DNA of 49,114 nucleotides from Defluviicoccus sp. (GTDB taxonomy: Bacteria; Pseudomonadota; Alphaproteobacteria; MPNO01). The notes beneath the pieces are model-generated. The model was not told the DNA's origin, did not search any database, and saw nothing but the letters and a program-made list of their open reading frames with translations. This document shows, one piece after another, positions 1 through 49,114 of the stretch; within the stretch, counting starts at the first letter, position 1, and every line of letters starts with the position of its first letter. The stretch is from the NCBI GenBank assembly GCA_028820505.1, contig JAPPIT010000110.1, forward strand, positions 1 through 49,114, in the 5' to 3' direction. The translations under genes and the position numbers were made by a program.

Positions 1-97
1 GTTGGATGGGGAACACGCGCGCCCCCCACCGAAACTGTTTCACGGCAAACCGGACGTGCCCCAGGGGGGCGCTCCAGCGAAGCGTTTGAGTCGACGA

Positions 98-631
98 CTA
101 TCGCTTGCGCCGCTGCCGAAATTCCTTGTGACAGGCCAGGCATTCATGCCGCACGAGCTTCAACGCCTTGGACATATCCGGACGATTTCCGGCGCCGATC
201 GAGGTCTTTAAATTCGCAATGCTGTTCTGGAAGCTCTCATAGTGCTTTTTGAACTCGGCGGGTTCCTCCCAGATAACCGTCTTTGCGCCCCATTTTCCTT
301 CCTGCATGGCCGTGCCGGGAGGAAAGTTCTTCGGCAATTGTGCGGCAAGAGCCTGCAATGCAGAAACATGAGGCGAAAGCGCCGCTTGAAACGGCGCTTC
401 ATATCTTATGATCGCCTCCAGAGAGCGATAGTGTCCCGAAATCGACCGCATTTCGCGACGCCGGAAGTTGGTGATCCGTGCCGAGTCGGACTTGTAACTC
501 TTGGCCGCGCTGTCATGGAAAACGCCATGCGGTCCTTCAATGGCTTCTTTCTTTGTCTTTGCATTGGCCGGTACAGGCGCGGCAACGGCTAAAATTACCG
601 ATATCGCGATCGTCGAAATTACGAATTTCAT
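98..631 (-). CDS. Class II cytochrome c (cytochrome c' type)
   Basis: 177-residue periplasmic heme protein. An N-terminal signal peptide (about residues 1-24, ending PANA) is followed by a four-helix cytochrome c' domain. The C-terminal CLACH heme site gives Cys164, Cys167 and the axial His168. The family's RxxxM element, which supplies a Met beside the heme, is present as RRREM ending at Met61. About 30 residues rich in Lys, Ser and Asp lie between the signal peptide and helix A, longer than is typical of the family. The start is supported by AAGGA 8 bases upstream. Cytochromes c' bind NO or act in electron transfer; which applies here cannot be told. It lies 58 bp downstream of the zinc operon on the same strand and may be read with it, but no functional link is evident. 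Confidence 0.9.
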   Translation of the reverse strand: MKFVISTIAISVILAVAAPVPANAKTKKEAIEGPHGVFHDSAAKSYKSDSARITNFRRREMRSISGHYRSLEAIIRYEAPFQAALSPHVSALQALAAQLPKNFPPGTAMQEGKWGAKTVIWEEPAEFKKHYESFQNSIANLKTSIGAGNRPDMSKALKLVRHECLACHKEFRQRRKR

Positions 632-689
632 GGTTCATCCTTCATCGTTCAGGCTCGGCGCGACGAAGAGAAGGCGCCGGCGCGGCAGG

Positions 690-1109
690 TCAGGAGAAGG
701 GAGTCTGGCTCTCTATCGTTTCGTGGGTACAATCGAGCGGCGGAATACGCCCCAGGATGCCGCTTCGCATGCTCCGGGGCCGCTTGCCACGCCCCATGAA
801 CCCATCGCTTCCCGACAGCCACATTCGGACGGCTACGAGAATATCGCCGACGTGGCGCGCCGGATCAAGATCGCCGAACAGGTACGTGAATCGGTCGCGA
901 TGCGAGAACGCAATGACGCAGGGGCGCAGACACTGACTCATGCAGCGCACCCGGCGCAGGTTGATAGGTGGCGGCAGAACTGCATCGGACAGGGACTGTT
1001 GCAACGCACTCGCCAGCACCGCGCCGGGGCGCTCGCGGTTTGCCGTGTCTGGCCAGCCCTGCGGTCGACAGCGGGTGCATACCGAAACGGCCGGTAGCTC
1101 ACTATTCAT
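690..1109 (-). CDS. DUF1636 predicted metal-binding protein
   Basis: 139-residue small cysteine-rich protein of the DUF1636 family, with a likely thioredoxin-like ferredoxin fold. A CxxC pair (Cys11, Cys14) is followed by a second cluster at Cys56, Cys60 and Cys64, which could bind a metal or Fe-S cluster. The chosen ATG at 1109 overlaps the stop of the DUF1826 gene by four bases (ATGA), the same coupling used between the two preceding genes. An in-frame ATG 36 bases further upstream is less likely. It is the last gene of the putative Zur-controlled operon. DUF1636 genes are known neighbours of COG0523 chaperones; the biochemical role is unknown. Confidence 0.82.
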   Translation of the reverse strand: MNSELPAVSVCTRCRPQGWPDTANRERPGAVLASALQQSLSDAVLPPPINLRRVRCMSQCLRPCVIAFSHRDRFTYLFGDLDPARHVGDILVAVRMWLSGSDGFMGRGKRPRSMRSGILGRIPPLDCTHETIESQTPFS

Positions 1110-1819
1110 GATGGCGGCGTCTCGTGTTCGACGCCATTCGGCCACGGTTTCGGAGATGCGGCCGATAGCTGGTTGAGGCAGAGCAGCAATCGCGTGCAGC
1201 CGGTGCCCGCGATCGGCGGCGAGCGGTGCACGATTCCGCTGCCCGGTCCGACGCAGCTTCCCTTGAAAATCGCCACGTCGTGGACCCGGAGCCGCTCCAA
1301 CGGTCCTTTGTACGATTTCTGCTCACGCAACGCCCGCTCGGCGTGGATCGGCTGGACCCATTCGGTCGCGGGACCGCGATAGGTCGTCAGGAGGCGGGCC
1401 TCCACACAGTCGCTGTGGAACTTCCAGCAGGCATCGTGGCTGAGACGCTCCAGCCGAACGTCGACGAGATCGCTTCGGGCGATCCTGGCGAACGCCAGGA
1501 CGAGATCGTCGACATCGCCGAGCAGCAGGTCCCGCATGTCTCCCGGAGGCATGCCGCAGCGGTCCAAATGCGGTTCCAGCGCCCGTCGAAGGTCGCTCGG
1601 TTGGACAAGAACCCGTATGTCAGGAAGACACGACGCGTCCATTCGTTCGAGCCAGGCTTGGAAGCACAGGGGTAGCGCGCGGCGCCAGATCGCGAGTTCC
1701 ATGCCGGGGTTGCCGATGGCGGCGAGGCCTTCCGCTGCATCGTAGGTCTCGATGCCCGCGCCGAACGTGGCCGACTTGCCAACCAGCTCACCTTCCAGGG
1801 ATGCCAACGGACCGGTCAC
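1106..1819 (-). CDS. DUF1826 protein, possible Fe(II)/2-oxoglutarate oxygenase fold
   Basis: 237-residue DUF1826 protein with no assigned function. Its start overlaps the COG0523 gene's stop by four bases (ATGA), so the two are translationally coupled. The conserved second half contains a His-x-Asp pair (His135, Asp137 in FHSDC), then [11 protein letters not shown], then His198 in GIVHRSPP and Arg210 twelve residues later. This spacing resembles the HxD...H...R signature of Fe(II)/2-oxoglutarate oxygenases; that reading is my inference. Family members recur beside zinc-linked COG0523 genes, consistent with a role in the low-zinc response. Confidence 0.8.
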
Positions 1820-3045
1820 GACGGCTCAGCCCACTTCCAGACCGGGAACGGGTCCTTCAGCTTTCTCCAGGCCGCGGGCTGCATGGCTTTGGCATTGGCG
1901 TCGCCGACAAGGCAGGCGTCGAGGCGGCGACGGATCGCGGCCTCGTCCATATCGGTGCCGATGAAGACGATTTCCTGGCGGCGGTCTCCATAGACGGCAT
2001 CCCAGGATTCGGCGACGTGCTGGCGCCATTCCGGGTGATCGGGCCACCGCTCTTTCGGCACATTTGCCCACCAGAAGCCCGTGGCCTCGTGACGCGCAAG
2101 GGCGCCGGCCTGGCTCAGCGCGCCGACCCATTCCGGACGGGTGGCCAGCCAGAAATGCCCCTTGGCGCGAATGACTCCCGGCCAGGGGGAATTGATGAAG
2201 GCGTGGAATTTCTCGGGATGAAAGGGACGGCGTGCCCGATACACGAAGCTGCGCACCCCGTATTCTTCGGTCTCCGGCTTGTGCTCGGCGAAGCCGTACA
2301 GCTCCTTGAACCAAAGCGGGTGTTCCTGCGCCTTGTCATGGTCGAAGCGGCCGGTGTTCAGCACCTTGTCCAGCGGCACGCGCGACATGCTGGTCTCGAT
2401 GAGTTCCGCATCGGGATTGAGCGAGCGGACGATCTTGCGCGCGGCGTCGCGCTGTCCGGGCGTTGCCGCGTCGATCTTGTTCAGAACGATGACATCGGCG
2501 AATTCGATCTGATCGACGAGCAGATTGACCAGCGCGCGGTTGTCCTCCTCGCTCAGCGCCTCGCCCCGGTCCTTGAGGAAATCGGTCGAGGCATAGTCGC
2601 GCAGGAGGTTTGCGGCATCGACCACGGTCACCATCGTATCGAGGCGCGAGACGTCCTCGAGGCTCTCGCCCTCTTCCGTCCGAAAGTTGAAGGTGGCAGC
2701 GACCGGCAGCGGCTCGGAAATGCCGGTCGATTCGATGAGAAGGTAGTCGAACCGGCCATCCTGAGCGAGCCGGCGCACCTCCTTGAGAAGGTCATCGCGC
2801 AACGTGCAGCAGATGCAGCCATTGGTCATTTCGACCAGAGTCTCTTCGGTGCGGCTCAGATCCGCGCCACCGTCACGGATGAGATCGGCGTCGACGTTCA
2901 CCTCGCTCATGTCGTTGACGATGACCGCGACGCGCTTGCCTTCGCGGTTGTTGAGGATGTGGTTCATCAGCGTGGTCTTACCGGCGCCGAGGAAGCCGGA
3001 AAGTACGGTGACGGGCAGGTTCGGTCGTTCCAGGGGCTGCGTCAT
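1816..3045 (-). CDS. COG0523 (CobW/ZigA-type) GTP-dependent metallochaperone
   Basis: 409-residue G3E-family GTPase. The Walker A motif GFLGAGKTT is at residues 17-25, the metal-binding CICC motif at 77-80, and the base-specificity NKID at 189-192. A C-terminal CobW_C domain follows (roughly 270-390). This layout matches zinc-linked members such as ZigA and ZagA, which are thought to deliver Zn to client enzymes during starvation, rather than the cobalamin-synthesis CobW. The context supports zinc: it follows a hisI paralog behind a Zur-like operator and is coupled to DUF1826 and DUF1636. No histidine-rich metal-storage tail is present. Confidence 0.93.
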
Positions 3046-3140
3046 GGCAAGTCTTCAGAGCGCGATCACGAAGTCGGGGGCACGATCGACGGGTTCGAGC
3101 AGATCTTGCACTGGAAGCATGAGCGGCATCTCACCGTCTC

Positions 3141-3707
3141 TCAAAGCTGCGTCGGATTCGGCGCGTCGCCGTAGACGTCCTTCGGATCGAACGATTTCCG
3201 CGACTCCGTGAACACCAGCCGAGCAGGTCGATCGGAGCGGTCGCCGAGCTCAACCGACCGGTAGAAGCAGGAACGGTATCCGACGTGACAACTGGCACCC
3301 GAACCGGCGATCCGGACGCGCAGCCAGACGGCGTCCTGGTCGTCGTCGATGCGCATCTCGGCAACCTCTTGGACGAGGCCGCTGGTTGCGCCCTTGCGCC
3401 AAAGGCACTGGCGGCTTCGGCTCCAGTAGTGCGCTTCGCCGGTGGCGATCGTTCGTTGTAGAGCCTCGCCATTCATGTAGCCCAGCATCAACACCTCGCC
3501 CGTGCTTGCGTCGGTCGCGATGCAGGGGATCAGCCCGTCGGCGTTGAATTTGGGTGCCAGGGCGAGGCCTTCCTCGATCTGCTCGACCGTCGTCCGGGCG
3601 GCGAAGGCGGCGACGGCTGCTGGATTGGATTTGTCAGGAGCCACTGGAGCTGCTCCTGGGGCTTCCGACCACCGCTGCGTCCATGTCAAACCCTTTCCGG
3701 CGGCCAC
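3141..3707 (-). CDS. hisI: Phosphoribosyl-AMP cyclohydrolase paralog (HisI-like), altered metal ligand
   Basis: About 188 residues; HisI opens phosphoribosyl-AMP in histidine synthesis (step 3). The family core is clear: [14 protein letters not shown], then the acidic metal motif, then [10 protein letters not shown]. The usual DCDxD acidic/zinc motif reads DDDQD (residues 121-125 from the start used here), so the cysteine that normally helps bind Zn is Asp; the other two Zn cysteines (140, 147) remain. I chose GTG at 3707 because GGAAG sits 6 bases upstream and the reading frame further up (to ATG 3791) would run through the operator. TTG 3689 is an alternative. Being first in the operon and bearing a changed Zn ligand suggests a backup enzyme for zinc scarcity. 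Confidence 0.85.
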
Positions 3708-3743
3708 GCCCGGCTTCCAACGGGGTTGGGCGCTCGTAATGCA

Positions 3744-3781
3744 GAAATGTAATGTTATAACATTTCGTTCTCCAAGCGCAA
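3744..3781 (-). promoter_or_regulatory. Zur-like operator overlapping a sigma-70 promoter
   Basis: A perfect 14-bp palindrome AATGTTATAACATT lies at 3751-3764, embedded in a wider imperfect one (GAAATG at 3744-3749 pairs with CATTTC at 3761-3766). It resembles known alphaproteobacterial Zur boxes. On the minus strand a TTGCGC (3776-3781) and TATAAC (3754-3759) separated by 16 bp form a plausible -35/-10 pair, so the palindrome would cover the -10 box. It lies 37 bp before the chosen hisI start and should repress the four-gene operon when zinc is plentiful. Confidence 0.75.
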
Positions 3782-3921
3782 TAGGGAGCAAGCCGATGAC
3801 GCTCCCGTCGACGATGGTCGAAATCCCGGCGACCGCCGAGAAGGTGTGGCGGGCGCTTCAGGCGGCGGAGGGTTAGGGCCTGTCCGTTTCAGATAGAAGC
3901 GCCTTTACCTCTGCCTCCTCA

Positions 3922-4016
3922 CCGTCATGGTCGGCGAAGGCCGACCGTCCACGAGTTTTTAGGGCGCTGGAAACAAAAAACAAAACGTGGATGGTCAGCC
4001 TTCGCCGACCATGACG
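3922..4016. repeat. REP-like inverted repeat, copy 1
   Basis: Two arms of about 32 bp, 3922-3953 and 3985-4016, are near-perfect reverse complements separated by an A/T-rich loop. The arm core GTCATGGTCGGCGAAGG recurs at 5786-5802. It lies between the zinc operon promoter and the 3' end of a MetE-family gene, so it may also act as a terminator for the latter. Confidence 0.75.
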
Positions 4017-4077
4017 GAAGAGAACGAAAGAAGCGGTTCTAACCAAAACGGATCCGCTCTAGACCGCAGGCCGGCCG

Positions 4078-5271
4078 TCAGTTCCACAGCCGTTCGCTGG
4101 CGAGACGGGCGCCCTCGACCAGCGCGCCGAGCTTGGCCCACTGGACGGTGGGGTGGACGCGGCGATGGAACGGACCCTGCGCGAAGCCGCAATCGGTCGA
4201 GCCGATGACGTTCTCGCGCCCGACCGCCTCGGCGAGCCGCACGATCCGCTCGGCGACCAGCTCGGGATGCTCGACGACGTTGGTGGCGTGGCTGATCACG
4301 CCCGGGATCAACACCTTGCCGTCGGGCAGCTTCACGTCTTTCCAGACCGCCCATTCGTGCTCGTGGCGCGGGTTTGCCATCTCCAGCACGTAGGCGCCCG
4401 CGTTGACGCTCAGGATGAGGTCGACGATCTCCCGGATCGGAACGTCGCTGGTGTGCGGGCCGGGCCAGCTGCCCCAGCAGACGTGATAGCGCACCCGCTC
4501 CGGCGGGATCCCGTCGAGCGCGTGGTTGAGCGCTTCCATGTGCAGGCGGAGCCACGCGCGGTACGCCTCCATGCTCGCCGGCGGCACCATGCGGTCGTAG
4601 GTGACCGCCGCGCGCGCGTCGTCGATCTGGACCAGCAGGCCGGCCTCGGAGATGGTCCGGTATTCGACCCGCATGGCGTCGGCGATGGCGAAGATCAGCG
4701 CCTCGTCGCTCTCATAGTACTCGTTCCTGCGGTCGGGGATGACGCTCGCCGGCGCGGCGACCGGCAGGAACCCCTCCGCCACGTCCACCGCGTCGAGCGC
4801 CGCCCTGAAATTGTCGATGTCGCGCCGGAGCGCGTCCTGCCCGGTATAGGCGATCGGGGCGACGCAGACCGACTCGTATCGCGCGCCCCCGCCGCCGTCG
4901 AAGCGCCCCTGCGCCCGGTCGTGCGCGTCGAGCTCGGCGTAGAACTCGGGAAACCGCTCCCGGTCGAGGCCGCGGGCGAACGGATCGGCGCCGTCGGCCG
5001 CCACCGGCCGCCGCTCGAACCCGTCCAGCCGTTCGAGCACGTATTGCGACCAGCTGATCGACTTGCCGAACTCGCCGTCGCTGACGACGTCGACCCCGGT
5101 CTCGGCCTGACGCCTCACGATCCCGGCGACCGATTCCGTCAGCACCCTCAGGTGGTACGCCTCGTCCACCGCCACGCCGTTCTGCCGCGCGGCGAGGATG
5201 TCCTGTATCGCCTTCGGCCGGATCAGGCTCCCCACATGGGTGGTGAGAATGCGGTCCTCGCTCCTCTTCAT
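4078..5271 (-). CDS. MetE-family (cobalamin-independent methionine synthase C-terminal-like) protein
   Basis: 397-residue single-domain relative of the catalytic half of MetE (COG0620). The N-terminus reads TTHVGSLIRP, typical of the family, and zinc-ligand motifs are visible as HVCWGSW and GSTDCGFAQG. Proteins of this length lack the MetE N-terminal domain and are annotated as methionine synthase II-like or alkyl-transferase proteins; they usually transfer methyl or alkyl groups to thiols, with substrates mostly unknown. It is 13 bp downstream of the Ddn-like gene and likely co-transcribed. The start ATG has a GAGGCGAG ribosome site. It is only distantly related to the second MetE-family gene at 37.0-38.1 kb. 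Confidence 0.88.
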   Translation of the reverse strand: MKRSEDRILTTHVGSLIRPKAIQDILAARQNGVAVDEAYHLRVLTESVAGIVRRQAETGVDVVSDGEFGKSISWSQYVLERLDGFERRPVAADGADPFARGLDRERFPEFYAELDAHDRAQGRFDGGGGARYESVCVAPIAYTGQDALRRDIDNFRAALDAVDVAEGFLPVAAPASVIPDRRNEYYESDEALIFAIADAMRVEYRTISEAGLLVQIDDARAAVTYDRMVPPASMEAYRAWLRLHMEALNHALDGIPPERVRYHVCWGSWPGPHTSDVPIREIVDLILSVNAGAYVLEMANPRHEHEWAVWKDVKLPDGKVLIPGVISHATNVVEHPELVAERIVRLAEAVGRENVIGSTDCGFAQGPFHRRVHPTVQWAKLGALVEGARLASERLWN

Positions 5272-5284
5272 CTCGCCTCACCCC

Positions 5285-5725
5285 CTATGCCGGGGCACGG
5301 GACAGCACCACGACCGGGACCTCGCGCGTGGCGGCGGCCTTGACGCGGTAGTCGTCGTAGGGCGGGTAGAGCCGGGCCATCATGCCCCACAGGCGTTCGC
5401 GGTCGTCCCCGCCCGCGGCCCGGGCGGTCGCGGCGAAGGTCTCGGCCTCGACCTGGACCTCGACCTCGGGGTTCTCTTCGAGGTTCAGATACCAGTACGG
5501 GTGGACGGGCCGGCCGCCCTGCGAGGCGATGACGACGTAATCCGCGCCGTCCCGGCCGTAGATCAGCGGCGTCGTCCGCGCCTCGCCCGACTTGCGCCCG
5601 GCGGTGGTCAGCAGCAGGCAGGGGAAATGGCCCTTGCCGTCATGCCCCTTCCAGATGTGCCCGTCGGTCCCGCCGGTCTCGCGGTACCGTCTGACGTGAT
5701 CCATCGCCCAGTCCGACTTTGCCAT
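5285..5725 (-). CDS. Ddn-like nitroreductase/deazaflavin-dependent oxidoreductase family protein
   Basis: 146-residue split-barrel flavoprotein of the F420H2-dependent quinone reductase (Ddn, pfam04075) family. Diagnostic segments are LLLTTAGRKSGEARTTPLIY and HPYWYLNLEENPEVEVQV. Members bind F420, FMN or heme; no F420-synthesis gene is visible here, so the cofactor is unknown. The start ATG at 5725 is taken because the upstream in-frame sequence is low-complexity and runs into the palindromic repeats. It is first in a two-gene unit with the MetE-family gene downstream. Confidence 0.85.
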   Translation of the reverse strand: MAKSDWAMDHVRRYRETGGTDGHIWKGHDGKGHFPCLLLTTAGRKSGEARTTPLIYGRDGADYVVIASQGGRPVHPYWYLNLEENPEVEVQVEAETFAATARAAGGDDRERLWGMMARLYPPYDDYRVKAAATREVPVVVLSRAPA

Positions 5726-5782
5726 GTGCCTCACGCTCCCCGGTTCTCTCCCGTGGGCCCATATTATGCGGACCGTTCCTCT

Positions 5783-5816
5783 CCCGTCATGGTCGGCGAA
5801 GGCCGACCATGACGGG
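5783..5816. repeat. REP-like palindrome, copy 2
   Basis: A perfect 15-bp stem (CCCGTCATGGTCGGC and its complement) with a four-base GAAG loop. It shares its core with the arms of the 3922-4016 element. It lies upstream of the Ddn-like gene. Confidence 0.8.
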
Positions 5817-5887
5817 GGGGAGGCTGGGCGGTTCCCACACCCGCCGTGACGGGACGGCGTCCCCGCTGCCGCCCGCTTTCCCCCACC

Positions 5888-5998
5888 GTCATGCCCGGAC
5901 TTGTTCCGGGCATCCACGCCTTGCGGCAACGCGGTGCGGGCCGGGAGCGGGCGGGGCGGCGGAGGGACGTGGATGCCCGGAACAAGTCCGGGCATGAC
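5888..5998. repeat. REP-like inverted repeat, copy 3 (different core)
   Basis: Two perfect 31-bp complementary arms, 5888-5918 and 5968-5998, each itself a palindrome around CCCGGACTTGTTCCGGG. Repeats with this core (GTCATGCCCGGAC...) are very common in alphaproteobacterial intergenic regions. The spacer is GC-rich. The region 5726-6010 holds only this element, copy 2, and no gene. Confidence 0.85.
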
Positions 5999-6010
5999 GA
6001 GAGAAGCGGC

Positions 6011-6964
6011 TCAGCGCCGCGCCCAGGGCAGTCCGCCGAGGTCGACGTTGCCGCCGGTAAGGATGACGCCGACGCGCCGGCCCGCGAAGATGTCCGTGTT
6101 CTTCAGGATCGCGGCGACGGGGACAGCGCTCGACGGCTCGATCACGATCTTCATCCGCTCCCAGACAAGCCTCGTCGCGTCGACGATCTCCCGTTCGGAG
6201 ACGGTGAGGATGTCGGCGACGTGCCGGGACACGAAATGCCAGGTCAGCTCCTTCAGGGGCGCCCTCAGCCCGTCGGCCACGGTCTCGGGCGCGTCGTCGG
6301 CGATTATCCGGCCGGCGCGCAGGCTGCGCGCCGCATCGTCGGCCTGCTCGGGCTCGGCGGCGTAGATCGTCGTCCCCGGGGCTTCGCCGGAGAGGGCGAG
6401 GCAGGTCCCCGACACCATGCCGCCGCCGCCGATGGGCGCGATCGCCGCGTCGAGGTTTCCCGCCTGGTCGATCAGCTCCCGGGAACAGGTGGCCTGGCCG
6501 GCGATCACCCGGGGGTCGTCGTAGGGATGCACGAGGTCGGCGCCGGTTTCCTTCCGCACCCGGTCCAGCGCCGCCTCGCGGGACGCGTATGACGGATCGC
6601 ATTCGACGACCCGGCCGCCATAGCCCAGCACCGCTTCCTTTTTCGCCCGCACCGCGCCCCGGGGCATGACGACGTGGCACGGGATGCCGCGCCGCGCCGC
6701 CGCATAGGCGAGCGACAAGGCGTGGTTGCCGGAGCTGTGGGTCGCGACGCCCTTCTCCGCCCGCCCGTCGGGCAGGCCGAAAACGGCGTTGCAGGCGCCG
6801 CGCGTCTTGAACGCGCCGCCCTTCTGGAAGTTCTCGCACTTGAAGAACAACTCGGCGCCGGCGAGGCCGTTCAGATATGTCGACGTCAGCACCGGAGTCC
6901 GGTGGATATGGGGCGCGATCCGCTCGTGCGCGCTGAGCACGTCTTCATGGGAAGGGAGACGCAT
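6011..6964 (-). CDS. Threonine/serine dehydratase-like PLP enzyme (fold type II)
   Basis: 317-residue enzyme of the threonine dehydratase / serine racemase family. The PLP-lysine motif is KCENFQKGGAFKTRGA, the phosphate-binding glycine loop is PIGGGGMVSG, and the C-terminal loop is VILTGGNVDLGG. There is no C-terminal ACT regulatory domain, so it is the short catabolic/racemase type rather than biosynthetic IlvA. Family reactions are deamination of L-Thr or L-Ser, Ser racemization, or hydroxy-aspartate ammonia lysis; the substrate cannot be chosen from sequence. It starts 17 bp after the ppk2 stop and is likely in the same transcript. Confidence 0.88.
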   Translation of the reverse strand: MRLPSHEDVLSAHERIAPHIHRTPVLTSTYLNGLAGAELFFKCENFQKGGAFKTRGACNAVFGLPDGRAEKGVATHSSGNHALSLAYAAARRGIPCHVVMPRGAVRAKKEAVLGYGGRVVECDPSYASREAALDRVRKETGADLVHPYDDPRVIAGQATCSRELIDQAGNLDAAIAPIGGGGMVSGTCLALSGEAPGTTIYAAEPEQADDAARSLRAGRIIADDAPETVADGLRAPLKELTWHFVSRHVADILTVSEREIVDATRLVWERMKIVIEPSSAVPVAAILKNTDIFAGRRVGVILTGGNVDLGGLPWARR

Positions 6965-6981
6965 CGGGACCGCCGACGCGG

Positions 6982-7917
6982 CTACCGGTTCGCCGGAGAC
7001 CTGGTCCGGTCGAAGAAACCGTCCCCGCCGCCGAGCGCATCGGCGCTGGTGCCGACGATCAGCGGGTCGGGCTCGCCCACGACGCCGGCATCCTTGCCGG
7101 TATAGGGCAGGGACGACAGGAAATGCCTCATGCAGTTGACCCGGGCGCGCTTCTTGTCGTCGGACTTGATAATCGTCCACGGCGCGTCGGCGGTGTCGGT
7201 GTAGAAGAACATCGCCTCCTTGGCGTCGGTGTATTCGTCCCATTTGTCGATCGATGCCCGGTCGACCGGCGAGAGCTTCCAGCTCTTGAGGAGGTCGTTC
7301 TCGCGCGCGTCGAAACGGCGCCTCTGCTCCCCCTGGGTGACCGAGAACCAGTACTTGAACAGGACGATCCCGCTGCGCACGAACATGCGCTCGAGCTCGG
7401 GCACCTGGCGCATGAACTCCAGATATTCCTTGCCGTTGCAGAACCCCATCACCCGCTCGACGCCGGCCCGGTTGTACCAGGAGCGGTCGAACAGGACGAT
7501 CTCGCCGCCGTGGGGCAGATGGCGGATATAGCGCTGGAAGAACCATTCGGTCCGCTCGGCCTCGGTCGGCTTGTCGAGCGCCACCACGCGGGCGCCGCGC
7601 GGGTTGAGATGCTCGGTGAACCGCTTGATGGTCCCGCCCTTGCCGGCGGCGTCCCGCCCCTCGAACAGGAGGACGATCTTGCTCCGGGTCTCCTTCACCC
7701 AGTCCTGGACCTTCAGGAGCTCGACCTGGAGTTGGGCCTTCTGCTCCTCGTAGACCCGGCGGGTGAGCTTGTCCTCGTAGGGGTATTCGCCGGTCTCGAA
7801 CATCCGGCGGATCGCGTCGCGATCGCGCTCCGGCCCGGCGGCGCCGTCGGCCGGGGCCGCGCCGTTGCCATCGGGAGCGGTTCCCGCCGGCGCCTCGCCG
7901 TCGGCTCTGGTCGTCAT
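6982..7917 (-). CDS. ppk2: Polyphosphate kinase 2
   Basis: 311-residue PPK2, which transfers phosphate between polyphosphate and nucleoside diphosphates (class I members act on NDPs). Walker A is FEGRDAAGKGGT, Walker B is FDRSWYNRAGVERVMGF, and the lid segment contains GEQRRRFDARENDLLKSWKLSPVD. The first 40 residues are a low-complexity Ala/Pro/Gly leader before the conserved MFETGEYPYEDKL. I chose ATG 7917 (GGAGA upstream) over an in-frame ATG 45 bases further up. It precedes the PLP dehydratase gene. Confidence 0.93.
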   Translation of the reverse strand: MTTRADGEAPAGTAPDGNGAAPADGAAGPERDRDAIRRMFETGEYPYEDKLTRRVYEEQKAQLQVELLKVQDWVKETRSKIVLLFEGRDAAGKGGTIKRFTEHLNPRGARVVALDKPTEAERTEWFFQRYIRHLPHGGEIVLFDRSWYNRAGVERVMGFCNGKEYLEFMRQVPELERMFVRSGIVLFKYWFSVTQGEQRRRFDARENDLLKSWKLSPVDRASIDKWDEYTDAKEAMFFYTDTADAPWTIIKSDDKKRARVNCMRHFLSSLPYTGKDAGVVGEPDPLIVGTSADALGGGDGFFDRTRSPANR

Positions 7918-7953
7918 CGCATCGTCTCCGCGGGCCGGGTCGCCGGAAAGCTT

Positions 7954-8221
7954 AGCCCGCATTTCTCACCAGTGTCACGGCCTGCGTCGCGTCCAGGCGT
8001 TCGATCCGTCAGGAGCGGGCCGAAGAGCGTAGCGGGGACTACGGTCGAGGCCCGCGACGCAGCGGGCGGGCGCTTGGACGCGACCCTTCGGGCGGCGCTG
8101 TCCGGCCGACAGGGTGCGTCGAGCCGCTTGCCCGATGTCCCCGCATCGCGCCGCGCGGCTCTCCTGCCCTGTCGGCCGGACAGCGCCGCGCAGGCCATGA
8201 CACTGGTGAGAAATGCGGGCT
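7954..8221. repeat. 268-bp element with nested inverted repeats (MITE-like)
   Basis: Terminal inverted repeats of 33 bp (7954-7986 and 8189-8221) differ at one position. Inside lie a perfect 23-bp inverted pair (8092-8114 with 8167-8189) and a 12-bp pair (7988-7999 with 8071-8082, one mismatch). The interior has no convincing coding sequence. It fills the gap 7918-8254 between ppk2 and the hpaB-like gene. No clear target-site duplication is visible, so mobility is inferred from the ends only. Confidence 0.75.
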
Positions 8222-8254
8222 GGCCGCGCCCCGGGCGAACCGCCAGCCGATCCT

Positions 8255-9730
8255 TCAGCGGCCGGCGTCCCGCTTCTCCAGATCGTCGAGCATCGCGTGG
8301 ATGCGGTCGATGTGGGAGTCGGTGTCGTATGTCCGGTAGAACAGCGCCTGGGTGCGCATCGGATCGCCGGTATAGAACTGCTCGTAGAGCCGCTGGCGCC
8401 CGGCGAAGCTGGAGAGCGACGCATCGAAGGCGAGCCGCAAGAGCTTGATCCGCTCGGGCGAGCTCGCGTTGGCGGACTGGAAATACATCTCGACATTGTC
8501 GCGGAGCTCGCCCGCCACCTCGGCATAGGACGGCACGGCGACCATCCCGCCGGCGCCCAGCGTGTTCAGGATCTCGCATTGGCGGTTGTACATCTTCCAG
8601 TACATGCTCTGCCAGGTCTGCAGCGGGCGGGTGCCGGCGACCCAGGTGCCGAACTCGGTCTCGCGCGCCTCCGCCTCGGCCGCCACCCGGCAGGTGCGCG
8701 CGAACTCGGCGATGGCGATGGTCTCGGCGAGCTGCACCTGGACGGGGTTGTGGACATCGATTTTGGACGCCCGCGCCACGGCCAGCGTCAGCGCCATCAT
8801 GAACTCCGACTTCGACGTCGCGCGGACCACGGACTGCATCAGCGTGTTGGGCAGCGTGTGGGATTGCGGGTTGACCAGCTGGTCGAATTCCGGGTCGCGG
8901 TAGATGAAGGTCCGCTCCCACGGCACCGTCACGTCGTCGAAGATCACCAGCCCGTCGGACTCGTCGTATTGCAGCGACAGCGGATGGTCGAGCAGCGTCG
9001 GCGCGTTGGTCTGGGCCACCGGCGGGCGGCAGATGAAGCGGAGCCCCGGCGTCGACACCGGGATCGCGAAGCCGAAGGAGAACGCGGTCGTGTCGCGCAC
9101 GTCGTCCGACCAGCGCGACGCCGCCGGCATCACCAGGAGCTCGTCGGCGAGCGCGCAGAGCGTCGCCACCATGCGGGCGCCCCGGATCGTGAAGCCCGCG
9201 TCGGTCTCGCCCACGATCTGGGCGACCACCTCGGAGGTCTCCAGATGCGCCGGGCGGGAGCGGTCGACCTGCGGATTGACCAGCACGTGGGTGGTGATCA
9301 GGTCGTTCTCGCGCACGTGGCGGTGGAAGGCGCGGACGTTGTTGCCGCCCTCGAACGCCTCGCGGTCGAACCGTTCGCCCGCCGCGGCGTAGGCGGAGAT
9401 CATCACGTTCTTGAAGTCCGGCGAGCGGCCCAGCATGCCGCAGGACTCGTCCATCCAGACCTTGATCGCGTCGTTGCGCGCGACGACCTCGTCCTTGGTC
9501 CTCGGCTGGAGGTGCGTCATACCCACCGGATCGCCGGTGTCGGGCGACTCGTAGGTCATGATCTCGTGCAGCCCGGGCTCGTGCTGCAACTCCATCAGCC
9601 GCGCCATCGCCCGGGCGGCGCCGGCGAAGCGGGGGTCGCCGGCGATGTCCTTGACCCGCTCCCCTTCGATGGAGATGTCGCGGTCGTCCTTGAGCGCGTC
9701 CAGGAACTGCGCGGCGGTACGGATCGGCAC
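8255..9730 (-). CDS. HpaB/PvcC-family flavin-dependent monooxygenase, oxygenase component
   Basis: 491-residue member of the 4-hydroxyphenylacetate 3-hydroxylase family, FADH2-using enzymes that ortho-hydroxylate phenols and need a separate flavin reductase. The family layout is complete: N-terminal domain with TAAQFLDALKDDR, the acyl-CoA-dehydrogenase-like core with VNPQVDRSRP and HLETSEVVAQIVGETDAGF, and the C-terminal helical part. The start is GTG at 9730, two bases past the sulfatase stop, so the two are an operon. No flavin reductase is adjacent. The substrate is unknown. Confidence 0.9.
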   Translation of the reverse strand: MPIRTAAQFLDALKDDRDISIEGERVKDIAGDPRFAGAARAMARLMELQHEPGLHEIMTYESPDTGDPVGMTHLQPRTKDEVVARNDAIKVWMDESCGMLGRSPDFKNVMISAYAAAGERFDREAFEGGNNVRAFHRHVRENDLITTHVLVNPQVDRSRPAHLETSEVVAQIVGETDAGFTIRGARMVATLCALADELLVMPAASRWSDDVRDTTAFSFGFAIPVSTPGLRFICRPPVAQTNAPTLLDHPLSLQYDESDGLVIFDDVTVPWERTFIYRDPEFDQLVNPQSHTLPNTLMQSVVRATSKSEFMMALTLAVARASKIDVHNPVQVQLAETIAIAEFARTCRVAAEAEARETEFGTWVAGTRPLQTWQSMYWKMYNRQCEILNTLGAGGMVAVPSYAEVAGELRDNVEMYFQSANASSPERIKLLRLAFDASLSSFAGRQRLYEQFYTGDPMRTQALFYRTYDTDSHIDRIHAMLDDLEKRDAGR

Positions 9731-9732
9731 GG

Positions 9733-11367
9733 TCAGGGCCGCTCCGCGAAGGGCTTGCCGAACGCCGCTTCGTATTCCGCCTCGTCCCAGAAACCGATCA
9801 GGATGCCGGGCGGCTCCACCGCGGCGGTCATCCGCTCGATGGTCTCGGGCTCCAGCGTGATCCGGCAATGGTGCTGCCGCGCCCAGGCGAACAGCGCCTC
9901 GTGCAGCCGCGCGCGGACCGCCTCGTGTTCCGGCTGCGCGCTCGCGCCGAGATCCTTCAGCTCGTCGGGGTCGGCCTCGAGGTCGAACAGCATCGGGCGG
10001 AACCCCTCGGCATGGATGTATTTCCACCGCTCGTCGCGGATCATCAGCAGCCGGGCGTCCTCCTGCGCGTTGCCGATGGCCGTGCGCGCCGGCCGGGTGG
10101 CGTAGTCGTATTCGGAAATCGCGTAGCGCCGCCACTCCCGGGGCGGGTCCGCGGAATGCAGCAGCGGGTCGAGCGCGCGGCCCTCGATGATGTGCGGCAG
10201 GTCGCGCCCGCCGTGATAGCGGAGGAAGGTCGGCGCGAGGTCGATGCACTCGACGAGCTCGTCCCGCGCCATGCCGCGCGTGGCGTCCGCCTCGTCGCGC
10301 GGATCGTAGACGATCAGCGGCACCTTCACCGAGGCGTCGTGGAACAGATCCTTCTCGCCCATCCAGTGATCGCCCAGATAGTCGCCGTGGTCGGAGGTGA
10401 ACACGATCATCGTGTTCTCCATCAGCCCGCGTTCCTCCATCCAGGCGAAGAGGCGTCCCATCTGGTCGTCGATCTGCTTGACCAGGCCCATATAGGCCGG
10501 GATCACCCGCTCGCGCACTTCCTGGCGCGAAAAGGTGCGGCAGACCCGCGACTCGATGTAGGCGCGGAAGACCGGGTGGTCGGTCTCGCGCTCCTCGTCG
10601 GTGCGCACCGCCGGCAGGACGTGCTCCTTGCCGTACATGTCGTGGTAGGGCGCGGGCACGATATAGGGCCAGTGCGGCTTGATGTAGGAGAGGTGGCAGA
10701 GCCAGGGCGCGTCGCCGGCCCGGTCCATGAAGTCGATCGCCCGCCCGGTCATGTAGGGTGTCTCGGAATGCTCCTCGGCGATGTCGGCCGGAAGGTTGGC
10801 GTATTTCAGCAGCCAGCCCGACCGCCGATCGCCGTCCGCGTCGATCGCCGCGTTGGCGTGCTCCTCCCACGGGTTGGGCGCGTTCACCCCCTGCTCCCTC
10901 AGCCAGTCGTTGTAGTCCGGGTCGGGATCGAGCGGGCCGTAGGGGTGGAGCCCGTCGTCGCGCTCGAACGGCTCGAAGCCGCACTCGGAGATGCTGACGC
11001 CGATGGCAGAATCGGGGTCGATCCCGAGCCATTCCATCCCGCGCGTGTCGGGGATCATGTGGGTCTTGCCCACCAGCGCGGGCGTCACGCCGATCTCGCG
11101 CAGATGGTCGCCCAGCGTCGGTTCGCCGACGCGCAGCGGAAAGCCGTTCCAGGTCACCCCGTGCGAGCGGCAGTAGCGCCCGGTATAGGACGACATGCGC
11201 GACGGGCCGCAGAACGGCGACTGCACGTAGGCGTTGGTGAACCGCACCCCGCGCCCGGCCAGGCGGTCGAGATGGGGCGTGTGCAGATGGGGATGGCCGT
11301 AGCAGGAGAGGTAATCCCAGCGAAGCTGGTCGGCCATGATCCAAAGAACGTTGCGCGCTTCGCCCAT
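9733..11367 (-). CDS. Sulfatase-superfamily hydrolase (phosphonate monoester hydrolase/sulfatase type)
   Basis: 544-residue alkaline-phosphatase-superfamily enzyme. The formylglycine-forming motif CGPSR is at residues 53-57; Asp13 in MADQ and the FTSDHGDYLGDH segment supply metal ligands. Length and C-terminal extension fit the phosphonate monoester hydrolase / arylsulfatase group rather than choline sulfatase. There is no signal peptide, so a cytoplasmic enzyme is expected. It needs an FGE-type maturase, not seen here. The gene sits 2 bp upstream of the HpaB-like gene, which suggests release and then hydroxylation of one aromatic compound (inference). Confidence 0.9.
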   Translation of the reverse strand: MGEARNVLWIMADQLRWDYLSCYGHPHLHTPHLDRLAGRGVRFTNAYVQSPFCGPSRMSSYTGRYCRSHGVTWNGFPLRVGEPTLGDHLREIGVTPALVGKTHMIPDTRGMEWLGIDPDSAIGVSISECGFEPFERDDGLHPYGPLDPDPDYNDWLREQGVNAPNPWEEHANAAIDADGDRRSGWLLKYANLPADIAEEHSETPYMTGRAIDFMDRAGDAPWLCHLSYIKPHWPYIVPAPYHDMYGKEHVLPAVRTDEERETDHPVFRAYIESRVCRTFSRQEVRERVIPAYMGLVKQIDDQMGRLFAWMEERGLMENTMIVFTSDHGDYLGDHWMGEKDLFHDASVKVPLIVYDPRDEADATRGMARDELVECIDLAPTFLRYHGGRDLPHIIEGRALDPLLHSADPPREWRRYAISEYDYATRPARTAIGNAQEDARLLMIRDERWKYIHAEGFRPMLFDLEADPDELKDLGASAQPEHEAVRARLHEALFAWARQHHCRITLEPETIERMTAAVEPPGILIGFWDEAEYEAAFGKPFAERP

Positions 11368-11522
11368 CGTCGTGTCTCCGAGTGCAGGCGGGGGAGGTCT
11401 TCTCGCCGGGCGGTGCCGTCGGACCCGGGCGGAAGATCGCGGATCGGTGGACGAAGGTCAAACCGGCGCCGGCTCCCGGTAGGGACAATCGACGATCGGC
11501 GGCCCGACGGTCGCCCGGACCG

Positions 11523-11822
11523 CTAATCGGCCTCCGGCGGATCGAGCGGGATGGCGGATTCAAGCAGGGCAATCAACGCAGGCAAGTCCTCCCTTACCGT
11601 CTTCCAGACGATATCGAGGTTAACGTCGAAGTAGGCGTGCACGAGCCGATTGCGCATCCCGACGATCCGCTCCCACGGCATCTCCGGCAAACGCCGGCGC
11701 GCAGGTTCCGAAACACGGGTCGCCGCCTCTCCGACGATCTCGATGTCCTTGACCAGCGAAAGGACCGGTTGGCGGTCGGTGTCCAGCATGTGCCTCAATC
11801 GGTTCTCATCGTGCCTGCGCAT
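11523..11822 (-). CDS. hepT: HepT-like RNase toxin (DUF86), internally shortened
   Basis: 99-residue DUF86/HepT protein with the Rx4HxY motif RNRLVHAY that forms the RNase site and is the target of MntA AMPylation. Most relatives carry about 20 more residues between RLRHMLD and TDRQ. Here the two are fused directly, as if helix sequence between two similar LD-containing segments had been lost in frame. It may therefore be impaired. It overlaps the mntA gene's 3' end by 17 bp. The 155 bp downstream of the sulfatase gene start (11368-11522) show nothing recognisable. Confidence 0.8.
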   Translation of the reverse strand: MRRHDENRLRHMLDTDRQPVLSLVKDIEIVGEAATRVSEPARRRLPEMPWERIVGMRNRLVHAYFDVNLDIVWKTVREDLPALIALLESAIPLDPPEAD

Positions 11823-12114
11823 ACTGGACTTCCGCCGTGTCGAGGACTTCCTGGCGGAAATAGCGGCTCAAATCCTCGGGGGTGCGCATGGCCACCTTAC
11901 GACCCGAAAACAGCGTCGATAGCTCGATCTCCATTCCCGCGATGCCCAGCAGGCCAGGGACGCGGTCGGGCACGAACTCGACTAGCACGTCGACATCGCT
12001 CTCGGGACCGAAATCGTCCCGCAACGCCGAGCCGAAGATTGCAAGCCGCCGAATCCCGTGCGCCCGACAGAAAACGGCCAGTTCGGTCTTCGGAACCGAC
12101 AGTTTGGGGTTCAT
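11806..12114 (-). CDS. mntA: MntA-like minimal nucleotidyltransferase antitoxin
   Basis: 102-residue MNT-domain protein. The nucleotidyltransferase signature is complete: GSALRDDFGPESDVDV gives the GSx10DxD pattern, followed by the third acidic region near VEFVPD and GMEIELSTLF. In MntA-HepT systems this enzyme adds AMP groups to HepT and blocks its RNase activity. The start ATG overlaps the stop of the 62-codon upstream gene (ATGA), and the end overlaps hepT. The three form a tight unit. Confidence 0.88.
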   Translation of the reverse strand: MNPKLSVPKTELAVFCRAHGIRRLAIFGSALRDDFGPESDVDVLVEFVPDRVPGLLGIAGMEIELSTLFSGRKVAMRTPEDLSRYFRQEVLDTAEVQYAQAR

Positions 12115-12299
12115 GTCTCCAACACCCGACTAGCGCCGACGTGGAATCCGGCGGCCTTCAATTCCTGCACGAGCTTCATCTTCCAGCCGTTCGCGACGCG
12201 TTCCAGCTCCAGGCCGGGCTGGCCGATGGGCCCGAAGCTCTCCTTGCGGGCGCGCCTCCTCTTGAGGTCGTCGGTCGGCAGGTCGGCGTTCATCTGCAC
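12111..12299 (-). CDS. Small hypothetical protein upstream of mntA
   Basis: 62-residue basic protein, not recognised. It has a charged N-terminal stretch (DLKRRRARKES) and an amphipathic C-terminal half. It is translationally coupled to mntA by a four-base ATGA overlap, which is the main reason to regard it as real. It could be the leftover 3' end of a longer gene, or a small accessory member of the toxin-antitoxin unit. Confidence 0.4.
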   Translation of the reverse strand: MQMNADLPTDDLKRRRARKESFGPIGQPGLELERVANGWKMKLVQELKAAGFHVGASRVLET

Positions 12300-12404
12300 C
12301 CCGCCCTATCGCTCCGCTGTGCCACTATTACTCCCGGTCGCCGGGCCTGCGGTCGGATCGCGGACCCGCCGCATGCCTCGGAAACCAATACCAATTGCTA
12401 CGGC

Positions 12405-13523
12405 TCAGGTCGAGATGCCGCGCCCGGCGAACCCGTGCTCCAGAAGGCGGAGAAAACTGTCCCGGTCGATATCGCCGAGGCCCATCTTCGCGAGCGTCAG
12501 CCCCTCGGAACGGAAGTCGCGTTCCATGATCACCGACGCGAGGTGGATGACGTGGTCGATGATCGGCGTGGGCACGCCGGCGACGCGCCCGAGCTCGGAA
12601 TAGATCAGGTGGCCGTAGGGCACGTCCTCGAGCAGGTATCGGTGCCGGAGGCTGGTCGGCGCCATGATCCATTTGTCCGGCTCGCTCTGGTGGAACGCCT
12701 CGTAGGATAGCCCCGAGGCGCCGGCCTCGTCGGTGGTGTAGCCCATGCGCCAGAACAGCTCGACGAAGGGCATGGTCCTGGCGTCGAGCGCCTCGGCGAC
12801 GGCGAGACGCTCTCGGTCGACGGCGTCGATCAGCCGTCCGACCGACGGCGTGATGCCGTCGTAATAGTGCCGGAAGTCGCCGCCGGTCGCCTCGATCCGC
12901 CCCGCGTTGCAGAGCACGGCGGGCGGGTGGTGGATCGCGTTGCCGTAGGGGAACACCGTCTCCAGCACGTTGGCGAAGGGCTGCACCGACGGGTAGACGG
13001 TCTTCACCACCTCGTGGAGCCGCCCCGTCTCCTTTCCGGGAAAGCCGCCGAAGACCATGAAATCCGACACCCGTGAAATCCGGCACTTGGTGGGCTCGAT
13101 GCGGCGGCAGAGATAGGGCAGCGTCGCGGTCTCGCAGAACACCGGATGCTCGATTCCGTGCTCCCGCAGCACATGCGGGATGAGCAGGAGCGTGTGGCCG
13201 GGCGAGACGAAGAGCACCTGGTCTTCCCTCAGGTGGGGCGCGGCGGCGGAAACCCATTTCTCGTGCAGATGGGCGGGGCTCACGATCATCACGACTTCCG
13301 CGCCGTCCATCGCCGCTTCCGCGTCGCCGGTGATCGTCGGAATCGGCGCGAACCCGTCCCCGAACGGGGCGGTGTAGTGGATACCGCCGATCTCTTGCAG
13401 CGGCGCCAGCGCATCCGCGTCCTGGCTGTAGAGCCGGATCTCGAACCCGAGCGTCGTCAGGTGCGCCGCCGCCGACGTGCCGCCCCCGCCGGCGCCGAAA
13501 ATCGCGATCCGCTCGACCGTCAT
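12405..13523 (-). CDS. NAD(P)-dependent octopine/opine dehydrogenase-family protein
   Basis: 372-residue two-domain dehydrogenase. The N-terminal Rossmann fold carries GAGGGGTSAAA at residues 10-20; the C-terminal octopine-dehydrogenase domain (pfam02317) has the conserved NAIHHPPAVLCNAGRIE containing the catalytic His. Such enzymes reductively couple an amino acid to a 2-oxo acid or run the reverse reaction. Relatives in alphaproteobacteria are often uncharacterised. It is divergent from the VOC gene; the 146-bp gap between them (13524-13669) should hold both promoters. Confidence 0.85.
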   Translation of the reverse strand: MTVERIAIFGAGGGGTSAAAHLTTLGFEIRLYSQDADALAPLQEIGGIHYTAPFGDGFAPIPTITGDAEAAMDGAEVVMIVSPAHLHEKWVSAAAPHLREDQVLFVSPGHTLLLIPHVLREHGIEHPVFCETATLPYLCRRIEPTKCRISRVSDFMVFGGFPGKETGRLHEVVKTVYPSVQPFANVLETVFPYGNAIHHPPAVLCNAGRIEATGGDFRHYYDGITPSVGRLIDAVDRERLAVAEALDARTMPFVELFWRMGYTTDEAGASGLSYEAFHQSEPDKWIMAPTSLRHRYLLEDVPYGHLIYSELGRVAGVPTPIIDHVIHLASVIMERDFRSEGLTLAKMGLGDIDRDSFLRLLEHGFAGRGIST

Positions 13524-13669
13524 GCTGCCCCCTCTTCACCCATGGGCGGGAACCCAACGGTGCCCAAACAGCCGGGCATGTTCAACAACCGTGCCGTCGC
13601 GCGCGGCCCGCTTGCCGATGCCGGGAATAGCCGCCACGATGTCCCCAACGGCAAAGAGAGGCCGAAACC

Positions 13670-14902
13670 ATGCCATCCAACGATCCAACCGCGCCGCCCC
13701 TCGTGTTCAGCCATTTCGGCTACTACACCGACGATTACGACCGCGCCGTCGATTTCTGGACGAACGCGTTCGGCTTCGGCATCAGCGACCATGGCCGGTT
13801 TGCCAAGCAGCAAATCTGCTTCATGACCCGCCGCCCGTTCGAGCACCACCAGCTCGTCGCGATCAGCGGGCGCGATCCGGCGCATCCGACGACCGTCGCC
13901 GATCTCGGCTTCCTGGCGCCGAGCCTGGCGGAGCTCAAGCGCATCGCGTCCCTGCTGTCCGACGAGCCGGACGTGAGCGGCGTCACGGCGGTCGACCACG
14001 GCGTATCCTGGACGCTCCATTTCAGGGACCCGACGGGAATCCCGGTCACGATCGACGTCGACACCGGCTGGTTCGTCCCGCAGCCCCGGGCTTGGCCGCT
14101 CGACCTGGACGCGGACGACGAAACGATCCGCTCGACGACGCTGGATCGCTGCAAGGGTCTGGACGGCTTCCGCGCCCGCGGGGCGTGGCGGGCGGAGATC
14201 GAGACCGCGCTGGCCGCGAGCGGCAAGCTGCAGCGGCAGGCGACGCCCTCGGTCGGCCCCGCCCCGGCGGGCGCCGGACCGGTGTTCCGCAACGACTTCG
14301 ATACCGCACGATCCGCGCCGTTCCCGTCCGTCTCGATGTTCCGCGTCGGCATGGAAGCGATCGACCTCGACGCCCTCGCCTCCTTCTATGTCGACGAGCT
14401 GGGGTACCTCGTCACCGGGCGCGGGCGGCGGCCGGCGGTGGGCGAGGTGCCGGCGGCCGACATCGTCTACCTCACCCGCGACCCGGGCCAGATCGCCCAG
14501 ATCGTGCTGGCGGCGGGACGCCCGGCGGACGTGCCGAGCAGCATCAACCAGGTGACCTTCCGGGTGCCGTCGATCCCGGCGCTCCGCGGCGTTTGCGACC
14601 GGATGTACGCCCATCCGGAGGTCGACGATTATCGCCCGGTCGATCACGGCAATTCCTTCTCGCTCTACTGCAACGACCCCGAGGGCAACGTCATCGAGCT
14701 CAGCCGGGAGTCCGACTGGTACACCCCGGCGCCGAGCGCCTGGCCGCTCGACCTCTCGCTGTCGGACGAGGAAATACTTCGCGTGTCCGAGGAGCGCTGC
14801 CACTCGGTGCCCGGCTTCATGATGCGGGCCGACTGGAAGGCGCTCGCAAGAGCGCAGCTACTCGACGCGGGACGGCTGGAGGCCGAAGACTTCAGCGGTT
14901 AA
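13670..14902 (+). CDS. Tandem VOC-superfamily (glyoxalase/extradiol dioxygenase-like) protein
   Basis: 410-residue protein with two related halves. Each begins with a vicinal-oxygen-chelate domain (about residues 11-130 and 225-345) and ends with a matching tail: PRAWPLDLDADDETIRSTTL in the first and PSAWPLDLSLSDEEILRVSE in the second. This points to an internal duplication. Candidate metal residues include the first-half HFGYYTDD and second-half DPEGNVIELS segments. The start has a GAGAGG ribosome site 9 bases upstream. The neighbouring flavin enzymes suggest aromatic degradation, but the reaction is unknown. Confidence 0.85.
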   Translation: MPSNDPTAPPLVFSHFGYYTDDYDRAVDFWTNAFGFGISDHGRFAKQQICFMTRRPFEHHQLVAISGRDPAHPTTVADLGFLAPSLAELKRIASLLSDEPDVSGVTAVDHGVSWTLHFRDPTGIPVTIDVDTGWFVPQPRAWPLDLDADDETIRSTTLDRCKGLDGFRARGAWRAEIETALAASGKLQRQATPSVGPAPAGAGPVFRNDFDTARSAPFPSVSMFRVGMEAIDLDALASFYVDELGYLVTGRGRRPAVGEVPAADIVYLTRDPGQIAQIVLAAGRPADVPSSINQVTFRVPSIPALRGVCDRMYAHPEVDDYRPVDHGNSFSLYCNDPEGNVIELSRESDWYTPAPSAWPLDLSLSDEEILRVSEERCHSVPGFMMRADWKALARAQLLDAGRLEAEDFSG

Positions 14903-15885
14903 CCGGCGGCGAATTCCCGCAGCACCCGGAACGCGAGCGCGCGGCTTTCCGGCGATCCGCTGATCTGGATGACGGGTTCGGCGACGCCGGTTTCGAGATA
15001 GGCGGCGAGCCGGTCGCGGCAGTTGCGGACCGTCCCGCCGACCGCGAAGGCGTCCACCGCATCGTCGGGAACGAGGCTCTTCGCGGTTTCCATGTCCCGT
15101 TCCGCGACGGCGGCGACGATCGCCTCGTGGTCGATGGGCAGGCCCGACGAGCGGATGTTTTCCGCCATCGCGCGGTTGCGGAAAAGAAAGGCGAGCCGAC
15201 CGCGCAGGAAATCGACGGCCTCGCGCCCGTCGGCGGAGACTGAGAAATAGAGAAACGCCGCGTTCCGGACCTCCGCCGGGTCGCGGCCGGCCGTTCGCGC
15301 GCCGTCGGCGATCCGTCCGAGGCTGTACTTCACGTGCCGGACGGTGAGCCCGCCGGACAGCACCACCCCGTCCGCGATCCGCCCGGTGAGCCGCAGCATC
15401 TGCGGCCCCGTCGCGGCGATATAGATCGGGATCGGGTGCGACGGGGAAAACGACATCCGGGCGCCGGAGAGGCGGAAGAAGTCTCCGTCATAGTCGACCG
15501 CCTCGCCGGTCCACAGCGCGCGCAGGCATTCGACGAATTCCCGGACGGCGCGAACCGGCTTGACGGGCTCCACGCCGGATTCGCCCAGGAACAGCGGATT
15601 GCCCACGCCGACCGCGACGCCGACGCGTCCGGGCGCCACATCCGCCAAGGTCGCGAGCGACATCGCCGTCGGCATCGGGTGCCACAGATAGGGGCTGATG
15701 GCCGTCGGGATCACCGTCGCGGTCTCGGTCGACATCGCGTAGGCGGTGCAGGCGACGACCGCCTCGCGATAGCCCATATGCTCCGCCATCCAGATCCGGT
15801 CCGCGCCCGCCTCCTCCGCCCTGCGGACGACTTCGAGCGAGTCGGAGAGACGGTCGAAACCGTCGAAGCGAATCCCGAGTCCCAT
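14899..15885 (-). CDS. LLM-class flavin-dependent oxidoreductase
   Basis: 328-residue luciferase-like (bacterial luciferase / F420-type TIM barrel) oxidoreductase. Typical segments are GADRIWMAEHMGYREAV, VGVGNPLFLGESGV and PIYIAATGPQMLRLTGRIADG. Its ATG overlaps the stop of the upstream FAD monooxygenase gene (TAATG), so the two are coupled. Its stop codon overlaps that of the convergent VOC gene inside the palindrome GGTTAACC. Cofactor (FMN or F420) and substrate are not determined. Confidence 0.9.
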   Translation of the reverse strand: MGLGIRFDGFDRLSDSLEVVRRAEEAGADRIWMAEHMGYREAVVACTAYAMSTETATVIPTAISPYLWHPMPTAMSLATLADVAPGRVGVAVGVGNPLFLGESGVEPVKPVRAVREFVECLRALWTGEAVDYDGDFFRLSGARMSFSPSHPIPIYIAATGPQMLRLTGRIADGVVLSGGLTVRHVKYSLGRIADGARTAGRDPAEVRNAAFLYFSVSADGREAVDFLRGRLAFLFRNRAMAENIRSSGLPIDHEAIVAAVAERDMETAKSLVPDDAVDAFAVGGTVRNCRDRLAAYLETGVAEPVIQISGSPESRALAFRVLREFAAG

Positions 15886-17492
15886 TAGCGACCTTTCGCC
15901 TTTCCCGTCCCGAATTGCCCCCGTGCGGCGCCGCACACGCAGTCGATCAGCGCGGCCGGGTCGTCCGGCGGCATATCGCTCCGCCACGCGACATGACCGT
16001 CCGGGCGGACGAGAACCAGCCGCCGGCCATAGAGCTCCGCGGCCTCCGGACGGTCGATGTCGACAACCTCCAGGGGAACGCTCGCCCTGGCCGCGGCCGC
16101 GGCGACCGGCGAGACGTCGGGCGGCGCGGCGCCGAAGCGCACCAGAACGAACCCACCGCCGAACAGGTCCAGCATCGACTGCCCTTCCGCGATCCAGCAA
16201 TGGGGCGCGCGAGTCCCCGGCCTCGCCGAGGGAAGCAACGCGTCCGCCCCTTCCGGCGGCGGCGTCCCGTCCGGAACGCAGATCGGCGATTCCTCGTAGC
16301 AGAACTGCGCGCGGAGCTGTTCCGGCAGGGTCAGCGCGAGCAGGATATCTGGATCGTCCTCGAACGCCCGGCGGAACGCCTCCCCTCCGGGCAACGCGGC
16401 GAGGGCGTCGTAGGTCCGGGTCGAGAGTTCCACGATGCGCTCGGCGATCGGTTTCGATTCCGTCTGGTAGGAGTCGAGGAGTCCGCCCCCGCCCCACCCG
16501 TCGAGCAGGGCGGCGAGCTTCCATGCGAGATTGACGGTCTCGCACACGCCGATATGCATTCCGGCGCCGCCGGTGGGCGACGCCTCGTGCGCCGCGTCGC
16601 CCGCGATCAGCACCCGTCCGCTGCGGAAGGAGCGCGCGACGAAATCCCGCCGTTCCCACGGGGACACGTCGAGGATCTCGTACTCGAAGTCGCGGCCCGC
16701 GAGCTTGCGGAGATAGGAGTGCCCTGCGAGGTCCGGCGCGGAATCGTGGAAAACCGACAATCGCCACAACTCCCTGCCGTCGATCCCGATCGCCTCGCCC
16801 CAGCACCCGTCCTCGTCGAAACAGCGGAAGAACCGGGCCCAGCCCTTGTCGTGCATCTCCATGAACCGGGGCGAGCGGAAGAAGATGTTGACGCTCCTCG
16901 CGATGGTTCCCTGCCCGTCGAGCGGAATTCCGAGCTCCCGCCGGACGGTTCCGCCGGCGCCGTCGCAGCCCACGAGATACCGGGCGGACACGGTCCCGGG
17001 CTCTCCCGAGCGTGAGTCGACGACATGGGCGCGGACTCCCTCCCCGTCCTGCTCGAAGCTTTCGAGCCGCGTGCCGTATCGGAGCGTCACCCCGTCCACC
17101 GACCGCGCCTTCTCGGCGAGCAGCGGGTCGAAATAGATCTGCGGGCAAGTGGCCGAGCCTTCCGGCGAGTAGTCGATCCGTCCTTCGCGTTCCCGGTAGG
17201 ACGGTATCGGGAGCCGGGCCAGCTCGCGGCCGGTCATCGATTCGACATAGACGAAATCCGAGGGGTGGGTATCCGACCACGCCGCGCCGCGCACCTTCTC
17301 CGCGATCCCCCAGCGCCGGCAGAACTCCATGTTGCGGCTGCTGACGCCGCTCATCCGCGGCACGCGGGGATGGCCCCGGTGCTGTTCGACCAGGATGCAG
17401 GCCACCCCGCGCAGCCCGAGCTCGATTGCCAGCGCGAGGCCGACCGGGCCGGCTCCGACGATCGCGACCTGGGTTTCCGCGTTCTTCGTCAA
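15885..17492 (-). CDS. FAD-dependent aromatic hydroxylase (PheA/TfdB/MhpA family)
   Basis: 535-residue class A flavoprotein monooxygenase. The dinucleotide-binding GAGPVG is at residues 13-18, the DG motif is in YLVGCDGAGGTVRRELG, and the GD motif is in LIAGDAAHEASPTGGAGMHIG. A C-terminal thioredoxin-like domain (about 410-530) is typical of the phenol hydroxylase branch. It hydroxylates an aromatic ring using NAD(P)H and O2. It is coupled to the LLM gene downstream and lies 13 bp after the stop of the acyl-CoA dehydrogenase gene on the same strand. Confidence 0.9.
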   Translation of the reverse strand: MTKNAETQVAIVGAGPVGLALAIELGLRGVACILVEQHRGHPRVPRMSGVSSRNMEFCRRWGIAEKVRGAAWSDTHPSDFVYVESMTGRELARLPIPSYREREGRIDYSPEGSATCPQIYFDPLLAEKARSVDGVTLRYGTRLESFEQDGEGVRAHVVDSRSGEPGTVSARYLVGCDGAGGTVRRELGIPLDGQGTIARSVNIFFRSPRFMEMHDKGWARFFRCFDEDGCWGEAIGIDGRELWRLSVFHDSAPDLAGHSYLRKLAGRDFEYEILDVSPWERRDFVARSFRSGRVLIAGDAAHEASPTGGAGMHIGVCETVNLAWKLAALLDGWGGGGLLDSYQTESKPIAERIVELSTRTYDALAALPGGEAFRRAFEDDPDILLALTLPEQLRAQFCYEESPICVPDGTPPPEGADALLPSARPGTRAPHCWIAEGQSMLDLFGGGFVLVRFGAAPPDVSPVAAAAARASVPLEVVDIDRPEAAELYGRRLVLVRPDGHVAWRSDMPPDDPAALIDCVCGAARGQFGTGKAKGR

Positions 17493-17505
17493 TGCCGGGG
17501 CCCGG

Positions 17506-19284
17506 TCAGAATTCCTCGGCGCCGTGGGCCATGACCGTCGATTTGCCGGCCATGATCTTGAGGAACAGGCCGGCGGTGTCGGGCAGGATCTTCTGCACGT
17601 AGAACCGCGCGGTCTTCAGCTTGGATTCGTAGAACGCATCGCCGTTCGCCTTGTCCGCGGCGAGCCTGGCCATCTGGCACCACATGTAGCCCACAGCCAC
17701 CAGCCCGAACATCCGGAGATAGTCCGACGCCGCAGCGCCGGCCTCCTCGGGATCGCCGAGGCCCCGCTGCGCGACGGTCAGCGTCGCCGCCTGGAGCTTT
17801 TCCAGCGCCTTGCCAACCGGACCCACGATGTCTTCAAGCGCCGGGTCGTCCCGGTTAGCCTCGACGAAGGCGATGGCCGGGTGGAAGAAGTGCCGGAGGA
17901 AACGGCCCGCCCGCCGCGGCAGCTTGCGGCCGACGAGGTCGAGCGCCTGGATGCCGTTCGCGCCCTCGTAGATCTGGGAGATCCGGGCGTCGCGAACGAG
18001 CTGTTCCATGCCGTGCTCGCGGATATAGCCGTGCCCGCCATGGACCTGGACCGCGAGATTGGTCGCCTCGAAGCCGTAATCGGTGAAGAACGCCTTGATG
18101 ATCGGGGTCATCAGCTGGACCAGCTCGTCGGCATCCTCGCGCACCGTCGCGTCGGGATGGCGGTGCGAGATGTCGAGCTGGAGCGCTACCCAATAGGCGA
18201 GCGCCCGGGCGCCCTCGTTCAGCGCCCGCGCGTTCAGCAGCATGCGGCGCACGTCGGGGTGGACGACGATCGGGTCGGCGGCGGCGTCCGGCTCGGCCGC
18301 GCCCTTGAGCGCGCGCCCCTGGCGGCGTTCCCGCGCATAGGCGGCGGCGCTCTGATAGGCGGTCTCGCCGAGCCCGAGGCCCTGGAGCCCGACCCCGAGC
18401 CGCGCCCCGTTCATCATGGTGAACATGCAGCGGAGCCCCTGGTGCGGCGCGCCGATCAGGTAGCCTTCCGCTTCCTCGAAATGCATCACGCAGGTCGCGG
18501 ACCCGTGGATGCCCATCTTTTTCTCGATCGAGCCGCAGCGGACGCCGTTCGCCGGCCCGGCGCCGCCGTCCGGGGCGGTCTTGCGCTTCGGCACCAGGAA
18601 CAGGCTGATCCCGCGCACGCCCGGCGGTGCGTCGGGCAGCCTTGCGAGCACCAGGTGGACGATGTTCTCGGTCAGATCGTGCTCGCCCGCCGAGATGAAT
18701 ATCTTGGTCCCGGTAACCGCGTAGCGGTCGTCTCCGATCGGCGTAGCCCGGGTGCGGATCTGGCCGAGATCGGTGCCGCAATGCGGCTCCGTCAGGCACA
18801 TGGTGCCGCTCCAGCTGCCGTCGGCGAGCCGGGGCAGGTAGGTTTCCTTGAGGTCGTCGGCGGCATGGGCGCCGATCAGCGCCGCAGCGCCCTTCGAGAG
18901 CAGCGGGTAGACGCCGAAGGCGAGATTGGTGGAGCAGACCATCTCGTCGAACACCACGCTCACCAGCTCCGGCAGGCCCTGGCCGCCATAGTCGGGCGCG
19001 ACAGTCACGCCGGTCCAGCCGGCCTCGACGAAGCGGCGATAGGCATCCTTGTAGCCTCGGGGCGTGCGCACCGCGCCGTTCTCGTAGTGACAGCCCTCCT
19101 CGTCGGCCGGCCGGTTGAGCGGCAAGAGCGTGTTCTCGCAGAGCCTCGCCCCCTCCTCGATCACGGCGTCGATGAGATCGGGCGTCGCCTCCTCGTAACC
19201 GGGCAGGGTGGAAAGCGTGCCCACATCGAGGAGCTCGTTGAGCACGAAGCGCATGTCGCGAAGCGGTGCCCTGTAGGTCTGCAT
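17506..19284 (-). CDS. Acyl-CoA dehydrogenase, long form (DmdC/FadE-like)
   Basis: 592-residue acyl-CoA dehydrogenase with the C-terminal extension domain. The N-terminus reads TYRAPLRDMRFVLNELLDV and the catalytic-glutamate region is IYEGANGIQALDLVGRKL. Enzymes of this length include the 3-methylmercaptopropionyl-CoA dehydrogenase DmdC and broader FadE-type enzymes; sequence alone does not separate them. The start ATG 19284 has GGGAGAG upstream; an in-frame ATG 54 bases earlier lacks this. It is divergent from the acyl-CoA ligase gene, with 173 bp between them. Confidence 0.9.
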   Translation of the reverse strand: MQTYRAPLRDMRFVLNELLDVGTLSTLPGYEEATPDLIDAVIEEGARLCENTLLPLNRPADEEGCHYENGAVRTPRGYKDAYRRFVEAGWTGVTVAPDYGGQGLPELVSVVFDEMVCSTNLAFGVYPLLSKGAAALIGAHAADDLKETYLPRLADGSWSGTMCLTEPHCGTDLGQIRTRATPIGDDRYAVTGTKIFISAGEHDLTENIVHLVLARLPDAPPGVRGISLFLVPKRKTAPDGGAGPANGVRCGSIEKKMGIHGSATCVMHFEEAEGYLIGAPHQGLRCMFTMMNGARLGVGLQGLGLGETAYQSAAAYARERRQGRALKGAAEPDAAADPIVVHPDVRRMLLNARALNEGARALAYWVALQLDISHRHPDATVREDADELVQLMTPIIKAFFTDYGFEATNLAVQVHGGHGYIREHGMEQLVRDARISQIYEGANGIQALDLVGRKLPRRAGRFLRHFFHPAIAFVEANRDDPALEDIVGPVGKALEKLQAATLTVAQRGLGDPEEAGAAASDYLRMFGLVAVGYMWCQMARLAADKANGDAFYESKLKTARFYVQKILPDTAGLFLKIMAGKSTVMAHGAEEF

Positions 19285-19457
19285 GATGGTCTCTCCCGGT
19301 CCGGGACCTGGCCGCGGCCCGGCACCATGCCACAGCACCCGGACGCACGCGATACCGCGCCTTGACGGTATTTCCCGGCGTTCCCATAGTTTGCTGTGGC
19401 GGCCCGGCCGGACGGACCCCGAGCCGCGGCAAACTCCCGGCGGAAGGATCGGAGCGC

Positions 19458-21182
19458 ATGGCGGACACAGAAGCCCGAAGCGGCGCCCACCCTTGGGAAA
19501 AATCTTATCCGCCGAACGTCGACTGGCACGCCGAGATTCCGACCGGGGCGCTGCATCTGTTGCTGGACGACGCGGTCGCGCGCTACGCTGACCGGCCCGC
19601 CATCGACTTCCTGGACCGCGTCACGAGCTATGGCGAGCTCGGTGCGCTGGCGGACAGGGCGGCGGAGGGATTTCAGAAGCTCGGGGTGGGCAAGGGCCGC
19701 AAGGTCGGCCTGCTCCTGCCCAACTGCCCGGCCTCCGTCATCTGCTATTTCGGCGTGCTCAAGGCGGGCGGGACGGTGGTCAACTTCAACCCGCTCTACG
19801 CGATCGAAGAGATCAGGACGCAGATCGAGGATTCGGAAACCGATATCCTCGTCACCCTCGACCTGTCTCTGCTCTACGACAAGGCCCGCGTCGCGCTCGA
19901 CGAGACGCGGCTGAGCCACCTCGTGGTCTGCCCGATGGCGGAGATGCTGCCGCGCCTGAAGGGGCTGCTCTTTCCCATCGTCAAGCGCCGGGAGATCGCC
20001 AGCGTGCCGCGGGATTCCCGTCACGTATTCTTCCGCGACCTGACCGACAACGCGGGCAAGCCGGAGCCGATCGAGGTCGACCCGGAGAACGACATCGCGG
20101 TGCTGCAATACACCGGCGGCACGACCGGGACGTCGAAGGGCGCGATGCTGACCCACGCCAACCTGATCGCGAACACGGCGCAGACCGCAATGGTGATGCC
20201 CGACGCCGAGGAGGGCGGGGAGATCATGGTGGGCGTGCTGCCGCTGTTCCATGTGTTCGCGATGACGGTGGTGATGAATTTCAGCATCCGCCTCGGCGCC
20301 AAGATGATCCTGCTGCCGCGCTTCGAGCTCGACACGGTGCTCAAGGTCATCGACAGAAAGAAGCCGACGCTCTTCCCCGCGGTGCCGACCATCTACATCG
20401 CGATCAACGACCATCCCGACGTCGCGGCCGGCAAATGCGACCTGTCCTCGATCAAGCTCTGCTTCTCGGGCGGCGCCGCGCTGCCGCGCGAGGTTCAGGA
20501 CCGGTTCCAGACGCTTTCCGGCTGCACGCTCGTCGAAGGCTACGGGCTCAGCGAGACCTCGCCGGTCGCGACCTGCAACCCGACCGTTCCCGGCGGCAGC
20601 CGCGAAGGCTCGCTCGGCCTGCCGGTGCCCGGCACCGTGGTGGAGATCGCCTCGATCGACGACCCGGAGACCGTGCTGCCGCAGGGCGAGACCGGCGAGA
20701 TCTGCATCAGCGGCCCGCAGGTGATGAAAGGCTACTGGAACCGGGAGGAGGAAAACGCCAAGGCGCTGGCCGGCGGGCGCTTCCACACCGGGGACGTGGG
20801 CCATATCGACGAGGACGGCTATGTCTACCTCATCGACCGGCTGAAGGAAGTCATCATCGCGGGCGGCTACAACATCTATCCGCGACATGTCGAAGAGGCG
20901 ATCTACAAGCACTCCTCGGTCCTGGAGGTGACGGTCATCGGCGTCGACGACGCCCGCCGCCAGCAGACCGTCAAGGCCTTCGTGCGGCTGAAGGACGGCG
21001 AAAGCCTGAGTGCCGACGAGCTGACCGGCTTCCTGGAGGACAAACTGTCCCCGATCGAGATGCCCAAGCAGATCGAGTTCCGCGACGAGCTCCCGAAGAC
21101 GATCATCGGCAAGCTGTCCAAGAAGGAGCTGGTGGCCGAAGAGGCCGCCAAGCGGAACGCCGCCGCCGATGGCTCCGGCTGA
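19458..21182 (+). CDS. Long-chain/dicarboxylate acyl-CoA ligase (AMP-forming)
   Basis: 574-residue ANL-superfamily ligase that activates a carboxylic acid to its CoA thioester. The P-loop is YTGGTTGTSKGAMLTH; core motifs are YGLSETSP, FHTGDVGHIDEDG and GGYNIYPRHVEEA; the catalytic lysine region is KTIIGKLSKKEL. It begins WEKSYPPNVDW, as in FadD/PimA-type ligases. The start at 19458 has GGAG 3 bases before it. It begins a beta-oxidation run: ligase, then thiolase and FadN-type enzyme. Confidence 0.92.
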   Translation: MADTEARSGAHPWEKSYPPNVDWHAEIPTGALHLLLDDAVARYADRPAIDFLDRVTSYGELGALADRAAEGFQKLGVGKGRKVGLLLPNCPASVICYFGVLKAGGTVVNFNPLYAIEEIRTQIEDSETDILVTLDLSLLYDKARVALDETRLSHLVVCPMAEMLPRLKGLLFPIVKRREIASVPRDSRHVFFRDLTDNAGKPEPIEVDPENDIAVLQYTGGTTGTSKGAMLTHANLIANTAQTAMVMPDAEEGGEIMVGVLPLFHVFAMTVVMNFSIRLGAKMILLPRFELDTVLKVIDRKKPTLFPAVPTIYIAINDHPDVAAGKCDLSSIKLCFSGGAALPREVQDRFQTLSGCTLVEGYGLSETSPVATCNPTVPGGSREGSLGLPVPGTVVEIASIDDPETVLPQGETGEICISGPQVMKGYWNREEENAKALAGGRFHTGDVGHIDEDGYVYLIDRLKEVIIAGGYNIYPRHVEEAIYKHSSVLEVTVIGVDDARRQQTVKAFVRLKDGESLSADELTGFLEDKLSPIEMPKQIEFRDELPKTIIGKLSKKELVAEEAAKRNAAADGSG

Positions 21183-21236
21183 CCGCGGCACGACGCCGCC
21201 GACCGACGCATGCACAACACCGCGAGGCACCCGAAC

Positions 21237-22373
21237 ATGAACCACGCCGTCATCGCCGGCTATGTCCGTTCGCCCTTTCACTTCGCCCACAAGGGCGCCC
21301 TGGTCGAGAAACGGCCGGACGACCTCGCGGCCGAGGTGGTGTCGGGGCTGCTCGACCGGACCGGGGTCGATCCCGCGGAAATCGAGGATCTCATCGTCGG
21401 CTGCGCCTTCCCCGAAGGGGAGCAGGGCTTCAACCTCGGCCGCATCGTAGGCCTGATCGCGGACCTGCCCATTTCCATCGGGGGCACCACGGTGAACCGT
21501 TTCTGCGGCTCGTCGATGCAGGCGATCCACATGGCGGCGGGCGCGATCCGCATGGAGGCCGGCGAGGCGTTCATCTGTGCGGGTGTCGAGTCGATGAGCC
21601 GGATACCGATGGGCGGCTTCAACCCGGCGCCCAACCCGGATCTCTACGAACGCAACGAGGGCGCCTACATGTCGATGGGCGAGACCGCCGAGAACCTCGC
21701 CCGCAAGTACCAGATCACCCGCGAAGAACAGGAGTCGCTCGCCGTCGCCAGCCACGCCCGCGCGGCGCAGGCGTGGGACGAAGGCAAATTCTCGGGCGAG
21801 GTGATCGCCGTCGAGACCGGCGGGGGCACGGTGGACCGCGACGGCTGCATCCGGCCCGGCACCAGCGCGGAAATCCTCGCCGGGCTGGAACCCGCGTTCG
21901 ACGCTGAAGGCACCGTCACCGCGGGCACCTCTTCTCCGCTCACCGACGGCGCCGCCGCCGTGCTGGTCTGCACCGAGGACTTCGCGGCGCGCAACGAGCT
22001 TGCGGTGCTCGCGCGGATCAGGGCGATCGCGGTCGCGGGCTGCGCGCCGGAGATCATGGGCTACGGGCCCGTCGTCTCGTCGGAAAAGGCGCTCGCCCGG
22101 GCGGGGCTGAAGATGGCGGACATCGACGTGATCGAGCTCAACGAGGCGTTCGCGGCGCAGGCGCTCGCCTGCGTGCGCGAGCTCTCCATCGATCTCGAGC
22201 GCATGAATATCGACGGGGGCGCGATCGCGCTCGGCCATCCGCTCGGCGCCACCGGCGCGCGCATCACCGGCAAGGCGGCGCAACTGCTGCGCCGCGAGGA
22301 CAAGCGCTACGCCCTCGCCACCCAGTGCATCGGGGGCGGCCAGGGTATTTCCACGGTGATCGAGGCCGCCTGA
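21237..22373 (+). CDS. fadA: Acetyl-CoA acyltransferase (3-ketoacyl-CoA thiolase)
   Basis: 378-residue thiolase. The nucleophilic cysteine is in NRFCGSSMQAI, the active-site His in GHPLGATGARI, and the second Cys in ATQCIGGGQG. It cleaves 3-ketoacyl-CoA to acetyl-CoA and a shortened acyl-CoA. I use the ATG at 21237 (AGG nearby) rather than one 27 bases upstream; either is possible. Its TGA overlaps the ATG of the next gene (TGATG), giving the usual thiolase/multifunctional-enzyme pair. Confidence 0.92.
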   Translation: MNHAVIAGYVRSPFHFAHKGALVEKRPDDLAAEVVSGLLDRTGVDPAEIEDLIVGCAFPEGEQGFNLGRIVGLIADLPISIGGTTVNRFCGSSMQAIHMAAGAIRMEAGEAFICAGVESMSRIPMGGFNPAPNPDLYERNEGAYMSMGETAENLARKYQITREEQESLAVASHARAAQAWDEGKFSGEVIAVETGGGTVDRDGCIRPGTSAEILAGLEPAFDAEGTVTAGTSSPLTDGAAAVLVCTEDFAARNELAVLARIRAIAVAGCAPEIMGYGPVVSSEKALARAGLKMADIDVIELNEAFAAQALACVRELSIDLERMNIDGGAIALGHPLGATGARITGKAAQLLRREDKRYALATQCIGGGQGISTVIEAA

Positions 22374-24700
22374 TGCCGATCGAGAAGGCCGCCGTCATCG
22401 GCGCCGGCCTGATGGGCGGCGCCATGGCAGCGCACATCGCCAATGCCGGCCACGAGGTCGTGCTGCTCGATATCGTGCCGGAAGACGACGGCAACCGGAA
22501 CGCGCTGGCCGAGGGCGCGGTGGCGCGGATGCTCAAGGACGATCCCGCCCCCTTCATGGACAGGGCGGACGCCAGGCGCGTCGTCACGGGCAACATCGAG
22601 GACCATCTGCACCTGCTTGGCGACGCGGACTGGATCGTCGAGGCGGTGACCGAACGGGTCGATGTCAAGCAGGCCGTCTACCGCCGGATCGATGCGGCGC
22701 GCAAGACGGGCTCGATCGTTTCGTCCAACACCTCGACCATCCTGTGGCGGGCGCTGACCGACGGGATGCCGGAGAGCTTCGCGCGCGATTTCCTCATCAC
22801 CCACTTCTTCAACCCGCCGCGATACATGCGGCTGCTGGAAGTGGCGGCGGGGCCAGAGACCCGTGCGGACGCGGCGGAGGCGGTCTCCGACTTCGCAGAC
22901 CGCAAGCTGGGGAAGAGCGTGGTGGCGTGCAACGACACGCCCGGCTTCATCGCGAACCGGATCGGCACCTACTGGCTGGTCGCCGCCGTCGGGGCGGCGC
23001 TCGAAGACGGCATCACGGTGGAGGAAGCCGACGCGCTCCTCGGCCGCCCGATCGGCGCGCCGAAGACCGGCGTGTTCGGCCTGCTGGATCTGGTGGGTCT
23101 GGACCTGATGCCGCTGGTGGGCCGCAGCCTCAAGGACACCTTGCCCGCCGACGATCCCCTCGCCGTCATCTACGACGAGCCGGCGCTCATCCGCTCGATG
23201 ATCGCCGAGGGCTACACCGGGCGCAAAGGCAAGGGCGGGTTCTACCGCCTGGACCCCGACTCGGATAAGAGGGAAAAGCAGGCGATCGACCTGGAGTCGG
23301 GCGAATACGAAGCCGCCCGGCGCCCCCGCCTTCCGAGCATCGAGGAGTCCGCGGGCTCGCTTCGCGCGCTGCTCGAATTCCCCGACAGGACCGGTGCCTA
23401 TGCCTGGAAGGTGATGTCGGGAACGCTCGCCTACGCCGCCGGTCTGGTACCGGAGATCGCGGACGACGTCGAGGCGGTCGATCGCGCCATGCGCCTCGGT
23501 TACAACTGGAAGCGCGGCCCGTTCGAGATCATCGACGATCTGGGCGCGGAGTGGTTCGCCGGGAAGCTCGCCGCCGAAGGAAGGGAAACGCCGCCGCTGC
23601 TGAAGGCGGCCGTCGACAGCGGGAGTTTCTACCGCACCGCGGACGGTCGCCGCGACCATCTCGGCGACGGCGGGCGCTACCGCTCCGCGACCCGCCCCGA
23701 GGGCGTGCTCCTCCTCTCCGACGTCAAACGAACCGGTCGGCCGCTGGCGCGCAACGGTTCGGCGAGCCTGTGGGATGTCGGGGACGGCGTCGCCTGCCTT
23801 GAGTTCCATACCAAGATGAACGCCCTCGACACGGAGATCATGGCGCTGATCGACCGATCGCTCGGGATCGTGGGCGGCGGGATGAAGGCGCTGGTGATCC
23901 ACAACGAGGGCAGCAACTTCTCGGTCGGGATGAACCTCGGCCTCGCCTTGTTCGCCGTCAATGTCGGCGCATGGCCGACGATCGAGCGGACCGTCGCGCA
24001 GGGCCAGGAAGCCTACAAGGCGCTCAAGTTCGCGCCGTTCCCGGTGGTCGGCGCCCCCGCGGGCATGGCGCTCGGCGGCGGCTGCGAAATCCTGCTCCAC
24101 TGCGACGCGGTTCAGGCCCACGCGGAGAGCTATATCGGGCTCGTCGAGGTGGGCGTCGGAATCGTGCCCGGTTGGGGCGGATGCAAGGAGATGATGCTGC
24201 GCGGGCTGGGTTCCGGCCGGCCCGGGTTCGGCGGTTCGATGCCGGCGATCTCCAGGGTCTTCGAGACCATCGGGCTCGCCAAGGTCTCGCGCTCGGCCAA
24301 GGAAGCGCGGAAGCTCGGGTTCCTGCGCGAGGGCGACGGTATTACCGCCAACCGCGACCGCCTGCTGGCCGATGCCAAGGCGAGGGCGCTGGCGCTGGCG
24401 GAGGACTACGCGCCGCCGGAACCGGCGACGGTCAAGCTGCCGGGCAAGACCGGGCGGATCGCGCTCCAGATGGCGGTCAAGGGGCTCGCCAAGACGCGAA
24501 AGGCGACGCCGCACGACCTGGTGGTGGTGGACCGCCTCGGCACGGTGCTGACCGGCGGCGATACCGACGCCACCAGGGAAGTCCCCGAAGACCGGTTTTC
24601 CGAGCTCGAACGCGAGGCGATTCTCGACCTGATGCGGATGCCGGCCACCGTCGCCCGCATGGAGCACATGCTGGAGACCGGCAAGCCGCTCAGGAATTAG
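22373..24700 (+). CDS. fadN: Bifunctional 3-hydroxyacyl-CoA dehydrogenase / enoyl-CoA hydratase (FadN type)
   Basis: 775-residue fused beta-oxidation enzyme with the dehydrogenase first. The NAD-binding GAGLMGGAMAAHIANAGHE is near residue 10; the HAD catalytic segment is HFFNPPRYMRLLEV; a second HAD C-terminal domain follows. The C-terminal crotonase domain (about 470-700) contains GMALGGGCEILLHCDAVQAH and the region with ESYIGLVEVGVGIVPGWGG. This order, reversed relative to FadB/FadJ, is that of Bacillus FadN. It hydrates enoyl-CoA and oxidises the product. It ends 10 bp before the convergent livK stop. Confidence 0.92.
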   Translation: MPIEKAAVIGAGLMGGAMAAHIANAGHEVVLLDIVPEDDGNRNALAEGAVARMLKDDPAPFMDRADARRVVTGNIEDHLHLLGDADWIVEAVTERVDVKQAVYRRIDAARKTGSIVSSNTSTILWRALTDGMPESFARDFLITHFFNPPRYMRLLEVAAGPETRADAAEAVSDFADRKLGKSVVACNDTPGFIANRIGTYWLVAAVGAALEDGITVEEADALLGRPIGAPKTGVFGLLDLVGLDLMPLVGRSLKDTLPADDPLAVIYDEPALIRSMIAEGYTGRKGKGGFYRLDPDSDKREKQAIDLESGEYEAARRPRLPSIEESAGSLRALLEFPDRTGAYAWKVMSGTLAYAAGLVPEIADDVEAVDRAMRLGYNWKRGPFEIIDDLGAEWFAGKLAAEGRETPPLLKAAVDSGSFYRTADGRRDHLGDGGRYRSATRPEGVLLLSDVKRTGRPLARNGSASLWDVGDGVACLEFHTKMNALDTEIMALIDRSLGIVGGGMKALVIHNEGSNFSVGMNLGLALFAVNVGAWPTIERTVAQGQEAYKALKFAPFPVVGAPAGMALGGGCEILLHCDAVQAHAESYIGLVEVGVGIVPGWGGCKEMMLRGLGSGRPGFGGSMPAISRVFETIGLAKVSRSAKEARKLGFLREGDGITANRDRLLADAKARALALAEDYAPPEPATVKLPGKTGRIALQMAVKGLAKTRKATPHDLVVVDRLGTVLTGGDTDATREVPEDRFSELEREAILDLMRMPATVARMEHMLETGKPLRN

Positions 24701-24710
24701 TGGCCCAGCG

Positions 24711-25862
24711 TCACTTGAAGCGCGTCAGCTCCTTCCATGCGCCGCCCTTGACCACCGAGAGGACGATCGTTTTGGCGCCCTGATGATCGTCGGCCGAGTA
24801 TGATATCCGGGTGTCCAGATAAGGATCGTAGTAGTCGAGGCTTTCCATCGCCTTCAGGAAGCTGTCGACGGAAAGGTCGCGCCCCGCCTTCTCGAGCGCC
24901 ATGGTAAAGCTGACCGCGCCGGCGTAGCCCAGCAGCGCTCCGGTGCCCGGGAACTTTCCGTACGCCTTCTTGTAGGCCGCGATGAAGGCCGCCGGCTCCT
25001 TCCGGTCGGCCCGCGCCGCGAGGTCCGACCAGGCCGCGGCGGCGTACAATCCCTCCGTGATCCCTCCCGGCACCTTGGCGACCACGGTGTGAAACGCGCC
25101 CGACGAACCGACGAACTTGATGCCGCTCAGGCCGAGCTTCCTGGCGGTGCCCATGACAGTGATGGTCTGACGGACCGTGAGCGCCAGACCGATCATCCCG
25201 CACCCGGCCGCCTTCAGCTTTTGCAGGGAGCCGATGAAATCCGCCTCGTCCGGCTTGTGCGCGGTTTCGGCGACGAAATCCACCCCGGCGTTCGCACCGG
25301 CCTCGTCGACGAGGCCGGCCTTTACCTCCTTGCCGAAATCGGTCGGGATGTACATCGCGCAGAGCTTCGACACGCCGTGCTTCTTGGCCATGTAGCGCGC
25401 GGCTTGCCGCAGCTCGTCGTAATAGAAGGCAGCGGCGGCGAAACGCAGCCTGATGGGTTCGCTCAGAATCTGCCGAGCCAGGGTCATGGGAAAGACATTG
25501 GGAATGTTCTTCGGGGTCGTGAACTTGAATCCGGCGATGTTCATCGGCGTGCCGAGCGAAAGCAGCATCGCGAACACCTTGTCCCGGTTGACGAGCTTGT
25601 TGTAGCCCTGCAGCGCTTTCGGCATCTGGTAGCTGCTGTCTTCCACGACGAAGCGGATCTTCCGGCCGTGAATGCCGCCGGACGCGTTCACCGCCCTGAA
25701 ATGCATCTGCGCCGCCTTGATGGACGGCGCTCCGAAGGCGGCGAAGGGCCCGGACAGGTCGCTTACCGAACCGATGACGACTTCCGTATCGCTAACGCCT
25801 TGGCCCGCCAGGGCGGGGGTCGCGGCGAACGCCGCCAGGGCAAGCATTCTCGAAACGCGCAT
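24711..25862 (-). CDS. livK: ABC transporter substrate-binding protein (LivK-like)
   Basis: 383-residue periplasmic binding protein of the branched-chain amino acid (HAAT) type, with a signal peptide ending PALAG and the fold's VIGSVSDLSGPFAAFGAP start. It is the last gene of the operon livH-livM-livG-livF-ligase-livK, 19 bp after the ligase stop. With a CoA ligase in the operon, the ligand may be an aromatic or other hydrophobic acid rather than leucine; this is inference from context. Confidence 0.9.
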   Translation of the reverse strand: MRVSRMLALAAFAATPALAGQGVSDTEVVIGSVSDLSGPFAAFGAPSIKAAQMHFRAVNASGGIHGRKIRFVVEDSSYQMPKALQGYNKLVNRDKVFAMLLSLGTPMNIAGFKFTTPKNIPNVFPMTLARQILSEPIRLRFAAAAFYYDELRQAARYMAKKHGVSKLCAMYIPTDFGKEVKAGLVDEAGANAGVDFVAETAHKPDEADFIGSLQKLKAAGCGMIGLALTVRQTITVMGTARKLGLSGIKFVGSSGAFHTVVAKVPGGITEGLYAAAAWSDLAARADRKEPAAFIAAYKKAYGKFPGTGALLGYAGAVSFTMALEKAGRDLSVDSFLKAMESLDYYDPYLDTRISYSADDHQGAKTIVLSVVKGGAWKELTRFK

Positions 25863-25881
25863 TTCCGGTCTCCTCTTGGGA

Positions 25882-27732
25882 TCAATACATTTGTGCGATC
25901 AATGCTTCGTGTTTCTGCTCCACCAGGCCGCGCCGAAGCTTCATGGTCGGCGTCATCTCGTCGTCCTCCGCTGTCAGGAGAATATCGATGAGACGGAAAT
26001 CCTTGACCTGCTCCACCGGCGCCAACCCGGCGTTTACGGTCTCGACCTCGGCGCAAATCAACTCCTGAACCGACCGCGCGGCGCAGAGGGAGGCAAAATC
26101 GGAGAACGGCACCCGGTTCTCCTGCGCGAACCTCTCCACATTCTCCCGGTCGATTATGACGAGCGCCGTAAGGTACCGGCGCCTGTCGCCGACAACAACG
26201 GCATCCGAAACGTAGGGCGAGAACTTCATCCGGTTTTCGATCCCGGCCGGGCTGATGTTCTTGCCGCCGGCGGTGATGATGATGTCCTTCAAACGCCCGG
26301 TGATCCAGAAGAAGCCGTCATCGTCCACCCGGCCGACATCTCCGGTATGGAGCCAACCCTCGCGGACGGTCTCGGCGGTCAGCGCCGGGTCGTTCCAATA
26401 GCCTTTGAAGACGAGCGGACCCCTTGCCAGTATCTCGCCGTCGGGGGCGATCTTCATCTCCACGCCGGGGACGGCGGGACCGATGGAGCCGAGCCTCCTG
26501 CGGCGGGGAAGGTTTACCGACAGCACGCCGGAGCTCTCTGTCTGGCCGTAGCCCTCGAGCATGACGAGCCCGATCGCCCAGTACCACTTCACCAGATCGG
26601 GCGATATCGGGGCCGCTCCGGTGGCGACGTACCGCGCGCGGTCGAGGCCGATCATCCGTCGAAGATTGGCGAGCACCAGCCGGTCCCAGAGCCGGAACTG
26701 GATCTCCAGCCATACGGGAACCCGATCCCCGGCAAGCAGACGGGCCGCGCGCGCCATGCCGCATGTCAGGGCCCGGCCGTAGGCCCAGCGGCCGACCGGG
26801 GTGGCTTCCCGCGACATCACGGAAACGCGGGAGTGTATCTTCTCCCATATCCTGGGCACCGCGGTGAACGATGCAGGCGAGACTTCCCGGAGATCGTCGA
26901 AGACGGTTTCGACGCTCTCGGCGAAGTTCACGACCGATTGCGCCGCGATGGGAACGAACACGGACACGAGCCGTTCCAGCACATGGCACAGCGGCAGGAA
27001 GCAAAGCTGCTCGTCCCCTTGAGAGGTGGGCAGGACGCGAAGGGCGGTTGTCGCCGAGCAGATGATGTTCTCATGCGAGATCATCGCGCCCTTCGGCCGG
27101 CCGGTGGTACCGGAGGTATAGATCAGGATCGCGGTATCGCCGGGACACGACATTTCGACCTCGCGCCGGAAACGGTCGGGGTCGTCTTCGTGCGCCTTGC
27201 GGCCGATGACGTAGAGGTCTTCGAGGAACATGACCTGCTCGTCGACGAAGCCGTGCAACCCCTCGCGGTCGAGCACGATGCATTTCAACACTTCGGGAAC
27301 CCGGTCGCGGATTTCGAGGAACTTGTCCAGCTGCTCCGCGTTCTCCGCGATCAGGAACCGGCTGTCCGAGTTCCGGAGCAGGAACGCGACCTGTTCGGCG
27401 CTGTCGGTGGGGTAGATGCCCGAGACGATGCCGCCCATGCACTGGATGCCGAGATCGGCGTAAATCCACTCCTTGTTGTCTTCCGAGAGTATCGAGACGA
27501 CACCGCCCCGTCGCAGTCCGAGCGCGGCGAGCCCCAGCCCGATCGCGCGGGCGGCATCGAGAAACTCCACCCAGGAATGGCTCTTCCAGATGCCGAGGTG
27601 TTTTTCGCGGTGGGCCGTGCGCTCGCCGAGCGTCCGGCAGCGCGCGAGAAACAGCTTGGGAAGGGTGTCGCAGCCGTCCACGAGATATCCATTCTCGCGG
27701 ACACCGGCCTGGGCGCCTTGCACCGCCGCCAT
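25882..27732 (-). CDS. Long-chain-fatty-acid-CoA ligase (FadD/FAA type) within the liv operon
   Basis: 616-residue AMP-forming ligase of the long-chain acyl-CoA synthetase branch. Motifs: IYTSGTTGRPKGAMISH, LEGYGQTESSGV, LHTGDVGRVDDDGF, ITAGGKNISPAGIENRMK. Its ATG overlaps the livF stop (TGATG), showing strict coupling to the transporter genes. Ligases in this position probably activate the imported acid on entry. The substrate is not predictable. Confidence 0.92.
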   Translation of the reverse strand: MAAVQGAQAGVRENGYLVDGCDTLPKLFLARCRTLGERTAHREKHLGIWKSHSWVEFLDAARAIGLGLAALGLRRGGVVSILSEDNKEWIYADLGIQCMGGIVSGIYPTDSAEQVAFLLRNSDSRFLIAENAEQLDKFLEIRDRVPEVLKCIVLDREGLHGFVDEQVMFLEDLYVIGRKAHEDDPDRFRREVEMSCPGDTAILIYTSGTTGRPKGAMISHENIICSATTALRVLPTSQGDEQLCFLPLCHVLERLVSVFVPIAAQSVVNFAESVETVFDDLREVSPASFTAVPRIWEKIHSRVSVMSREATPVGRWAYGRALTCGMARAARLLAGDRVPVWLEIQFRLWDRLVLANLRRMIGLDRARYVATGAAPISPDLVKWYWAIGLVMLEGYGQTESSGVLSVNLPRRRRLGSIGPAVPGVEMKIAPDGEILARGPLVFKGYWNDPALTAETVREGWLHTGDVGRVDDDGFFWITGRLKDIIITAGGKNISPAGIENRMKFSPYVSDAVVVGDRRRYLTALVIIDRENVERFAQENRVPFSDFASLCAARSVQELICAEVETVNAGLAPVEQVKDFRLIDILLTAEDDEMTPTMKLRRGLVEQKHEALIAQMY

Positions 27733-28505
27733 CACGATCTCCAGGTCTTGCGGCGCTTCCAGCGCCTGTCGCCGCGCGGGCTGACCGTCCGCGCGCCGAG
27801 GTAGAATTCCTGGATATCGGCGTTTCGTTTCAGCCGTTCCGCCGGACCGTCCATCACGATCTGCCCGTTTTCCAGAACGTAACCGAAATCGGCGACGTCG
27901 AGCGCCATCGCGGCATTCTGCTCCACGAGCAGCATCGTGACGCCGCGCTCCTCCTTCAGCCTGCGGATGATGGCGAATATATCGCGGACCATGACGGGCG
28001 AGAGGCCGAGCGACGGTTCGTCCAGCAACATGATCCTCGGCCGCGCCATCAGCGCGCGCGCGATGGCCAGCATCTGCTGCTCGCCGCCGGAAAGCGTCCC
28101 GGCGGGCTGGCGGATCCGCTCTCTCAGGATCGGGAAGTAATCGAAGACCGCGGCCGCGTCCCCGCTCACGCCGTCGTCCCGCCGCGTGTAGGCGCCCATC
28201 GTCAGGTTTTCCTCGACGGTAAGCAGCGGAAACACCTCCCGCCCCTCGGGCACGTGCACCAGCCCGCCGCGAACGATCCGATCCGGTTCGGCGCCCGCGA
28301 TCGACTTGCCGGACAGAAGGACCTCTCCTTTTTCGGCATCCATGATGCCGGAGACGGTTCTGAGCAGCGTGGTCTTGCCGGCCCCGTTTCCGCCCAGCAC
28401 GGCGACCGCCTTCCCTTCCGGAACCTGCAGGCTCACGCCGCGGAGCGCCATCACCGGGCCGTAGAAGCATTCGAGGTTGCGAACTTCGAGAAGCGGATCG
28501 CTCAT
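27732..28505 (-). CDS. livF: ABC transporter ATP-binding protein LivF
   Basis: 257-residue ATPase. Walker A is GGNGAGKTTLL, the signature is LSGGEQQMLAIARALM, Walker B is IMLLDEPSLGL, and the H-loop region reads MLLVEQNAAMALD. The C-terminus is slightly longer and basic (RRWKRRKTWRS). Its start overlaps the livG stop by four bases. Confidence 0.95.
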   Translation of the reverse strand: MSDPLLEVRNLECFYGPVMALRGVSLQVPEGKAVAVLGGNGAGKTTLLRTVSGIMDAEKGEVLLSGKSIAGAEPDRIVRGGLVHVPEGREVFPLLTVEENLTMGAYTRRDDGVSGDAAAVFDYFPILRERIRQPAGTLSGGEQQMLAIARALMARPRIMLLDEPSLGLSPVMVRDIFAIIRRLKEERGVTMLLVEQNAAMALDVADFGYVLENGQIVMDGPAERLKRNADIQEFYLGARTVSPRGDRRWKRRKTWRS

Positions 28506-29275
28506 CGCATTGCCGTGCCGGTCCCAAGATACGCCTCGACGACCCTGGCGTCCGACTGCACCTCCCGGGGTGCGCCCAATGCGATGATGCGACCGTCGGC
28601 GAGCACCATCACCCGATCCGAGACGGCCGAGACGAGGCTCATATTGTGCTCCACCATCAGCACGGTCACCCCGAGCTGCGCCCGTATGTCCTCGATCCAG
28701 AACCGCATGTCACCGGCTTCCTCGACGGAAAGCCCGGATGCGGGCTCGTCGAGCAGGATCAGCCTGGGCTCCATGGAAAGCGCCCGGCCGATCTCCACGA
28801 CCTTGCGGACACCGTAGGGAAGGCCCGCGACCGCATTATCCCGGTAGGGATGAAGGTCGAGGAAATCGATGATGCGCTCCACCGCGCCCCGGTGCGCGAT
28901 CTCCTCGCGGCGGACCGCCGGGGCGAAGACGATCTGCGGCAGGATGGATGCCCGCCGGCGCGTGTGGCGACCGATCAGCAGGTTCTGCAATACCGTCGTC
29001 CGGTCGAACAGCTCGATGTTCTGGAAGGTTCGTGCGATGCCGAGCCCGGCGATCCCGGAAGGGGAATGTCCGAGAACGCTCTCCCCTTCGAAGCGCACGT
29101 CTCCCGACGCGGGCTGGCAAAAGCGGGAGATAACGTTGAAGAGCGTCGACTTGCCGGCCCCGTTGGGTCCGACGACGGCGAAGATCTCGCCCTGCCCGAC
29201 GCGGAAAGAGACGTCTTCCAGCGCGGTCAGGCCGCCGAATCGCACCGTGGCGTTCTCGACCTCCAGCAGGGTCAC
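28502..29275 (-). CDS. livG: ABC transporter ATP-binding protein LivG
   Basis: 257-residue ATPase. Walker A is GPNGAGKSTLFN, the LivG-type insertion GIARTFQNIELF is present, Walker B is LILLDEPASGLS and the H-loop region is VLMVEHNMSLV. The ABC signature is degenerate: VAGLPYGVRKVVEIGRAL in place of the usual LSYGQQRRLEIARAL, notably lacking the usual Gln and Arg run. The start is GTG at 29275, overlapping the livM stop by four bases (GTGA). Confidence 0.93.
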   Translation of the reverse strand: MTLLEVENATVRFGGLTALEDVSFRVGQGEIFAVVGPNGAGKSTLFNVISRFCQPASGDVRFEGESVLGHSPSGIAGLGIARTFQNIELFDRTTVLQNLLIGRHTRRRASILPQIVFAPAVRREEIAHRGAVERIIDFLDLHPYRDNAVAGLPYGVRKVVEIGRALSMEPRLILLDEPASGLSVEEAGDMRFWIEDIRAQLGVTVLMVEHNMSLVSAVSDRVMVLADGRIIALGAPREVQSDARVVEAYLGTGTAMR

Positions 29276-30372
29276 CGCATCCGCTCCGTTCTGAGATAGC
29301 TCTTTTGCCTGCGGAACATGTCCCGGCGATAGAACGGGAAAAGCTCGAAATAGACCCTCCACTTGGTCATTCGCCCGTGGATGCCGAGGGGCTCGAACAG
29401 GATGAAGAATATGAGGATGAGGCCGAACACCCCGACTTCCAGGCCGGGAATCGCGACGCCTCCGGCGCCCGAAACCTGTGCGATCCAGTCGCGCGCGACA
29501 TTGATCGCCTGAGGGACGATCGCGACCACGGCCGCGCCGTAATAGGCCCCGTGGATCGAACCGAGACCGCCGATCACGATCATCAGCAGCAGCTGGATCG
29601 AGATCACGACGGTGAAGACCTCGTGGTTGAAGGTGTAGAAGAAGTGCCCCATCAGCGCGCCCGCCCAGCCGGTGGTCATGCAGGAGAGGCCGAACGCCGC
29701 GGTCTTGGTGCGTGCCGGACTTACCCCCATCGCCTGCGCGGAGATTTCCGAATCGCGGACCGCCAGCAGCGCCCGCCCGAACGGGGCGCGCAGGATGTTG
29801 CGGTAGCCGAGCGTCACCAGCACCGCGACCGCAAGGCACAGCCAGTAGAACGAATCGGGCGAGCCGAGCCGGTCGATCTCCATCCCGAGGATCGAAATGT
29901 CGGGCGCCGTCATGCCGGCGACGCCGCCGGTCCAGGGCTCCGCCAGAACGATGAAGTCCTCGGTCAGGATCGAGAGCGCCAGCGTCGCGATGGCGAGGTA
30001 GATGCCGTGGAGACGGAGCGCGGGGATGGCGACGAGCACGCCGACGAACCCGGCGATGACGCCCGCAAGCACGAACGATGCCGCAAACGGCAGGCCGAAC
30101 CGGCCCATCAGGATGGCGTGCGCGTAGCAGCCGGCCGCGAGGAACGCCGCATGGCCGAGGCTCGGTTGCCCGGCATGGCCGGTGAGCAGCATCAGGCCCA
30201 TCCCCGCGATGGCCCAGATCAGCACGTTCGTGGCCTCGCCGAGCAGGAAATCGTCGAGCAGGAAGGGCAACGCGACCGCTAGCGCGACCAGCAGCCCGTA
30301 GCGGAGCGCGTCCCGCGCGTCCGCGAACAGGCGGATGTCGTGGTCGTATGTCGTCTTGAAGTGCACCCGCAC
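29272..30372 (-). CDS. livM: ABC transporter permease LivM
   Basis: 366-residue inner-membrane permease with about ten hydrophobic segments. It contains the LivM GHAGQPSLGHAAFLAAGCY segment and the cytoplasmic motif APFGRALLAVRDSEISAQAMGV that contacts the ATPases. N-terminal (about 25 residues) and C-terminal (about 35 residues) hydrophilic tails are somewhat long. It starts 4 bp after the livH stop. Confidence 0.94.
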   Translation of the reverse strand: MRVHFKTTYDHDIRLFADARDALRYGLLVALAVALPFLLDDFLLGEATNVLIWAIAGMGLMLLTGHAGQPSLGHAAFLAAGCYAHAILMGRFGLPFAASFVLAGVIAGFVGVLVAIPALRLHGIYLAIATLALSILTEDFIVLAEPWTGGVAGMTAPDISILGMEIDRLGSPDSFYWLCLAVAVLVTLGYRNILRAPFGRALLAVRDSEISAQAMGVSPARTKTAAFGLSCMTTGWAGALMGHFFYTFNHEVFTVVISIQLLLMIVIGGLGSIHGAYYGAAVVAIVPQAINVARDWIAQVSGAGGVAIPGLEVGVFGLILIFFILFEPLGIHGRMTKWRVYFELFPFYRRDMFRRQKSYLRTERMR

Positions 30373-30376
30373 CGGT

Positions 30377-31252
30377 TCAGACCTTCTTGGCGTGAACCTG
30401 GGCGAGGAGGCCGTGCGGGCGGACGACGAGCACGAGAAGCATGACCGCGTAAGGAACGATCTGCGCGTAGCCGGCGTCGAGATAGCGGCTTGCGAAAGGT
30501 TCGATCAGCCCGACGATCAGGCCGCCGGCCAGCGCGCCCGGGAGCGAGCCGAACCCGCCGATCACCGCGGCCGCGAACGCCTTGATGCCGAGGAAGCCGG
30601 TGCCCGGATCGATCGAGCCCTTGGATGCGAACAGAATGCCCGCGACCGCCGCCGTCGCGCCCGCCAGCGCCCAGATCGACCCGTGAATGCGTCTGACCGG
30701 GATTCCCATGCAATAGGCGGCGAGCTGGTTCTGGCTCGATGCCTGCATGGCGATACCGAGCCTGGTCCGGCGGAAGAACAGGTAGAGCAGGCCGGTGAGG
30801 ACGACGGTGACGGCGATCGTCGCGACCTCGTCCAGCCCGAGAACCGTGCCGCCGAGGCGAAGGGTCTTTCCGGCGACCGGGTTTTCCAGCGCAAGCGGAT
30901 CGTGGCCCCAGATCGCCCCCGCCGCGAAGCGCAGCAGGAAGCCGAGGGCGATCGTCAGGATCATCGCCGCGATCTGCGGCTGGCCGAAAAGATGCCGCAG
31001 CACCGCCCGCTCCAGCCCCCAGCCGATCGCGGCCATGGCGAGGATCGCGCCGGCGCAGGCGAGCCAGAACGGCGCGCCGATCTGGGAGTCGTTGCCGAGA
31101 CCCAGCGCGATAAAGGCACCGAGCATCATCATGTCGCCCTGGGCGAAATTCACCTGCTCGGTCGCCTTGTAGATCAGGACGAATCCAAGGGCGATCAGCC
31201 CGTAGACGCTGCCATTGGCGAGCCCGCTGACGATGAGCTGCAGAATTTCCAA
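30377..31252 (-). CDS. livH: ABC transporter permease LivH
   Basis: 291-residue permease with about eight hydrophobic segments. The N-terminal LIVSGLANGSVYGLIALGFV and NFAQGDMMMLGAF are diagnostic for LivH; the cytoplasmic loop reads RRTRLGIAMQASSQNQLAAYCMGI. It is the first transporter gene of the operon and starts 31 bp after the TPR gene's stop on the same strand, so transcription may begin upstream of the TPR gene. Confidence 0.94.
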   Translation of the reverse strand: MEILQLIVSGLANGSVYGLIALGFVLIYKATEQVNFAQGDMMMLGAFIALGLGNDSQIGAPFWLACAGAILAMAAIGWGLERAVLRHLFGQPQIAAMILTIALGFLLRFAAGAIWGHDPLALENPVAGKTLRLGGTVLGLDEVATIAVTVVLTGLLYLFFRRTRLGIAMQASSQNQLAAYCMGIPVRRIHGSIWALAGATAAVAGILFASKGSIDPGTGFLGIKAFAAAVIGGFGSLPGALAGGLIVGLIEPFASRYLDAGYAQIVPYAVMLLVLVVRPHGLLAQVHAKKV

Positions 31253-31283
31253 ACGATCGCTCCGGGAAGCTTCCAGCGGGGGA

Positions 31284-32567
31284 TCACGCGTCGAGTTGTC
31301 GGCCGGTCCAGAAATGCTCGGCGCGCCGGGCGAGGCGCTCGTCGAGATAGCGCCTAGCGCGCGCGGTGTCGGTGCTCCTCAGCGCCGCCTCCAGCGCCGT
31401 GTCGTGGAACGCGTCGCGCTGGGTCTTGCTGCCGCCGAGCCGGATAATCTCGTCCCATATCGGCTCGGTCTTCGCGACCACCCTGTCCCACTCGCCGCGG
31501 ACGAAGGCGTGCTGGGCTTCGTTGAGGGGGATCACCACCCGCTCCCAGATGTCGTTGCCGGACGCCCGGCCGCGCGCGCGGAGGATGTCGAGATGGACCT
31601 CCGCGGTCTCCCAGTCGCGCCCGCCGGCGAGCGCCATGCCGACGTGGGAATGGTGGAAGGGCGAGTCCTCGGGCCGGTCGAGCTGGTCCCTGAGGATGCC
31701 GACGAAGGGCTGCCACCTGTCGCCCAAATCCATCCCGTAGAGCTCAAAGCGCCACAGCGTGGAGACCGTGTTGCGCAAATCCAGCCCGCGCGGCGACGGC
31801 TCGGCCTCGAACCAGTCCCGGCACATCTCCGAGGCCGCGTCGTACCCGCCGACGGCGATCTCGAACAGCACCAGATGCCACAGCATGTGGTTGCGGTAGT
31901 AGTTCATGTGGACGCAGGCATCGAGCGCCGGCGGCACCCGCTCCAGCGCCTCCTCGTAGGCCTCGAGGTCGTAGAGCGCATGGGTCAGCGCATGAACCCC
32001 CCAGGTGTCCTCGGGATTTTGCGCGATGCAGCGCTCAGCCCAGCGCACCGCCTCTTCGCCGTCGCCCTGCTCCTCCAGCACGAAGGCGTGCAGGCCCAGC
32101 ACGAACGGGTCCCCGGGAAGCGCGGCGAGCAACGTCTCCGTCAGCTCCCGCATGTCGGCGAAGCGCCCCTGGAAGAACCACATCAGGTAGAGCCGCTGGG
32201 CGATCGTCAGGTCGGCCGGCCAGGCGGCGAGGTGGGCGCGCATGGCGGCCTCGGCGTCGCGCGGGCGCAGGTTCACGTAATGGTCGAGCGCGGCCACCAG
32301 GCTCCGCTCGCGCTCGGAACCCCGGTCCGCCGCCCGCCGCGCCGCGGCCATCGCGGACCGCGCCTCGGGAAACTCCTCCTCGACGAAATGGGCCACCGCA
32401 AGGCCGGCATGCGCGGCCGCCAGATCGGCGTCGCCGGCGGCCGCGTCGCGGAAAAAATCCACCGACCGTCGGTCCCAGGAAAGAAGACCGTCCACGCCCC
32501 GGTCGAACGCGGCGACGGCGTCTTCCGAAACGGTCGACAGGGGCAGACCGTAGGCGTCAGGCTGCAT
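31284..32567 (-). CDS. TPR-repeat protein
   Basis: 427-residue soluble protein of tetratricopeptide-like helical hairpins; units such as AAAHAGLAVAHFVEEEFPEAR and FVLGLHAFVLEEQGDGEEAVRWAERC recur. It resembles the conserved TPR proteins found beside alphaproteobacterial metabolic genes, with no enzymatic motif. The start ATG 32567 has a strong GGGAGGAC ribosome site. It is divergent from the PhnD-like gene. The last 14 codons are duplicated as a 42-bp remnant at 36969-37010. Confidence 0.82.
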   Translation of the reverse strand: MQPDAYGLPLSTVSEDAVAAFDRGVDGLLSWDRRSVDFFRDAAAGDADLAAAHAGLAVAHFVEEEFPEARSAMAAARRAADRGSERERSLVAALDHYVNLRPRDAEAAMRAHLAAWPADLTIAQRLYLMWFFQGRFADMRELTETLLAALPGDPFVLGLHAFVLEEQGDGEEAVRWAERCIAQNPEDTWGVHALTHALYDLEAYEEALERVPPALDACVHMNYYRNHMLWHLVLFEIAVGGYDAASEMCRDWFEAEPSPRGLDLRNTVSTLWRFELYGMDLGDRWQPFVGILRDQLDRPEDSPFHHSHVGMALAGGRDWETAEVHLDILRARGRASGNDIWERVVIPLNEAQHAFVRGEWDRVVAKTEPIWDEIIRLGGSKTQRDAFHDTALEAALRSTDTARARRYLDERLARRAEHFWTGRQLDA

Positions 32568-32663
32568 GATGTCCTCCCCGACGCTTTGCTGTAATCTGAA
32601 ACAGTGTAGCGGGGCCCGAAAAACGCGCGCAAGGCGTCCGCCCGGCCGCGGGGAGGTGTCGTC

Positions 32664-33479
32664 ATGGACGGATTGATCGGCTCGGCCCGGCTCTACGAAT
32701 GGTCGCCCGGCCTCGGGACCGCCTGGGGCGATCTGCTGCGCTGGGTGAGCCAGACCGCCGGCGTCGCCTACGAAGTCATCCCGCGCGACGTGCCGATGGG
32801 GCTCGACGAGCTCTGGGCGCGGAGCGACATGGGCTGCGTCGCGATGTGCGGCTACCCTTGGGTGCTGGCGGAGGAACCGCCGCGCCTGCTCGCCGCCCCG
32901 GTGCCGGCGCCGCCGCGCTACGGCGACCGGCCGGTCTATGTCAGCGACTTCGTGGTGCCCGCCGACAGCCCGTGCGAGACCCTGGAGGACACGTTCGGCC
33001 GCCGCTTCGCCTACTCCACCGAGCATTCGCAGTCGGGCTACAACGCGGCGCGCTACCATCTGCTGCGTTACCGGACGGCGGAGCGGCCGACGCTCTTCAG
33101 CGCGGTGCTGGGGCCCTATATGCGCCAGGGCGCGGTGCTCGACGCGCTCGCGGCGGGCGAAGCCGACGTCGCCGCGGTGGACGGTTTCGCGCTCGACCTG
33201 CTGCGCCGCCACGAACCGGAGTCGGCGGGCCGCGTCCGGGTTATCACCACCACCGAAGCCGCGCCCATCCCGCCCATGGTGACCTCGCTCGCCGCGGACG
33301 ACGCGGACCGGACGCGCCTGGTCGATGCGCTGCTCGCCTTCGGCGCGGCGCCGGAAATGGCGGCGACGCGGGACGCGCTGCTGCTCAGCCGGTTCGAGAC
33401 GGTGCCGGGAAAAGCGTTCGACGAACTAATCGACCGCCAGCGCGCGGCGAAGGAAGCGGGCTACGCGAAGATCGCCTGA
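32664..33479 (+). CDS. PhnD/SsuA-like substrate-binding fold protein without signal peptide
   Basis: 271-residue protein with the periplasmic-binding type II fold of phosphonate-binding PhnD. Visible elements are a YPWVLAEE region, FGRRFAYSTEHSQSGYNAARYHLL and AGEADVAAVDGFALDLLRRHEP. It starts directly at the first beta-strand with no signal peptide or lipobox, so it may stay in the cytoplasm or have an unrecognised export route. No phosphonate permease or ATPase lies nearby. It is divergent from the TPR gene, sharing a 96-bp promoter gap. Confidence 0.8.
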   Translation: MDGLIGSARLYEWSPGLGTAWGDLLRWVSQTAGVAYEVIPRDVPMGLDELWARSDMGCVAMCGYPWVLAEEPPRLLAAPVPAPPRYGDRPVYVSDFVVPADSPCETLEDTFGRRFAYSTEHSQSGYNAARYHLLRYRTAERPTLFSAVLGPYMRQGAVLDALAAGEADVAAVDGFALDLLRRHEPESAGRVRVITTTEAAPIPPMVTSLAADDADRTRLVDALLAFGAAPEMAATRDALLLSRFETVPGKAFDELIDRQRAAKEAGYAKIA

Positions 33480-33506
33480 TCACGCTTCGACCGGTTGGCT
33501 GCCGGC

Positions 33507-33728
33507 CAGTCGTCGCCCCAGACCTCGAACGCCACATCGACGACGAAACGGAGCTTCGCCATCTCATCCGCCTCGGTGATCAGGTGGTACAGACCGGATA
33601 GATGGGTGACAGGTTATGGCGGGGTCAGGAGGTGGCCTACGCCGTGGAAGGAGACCTGTCCCATGGACAACCAGCTTGTCGTCGCGCTGGAGGTGGCGGA
33701 GGGGAGTGAAGTCGCCGGCGCACGGCGC
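33507..33728 (-). pseudogene. Decayed MetE-family gene fragment
   Basis: Two segments match the 3' part of the intact MetE-family gene at 37.0-38.1 kb. 33670-33728 matches 37251-37309 at 56 of 59 bases (encoding FTPLRHLQRDDKLVV), and 33507-33583 matches 37026-37102 at roughly 85% (encoding DEMAKLR-VVDVA-EVWGDD). The 86 bp between them are unrelated to the intact gene's 148 bp at that place, and the original stop codon has become TGG. It is a remnant of a former paralog. Confidence 0.8.
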
Positions 33729-33795
33729 CCACAAGCCGCACATCGTCGAGGACGACATCCGCGAGGAGATCCCGGCGGCAGAGTGACGCAGGCTA

Positions 33796-33813
33796 TTGTT
33801 TCACGTGAAACAA
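33796..33813. other. parS: parS-like centromere site (ParB-binding palindrome)
   Basis: The 18-bp perfect palindrome TTGTTTCACGTGAAACAA contains TGTTTCACGTGAAACA (33797-33812), the consensus chromosomal parS sequence recognised by ParB in most bacteria. It lies in a gene-free stretch 246 bp before dctP. The rest of the 33480-34058 gap holds the MetE-family fragment and otherwise nothing I recognise. ParB sites normally cluster near the replication origin. Confidence 0.85.
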
Positions 33814-34058
33814 GGGCCGGCATTGCTGACTTATCCCGCGTGCGAAGAAAGCGCGCCAAGTCGCTGACCGGCGATTTCCACGCCCTGGGGCCGGCGGAGC
33901 GCGACCGGGTCCGCGTCCCCCGGGGACGGGCTGGATATCGCCGCGGCCGGATCGTCCTTTCCCGGCACACACCCTGCGGTTACGATGAACGGGTTAGCGC
34001 GGTAGGTATCGGACGCGTCTCGTCCTTATTCATCGACATGAAACGCAAGGAATGAGAT

Positions 34059-35051
34059 ATGAACATCGTCAAGACGTCACTCGTCGCCGCCGCCGGACTC
34101 GTCCTCGCGGCCAGCGCGAACGCCCAGACTGTTATCAAGATCGGGCACGACCAGCCCGAGAACAGCACCCACCACCAGGCCGTGCTCAAGTGGAAGCAGG
34201 CCGTGGAGACGCGCAGCAAGGGCGCCTACAAGATCGAGGCGTTCCCTGCCATGATCCTCGGCTCGGGCGTGCAGATGGTCGAGCAGCTGCAGGCCGGCGC
34301 GATCCAGGCGGTCGCCGTTCCCTCGGCCTGGATCGCCCCCATCGTGCCCGACGTCCAGGTGCTCGACCTGCCCTTCCTGTTCCCGAGCCGCGAGGTTCTC
34401 TACAAGGTGGTCGACGGCCCGGTGGGCGCCGAGATCCTGAAACCCCTGAACAAGGCGGGCCTGCAGGGCGTCGCGTTCTGGGAGAGCGGCTTCAAGCAGT
34501 TCACCGGCAATTTCCCGATCCGGCAGCCCAAGGACTACGAGGGCCACAAGATCCGCACCATGCCGGCGCCGGTCATCATGGAGCAGTTCAAGGCATTCGG
34601 CGCCTCGCCGGTGGCGATCGACTTCAAGGAGCTCTACAACGCCCTCCAGCAGAAGGTGGTCGACGGCCAGGAGAACCCGATCGCCACCATCGCACTGATG
34701 CGCTTCTTCGAGGTGCAGAAATACCTGACGCTGAGCGACCACGGCTTCATCGCCTACATCGTCGTAATGAACAAGGCGTTCCTCGACGGCCAGCCGGCCG
34801 ACATGCGGAAGATCCTGGTCGACGAGGCGCGCGCCGCGGGTCGCTTCCAGCGCGACATCATCGCCAAGAGCGAGGCAGGCCACCTGGAGACCTTCCGCAA
34901 GGCGGGCGTCGAGATCATCCAGCTTTCGCCCGAGCAGCGGGCGATGTTCCAGAAGGCGTCGGGGCGGGTCTATGACTGGTACGCCGAGAAAAAAGGCGCG
35001 GGGACCCTCAACCTGATCCGCGAGGCGGTCAAGTCCGTCGCCATGAAGTAG
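34059..35051 (+). CDS. dctP: TRAP transporter substrate-binding protein DctP
   Basis: 330-residue periplasmic binding protein with a signal peptide ending ANAQ. Family segments include GHDQPENSTHHQAVLKWKQ, YEGHKIRTMPAPV (with the conserved carboxylate-binding Arg) and VDGQENPIATI. The ligand is an organic acid of unknown identity. ATG 34059 has AAGGA 8 bases upstream. It is the first gene of the dctPQM operon. Confidence 0.94.
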   Translation: MNIVKTSLVAAAGLVLAASANAQTVIKIGHDQPENSTHHQAVLKWKQAVETRSKGAYKIEAFPAMILGSGVQMVEQLQAGAIQAVAVPSAWIAPIVPDVQVLDLPFLFPSREVLYKVVDGPVGAEILKPLNKAGLQGVAFWESGFKQFTGNFPIRQPKDYEGHKIRTMPAPVIMEQFKAFGASPVAIDFKELYNALQQKVVDGQENPIATIALMRFFEVQKYLTLSDHGFIAYIVVMNKAFLDGQPADMRKILVDEARAAGRFQRDIIAKSEAGHLETFRKAGVEIIQLSPEQRAMFQKASGRVYDWYAEKKGAGTLNLIREAVKSVAMK

Positions 35052-35099
35052 CCGGCGGCGGCAGGGCGGCGTCCCGGAACGGTGAAGGAGAGCGCCGGG

Positions 35100-35621
35100 G
35101 TGATCGGGTCGGTTTTCGCGCGGCTCGACCGGGCGCTCTCGCTCTGCGAGGCGGGCTTCGTCGCCGTCGCCATGGCGGCGGCGAGCATCCTCCTGTTCGT
35201 CAACGTCGTCCTGCGCTACGTGTTCCTCTCGGCGCTGTCCTGGGCCGAAGAGGTCACGATGTATCTCATCGTGTGGCTGGTCTTCGTCGGCGGCAGCGTC
35301 ACGCTGCGGATGTTCGGCCACATCTCGATCGACCTCCTGCCGCTCGCTCTGCCGCCGGCCGGCGAGCGTCGGCTGAAGCTCTTTGTGTCGGCCGCGATGC
35401 TGATCTTCTTCGCGGCCTTCTTCTACTACAGCGGGCTGCACACATTGCGGGTGATGGCGACGGGCCAGCTCACGCCCGTCCTCGAAGCGCCCATGTGGCT
35501 GACCTATCTCGCGATGCCGGTCGGCAGCCTGCTGATGGGCATCCGGACGGCCCAGATCCTTTACCGCACGGCCTCGGCCGCGAGCGATGACGCGTCGGGC
35601 ACGAAGACGCTCGCCGACTGA
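35100..35621 (+). CDS. dctQ: TRAP transporter small membrane protein DctQ
   Basis: About 173 residues with four hydrophobic segments and the DctQ core NVVLRYVFLSALSWAEEVTMYLIVWLVF. I use GTG 35100, which has AGGAG nine bases upstream; an in-frame GTG at 35082 would add six residues but has no comparable ribosome site. It links the binding protein to the large permease. It begins 48 bp after the dctP stop. Confidence 0.9.
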   Translation: MIGSVFARLDRALSLCEAGFVAVAMAAASILLFVNVVLRYVFLSALSWAEEVTMYLIVWLVFVGGSVTLRMFGHISIDLLPLALPPAGERRLKLFVSAAMLIFFAAFFYYSGLHTLRVMATGQLTPVLEAPMWLTYLAMPVGSLLMGIRTAQILYRTASAASDDASGTKTLAD

Positions 35622-35657
35622 CGCCGCGGTCCGGACGCGCCGGCGCGCGGCCGACGC

Positions 35658-36947
35658 ATGACGTCCGCGCTCGTCTTCGGTCTGCTCGCGCTGGGCCTGT
35701 TCCTCAGCGTGCCGATGTTCGTGGTGCTGACCGGCACGGCGTTCGTCGTGTTTGCGCTGACCACGCCGATCCCGCTCTCCATCCTGCCGCAGCGCGTCTT
35801 CGCGGGGATCGAGAATTTTCCGCTGATGGCGATCCCGTTCTTCGTGCTGGCGGCCAACATCATGGGCAAGGGCGGTCTCTCGGCGCGGCTGGTGCGGTTC
35901 ATCGAGTCGCTGGTCGGGCACCTGCCGGGCGGGCTCGGCGTGACGGTCGTGCTGACCTGCGTGCTGTTCGCCTCGATCACCGGCTCCAGCGCGTCCACGA
36001 TCGTCGCCGTCGGCGGAATCCTGTACCCGGCGCTGGTGCAGGCGGGCTATTCGGAACGCTTTTCGATCGGCGTGATCACCTGCTCCGCCCTGATCGGCAT
36101 GATCATCCCGCCGAGCAACGCGATGATCGTGTTCGGCGCCGTCGCCGGGGTTTCGATCGGCGCCCTGTTCATGGCCGGCATCGGCGCGGGCGCGGTGTTC
36201 GCGCTGCTCTACGGGGTCTACTGCGTCGTCTGGTCGATCGCCAACCGGGTGGAGCGGCGACCGCGCGCGACGCTCGAAGAGCGCTGGCAGGCGGCACGCG
36301 AGGTGGTGTGGGGCATCGGCCTGCCGATCGTCATCGTCGGCGGCATCTATGGCGGCGTGTTCACCCCGACCGAGGCGGCCGCGGTCTCGGTGATATACGC
36401 CGCCGTAGTCTGCGTGTTCGTCTACCGCGAGCTCGACCTGCGCGGGCTCATGCTCGTCTGCCTCGAAGCCGGGGTCATCAGCGCCCGCATCCTGATCATG
36501 GTGGGGGCCGCGAGCCTGCTGTCGTGGCTGTTCACCCTGTCCGGGATCACCCGCGACATCGTCGCGCCCTTCGCCGATCTGAAGGAATCGCCGGGGATCG
36601 TGCTGCTGCTGGCGAATGCGCTGTTCCTGGTTTCCGGCATGTTCATCGACGTGTTCTCGAACATCCTGATCCTGGTGCCGATCCTGCTCGGCACCGTGAC
36701 CGCGGCGGGGATCAACGGCGTCCATTTCGGCATTGTCACCTCGGTCAATGTCGACATCGGCAACGTCACCCCGCCGTTCGGGTTCAACCTGTTCATCGCC
36801 AGCGGCACGTTCAACAAGCCCTATCTCACGGTGCTGCGGGCGGTGCTGCCGTGGCTCGCGATCGCGCTGTTCTGCCTCGCCGTCGTCACCTACGTGCCCG
36901 AGATCAGCCTCTGGCTGCCGAGACAGCTCTACCCGCAGATGTCCTGA
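35658..36947 (+). CDS. dctM: TRAP transporter large permease DctM
   Basis: 429-residue integral membrane protein with about twelve hydrophobic segments. Signature regions are ENFPLMAIPFFVLAANIMGKGG, FASITGSSASTIVAVGGILYPAL, IPPSNAMIVFG and VNVDIGNVTPPFGFNLF. It forms the Na+-coupled transport channel. It is the last gene of the operon, 36 bp after dctQ. The 77-bp gap to the convergent MetE-family gene holds the TPR remnant. Confidence 0.95.
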   Translation: MTSALVFGLLALGLFLSVPMFVVLTGTAFVVFALTTPIPLSILPQRVFAGIENFPLMAIPFFVLAANIMGKGGLSARLVRFIESLVGHLPGGLGVTVVLTCVLFASITGSSASTIVAVGGILYPALVQAGYSERFSIGVITCSALIGMIIPPSNAMIVFGAVAGVSIGALFMAGIGAGAVFALLYGVYCVVWSIANRVERRPRATLEERWQAAREVVWGIGLPIVIVGGIYGGVFTPTEAAAVSVIYAAVVCVFVYRELDLRGLMLVCLEAGVISARILIMVGAASLLSWLFTLSGITRDIVAPFADLKESPGIVLLLANALFLVSGMFIDVFSNILILVPILLGTVTAAGINGVHFGIVTSVNVDIGNVTPPFGFNLFIASGTFNKPYLTVLRAVLPWLAIALFCLAVVTYVPEISLWLPRQLYPQMS

Positions 36948-36968
36948 ACGAAGAGCGGTCCGCTTGCG

Positions 36969-37010
36969 TCACGCGTCGGGTTGGCGGCTGGTCCAGAAAT
37001 GTTCGGCGCG
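36969..37010 (-). pseudogene. Remnant of the TPR gene's 3' end
   Basis: 42 bp match 31284-31325 at 38 of 42 bases, covering the last codons and stop (RAEHFWTSRQPDA here, RAEHFWTGRQLDA in the intact gene). It sits immediately downstream of the intact MetE-family gene and is all that is left of a second TPR gene copy. Confidence 0.75.
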
Positions 37011-37024
37011 GGGAGAGAGCCGGG

Positions 37025-38146
37025 TCAGTCGTCGCCCCAGACCTCGCGCGCCACATCCACGACGAGGCGGAGCTTCGCCATTTCGTCCGTCTCGGCGATC
37101 GGGTTGCCCTGGTAGATGCTGGCGAACCCGCATTGGGGGCTCAGCCCGAGCTGGTCCATCGGGACATAGCGCGCGGCCTCGTCGATGCGACGCTTGAGAG
37201 CGTCCTTCGGTTCGAGTTCCGGGTGCTTGGTCGTAATGAGTCCCAGCACCACCAGCTTGTCGTCGCGTTGGAGGTGGCGGAGGGGGGTGAAGTCGCCGGC
37301 GCGCGGCGCATCGTACTCCATGAACAGGGCGTCCACTTCGAGTTCGTTCAGGAGGGCCTCCGCAACCGGCTCGTAGCCGCCCTCCGCCACCCATGCGCCC
37401 CGCACGTTTCCCCGGCACATGTGCAGGCCGATACGTTGTCCGGCGGGACGGTTGCGGATGCACGCGTTGATCATCCGCGCATAGAAGGCCGGCAAGGTCT
37501 CGGGGTCCTCGCCGATGCGGCGGTAGCGGTCGTGGAACTTGGGATCGCACATATGGGCGAAGTTGGTGTCGTCGATCTGGACGAAGTCGCAGCCGGCTTC
37601 CCAGAGCGCGTGAAGCTCGGCGTCGTACACCTCGGCGAGCCCGGCGATCAGCGCGTCCTTGTCCGGGTACAGGTCCTTGTTGATGCCGGCCCAGCCGCCC
37701 CGGGCGTACATGTAGGTGGGCGAGGGAATACAGACCTTGACCGTGCGGTCGGTCAGCGCCCGGGTGAATTTGTAATCCTCTACCGTCAGCCCGCCCTTCG
37801 GGTGACCGAGGGGGCCGGTCACCTCGAGCACCGGCGGAGCGTATTCGATGTCCTCGTCCTCGTAGTGGAAGTGGAACTCGACCCGGCCGGTGAGCTCGAC
37901 GCCTTCGATCCGGGTCAGGATCGGCGTGTGGAACTCGTAGCGGCGGAACTCGCCGTCCGTGACGGTCGGGATTCCGGTCTCTTCCTGGAGCGCCACCGCC
38001 GCGCGGATGCAGCGGTCCTCGATCTCGCGCCGCGCTTCGTCGGTCATCTCTCCGCGTTCGTGCCTCTCCAGAGCCCGCTGGAGTTCGGCAGGGCGCAGGA
38101 GGCTGCCGATATGGTCGGCGCGAAACGGCGGCTTGCCGGGCTGCAT
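37025..38146 (-). CDS. MetE-family protein (cobalamin-independent methionine synthase-like)
   Basis: 373-residue single-domain MetE-like protein. It begins RADHIGSLLRP; zinc-ligand motifs are LHMCRGN and LSPQCGFAS; IDDTNFAHM lies in the active-site barrel. ATG 38146 has GGGAGACG upstream; an in-frame ATG 66 bases earlier is less likely. Family members transfer methyl groups between a methyl donor and a thiol acceptor; the short form's partner is unknown. It is divergent from the alcohol dehydrogenase gene. A decayed paralog lies at 33507-33728. Confidence 0.9.
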   Translation of the reverse strand: MQPGKPPFRADHIGSLLRPAELQRALERHERGEMTDEARREIEDRCIRAAVALQEETGIPTVTDGEFRRYEFHTPILTRIEGVELTGRVEFHFHYEDEDIEYAPPVLEVTGPLGHPKGGLTVEDYKFTRALTDRTVKVCIPSPTYMYARGGWAGINKDLYPDKDALIAGLAEVYDAELHALWEAGCDFVQIDDTNFAHMCDPKFHDRYRRIGEDPETLPAFYARMINACIRNRPAGQRIGLHMCRGNVRGAWVAEGGYEPVAEALLNELEVDALFMEYDAPRAGDFTPLRHLQRDDKLVVLGLITTKHPELEPKDALKRRIDEAARYVPMDQLGLSPQCGFASIYQGNPIAETDEMAKLRLVVDVAREVWGDD

Positions 38147-38302
38147 GGTCGTCTCCCGAGATCGTGGCTTGCGGCGCCAGGCCACGGTGCCTCGGAATCG
38201 CCGGGCCGGCAACCCGCGGCCGGCCCGGTTGACCCGCCGGGGCGCGCCGCGACAATCCCCCTTGGCAATGTGCGCCGGGGGACCGGCAAAGAGGAGGCCC
38301 CG

Positions 38303-39409
38303 ATGAAGGCTCGCGCGATGGTGCAGATCGCCGCCCGGCGGCTGGAAATGGAGGAATTCGAGGTGCCCAGGGTGGGCGCGTCGGAGGGATTGCTCCGCGT
38401 CGCGGCGTGCGGCCTATGCGGCAGCGACGTCGAGCAGTATCGCGGCCACTTCGCCGAAAAGGGGCTCGCGGAATACCCGGTGATCCCGGGCCACGAGCCG
38501 GTCGGCACGATCGAGGAGCTGGGCGCGGACGCGGAAGCGCGCTGGGGCGTCAAGGCGGGCGACCGCGTGGCGCTTCAGCCGGTGATCTCCTGCGGGCGCT
38601 GCGCCGACTGCCTGTCGGGAGCCCACCATCTGTGCAAGGGCATGTTCCAGATGGCGTCCCCGGCCTACGGCTACCTGCCGACCACGATCGGCCACGGCCT
38701 CTGGGGCGGCTACGGCGAGTACATCCATCTGCACGAGCGCACCCTGATGCACAGGCTGCCCGACAACGTGCCCGACGAGATGGCGACCATGTATCAGGCC
38801 CTGGCGGCGGGCATCCGCTGGGCGGTGGCGGTTCCGGGGGCGGGCTTCTCGGACACCGTCCTGGTGATGGGCTGCGGCCAGCGGGGACTCGCCTCGGTGG
38901 TCGCGCTCAAGGCGGCGGGGGTGTCGGACATCGTCGTCACCGGGCTGAAACGCGACGCGTTCAAGCTCCGGCTGGCGCGCGAGTTCGGCGCCACCCACAC
39001 CGTCGTCGCCGACGAGGAGGACACTATCGACCGAATCATGGAGATCACCGGCGGCCGCGGCGTCGACATCGCGGTCGACGTGGTCCCGACCGACACGAGG
39101 GTGATCGGCCATGCGGTAGAGGTGGTGCGCCCGGGCGGCACGATCGTCGTCGCGGGGGTCAAGGGCGGCAGCAACATGGCCACCCTCGACACCGACCGCA
39201 TGGTCTACAAGGAACTAACGCTGAAGGCGGTATTCACCCAGGGCGCCGACATGTATCGCGCGGGGATCGACCTGCTGGCCCGGAACCTCGAACACCTCGC
39301 GCCGATGCACACTCACGAGATGCCGCTGGAACAGGCCGAGCGGGCGATTCAAATGGTCGGCGGCGAGATACCCGGCGAGGAAGCGATCTGCATCTCGCTG
39401 CACCCCTGA
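38303..39409 (+). CDS. Zinc-dependent alcohol dehydrogenase (MDR family)
   Basis: 368-residue medium-chain dehydrogenase. The catalytic zinc site is ACGLCGSDVEQY and GHEPVGTIEELG; the structural zinc loop CGRCADCLSGAHHLC has the four cysteines. The Rossmann motif VMGCGQRGLASVVAL replaces the common GxGxxG with GCGQRG. It resembles threonine or sorbitol dehydrogenase relatives. GAGGAGG lies 5 bases upstream of the ATG. Its substrate is unknown; it is convergent with the SDR gene, 13 bp apart. Confidence 0.9.
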   Translation: MKARAMVQIAARRLEMEEFEVPRVGASEGLLRVAACGLCGSDVEQYRGHFAEKGLAEYPVIPGHEPVGTIEELGADAEARWGVKAGDRVALQPVISCGRCADCLSGAHHLCKGMFQMASPAYGYLPTTIGHGLWGGYGEYIHLHERTLMHRLPDNVPDEMATMYQALAAGIRWAVAVPGAGFSDTVLVMGCGQRGLASVVALKAAGVSDIVVTGLKRDAFKLRLAREFGATHTVVADEEDTIDRIMEITGGRGVDIAVDVVPTDTRVIGHAVEVVRPGGTIVVAGVKGGSNMATLDTDRMVYKELTLKAVFTQGADMYRAGIDLLARNLEHLAPMHTHEMPLEQAERAIQMVGGEIPGEEAICISLHP

Positions 39410-39422
39410 GGGGCGCCGCACG

Positions 39423-40127
39423 CTACACCGACCGGGTCAGGCCGCCGTCGATGCGCAGGTTCTGCCCGTTGATGTAACCGGCGCTGTCGGAGAGCAGGAA
39501 AGCCACTGTTTCGCCGACTTCCTCCGGGGTTCCGTAGCGCCGTGCCGGAATGTCCTTCGCCACGGCATCGTCGACCCCGTGGGTATCGATGAACCCGGGC
39601 AGGATGTTGTTCATGCGGACCCCGTCCGGCGCGTACCGGTCGGCATAGAGTTTTGTGAAGGCGGACAAGCCGGCGCGGAAGGTCGCGGAGACGGGATATG
39701 CCGGGCTCGGCTCGACCGCGGCGTAGGTGGAGATGTTGACGATCGCGCCGCCGCCCTGGTCGACCATTATCGGGGTCACGAGCCGCGCCATGCGGATCAC
39801 GTTCATCAGGACCATGTCGAGCCCGGCGTGCCAGTCGTCGTCGGGAATGTCGAGCAGCGGACCCTTGGGCGGGAACCCGGTGTTGTTGGCCACCGTGTCG
39901 ATGCGTCCGTGGGCGGTCATCGCGGCGGCGACCAGCGCCTCGAGGTCGTCGGGCCGGGTTACCGAACCGTTGACGCCGACCGCACCGAGCTCATCGGCCA
40001 GGGCCTCGGCGGACCCGCCCGGCGACATCAGGACAAGCGCGTAGTCCCGCTGCGCCAGGGCCCGGGCGATCGCGCCTCCCATCCCCCTGCCGCCGGCTGT
40101 GACGATCGCGACTTTCCGTTCGGCCAT
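39423..40127 (-). CDS. Short-chain dehydrogenase/reductase family protein lacking the catalytic Lys
   Basis: 234-residue classical-length SDR. The cofactor motif TAGGRGMGGAIA is near residue 11, NNTGFPP replaces NNAG, and the C-terminus is typical (NGQNLRIDGGL). The active-site YxxxK reads YPVSA: the tyrosine remains but the lysine is Ala. Many uncharacterised SDRs share a YPVSAxxRAGL-type segment, so this may be a distinct subgroup rather than a decayed gene. It is separated from the STAS gene by 108 bp. Confidence 0.85.
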   Translation of the reverse strand: MAERKVAIVTAGGRGMGGAIARALAQRDYALVLMSPGGSAEALADELGAVGVNGSVTRPDDLEALVAAAMTAHGRIDTVANNTGFPPKGPLLDIPDDDWHAGLDMVLMNVIRMARLVTPIMVDQGGGAIVNISTYAAVEPSPAYPVSATFRAGLSAFTKLYADRYAPDGVRMNNILPGFIDTHGVDDAVAKDIPARRYGTPEEVGETVAFLLSDSAGYINGQNLRIDGGLTRSV

Positions 40128-40235
40128 TTCCGTAACCCTTGGATGACGCGGCGATGCCGTCCGGGCGAGCGCCCCGATGCCGGGACGGGCCCCCGCGCAC
40201 GGAGGGACAAGCGTAGGCGGCGGCCCTGCGCGGGC

Positions 40236-40574
40236 TCAGCCGCTCAGAGAGGCCTGCGCTTCGTCCCTGGTGTCGTGTATCGGAAGGAGCTTGTCGAAGC
40301 CGCTGATCTTGAAGACTTCCCGAATCGGATCGGAGAGAGCGCAGAGCACCAGCTTGGCGTCCTGGCTTTGAAGCGACTTCGCGGTCAGCAGGACGACGCG
40401 CAGACCGGCGCTGCTGATATATTCGAGCTGTCCGAAATCCATGATCACCGCGCGATCGGTTTCGGCGACGGCGTTCCGAACCGCCTCCTCGAACGCGACG
40501 GCGGTGGATCCATCGACCCGTCCCTTGACCTTCACGGACAGGACGTTCTCGTCTCTATGGCTGTTCACATCCAT
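40236..40574 (-). CDS. STAS-domain anti-sigma factor antagonist (RsbV/SpoIIAA-like)
   Basis: 112-residue single STAS domain. The phosphorylatable serine is in EYISSAGLRVVLL, the hallmark of anti-anti-sigma proteins that bind an RsbW-type kinase when unphosphorylated. It lies 73 bp downstream of the ammonium transporter gene on the same strand. It could be the substrate of the SpoIIE phosphatase and RsbW-like kinase encoded at the right end of the window (inference). Confidence 0.9.
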   Translation of the reverse strand: MDVNSHRDENVLSVKVKGRVDGSTAVAFEEAVRNAVAETDRAVIMDFGQLEYISSAGLRVVLLTAKSLQSQDAKLVLCALSDPIREVFKISGFDKLLPIHDTRDEAQASLSG

Positions 40575-40647
40575 CGTCTTCGTATCCTGCGACTGCTTCC
40601 GCTGAATTCACTTCCGGGTTCGCGCTGAAATCCGCCGCGATCGCCGG

Positions 40648-42108
40648 TCAGTCGTCCATATCCGGGACGACGACGAATTCCGGATAGGCCTCGATACCCA
40701 ATTCCGCGACGTCCTGTCCCAACTCCTCGGTTATCGGCGTGACGCGGGCGCCGATGGTCGAATCGATCGCCCACCATACCACCCAGGAGGCAACGAACAC
40801 GAACGCGCCGATCGCCAGGATGCCGACGATCTGCACGCCCAGATCGCCGCCGGCGGCGATGCAAACCGCGATCGTGCCCCAGATCCCGGCGAACAGGTGC
40901 GCCGGAACCGCCCCGACCACGTCGTCGATCTTGAGCATGTCGAGCAGCCTGATCCCGAGGACGACGACGCCACCGCCGACCGCGCCGATCACCACCGCCC
41001 AGTAGTGGTCGACGATGTCGGGCCCGGCGGTGATCGCCACCAGCCCGCCGATCGCGCCGTTGAGGCTGGCCAGAAGGTCGACGCGCCCCAGCACCGGCCG
41101 GGACAGCGCCATCGCGGCGATCACGCCGGCGGCCGCGGCCAGGTTGGTGTTGGCGAGGATGTTGCTGATCGCCACCGCGTCGGCCGCGCCGCCGAGCGCC
41201 AGCTGCGAACCGCCGTTGAAGCCGAACCAGCCGAGCCAGAGAATGAACACGCCGAGCGTGACCGCGGGCACGTTGGACGGCGGGGTGGACTTGACGGTGC
41301 CGTCCTGGCGGAACTTGCCCTTCCGGGCGCCGACGACGAGCGCGCCGGCGAGCGCCGCCCAACCGCCGGTCGAATGCACGATGGTCGAGCCGGCGAAGTC
41401 CTGGAAGCCCATCGCCGAGAGCCAGCCGCCGCCCCAAGTCCACGATCCGATGACCGGGTAGATGATCGCCGTCAGCACCGTGATGAAGAGGAGGAAGGAC
41501 CACAGCTTCACCCGTTCGGCGAGCGTGCCCGATACGATCGAGGCGGTGGTGGCCACGAAAACCATCTGGAAGAACCAGTCGGACATCGTGGAATAGCCGT
41601 TCTTGACCACCGCGGCACCCGCCTTGGCGGCGTCGTCGCCGCCGGCGACCAGCGCCATCTCGTCGCCAGTGGTGCCGTAGAACAGGGTCAGCGTGCCGAA
41701 CCAGCCGCCTTCGGGAACCCCGACATACATGATGTTGTAGCCGACGAGGTAGAACATCAGCCCCGCTATCGAATACAGGCCGATATTCTTGAGGCAGATC
41801 ACGGACGCGTTCTTGGTGCGGACGGAACCCGATTCCAGCATCGTGAAACCGGCGCACATCCACATCACCAGCGCGCCCCAAATCAGAAAGGAGAAACTGT
41901 TCAGGACGAACTGCGTCTCTTCGGCGACGGCGGCGAGAGCCCGGTCCGGAAGGAGCAGCAGCAAGCCGCAAATCGCAACCGCCGCGGCGGCCGGCACCCC
42001 GCTTCCGCGCCGTCCGCGCGCCCGCCCGCCGAATCGGTCCGGCAGGGAACGGGCCGAAGCCCGGCTCATCCGCCGGCCGTTCTCAATCCGTTTTGCGCTA
42101 TCCGACAC
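40648..42108 (-). CDS. amt: Ammonium transporter (Amt family)
   Basis: 486-residue membrane channel for ammonium. Family motifs are GALVMWMCAGFTMLESGSVRTKN, DFAGSTIVHSTGGWAALAGA (first pore His) and VGAVPAHLFAGIWGTIAV (second pore His). An Arg-rich N-terminus (about 35 residues) precedes a signal-like hydrophobic segment ending ALAAV. No glnK (P-II) gene is adjacent, which is unusual; instead a STAS gene follows. The upstream gap 42109-42477 carries the inverted-repeat element. Confidence 0.94.
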   Translation of the reverse strand: MSDSAKRIENGRRMSRASARSLPDRFGGRARGRRGSGVPAAAAVAICGLLLLLPDRALAAVAEETQFVLNSFSFLIWGALVMWMCAGFTMLESGSVRTKNASVICLKNIGLYSIAGLMFYLVGYNIMYVGVPEGGWFGTLTLFYGTTGDEMALVAGGDDAAKAGAAVVKNGYSTMSDWFFQMVFVATTASIVSGTLAERVKLWSFLLFITVLTAIIYPVIGSWTWGGGWLSAMGFQDFAGSTIVHSTGGWAALAGALVVGARKGKFRQDGTVKSTPPSNVPAVTLGVFILWLGWFGFNGGSQLALGGAADAVAISNILANTNLAAAAGVIAAMALSRPVLGRVDLLASLNGAIGGLVAITAGPDIVDHYWAVVIGAVGGGVVVLGIRLLDMLKIDDVVGAVPAHLFAGIWGTIAVCIAAGGDLGVQIVGILAIGAFVFVASWVVWWAIDSTIGARVTPITEELGQDVAELGIEAYPEFVVVPDMDD

Positions 42109-42221
42109 GATAAGTCATGCCCTTTCGTTCGAATTGGCAATAAGGGCTCATGCCTTCGCCCGGTTTTCCGAAGAGACGCCTGAATCAATGTACGAATCCG
42201 GGAACACTGCATTTATAGGGC

Positions 42222-42408
42222 GATTATATACGAAAGTAACCGGCAAACCTCACTTGACCCCTTCATGCTCACTTCAAAGTCTATTTCCGGTTTCCGACGG
42301 GCCTTCGCCGGTATGATACCCGAATTGATACGCCGCCAGTGCGATTAAATCATACCCCACGTTCAAATCCTATCCCTTCCCCCAAGCCGGTTACTTTCGT
42401 ATATAATC
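42222..42408. mobile_element. Small inverted-repeat element (possible MITE)
   Basis: Perfect 23-bp inverted repeats at 42222-42244 and 42386-42408 enclose about 140 bp. A 9-bp direct repeat CATTTATAG lies just outside both ends (42210-42218 and 42411-42419), like a target-site duplication, although 2-3 bases separate it from the ends. A further hairpin GGTATGAT/ATCATACC is inside. The segment is clearly more A/T-rich than its surroundings and has no gene. Confidence 0.6.
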
Positions 42409-42477
42409 CTCATTTATAGACTCCCGACCGGCCCGCGATCAACAGCAAACGCGCCGCGTCCGACCGGCCGCCGCCGC

Positions 42478-43383
42478 TTACCGCGCCCAGATGGAAATGT
42501 CCGCGAGATAGTCGCGCGTCGACCGATCGAGCGGATAGAAGAGCGCCCCTTCACGGCCGAACCAGCGACTGTAGATTTGTTCGTACCGCCCCTTGAACTC
42601 CCGGATCTCGGCGAACATGCCGATCAAGGTCCGGTTGACCAGATCCCGCCAACGGCTGTCGTTCTGCGGCAGGACGCAGGCGAGACTTTCGGTCGCCAGC
42701 GGACGGGTCCTGGGCAAGAGCACGACGCTGCGCCGGGGCTCGCTTCGCTCGGCCAGTCCCAACAGCACGACGCCTACATTGGCGACGCCGTCGACCTCGC
42801 CCTTCTCCAGGCCGCGTATCGCTTCGCCCATGTTGGGATAGTCGCGGAGGCTCGCGGCCGGCAGGCGGTCCTGGAGGACGGCCACGGTGGTGGTGTTCTT
42901 GACGACGCCGATCTTCAGACGCCCGACATCGACCACCGCACCGACCTTCCCGCGGTACACCATCACGCGCGTGCCGTCGCGGAAGAAGGGGAGGGAAAAA
43001 TCCACCAGCGCTTCCCGATCCCATGTCGGCGTGGTGATGCCGCACACGATATCCAGCTCGCCCTTGGCGACCCGTTGCAGACGATCGCTGGGCGTCACTT
43101 CGGAGAGCTCGACCCTGACGGAACGGTTCAGCGCATTTTCGGTGGCGGTGCGGATTTCCCGAAGCAAATCGACGGAAAACCCCTTGAATTCCCCGGACGC
43201 CATTTTCTGGGCAAAGGGAGCCGCGTTGGCCCTCGTGCCAGCACGAATCACCCCGTCCCGGGTGATCCGGTCCAAAACGCTCTGCGCGGCGACAGGTCCG
43301 GAACCGCCACCCGCCAGAACGGCGCCCGCCACAGCGGCCGCCGCCGGTATCGCGCTCAGCCGCATCGCGTTCCGCAGCTTCAA
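42478..43383 (-). CDS. Amino-acid-type ABC substrate-binding protein (SBP_bac_3)
   Basis: 301-residue binding protein with a signal peptide (about residues 1-33, ending PVAAQ). The fold's segments are visible: RAGTRANAAPFAQK, FKGFSVDLLREI, LDIVCGITTPTWDR and IGVVKNTTTVAVL. The start is TTG at 43383, supported by GGGAGGGG six bases upstream; the first in-frame ATG is 18 bases later with no ribosome site. It faces away from the methyltransferase/receptor operon and could present ligand to that receptor or to an importer encoded elsewhere. Confidence 0.88.
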   Translation of the reverse strand: MKLRNAMRLSAIPAAAAVAGAVLAGGGSGPVAAQSVLDRITRDGVIRAGTRANAAPFAQKMASGEFKGFSVDLLREIRTATENALNRSVRVELSEVTPSDRLQRVAKGELDIVCGITTPTWDREALVDFSLPFFRDGTRVMVYRGKVGAVVDVGRLKIGVVKNTTTVAVLQDRLPAASLRDYPNMGEAIRGLEKGEVDGVANVGVVLLGLAERSEPRRSVVLLPRTRPLATESLACVLPQNDSRWRDLVNRTLIGMFAEIREFKGRYEQIYSRWFGREGALFYPLDRSTRDYLADISIWAR

Positions 43384-43676
43384 ACCCGGCCCCTCCCGTC
43401 GATTCCCGGTTCGGTCGTTGCCCGCCCCGGCTCGCAGACATCTCCCGCCGGAAGACCGCTCCGGGGATCCGGCGGAGAATTCCCGTCGAACTACTATTTG
43501 AACCTCGGACCGAAATTGTCAACAATGGCGGGGATTTGATGGCATCGTCCGGGCCGGGGGCGGTGCGGAAGGTATTTGCGCTTCGGCGAGCCCAACGGAG
43601 AAACGTCATTTCACCCTGCGGCATTAGCGATACCGTGGCCGCCGGCGCGTCCGCGCCCAAGGCCGGGACGCCGGAC

Positions 43677-44435
43677 ATGTCCAACAGCTACGATACCTAT
43701 ATTTCATCGGGGCTCTACGACCGACGTTACCCGGCTCCGAACAGGCGCACGCTTCGAAGAATCCTCGGCTTGATGCCCGCCGAGGGGCGCTTTATGGATT
43801 TCGGCGCAGGCACCGGGCGCTATACATTGCCATTGCTGGAAAACACCGGAGCCACCGGCGTGGCCTACGATGTCTGTCCGACGGCGTGTCGCATGCTGAC
43901 CGAGCGCTTGCGGCGTTTCATCGGCAACGGTCGGCTGGATGTCAGGAACGGGGACCTGAACGAAATGGTCGCTGGATTTCGACGCGGGTTCGACCTCGCG
44001 CTTCTGGCATTCGGGGTTGTCGCGCACGTGGCGGGTCGGAGGGAGCGCGTGAAACTGCTCGGTTCGATTCGCGAAATGCTCAAGCCGGAAGGCGCCCTGG
44101 TGCTCAGCCTGCCCAACGCCAGACGCCGGTTCCATGCGGAACAGCGCGCGGCGGCCCCGCTGGTGCGGGACGGCGCCCTCGAGCCGGGCGACGTTCTTTA
44201 CGTGCGCAGATCCGACGCTGGAAGCATCGAGATGTATTACCATCTCTTCTCGCCGGCCGAGGCCCGGACGGAGTTGTCGAACGCCGGATTCAGCATCGCG
44301 AGCATGGAGCCCGAGAGCTTCCTCCCGGAGACCGCGGTCGTTACGAATTCGCTGCTGGGCCGTCTGGACGATCTGGCCTGCGAGGCCGTGCCCGCGGCCA
44401 GCGGATACGGTTTTCTCATCGTGGCCCGACCGTGA
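43677..44435 (+). CDS. SAM-dependent methyltransferase (class I)
   Basis: 252-residue methyltransferase. Motif I is FMDFGAGTGRYTLPLL, the acidic residue after beta-2 lies in VAYDVCPTACRML, the motif IV region is FDLALLAFGVVAHVAG, and VLSLPNARRRFHAEQ follows. The substrate is unknown. I use ATG 43677 because the in-frame upstream sequence (to 43536) is not conserved in character; no strong ribosome site is seen. Its TGA overlaps the GTG start of the binding-protein/permease fusion, which places it in that operon. The 293-bp gap before it should hold divergent promoters. Confidence 0.82.
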   Translation: MSNSYDTYISSGLYDRRYPAPNRRTLRRILGLMPAEGRFMDFGAGTGRYTLPLLENTGATGVAYDVCPTACRMLTERLRRFIGNGRLDVRNGDLNEMVAGFRRGFDLALLAFGVVAHVAGRRERVKLLGSIREMLKPEGALVLSLPNARRRFHAEQRAAAPLVRDGALEPGDVLYVRRSDAGSIEMYYHLFSPAEARTELSNAGFSIASMEPESFLPETAVVTNSLLGRLDDLACEAVPAASGYGFLIVARP

Positions 44436-46060
44436 ACGGCGTGCGTTTGTCGAATTCGGCCGGCGGGCGCGGTCGCACATCCCGGGCCGGCCTTCTGTTC
44501 CTGGCGGCCGCCTGTTGGCTGGCGGGCGCGATACCGGCAACCGCCGACCGGCTGGACGAGATCCGCGCACGGGGCCACCTGATCGTCGGCGTGAAGGGGG
44601 ACTACCGCCCGTTCGGCGTGCGCGACGAGACCGGCAACCTGGTGGGCTACGACGTCGACGTGGCGCACGGTCTGGCGGAAGCGGTGGGCGTGCCGGCCCG
44701 GTTGACCCCGGTGACCAGCGCGAACCGGCTGCAGAAGCTCGCGCGCGGCGAGATCGACGTGGTGGTCGCGACGCTGGGCGACAATCTCAGCCGCCGTCGG
44801 CTGGTCACCATGATCGAGCCACAATATTACGGCGATGGCGCCAATGTCCTGCTGCGGACCGATTCCGGTATTACGACCTGGGAGGGCTTGCGCGGCCGGA
44901 CGCTTTGCAGCGTGCAGGGTTCGCTGTGGAACCGTCTGGCCAGCGAACGTCTGCTGGTCGAGACGATCTCCCTCAACTCGACGCGCGAAGCCGCCCTCGC
45001 GTTGCGCAACGGCCACTGCGTGGGATGGTTGTACGACGAAGTCAATCTGCTGAGCGCCATAGCCGGCGGAGGTTGGGACGGCTTCGCCGTGAGCCTGCCC
45101 ACTCGCTTTGTCCTTCCATGGGCGATCGCCATCCGCAAGGAAGAAACGGGAGGGCGCCTCGACCGACTGCTGGGCGACAAGGTCGCGTCCTGGCACCGCG
45201 ACGGCTTTCTCCAGGAGATCGAGAAGAAGTGGAAATTGCCGCCGTCGCCCTATCTTCGACGCGCCCGCGAGGTCTGGCAGCAGAAGGATGAGGCGGGCAA
45301 TTTCGTGTGCCGCCGTGACGAGGCCGGCAACTGGCCGCTCGAATGCCGCGAACGCGCGCTCGTGACCAGCCAGGAATTCGGCGGCCTTGCGGCGATATCG
45401 ATGGCGTTCAAGGAATCGACCGGGCTCGACCTCAGCCCGGTTTACGACCCCCTCGATCGAAATACGTTCCTCTACGGCCTGTTTCTGACGATCGCGCTCT
45501 CGGTCTCGACCGTCGCGGGGAGCGTCGTTTTCGGAGCGTTGTTCGGGTGGGTGATGCACCGGCGGATCGCGGTGGCAGCCCCGTTCCTGCACGCCTTTTG
45601 CGCCGTGCTGCGAATGACGCCCCCGTTGTTGCAGCTCTATGTCGTCTTCTTCGGCATCGGAGGAATCCTGTTCGCGTACGGGTTTACGCTTGACGCGTTT
45701 TCGCTCGCGGCCGTGGTGCTGTCGCTCTACGCCGCGTCCAGCAACGCGGTGTCGTTCTCGCTGGCGGCCGACGTGGCGGCCCGGGACGGCGGTACGCTCG
45801 GTTTCTCTGTCGACGAATTTCGCCGGGCGTTCGACCTGTGCCAGGCCGCGATCGCGGGCAATTCGATCAACATCGTCAAGGCGACGGGCATGGCGAGCAC
45901 GTTGGCCCTGCCCGAACTGGTGCATGCCAGCACGGCGATCATCGCGGAAAAGGGCAATGACGGTGTGATGATGAACCTGCTGCTGCTTTGTTATTTCGCT
46001 CTGGTGTTCGTCACCATCTGGCTGCTGCGCGGCTGGGAGCGCAGGGCGCAACACTCGTAA
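44432..46060 (+). CDS. Fusion of SBP_bac_3 binding domain and HisM-type ABC permease
   Basis: 542 residues. A signal peptide or anchor (about 18-38) is followed by an amino-acid-binding SBP_bac_3 domain (about 40-270; VGVKGDYRPFGVRDETGNLVGYDVDVA, RGEIDVVVATLGD), a linker with a Cys pair (293, 305), and an amino-acid ABC permease domain (about 345-535; RMTPPLLQLYVVFFG, IVKATGMASTLALPELVHAS). The usual EAA loop is altered: the EAARALGLS position reads RDGGTLGFS, and the following Leu-Pro is lost. The GTG start overlaps the methyltransferase stop (GTGA). It ends two bases before the permease-phosphatase gene. With no ATPase gene nearby it may sense rather than transport. Confidence 0.88.
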   Translation: MNGVRLSNSAGGRGRTSRAGLLFLAAACWLAGAIPATADRLDEIRARGHLIVGVKGDYRPFGVRDETGNLVGYDVDVAHGLAEAVGVPARLTPVTSANRLQKLARGEIDVVVATLGDNLSRRRLVTMIEPQYYGDGANVLLRTDSGITTWEGLRGRTLCSVQGSLWNRLASERLLVETISLNSTREAALALRNGHCVGWLYDEVNLLSAIAGGGWDGFAVSLPTRFVLPWAIAIRKEETGGRLDRLLGDKVASWHRDGFLQEIEKKWKLPPSPYLRRAREVWQQKDEAGNFVCRRDEAGNWPLECRERALVTSQEFGGLAAISMAFKESTGLDLSPVYDPLDRNTFLYGLFLTIALSVSTVAGSVVFGALFGWVMHRRIAVAAPFLHAFCAVLRMTPPLLQLYVVFFGIGGILFAYGFTLDAFSLAAVVLSLYAASSNAVSFSLAADVAARDGGTLGFSVDEFRRAFDLCQAAIAGNSINIVKATGMASTLALPELVHASTAIIAEKGNDGVMMNLLLLCYFALVFVTIWLLRGWERRAQHS

Positions 46061-46062
46061 CG

Positions 46063-48630
46063 ATGCCCGATGTCGTCGACATTCTGATCACCTGGACGCC
46101 CTATCTGGCGCTGGGGTTCGGCTGGAACATACTGGTCTCGCTGGTCGCGATGGCGATCGGCACGGCGATCGGCGTCGGGCTCGCCGCGATGCGCGGCGGC
46201 AGGGCAAGGCGGGTGAGCCGGGGAGGCAACGCGCTGACGGTGCTCGCCGCCAGCGCGCCGACCTTCGTCATGCTGTTCTACCTCGCCTACATGGTGCCCG
46301 CGAGCTTCCAGCTTTTCGGCGTCGTGGTGCCGATCCCGGTTTGGCTGAAGGCATCGCTCGCGCTTTCGATCGCGGTCGCGGGGTTCGTATCCGACAATGC
46401 GCTCGCCGCGCTGCGGCATCTCAGGCGCGGGCAGATCGCCGAGGCGATGCTGTTCCTGCCGTCCTGGACCAATTACTTCCTGATCATCGTCATGGCGTCG
46501 GCGACCGCGTCGGTCATCGGCGTGCCCGAAATGGTCTTTCGGGTGGACACCGTAATCGCGGCGCTGGGCCAGCCGCAGCTTTCGTTCTGGATCTACCTCT
46601 ACGCGATGGCCTGGTTCCTCGCGTTTGCGGGCATCGTGACGCTGGTGATGCGGATGGCGCACGTGACCCGCGGCGACACCAGCGTGAGCCTGTCGCGGCA
46701 TCTTATCCTGATCGTCACCGCATCGGTCGGCGTCGCGATCGTGGGCGTAGCGATAGCCCTGGGCCTGCTGGCGCGCAATGCGCTGATAGATCAGGCGGAG
46801 AGCCAGGCTCGGCTCGTTGCGGGCCTTATTGCGAGCGAAGCCAACCGGGTGGGCGTGGTCTCCGCGGAAATCGACCGGGTCGTCACATCGGAAAACGAAG
46901 CGCAGGCGATCGCGCTGGCCCACATCGCCGACATCATGGCCGATGACAGCCGGGCGCTGGCGATCGAACTCGCGGAAATTACGGCGGACAGCATTGTCGA
47001 CGACGTTTGGGTGCTGGACGAAAAGGGGATTCCGTCGGCGCGGGCGATCGGCGGCCGCGGCCACGCGGTCGACGGTATGGCGGTCGACGAAATCGACGGC
47101 CCGGTGCTGCGCACCCTGATCTCGGGGCGCCGCTATTCCATTTCCTTCCGATCCGTACCGAAGGACGGGTTGGAAGTGCCGATGCGGTATATCGGCGTAC
47201 GCAGCCGGCAGGGACGGTTTGTCCTGGTAGGCAGCCATGCCGACAAGACCTCGAGCCTCGACGCGACGATCGGACTTGCGGCGGCGCTGGACTCGCTGGC
47301 GGCACAACCGGCGGTCCAGGCTATCTGGGTCGTCGACGACTCATTGAAGGTCACCGCTGCGGTGGCCGCGAACCTGCCCCGGGGTGCGGAGCCGCCGGAA
47401 TTCGGATCGGCCGACAGGTCGCTTGCGAGCCGGGCCGTCAGAGGCGTCGCTCAGTCTTTCCTGAGCGACAACGCGTTGCACGTCGCGGCGCCCATCCTGG
47501 ACCGGGGCGGCGTCGCCACGGGTGTCGCCGTTCTTCACATGCCGCGCGATCGTCTCGACCGGCTTCTCGAGGACTACGTGGCGTTCGGACTGGCGGCGGC
47601 GCTGGCCGCCTTCCTGATCGGCGCGGTGACCGCGACCTTGTCAGCGCGCCGCATCACGCGGCCGGTCGCCGCGTTGACCCAAGCGGCGGTGGAGATGGAC
47701 AGGGGCAATTTCACGCCGGAGGCGCTCGATCACTTCGGGAACCGCCGCGACGAGCTCGGCCGGCTGATCAACACGTTCCAGACGATGGCGCGCGAAGTCC
47801 AGGCACGCCGGGAGCATTTGGAAGCGCTGGTTGCCGAGCGCACGCTGGATCTCGAGCAAAAGAACGTGTTGCTCGACGAGGCGAACCGCCGGATGGAGGA
47901 CGAGCTCGCGGTGGCCCATTCGCTGCAGCACGCGATCCTGCCCAAGACCCTGCCGCCGGACACCGCGTATTCCGGAGACGCGGTGATGACGCCGGCGCGC
48001 GAGATGGCGGGCGACTTCTACGACTACTTCACGCTCCCCGACGGCCGCCTCGGCCTGGTGATCGCCGATGTCTCGGGCAAGGGGGTAGCCGCGGCGTTCT
48101 TCATGGCCATCACGAGAACCGTGATGCGGGCCACGGCCCAGGAGATCGGAGACGCCGGCTCCTGCATGCGTTTGGTCAACGACAGGATCTCTTCGGAAAA
48201 CCCGCACGACCTGTTCGTGACGCTCTTCTACGGCATCCTGGATCCGTCGACGGGTCGGCTTACATACGCCAACGCCGGGCACAACGCGCCGTTTCTCATC
48301 CGGAACAGCGGCGATGTGGAAACGGTGCCATTGACCGGCGGGGTCGCGGTCGGCGTCCTGCCGGAACTGGATTACGATGAGAAGAGCGTTGATCTCGAAG
48401 TCGGGGATACGCTGTTCCTCTATACCGACGGTATTTCGGAGGCGATGAACCTCCGCGGCGAGACGTTCGACGAGCACCGCCTCGAAAGCGTCCTGTCGAT
48501 CGGCCCAGGAGCGCCGGTAGACACCGTGATCGGCAATGTAACCCTGGCGGTCGGCGAATTCGTCGGCGAAGCCGAGCAGTCCGACGACATTACCTGCCTC
48601 GTGCTTCGCTACAACGGCAAGGGCGCCTGA
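46063..48630 (+). CDS. Fusion of ABC permease, extracytoplasmic sensor, HAMP and SpoIIE-type PP2C phosphatase
   Basis: 855 residues. An HisM-type permease-like domain (about 1-200, five hydrophobic segments, ending SVIGVPEMVFR at 150-160) is followed by a membrane segment (213-237), a Cache-like extracytoplasmic region (240-505), a membrane segment (507-527), HAMP (528-580, SARRITRPVAAL), a coiled coil (580-625) and a SpoIIE/RsbU phosphatase. Metal-binding acidic motifs are intact: GDFYDYF (Asp651), DVSGKG (Asp669), YTDGISEA (Asp789) and DDITCL (841-842). Between RRGQ and ASVIGVPE about 20 residues usual in the family are missing, which is the ATPase-docking EAA loop. It should dephosphorylate a STAS protein on an external cue relayed from the upstream fusion protein. 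Confidence 0.9.
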   Translation: MPDVVDILITWTPYLALGFGWNILVSLVAMAIGTAIGVGLAAMRGGRARRVSRGGNALTVLAASAPTFVMLFYLAYMVPASFQLFGVVVPIPVWLKASLALSIAVAGFVSDNALAALRHLRRGQIAEAMLFLPSWTNYFLIIVMASATASVIGVPEMVFRVDTVIAALGQPQLSFWIYLYAMAWFLAFAGIVTLVMRMAHVTRGDTSVSLSRHLILIVTASVGVAIVGVAIALGLLARNALIDQAESQARLVAGLIASEANRVGVVSAEIDRVVTSENEAQAIALAHIADIMADDSRALAIELAEITADSIVDDVWVLDEKGIPSARAIGGRGHAVDGMAVDEIDGPVLRTLISGRRYSISFRSVPKDGLEVPMRYIGVRSRQGRFVLVGSHADKTSSLDATIGLAAALDSLAAQPAVQAIWVVDDSLKVTAAVAANLPRGAEPPEFGSADRSLASRAVRGVAQSFLSDNALHVAAPILDRGGVATGVAVLHMPRDRLDRLLEDYVAFGLAAALAAFLIGAVTATLSARRITRPVAALTQAAVEMDRGNFTPEALDHFGNRRDELGRLINTFQTMAREVQARREHLEALVAERTLDLEQKNVLLDEANRRMEDELAVAHSLQHAILPKTLPPDTAYSGDAVMTPAREMAGDFYDYFTLPDGRLGLVIADVSGKGVAAAFFMAITRTVMRATAQEIGDAGSCMRLVNDRISSENPHDLFVTLFYGILDPSTGRLTYANAGHNAPFLIRNSGDVETVPLTGGVAVGVLPELDYDEKSVDLEVGDTLFLYTDGISEAMNLRGETFDEHRLESVLSIGPGAPVDTVIGNVTLAVGEFVGEAEQSDDITCLVLRYNGKGA

Positions 48631-48646
48631 GTGTCCCGCGGCGGCG

Positions 48647-49030
48647 CTACCCCGCCGCCCCGCCGTGCCGCGTCTCCCTGGTGAGGGTCACGATGTTGCG
48701 CCCGCCGCTGCGCCGATAGCGAAAACTGTCCATCAGTTCCCGGACGAAGTGAACCCCGAGCCCGCCGATCGGCCGTCTCTCGATCGGCGCGTCGATATCG
48801 GGGTGGGGCGCGGCGGTCGGATCGTAGGGCTTGGCGTCGTCCGAGAGCTCGACCACGAGCACGCTGCCTTCCATCCGAACGGTCATCTCGATCCGGTGCC
48901 CGTCGGAATCGTCATAGCCGTAGCTGATCGTGTTGGTGAGCAACTCGTCGATCGACACGTTGACGGCGAAGGCGATCTCGGGCGCCACGCCGTGCTCGGC
49001 GCAGAAGGCTTTGACATGTTCCGCCGCCAC
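48647..49030 (-). CDS. RsbW-like anti-sigma factor / serine kinase (HATPase_c_2)
   Basis: At least 127 residues with the GHKL ATPase motifs of anti-sigma kinases: N box NVSIDELLTNTISYGYDD, G1 VVELSDDAKPYDP, G2 RPIGGLGVHFVRELMDSFRY. GTG 49030 is used, but the coding pattern continues upstream in frame (TRLSLKNDLGELA, the usual first strand and helix) for 24 codons to a TGA at 49103-49105, with no ATG, GTG or TTG. Either a rare start such as CTG is used or a frameshift is present. It is convergent with the phosphatase gene and is probably its antagonist in a partner-switching module. Confidence 0.85.
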   Translation of the reverse strand: MAAEHVKAFCAEHGVAPEIAFAVNVSIDELLTNTISYGYDDSDGHRIEMTVRMEGSVLVVELSDDAKPYDPTAAPHPDIDAPIERRPIGGLGVHFVRELMDSFRYRRSGGRNIVTLTRETRHGGAAG

Positions 49031-49114
49031 GGCGAGCTCGCCCAGATCGTTCTTCAGGGAGAGGCGTGTGCGCTGTCGGGAACGGGTTGATTTACAAGGC
49101 GTTCAGCGTGGCGC

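Follow-up and report, generated by a model that had tools for sequence, protein, structure and literature searches.

parS sites are normally grouped next to the replication origin, and copies elsewhere are usually harmful; their restriction to the origin region is attributed to the diversion of ParB and SMC by misplaced copies. Reported numbers reach up to 20 to 23 sites, near oriC, for example in Streptomyces coelicolor and Listeria innocua (PMC7333895). In Caulobacter and Pseudomonas aeruginosa, extra parS sites were tolerated only within about 500 to 650 kb of the origin region, and in Caulobacter a second parS cluster was tolerated up to about 500 kb from the native one and was disfavored at mid-arm (PMC5815017). 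A distribution of functional sites across 1 Mb or more would therefore be unusual and would need an explanation.

Here, we describe a perfect parS site in a stretch of 49,114 nucleotides from a Defluviicoccus sp. (the window) and the repeat family in which it was found. As in the parS clusters of S. coelicolor and L. innocua, the 16-mer is identical, there is a cognate chromosomal ParAB, and the sites are multiple and include a tandem cluster at gidA-parAB. Unlike those clusters, most of the sites here are part of a dispersed repeat that also has a second palindrome; the sites occupy at least 26 contigs, and their copy number is about twice as high. The half-parS sites bound by P. aeruginosa ParB are likewise scattered over the genome, in that species beyond the origin zone, but they are 7-bp halves without a repeat element (PMC10419367), whereas those described here are complete palindromic sites within a conserved composite. 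SGI1 also provides a case of mobile-type DNA bearing parS copies (PMC10954446); it is, however, a large integrative element that mimics the parS of a plasmid ParABS system, in contrast to a noncoding repeat of about 130 to 264 bp with chromosomal parS. Miniature inverted-repeat elements (MITEs) and REP/BIME sequences are similarly short, noncoding, palindromic, intergenic, and multicopy, but the best-conserved parts of the present repeat are two palindromes of the protein-site type, one of them parS. None of the compared systems is a dispersed composite repeat with a full parS, and no report of dispersed parS repeats was found in the open-access literature searched.

Results

A perfect parS site in the window

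The perfect 16-mer TGTTTCACGTGAAACA was located at positions 33797 to 33812 of the window, matching the parS consensus at 16/16 positions, and together with the flanking T and A it forms an 18-bp palindrome at 33796 to 33813. It is the same as the sites at the gidA-parAB locus of this genome. The intergenic stretch that contains it is bounded by a gene for a phosphonate-binding protein (32664 to 33479) and by dctP of a TRAP transporter (34059 to 35051). By chance, about 1e-6 perfect copies of TGTTTCACGTGAAACA would be expected per window and about 1e-4 per 5.49-Mb genome. Shuffled versions of the window gave a mean of 0.04 matches with up to three mismatches, compared with two in the real sequence, of which one was perfect. 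These results bear out the earlier note on this DNA, which had described a perfect parS consensus outside any gene that was very unlikely to occur by chance. It had also remarked on the lack of par and gid genes, and none was present among the window genes examined.

Perfect parS sites are dispersed over the genome

The window is one contig (C14) of a 5.49-Mb genome in 228 contigs (G000). This genome contained 52 perfect copies of TGTTTCACGTGAAACA and 63 sites with at most two mismatches, and the reversed-pattern control gave 0 matches in it. The perfect copies formed 34 loci on 26 contigs with a total length of 1.21 Mb; a single zone holding all of them would be at least 0.99 Mb wide, a minimum that assumes a single replicon and correct binning. 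The gidA-gidB-parA-parB locus was found on contig C112 with one triple and one single parS, and this oriC-type cluster shared its 37-bp unit and spacer with the dispersed element described below. Because perfect parS is spread over so many contigs, a parS site in this genome is uninformative on origin proximity. The earlier note had suggested that the locus lies near oriC or is a ParB loading site on this replicon; the step from the site to the origin was not supported. An ordinary oriC-proximal parS, serving as a ParB loading site on a contig near the origin, would agree with the perfect sequence of the site, but we consider it very improbable in view of the 33 further loci on 25 further contigs, the minimum span, the position of the par locus itself on C112, and the membership of the site in a dispersed repeat family.

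The four other genomes of this genus of sponge-associated alphaproteobacteria, all public metagenome-assembled genomes (MAGs) named "Defluviicoccus sp." (G001, p16x60bins.37; G002, bin129; G003, RHO1_bin_59; G004, jk18x22bins.41), contained 35, 23, 22, and 35 perfect parS sites. The next genus of the family had 2, and the rest of the order had 0 to 4. Across 387 alphaproteobacterial genomes, 0 to 3 perfect sites were mostly found, and only one genome, G227 with 78, exceeded G000.

The parS sites belong to a composite element with a second palindrome

The repeat consists of one to three parS slots at 37-bp spacing, separated by a 21-bp spacer similar to AAGGTCAGCATTGTTGACCTA and followed by the palindrome GTCCCC[C/G]GGGGAC. 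Type A copies have two slots and an extra right module, measure 254 or 264 bp in total, and end near TGTCAACTNTGGTTAACA. Type B copies, to which that of the window belongs, usually have parS in the outer slot only, slots 2 and 3 being degenerate and about 115 bp separating parS from the second palindrome. When the 13-mer was searched independently of parS, 28 copies were found in G000 (5.5 Mb), of which 27 were linked to parS at a few fixed distances; the one parS-less copy seems to be a coding-sequence match that arose by chance. In the five genomes of the genus, a perfect parS lay within 150 bp of the 13-mer in 79 of 91 cases, rising to 84 of 91 when one mismatch was allowed. A module of about 22 bp like GGTCAAGTTATCTATATAAGTCCC was also observed beside several parS copies (common to L012, L025, L030, and L038) and is possibly another repeat or binding site.

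The window contains a decayed type B copy beside a gene remnant

The complete type B composite of the window, on the plus strand at 33797 to 33929 (about 130 bp), has TGTTTCACGTGAAACA as its left end and shows full-length identity of 69 to 72% to elements in G001, G002, and G004. The 21-bp spacer AGGGCCGGCATTGCTGACTTA (33813 to 33833, plus strand), recognized from the alignment of type B copies and by BLAST to other copies, has diverged from the family form AAGGTCAACCTTGTTGACTTA. Slot 2 (TCCCGCGTGCGAAGAA, 33834 to 33849) lies 37 bp from parS and mismatches it at 9 of 16 positions; in none of the type B copies seen was slot 2 a parS. Slot 3, placed at 33871 to 33886 by spacing alone, would have 13 mismatches and is no longer recognizable as parS, and the slot 3 of the copy on G000 contig C45 was a one-mismatch parS. 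The second palindrome GTCCCCCGGGGAC occupies 33915 to 33927, at a center-to-center distance of 116.5 bp from parS. The absence of parS from slots 2 and 3 is a point against regarding the window copy as a working site, while both its parS and GTCCCCCGGGGAC are perfect.

Upstream of the element, a TauD/TfdA dioxygenase gene has left its 3' end on the plus strand at 33719 to 33788, which is 79 to 93% identical to intact TauD genes in G000 (contig C144), G001, G003, and G004, the intact copy being assigned to Pfam PF02668. The stop codon of the remnant is at 33784 to 33786, and parS starts 10 bp on. In G003, a type B element whose parS has one mismatch comes after the intact gene, and the window copy resembles this element; on C144, the intact gene is followed by a two-mismatch site. 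A conserved site upstream of dctP was considered for the window copy and rejected, as the dctP flanks of G001 and G003 contained no parS. Given the TauD-linked elements elsewhere and these element-free dctP flanks, the window copy either traveled together with its TauD neighbor or has outlasted it. It is an old, decayed element adjoining a TauD gene remnant.

This remnant and other repeat fragments in the same stretch fit the earlier description of a gene-poor scar. Positions 33504 to 33585 and 33658 to 33728 were 87 to 92% identical to window positions 37023 to 37104 and 37240 to 37309, and also to sequences in three relatives. Between these repeats, positions 33586 to 33666 resemble an insertion-sequence remnant.

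Conservation is concentrated in the two palindromes

Across 57 orthologous locus pairs, identity was 93.8% in parS (a value lowered by some pairs with a missing slot or imperfect alignment), 90% in the 13-mer, 70% elsewhere within the element, and 63% in the flanks (150 bp on each side). Among 18 paralogous type A copies, conservation was 0.986 and 0.993 in the parS columns, 0.961 in the 13-mer, 0.825 in the spacer, 0.813 in the right module, 0.81 to 0.88 over the parts other than parS and the 13-mer, and about 0.4 in the flanks. The conservation values of both sets are inflated by the fetching of loci via parS or the 13-mer, which left out elements that had lost both. About half of the G000 copies had an element at the orthologous position in another species.

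The possibility was considered that the family is a selfish MITE- or REP-like short repeat that took its parS units from the par locus, with parS a passenger or serving the element (e.g., through retention or easier spread) and not a need of the host. Type A copies are short noncoding dispersed repeats whose homology extends across about 254 to 264 bp and stops abruptly at flanks that are unrelated. The element had no visible open reading frame, its copy number differed between species, and extragenic palindromes in tens of copies are a property of REP/BIME families. There is also a precedent in SGI1, where mobile DNA hijacks ParABS via parS mimics (PMC10954446). In contrast, target-site duplications did not exceed random expectation (mean, 1.8 versus 2.2 bp), and long terminal inverted repeats were absent, the ends having only TGT...ACA in common. 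The retention of about half of the copies at orthologous positions, the limitation of near-invariance within the repeat to parS and the 13-mer, and the joining, within a different short element, of the identical 13-mer to another lineage's own parS version (see below) also speak against such an origin, which we regard as possible but somewhat doubtful. The conservation of parS above its surroundings, together with the matching altered parS of that other lineage, points to selection of the dispersed sites as genuine ParB sites. Part of this conservation could be due to a role of parS in the spreading of the element itself.

ParB and a parallel pairing in another family

The G000 ParB encoded on C112 scored above the TIGR00180 cutoff, with Caulobacter ParB (6t1f) as its best solved relative. 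The ParBs of the genus, including this one, retained 8/8 of the parS-contact residues (contact list from PMC7383237). With the identity of the window site to those at its own parAB locus and its conservation above the surrounding DNA, this supports, at the level of sequence, the earlier designation of the site as a ParB target.

A matching pairing was found in G015, a member of another family of the same order, which had 0 perfect copies of TGTTTCACGTGAAACA and 14 copies of the 13-mer GTCCCCSGGGGAC. Nine of the 14 were positioned 21.5 bp from a perfect TGTTCCACGTGGAACA, and a tenth shared one such TGTTCCACGTGGAACA at 43.5 bp; three more were near variants with three to four mismatches, and one was without any. 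The G015 par locus carried the altered parS TGTTCCACGTGGAACA as two pairs with 37-bp spacing on the contig that encodes ParB, so that TGTTCCACGTGGAACA was present at both the par locus and the dispersed sites. The G015 ParB has Ala at the parS-contact position S172 (PMC7383237), and a tie between this change and the altered parS is suggestive only. A composite with the palindromes 5 to 35 bp apart, a range that excludes type B copies, was absent from 21 of 27 members of the order and from all 384 other alphaproteobacterial genomes sampled.

Noc binding sites (NBS) are of the ATTTCCCGGGAAAT type. The window site is parS and not a nucleoid-occlusion site of this type, and the ParB of this genome has R173, A179, H184, and G201 in place of the Noc-type residues Q173, K179, K184, and R201 (PMC7383237); this comparison concerns the chromosomal ParB and leaves room for a separate Noc paralog. 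Seven more weak ParB-family matches were observed in G000 (L017 to L023), and one of these proteins is a possible candidate for binding the second palindrome.

These additional matches and the operator-like second palindrome would also suit a regulon, in which a transcription regulator (a VirB/KorB-like ParB relative or a Noc-like protein) would use the dispersed sites as operators or terminators and they would not be partition sites. VirB is a ParB relative that is reported to regulate via parS-like sites (PMC10770331). The gene context argues otherwise. Among 30 copies with both neighbors called by a simple gene caller, 14 were between convergent, 12 between tandem, and 4 between divergent genes (convergent excess, P = 0.008 against an assumed 25%), so that copies lay at gene 3' ends and between convergent genes more often than at divergent promoters. 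Moreover, the sites exactly match the par-locus parS and are altered where the par locus is altered, neither site nor ParB is of the Noc type, and an Rfam search gave no match in four element-bearing loci. We therefore regard a regulon as improbable.

Proposed role of the dispersed element

The sequence comparisons establish the repeat family, its geometry, its presence throughout the genus, the almost exclusive linkage of the two palindromes, and the conservation of parS above the surrounding DNA. With a probability of roughly 0.7, we propose that the window site is a decayed copy of a dispersed, noncoding, genus-wide element of parS plus a second palindrome, whose copies are putative ParB loading sites maintained by selection. 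From known ParB biology, every copy may be a loading site at which the chromosomal ParB would load as a CTP-dependent clamp and then slide onto the adjoining DNA, possibly with recruitment of SMC. The chromosome would thus have many distributed ParB entry points beyond the oriC cluster, and a putative partner protein on the second palindrome would shape or limit ParB action. The family may have originated in the gidA-parAB region, through the copying of its 37-bp parS unit and the later dispersal as a short repeat, with parS and the second palindrome afterwards retained through selection.

A bolder proposal is a distributed centromere, in which dozens of composites of parS (with its 37-bp period) and GTCCCCSGGGGAC would act as genomewide entry points for ParB and SMC, a putative partner would render off-origin parS harmless or useful, and G015 would be a second lineage with the pairing built around its own altered parS. 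We consider this extension unlikely on the present sequence comparisons.

A genus with dozens of perfect parS sites over at least about 1 Mb, mostly tied to a second conserved palindrome, offers a natural experiment on the limits of parS placement, and the second palindrome may lead to a partner protein with an effect on ParB loading. For draft genomes, such a genus is also a warning against locating oriC by parS motifs.

parS sites in other genomes

G227 is an unrelated 1.8-Mb alphaproteobacterium in which the 78 perfect parS sites were accompanied by many forms with one or two mismatches (L155 to L169). Its sites were often tandem with A-rich spacers and occurred on all of the long contigs listed; this amplification appears to have arisen independently. 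Three other alphaproteobacteria, G213, G346, and G205, had 18, 18, and 13 perfect sites. Pairs of parS at 37 bp were found in many phyla among GTDB genomes, in a search that was conditioned on this spacing and so supports no claim of a preference for it. The specific spacer of the element was found in this search in the genus only, plus one 3-kb contig, JAJEEA010000103.1 (L067), which bears the element specific to the genus and is filed, probably through misbinning, under a Vicinamibacteria MAG. Of the genus genomes, bin129 was obtained from the sponge Aplysina aerophoba (PMC5649159), and the species of the window may, judging from its genus, also be a sponge symbiont.

Follow-up and report, generated by a model that had tools for sequence, protein, structure and literature searches.

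A putative receptor derived from a type I ABC amino-acid importer and linked to a SpoIIE phosphatase switch in Defluviicoccus

Two adjacent genes of Defluviicoccus sp. appear, with a probability that we put at about three in four, to encode a receptor built from a type I ABC amino-acid importer and signalling through a phosphatase switch. They lie in contig JAPPIT010000110.1, of which 49,114 nt were analysed (this whole stretch is called the window here; the contig stops at its end). A transporter-derived receptor that controls a partner switch is well supported by the evidence given below. An earlier note on this DNA had proposed that a whole permease pair is reused as an ATPase-less receptor and, as far as sequence comparison can tell, this proposal stands, as both EAA loops are deleted throughout the clade and present in the ATPase-bearing relatives. 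A fuller account, which we consider somewhat more probable than its negation, holds that the permease of a type I importer, made of two subunits, was converted once, together with its tethered SBP, to an ATPase-free receptor, that direct helix contacts drive a SpoIIE/STAS/RsbW switch, and that living intermediates keep the ATPase. The use of a type I ABC importer as a receptor would be new, as no precedent was found in the literature searched, while transporter-derived receptors and partner switches are already known.

The two-gene locus and its domains

ORF1 (44432-46060, forward strand, 542 aa) consists of a signal peptide, an SBP_bac_3 domain (aa ~40-275; Pfam, E 4e-23), a linker and a HisM-like permease half 1 (aa ~334-540) whose coupling-helix loop is about 10 aa shorter. 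Its GTG start overlaps by 4 bp with the stop of an upstream gene for a small SAM methyltransferase (43704-44435, forward strand). ORF2 (46063-48630, forward strand, 855 aa) has its ATG start 2 bp past ORF1, the arrangement first described for these two genes. The assignment of one HisM-like permease half to each protein, made at the same time, is borne out by profile matches for both: TIGR01726 HEQRo_perm_3TM matches ORF1 (E 1e-8, aa 345-436) and ORF2 (E 5e-5, aa 13-111), in each case under the NCBI curated cut-off (NCBIfam). Half 1 aligns with ordinary HisM-type permeases at 99.9% in hhalign (profile-profile comparison, E 5.5e-37), and on this comparison its homology to them across the permease core is regarded as certain. 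Half 2 matches the profile of the Art(QN)2 permease 4yms_D (E 3e-7), and by score each of the two corresponds to one half of an operon with two permeases.

The SBP of ORF1 is similar to proteins that bind amino acids (arginine-binding 6svf, E 8e-21), and the ORF1 structure model, of moderate quality (pTM 0.56), matched the fold of a glutamate-bound SBP in a PDB search (Z 26.9). Searches with the whole-ORF models gave matches that covered only this SBP and, in ORF2, the PP2C domain. In a residue mapping done by eye, Arg121, which aligns with the carboxylate-binding arginine, is invariant in 20 sequences, and Asp202, which aligns with the amino-group-binding aspartate, is kept in 17 of the 20, being replaced by alanine in three loci of family f224 (L100, L119 and L120). 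Given the conservation of these two residues, an amino-acid-like ligand is likely. The linker between SBP and half 1 carries two cysteines (C293 and C305), invariant in 20/20 fused relatives aligned, which possibly form a periplasmic disulphide loop.

ORF2 starts with the HisM-like permease half 2 (aa 1-200; 46063-46662, forward strand, as for all parts of this gene), whose coupling-helix loop is about 20 aa shorter. The stretch that follows (46663-47544) holds a short basic linker, a TM segment (~aa 210-240) and a periplasmic alpha/beta region; the linker, roughly ten residues between the last permease helix and the first phosphatase TM, is probably cytoplasmic. A second TM (~aa 495-529), a HAMP domain (aa 527-580; Pfam, E 6e-10) and a coiled-coil linker come next (47545-47937), and the C-terminal part (aa ~626-855; 47938-48630) is a SpoIIE/PP2C phosphatase domain (Pfam, E 2e-50). 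The earlier note had read the same order of permease, TM, TM, HAMP and SpoIIE, all of which is retained; its label "Cache-like" for the periplasmic part is left without Pfam confirmation, as that part matches no named family there. The model of ORF2 (low-to-moderate confidence, pTM 0.37) has two alpha/beta blocks in this region, compatible with a double-Cache domain. The periplasmic region occurs in all SpoIIE-linked versions and, since the phosphatase thus has a periplasmic region of its own, it probably integrates two inputs.

From its domain and its metal-ligand Asp motifs, ORF2 is predicted to be a SpoIIE/RsbU-type PP2C phosphatase. The motifs GDFYD, ADVSGKG, YTDG and QSDDITC are invariant in 9 phosphatase sequences, and the fold of the PP2C domain is closest to those of Rv1364c RsbU (3ke6, Z 28.2) and SiaA (6k4e, Z 27.5). 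Coiled-coil linkers, HAMP-linked ones included, dimerise and activate RsbU-type PP2C phosphatases (PMC12143880), and SiaA, which has a HAMP domain, works in a partner switch (PMC7647112).

The genes around the pair include further candidates for such a switch. An RsbW-like HATPase_c_2 kinase is encoded at 48647-49030 (reverse strand), and a STAS anti-sigma-factor-antagonist-like protein with an ISSAGLR motif, the likely substrate of the phosphatase, at 40236-40574 (reverse strand). Phosphatase, HATPase kinase and STAS protein are encoded together in the window, as they are in several relatives. An Amt ammonium transporter gene (40648-42108, reverse strand) adjoins the STAS gene and is conserved in only part of the receptor loci; in one relative, a GPP34 (Golgi phosphoprotein 3-like) gene (L090:2439-3128) lies amid the HATPase, STAS and Amt genes. 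A second, divergent orphan SBP_bac_3 protein, GrrP-like, is encoded at 42478-43383 (reverse strand); its gene is a conserved neighbour of the SpoIIE-linked receptor and transitional loci, no dedicated permease was noticed, and the protein is possibly a second ligand-binding subunit. Conserved counterparts of the methyltransferase gene, as at L093:13501-14328 and L099:8328-9128, accompany most receptor loci and the transitional loci, two phosphatase-less loci of family f224 among them.

Coupling helices and the ATPase

In type I importers, each permease half carries a cytoplasmic EAA loop, the coupling helix that touches the ATPase. If the pair is a receptor without an ATPase, these helices should therefore be dispensable, and this expectation was set as a test. 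In a MAFFT alignment and in the sequences themselves, the EAA loops are absent from both halves in every receptor-type locus read. Counted between conserved anchors where these could be matched, the loop of half 1 measures 39-40 aa in receptor loci (32 in L092) and 49 aa in ATPase-bearing relatives, and that of half 2 measures 31 aa against 51 aa; the other receptor loci were judged by the gap in the alignment or sequence. The Pfam family BPD_transp_1 (PF00528) matches neither the ORF1 nor the ORF2 permease half, and it does match half 2 of a transitional locus (E 5e-17).

The nearest ordinary importers retain both EAA loops and have an adjacent ATPase in all cases but one, L105. Because this locus bears EAA loops and yet has no ATPase beside it, a missing neighbour proves little by itself. 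Nevertheless, no GlnQ-type ATPase gene adjoins any EAA-less locus in the neighbourhoods read, and the ABC ATPases that L017 and L134 have at a distance of 4-6 kb were dismissed as partners, being PotA-like and ModC. A search of the window genome gave only two GlnQ-type ATPases (265 and 226 bits, with the next score at 146), both of which adjoin EAA-bearing permeases of their own, so that within this search a cognate ATPase for ORF1/ORF2 was found neither adjacent nor free in the genome. Hence ORF1/ORF2 lack both features by which a functional ABC importer is recognised, a cognate ATPase and an EAA motif in both halves. The earlier observation that no ABC ATPase flanks the pair holds, and the conservation of the pair without a neighbouring GlnQ-type ATPase gene, a check of the kind proposed at that time, is seen at every EAA-less locus read. 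Homologous loci with a HisP/GlnQ-type ATPase, named as evidence that would tell against the receptor, turned out to be only ordinary importers and an EAA-intact sister group.

Relatives, fusions and an apparent intermediate

HMM searches covered 385 class-level and 398 phylum-level genomes, to which selected orders, one family and a second class were added; they brought up further fused SBP-permease genes and also the nearest ordinary importers. At least 17 further genomes have the SBP-permease pair, and purifying selection acts on its permease domains (dN/dS 0.07-0.17). This recurrence and this selection argue that the pair is not due to chance, and the same dN/dS values argue against the permease domains being decaying remains. 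One locus labelled Anaerolineae (L016) was rejected as a sign of spread at the phylum level; it is close to the alphaproteobacterial L017 and matches a contig of genome G917, and is a probable mis-binned contig.

Three congeners of the window organism have the same fused pair. In most relatives the system consists of three genes with half 2 and phosphatase unfused, as in L016, L017 and G003:C182, where separate genes encode half 2 (224-246 aa) and a phosphatase of about 650 aa; the permease-phosphatase fusion is a derived, late event. One congener has two copies of the system, G003:C161 and G003:C182 (L007, L010, L011), one fused and the other in separate genes. In genus g53, an RsbW-like HATPase_c_2 kinase takes the place of the phosphatase in an in-frame fusion with half 2 (L092:10706-11860; L133:8192-9346, reverse strand; and L134). 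Half 2 has thus been fused independently to both enzymes of the switch, which is hard to explain unless the permease belongs to the signalling complex.

Not all EAA-less pairs come with this switch. Family f224 has the pair without an ORF2-like phosphatase in the two genomes searched, and its loci L100, L119 and L120, near which no SpoIIE gene was found, lie beside the type VI secretion sheath genes VipA/VipB. Because of these loci, the receptor may serve other outputs too, and the SpoIIE phosphatase is not the only possible partner of the EAA-less pair.

The nearest ordinary importers have a separate gene for each of SBP, half 1, half 2 and ATPase. Genomes G260, G341, G160 and G908, all of one genus, have a fused SBP-half 1 gene and a half 2 gene with EAA loops intact, and in addition a GlnQ-like ATPase and SpoIIE, STAS, HATPase and methyltransferase genes; in G160, the genes for ATPase and phosphatase are on the same contig at a distance of roughly 10-14 kb. 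Where read, the transitional ATPase has an intact Walker A motif and the signature LSAGQ; it may be slow in hydrolysing ATP or have a regulatory role. Genes with this altered signature are found at L093:12782-13504 and L094:7694-8740 (both reverse strand).

In a tree of 30 loci based on SBP, half 1 and half 2 (642 columns), the EAA-less loci are monophyletic (UFBoot 100), with the EAA-intact genus as sister to all of them; nested within the EAA-less clade, the permease-phosphatase fusions make up a single clade (UFBoot 100). The EAA-intact, ATPase-bearing sister group looks like an intermediate. The simplest history leads from an importer to an importer with a phosphatase module, then through one joint loss of the ATPase and both coupling helices, and at last to late fusions.

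Signal path, alternatives and known systems

We infer the ligand class, the lack of transport, the path of the signal and its final target. The periplasmic SBP, tethered to half 1, would bind an amino-acid-like solute and dock on the dimer of halves 1 and 2. Since both coupling helices are deleted, the dimer could not engage an ATPase, and its rearrangement would thus be read by the TM helices of the SpoIIE phosphatase, joined to half 2 by the short basic linker here and encoded by a separate neighbouring gene in most relatives. A signal passed in this way through the permease dimer would reach the HAMP domain, which together with the coiled-coil linker would set the activity of the phosphatase dimer; the phosphatase would in turn alter the phosphorylation of the STAS protein and hence its binding to the RsbW-like kinase, as in partner switching. 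The phosphatase could, however, with its own periplasmic region, function without the permeases.

One alternative is that the pair is still an importer that borrows an ATPase encoded elsewhere, the phosphatase reporting on transport flux in the manner of transporter-coupled signalling. The sister genus does combine coupling-helix permeases, an ATPase and the phosphatase module, and L105 illustrates that ATPase genes can be apart from their permeases, but the deletion of both ATPase-contact loops across the whole clade and the fact that the two GlnQ-type ATPases of the genome adjoin EAA-bearing permeases of their own make this very unlikely. We also give little credence to an EAA-less dimer that acts as an ATP-independent channel or facilitator for passive passage of a solute, with a separate ligand for the phosphatase. 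The strong conservation of TM core motifs (RMTPPLLQLY and others) could mean that a path is preserved; dimer packing would account for it too, and the occurrence of half 2 in fusions with two different enzymes of a partner switch points to coupling rather than to mere co-location.

The permease might also be a mere membrane scaffold or anchor for the SBP, which would then contact the periplasmic region of the phosphatase directly. That this region is periplasmic and found in all SpoIIE-linked versions fits the idea, and direct activation of sensor kinases by ligand-loaded SBPs is a described route (PMC11113362). A scaffold, however, needs no two complete permease halves conserved by selection, and the kinase to which half 2 is fused in g53 is cytoplasmic and has no periplasmic domain, so we hold such an anchor to be improbable.

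The proposed receptor shares with the type I ABC amino-acid importers (HisQM/GlnP/Art(QN)2, 4YMS-4YMW; GlnPQ with fused SBP) an SBP_bac_3 domain and two HisM-type halves, with homology over the whole permease, and differs from them in the deletion of both coupling helices, the lack of a cognate ATPase and the linked phosphatase switch. With SiaABC and RsbU-RsbW-RsbV it has in common a HAMP-PP2C membrane phosphatase, a STAS protein and a HATPase kinase, but in the present system the phosphatase or the kinase has an additional SBP-permease pair or is fused with one. ABC transporter/kinase pairs of the BceAB-BceS type keep a working ATPase, unlike the system described here. In the GlnH-GlnX-PknG pathway, GlnX is not known to be an ABC permease and a kinase is the output; in both respects the pathway differs from our system. 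The common ground is an SBP_bac_3 amino-acid receptor acting through a membrane protein on a Ser/Thr phosphorylation pathway (PMC9769921). The BceAB-BceS and other such pairs, which PMC11109136 names, resemble our system in that ABC transporter subunits work together with a signalling enzyme in the membrane. Related to what we propose are also the transceptors, in which a transporter membrane domain serves as sensor for a fused signalling enzyme, namely 5TMR/S-component kinases, some of them fused to SpoIIE (PMC11109136), and the Amt-histidine kinase (PMC5764959).

Such transporter-derived receptors use single-chain transporters or ECF S-components, whereas the present case would involve the permease of a type I importer, made of two subunits, along with its SBP. 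Neither an ABC permease-SpoIIE nor a permease-RsbW case, nor any other conversion of an ordinary SBP-dependent ABC importer into a receptor, was found in the literature searched, outside which most subscription journals lie; within that literature the earlier statement that a permease pair as receptor is undescribed holds. We contend that the conversion can be traced step by step: a full importer comes first, then an importer that has both the ATPase and the phosphatase module, and last the receptor that lacks the ATPase and shows fusions. How a pump turns into a sensor can thereby be tested through exchanges of loops and subunits between close relatives, and the importer-derived receptor would represent a new type of input for Ser/Thr partner-switch signalling in Proteobacteria.
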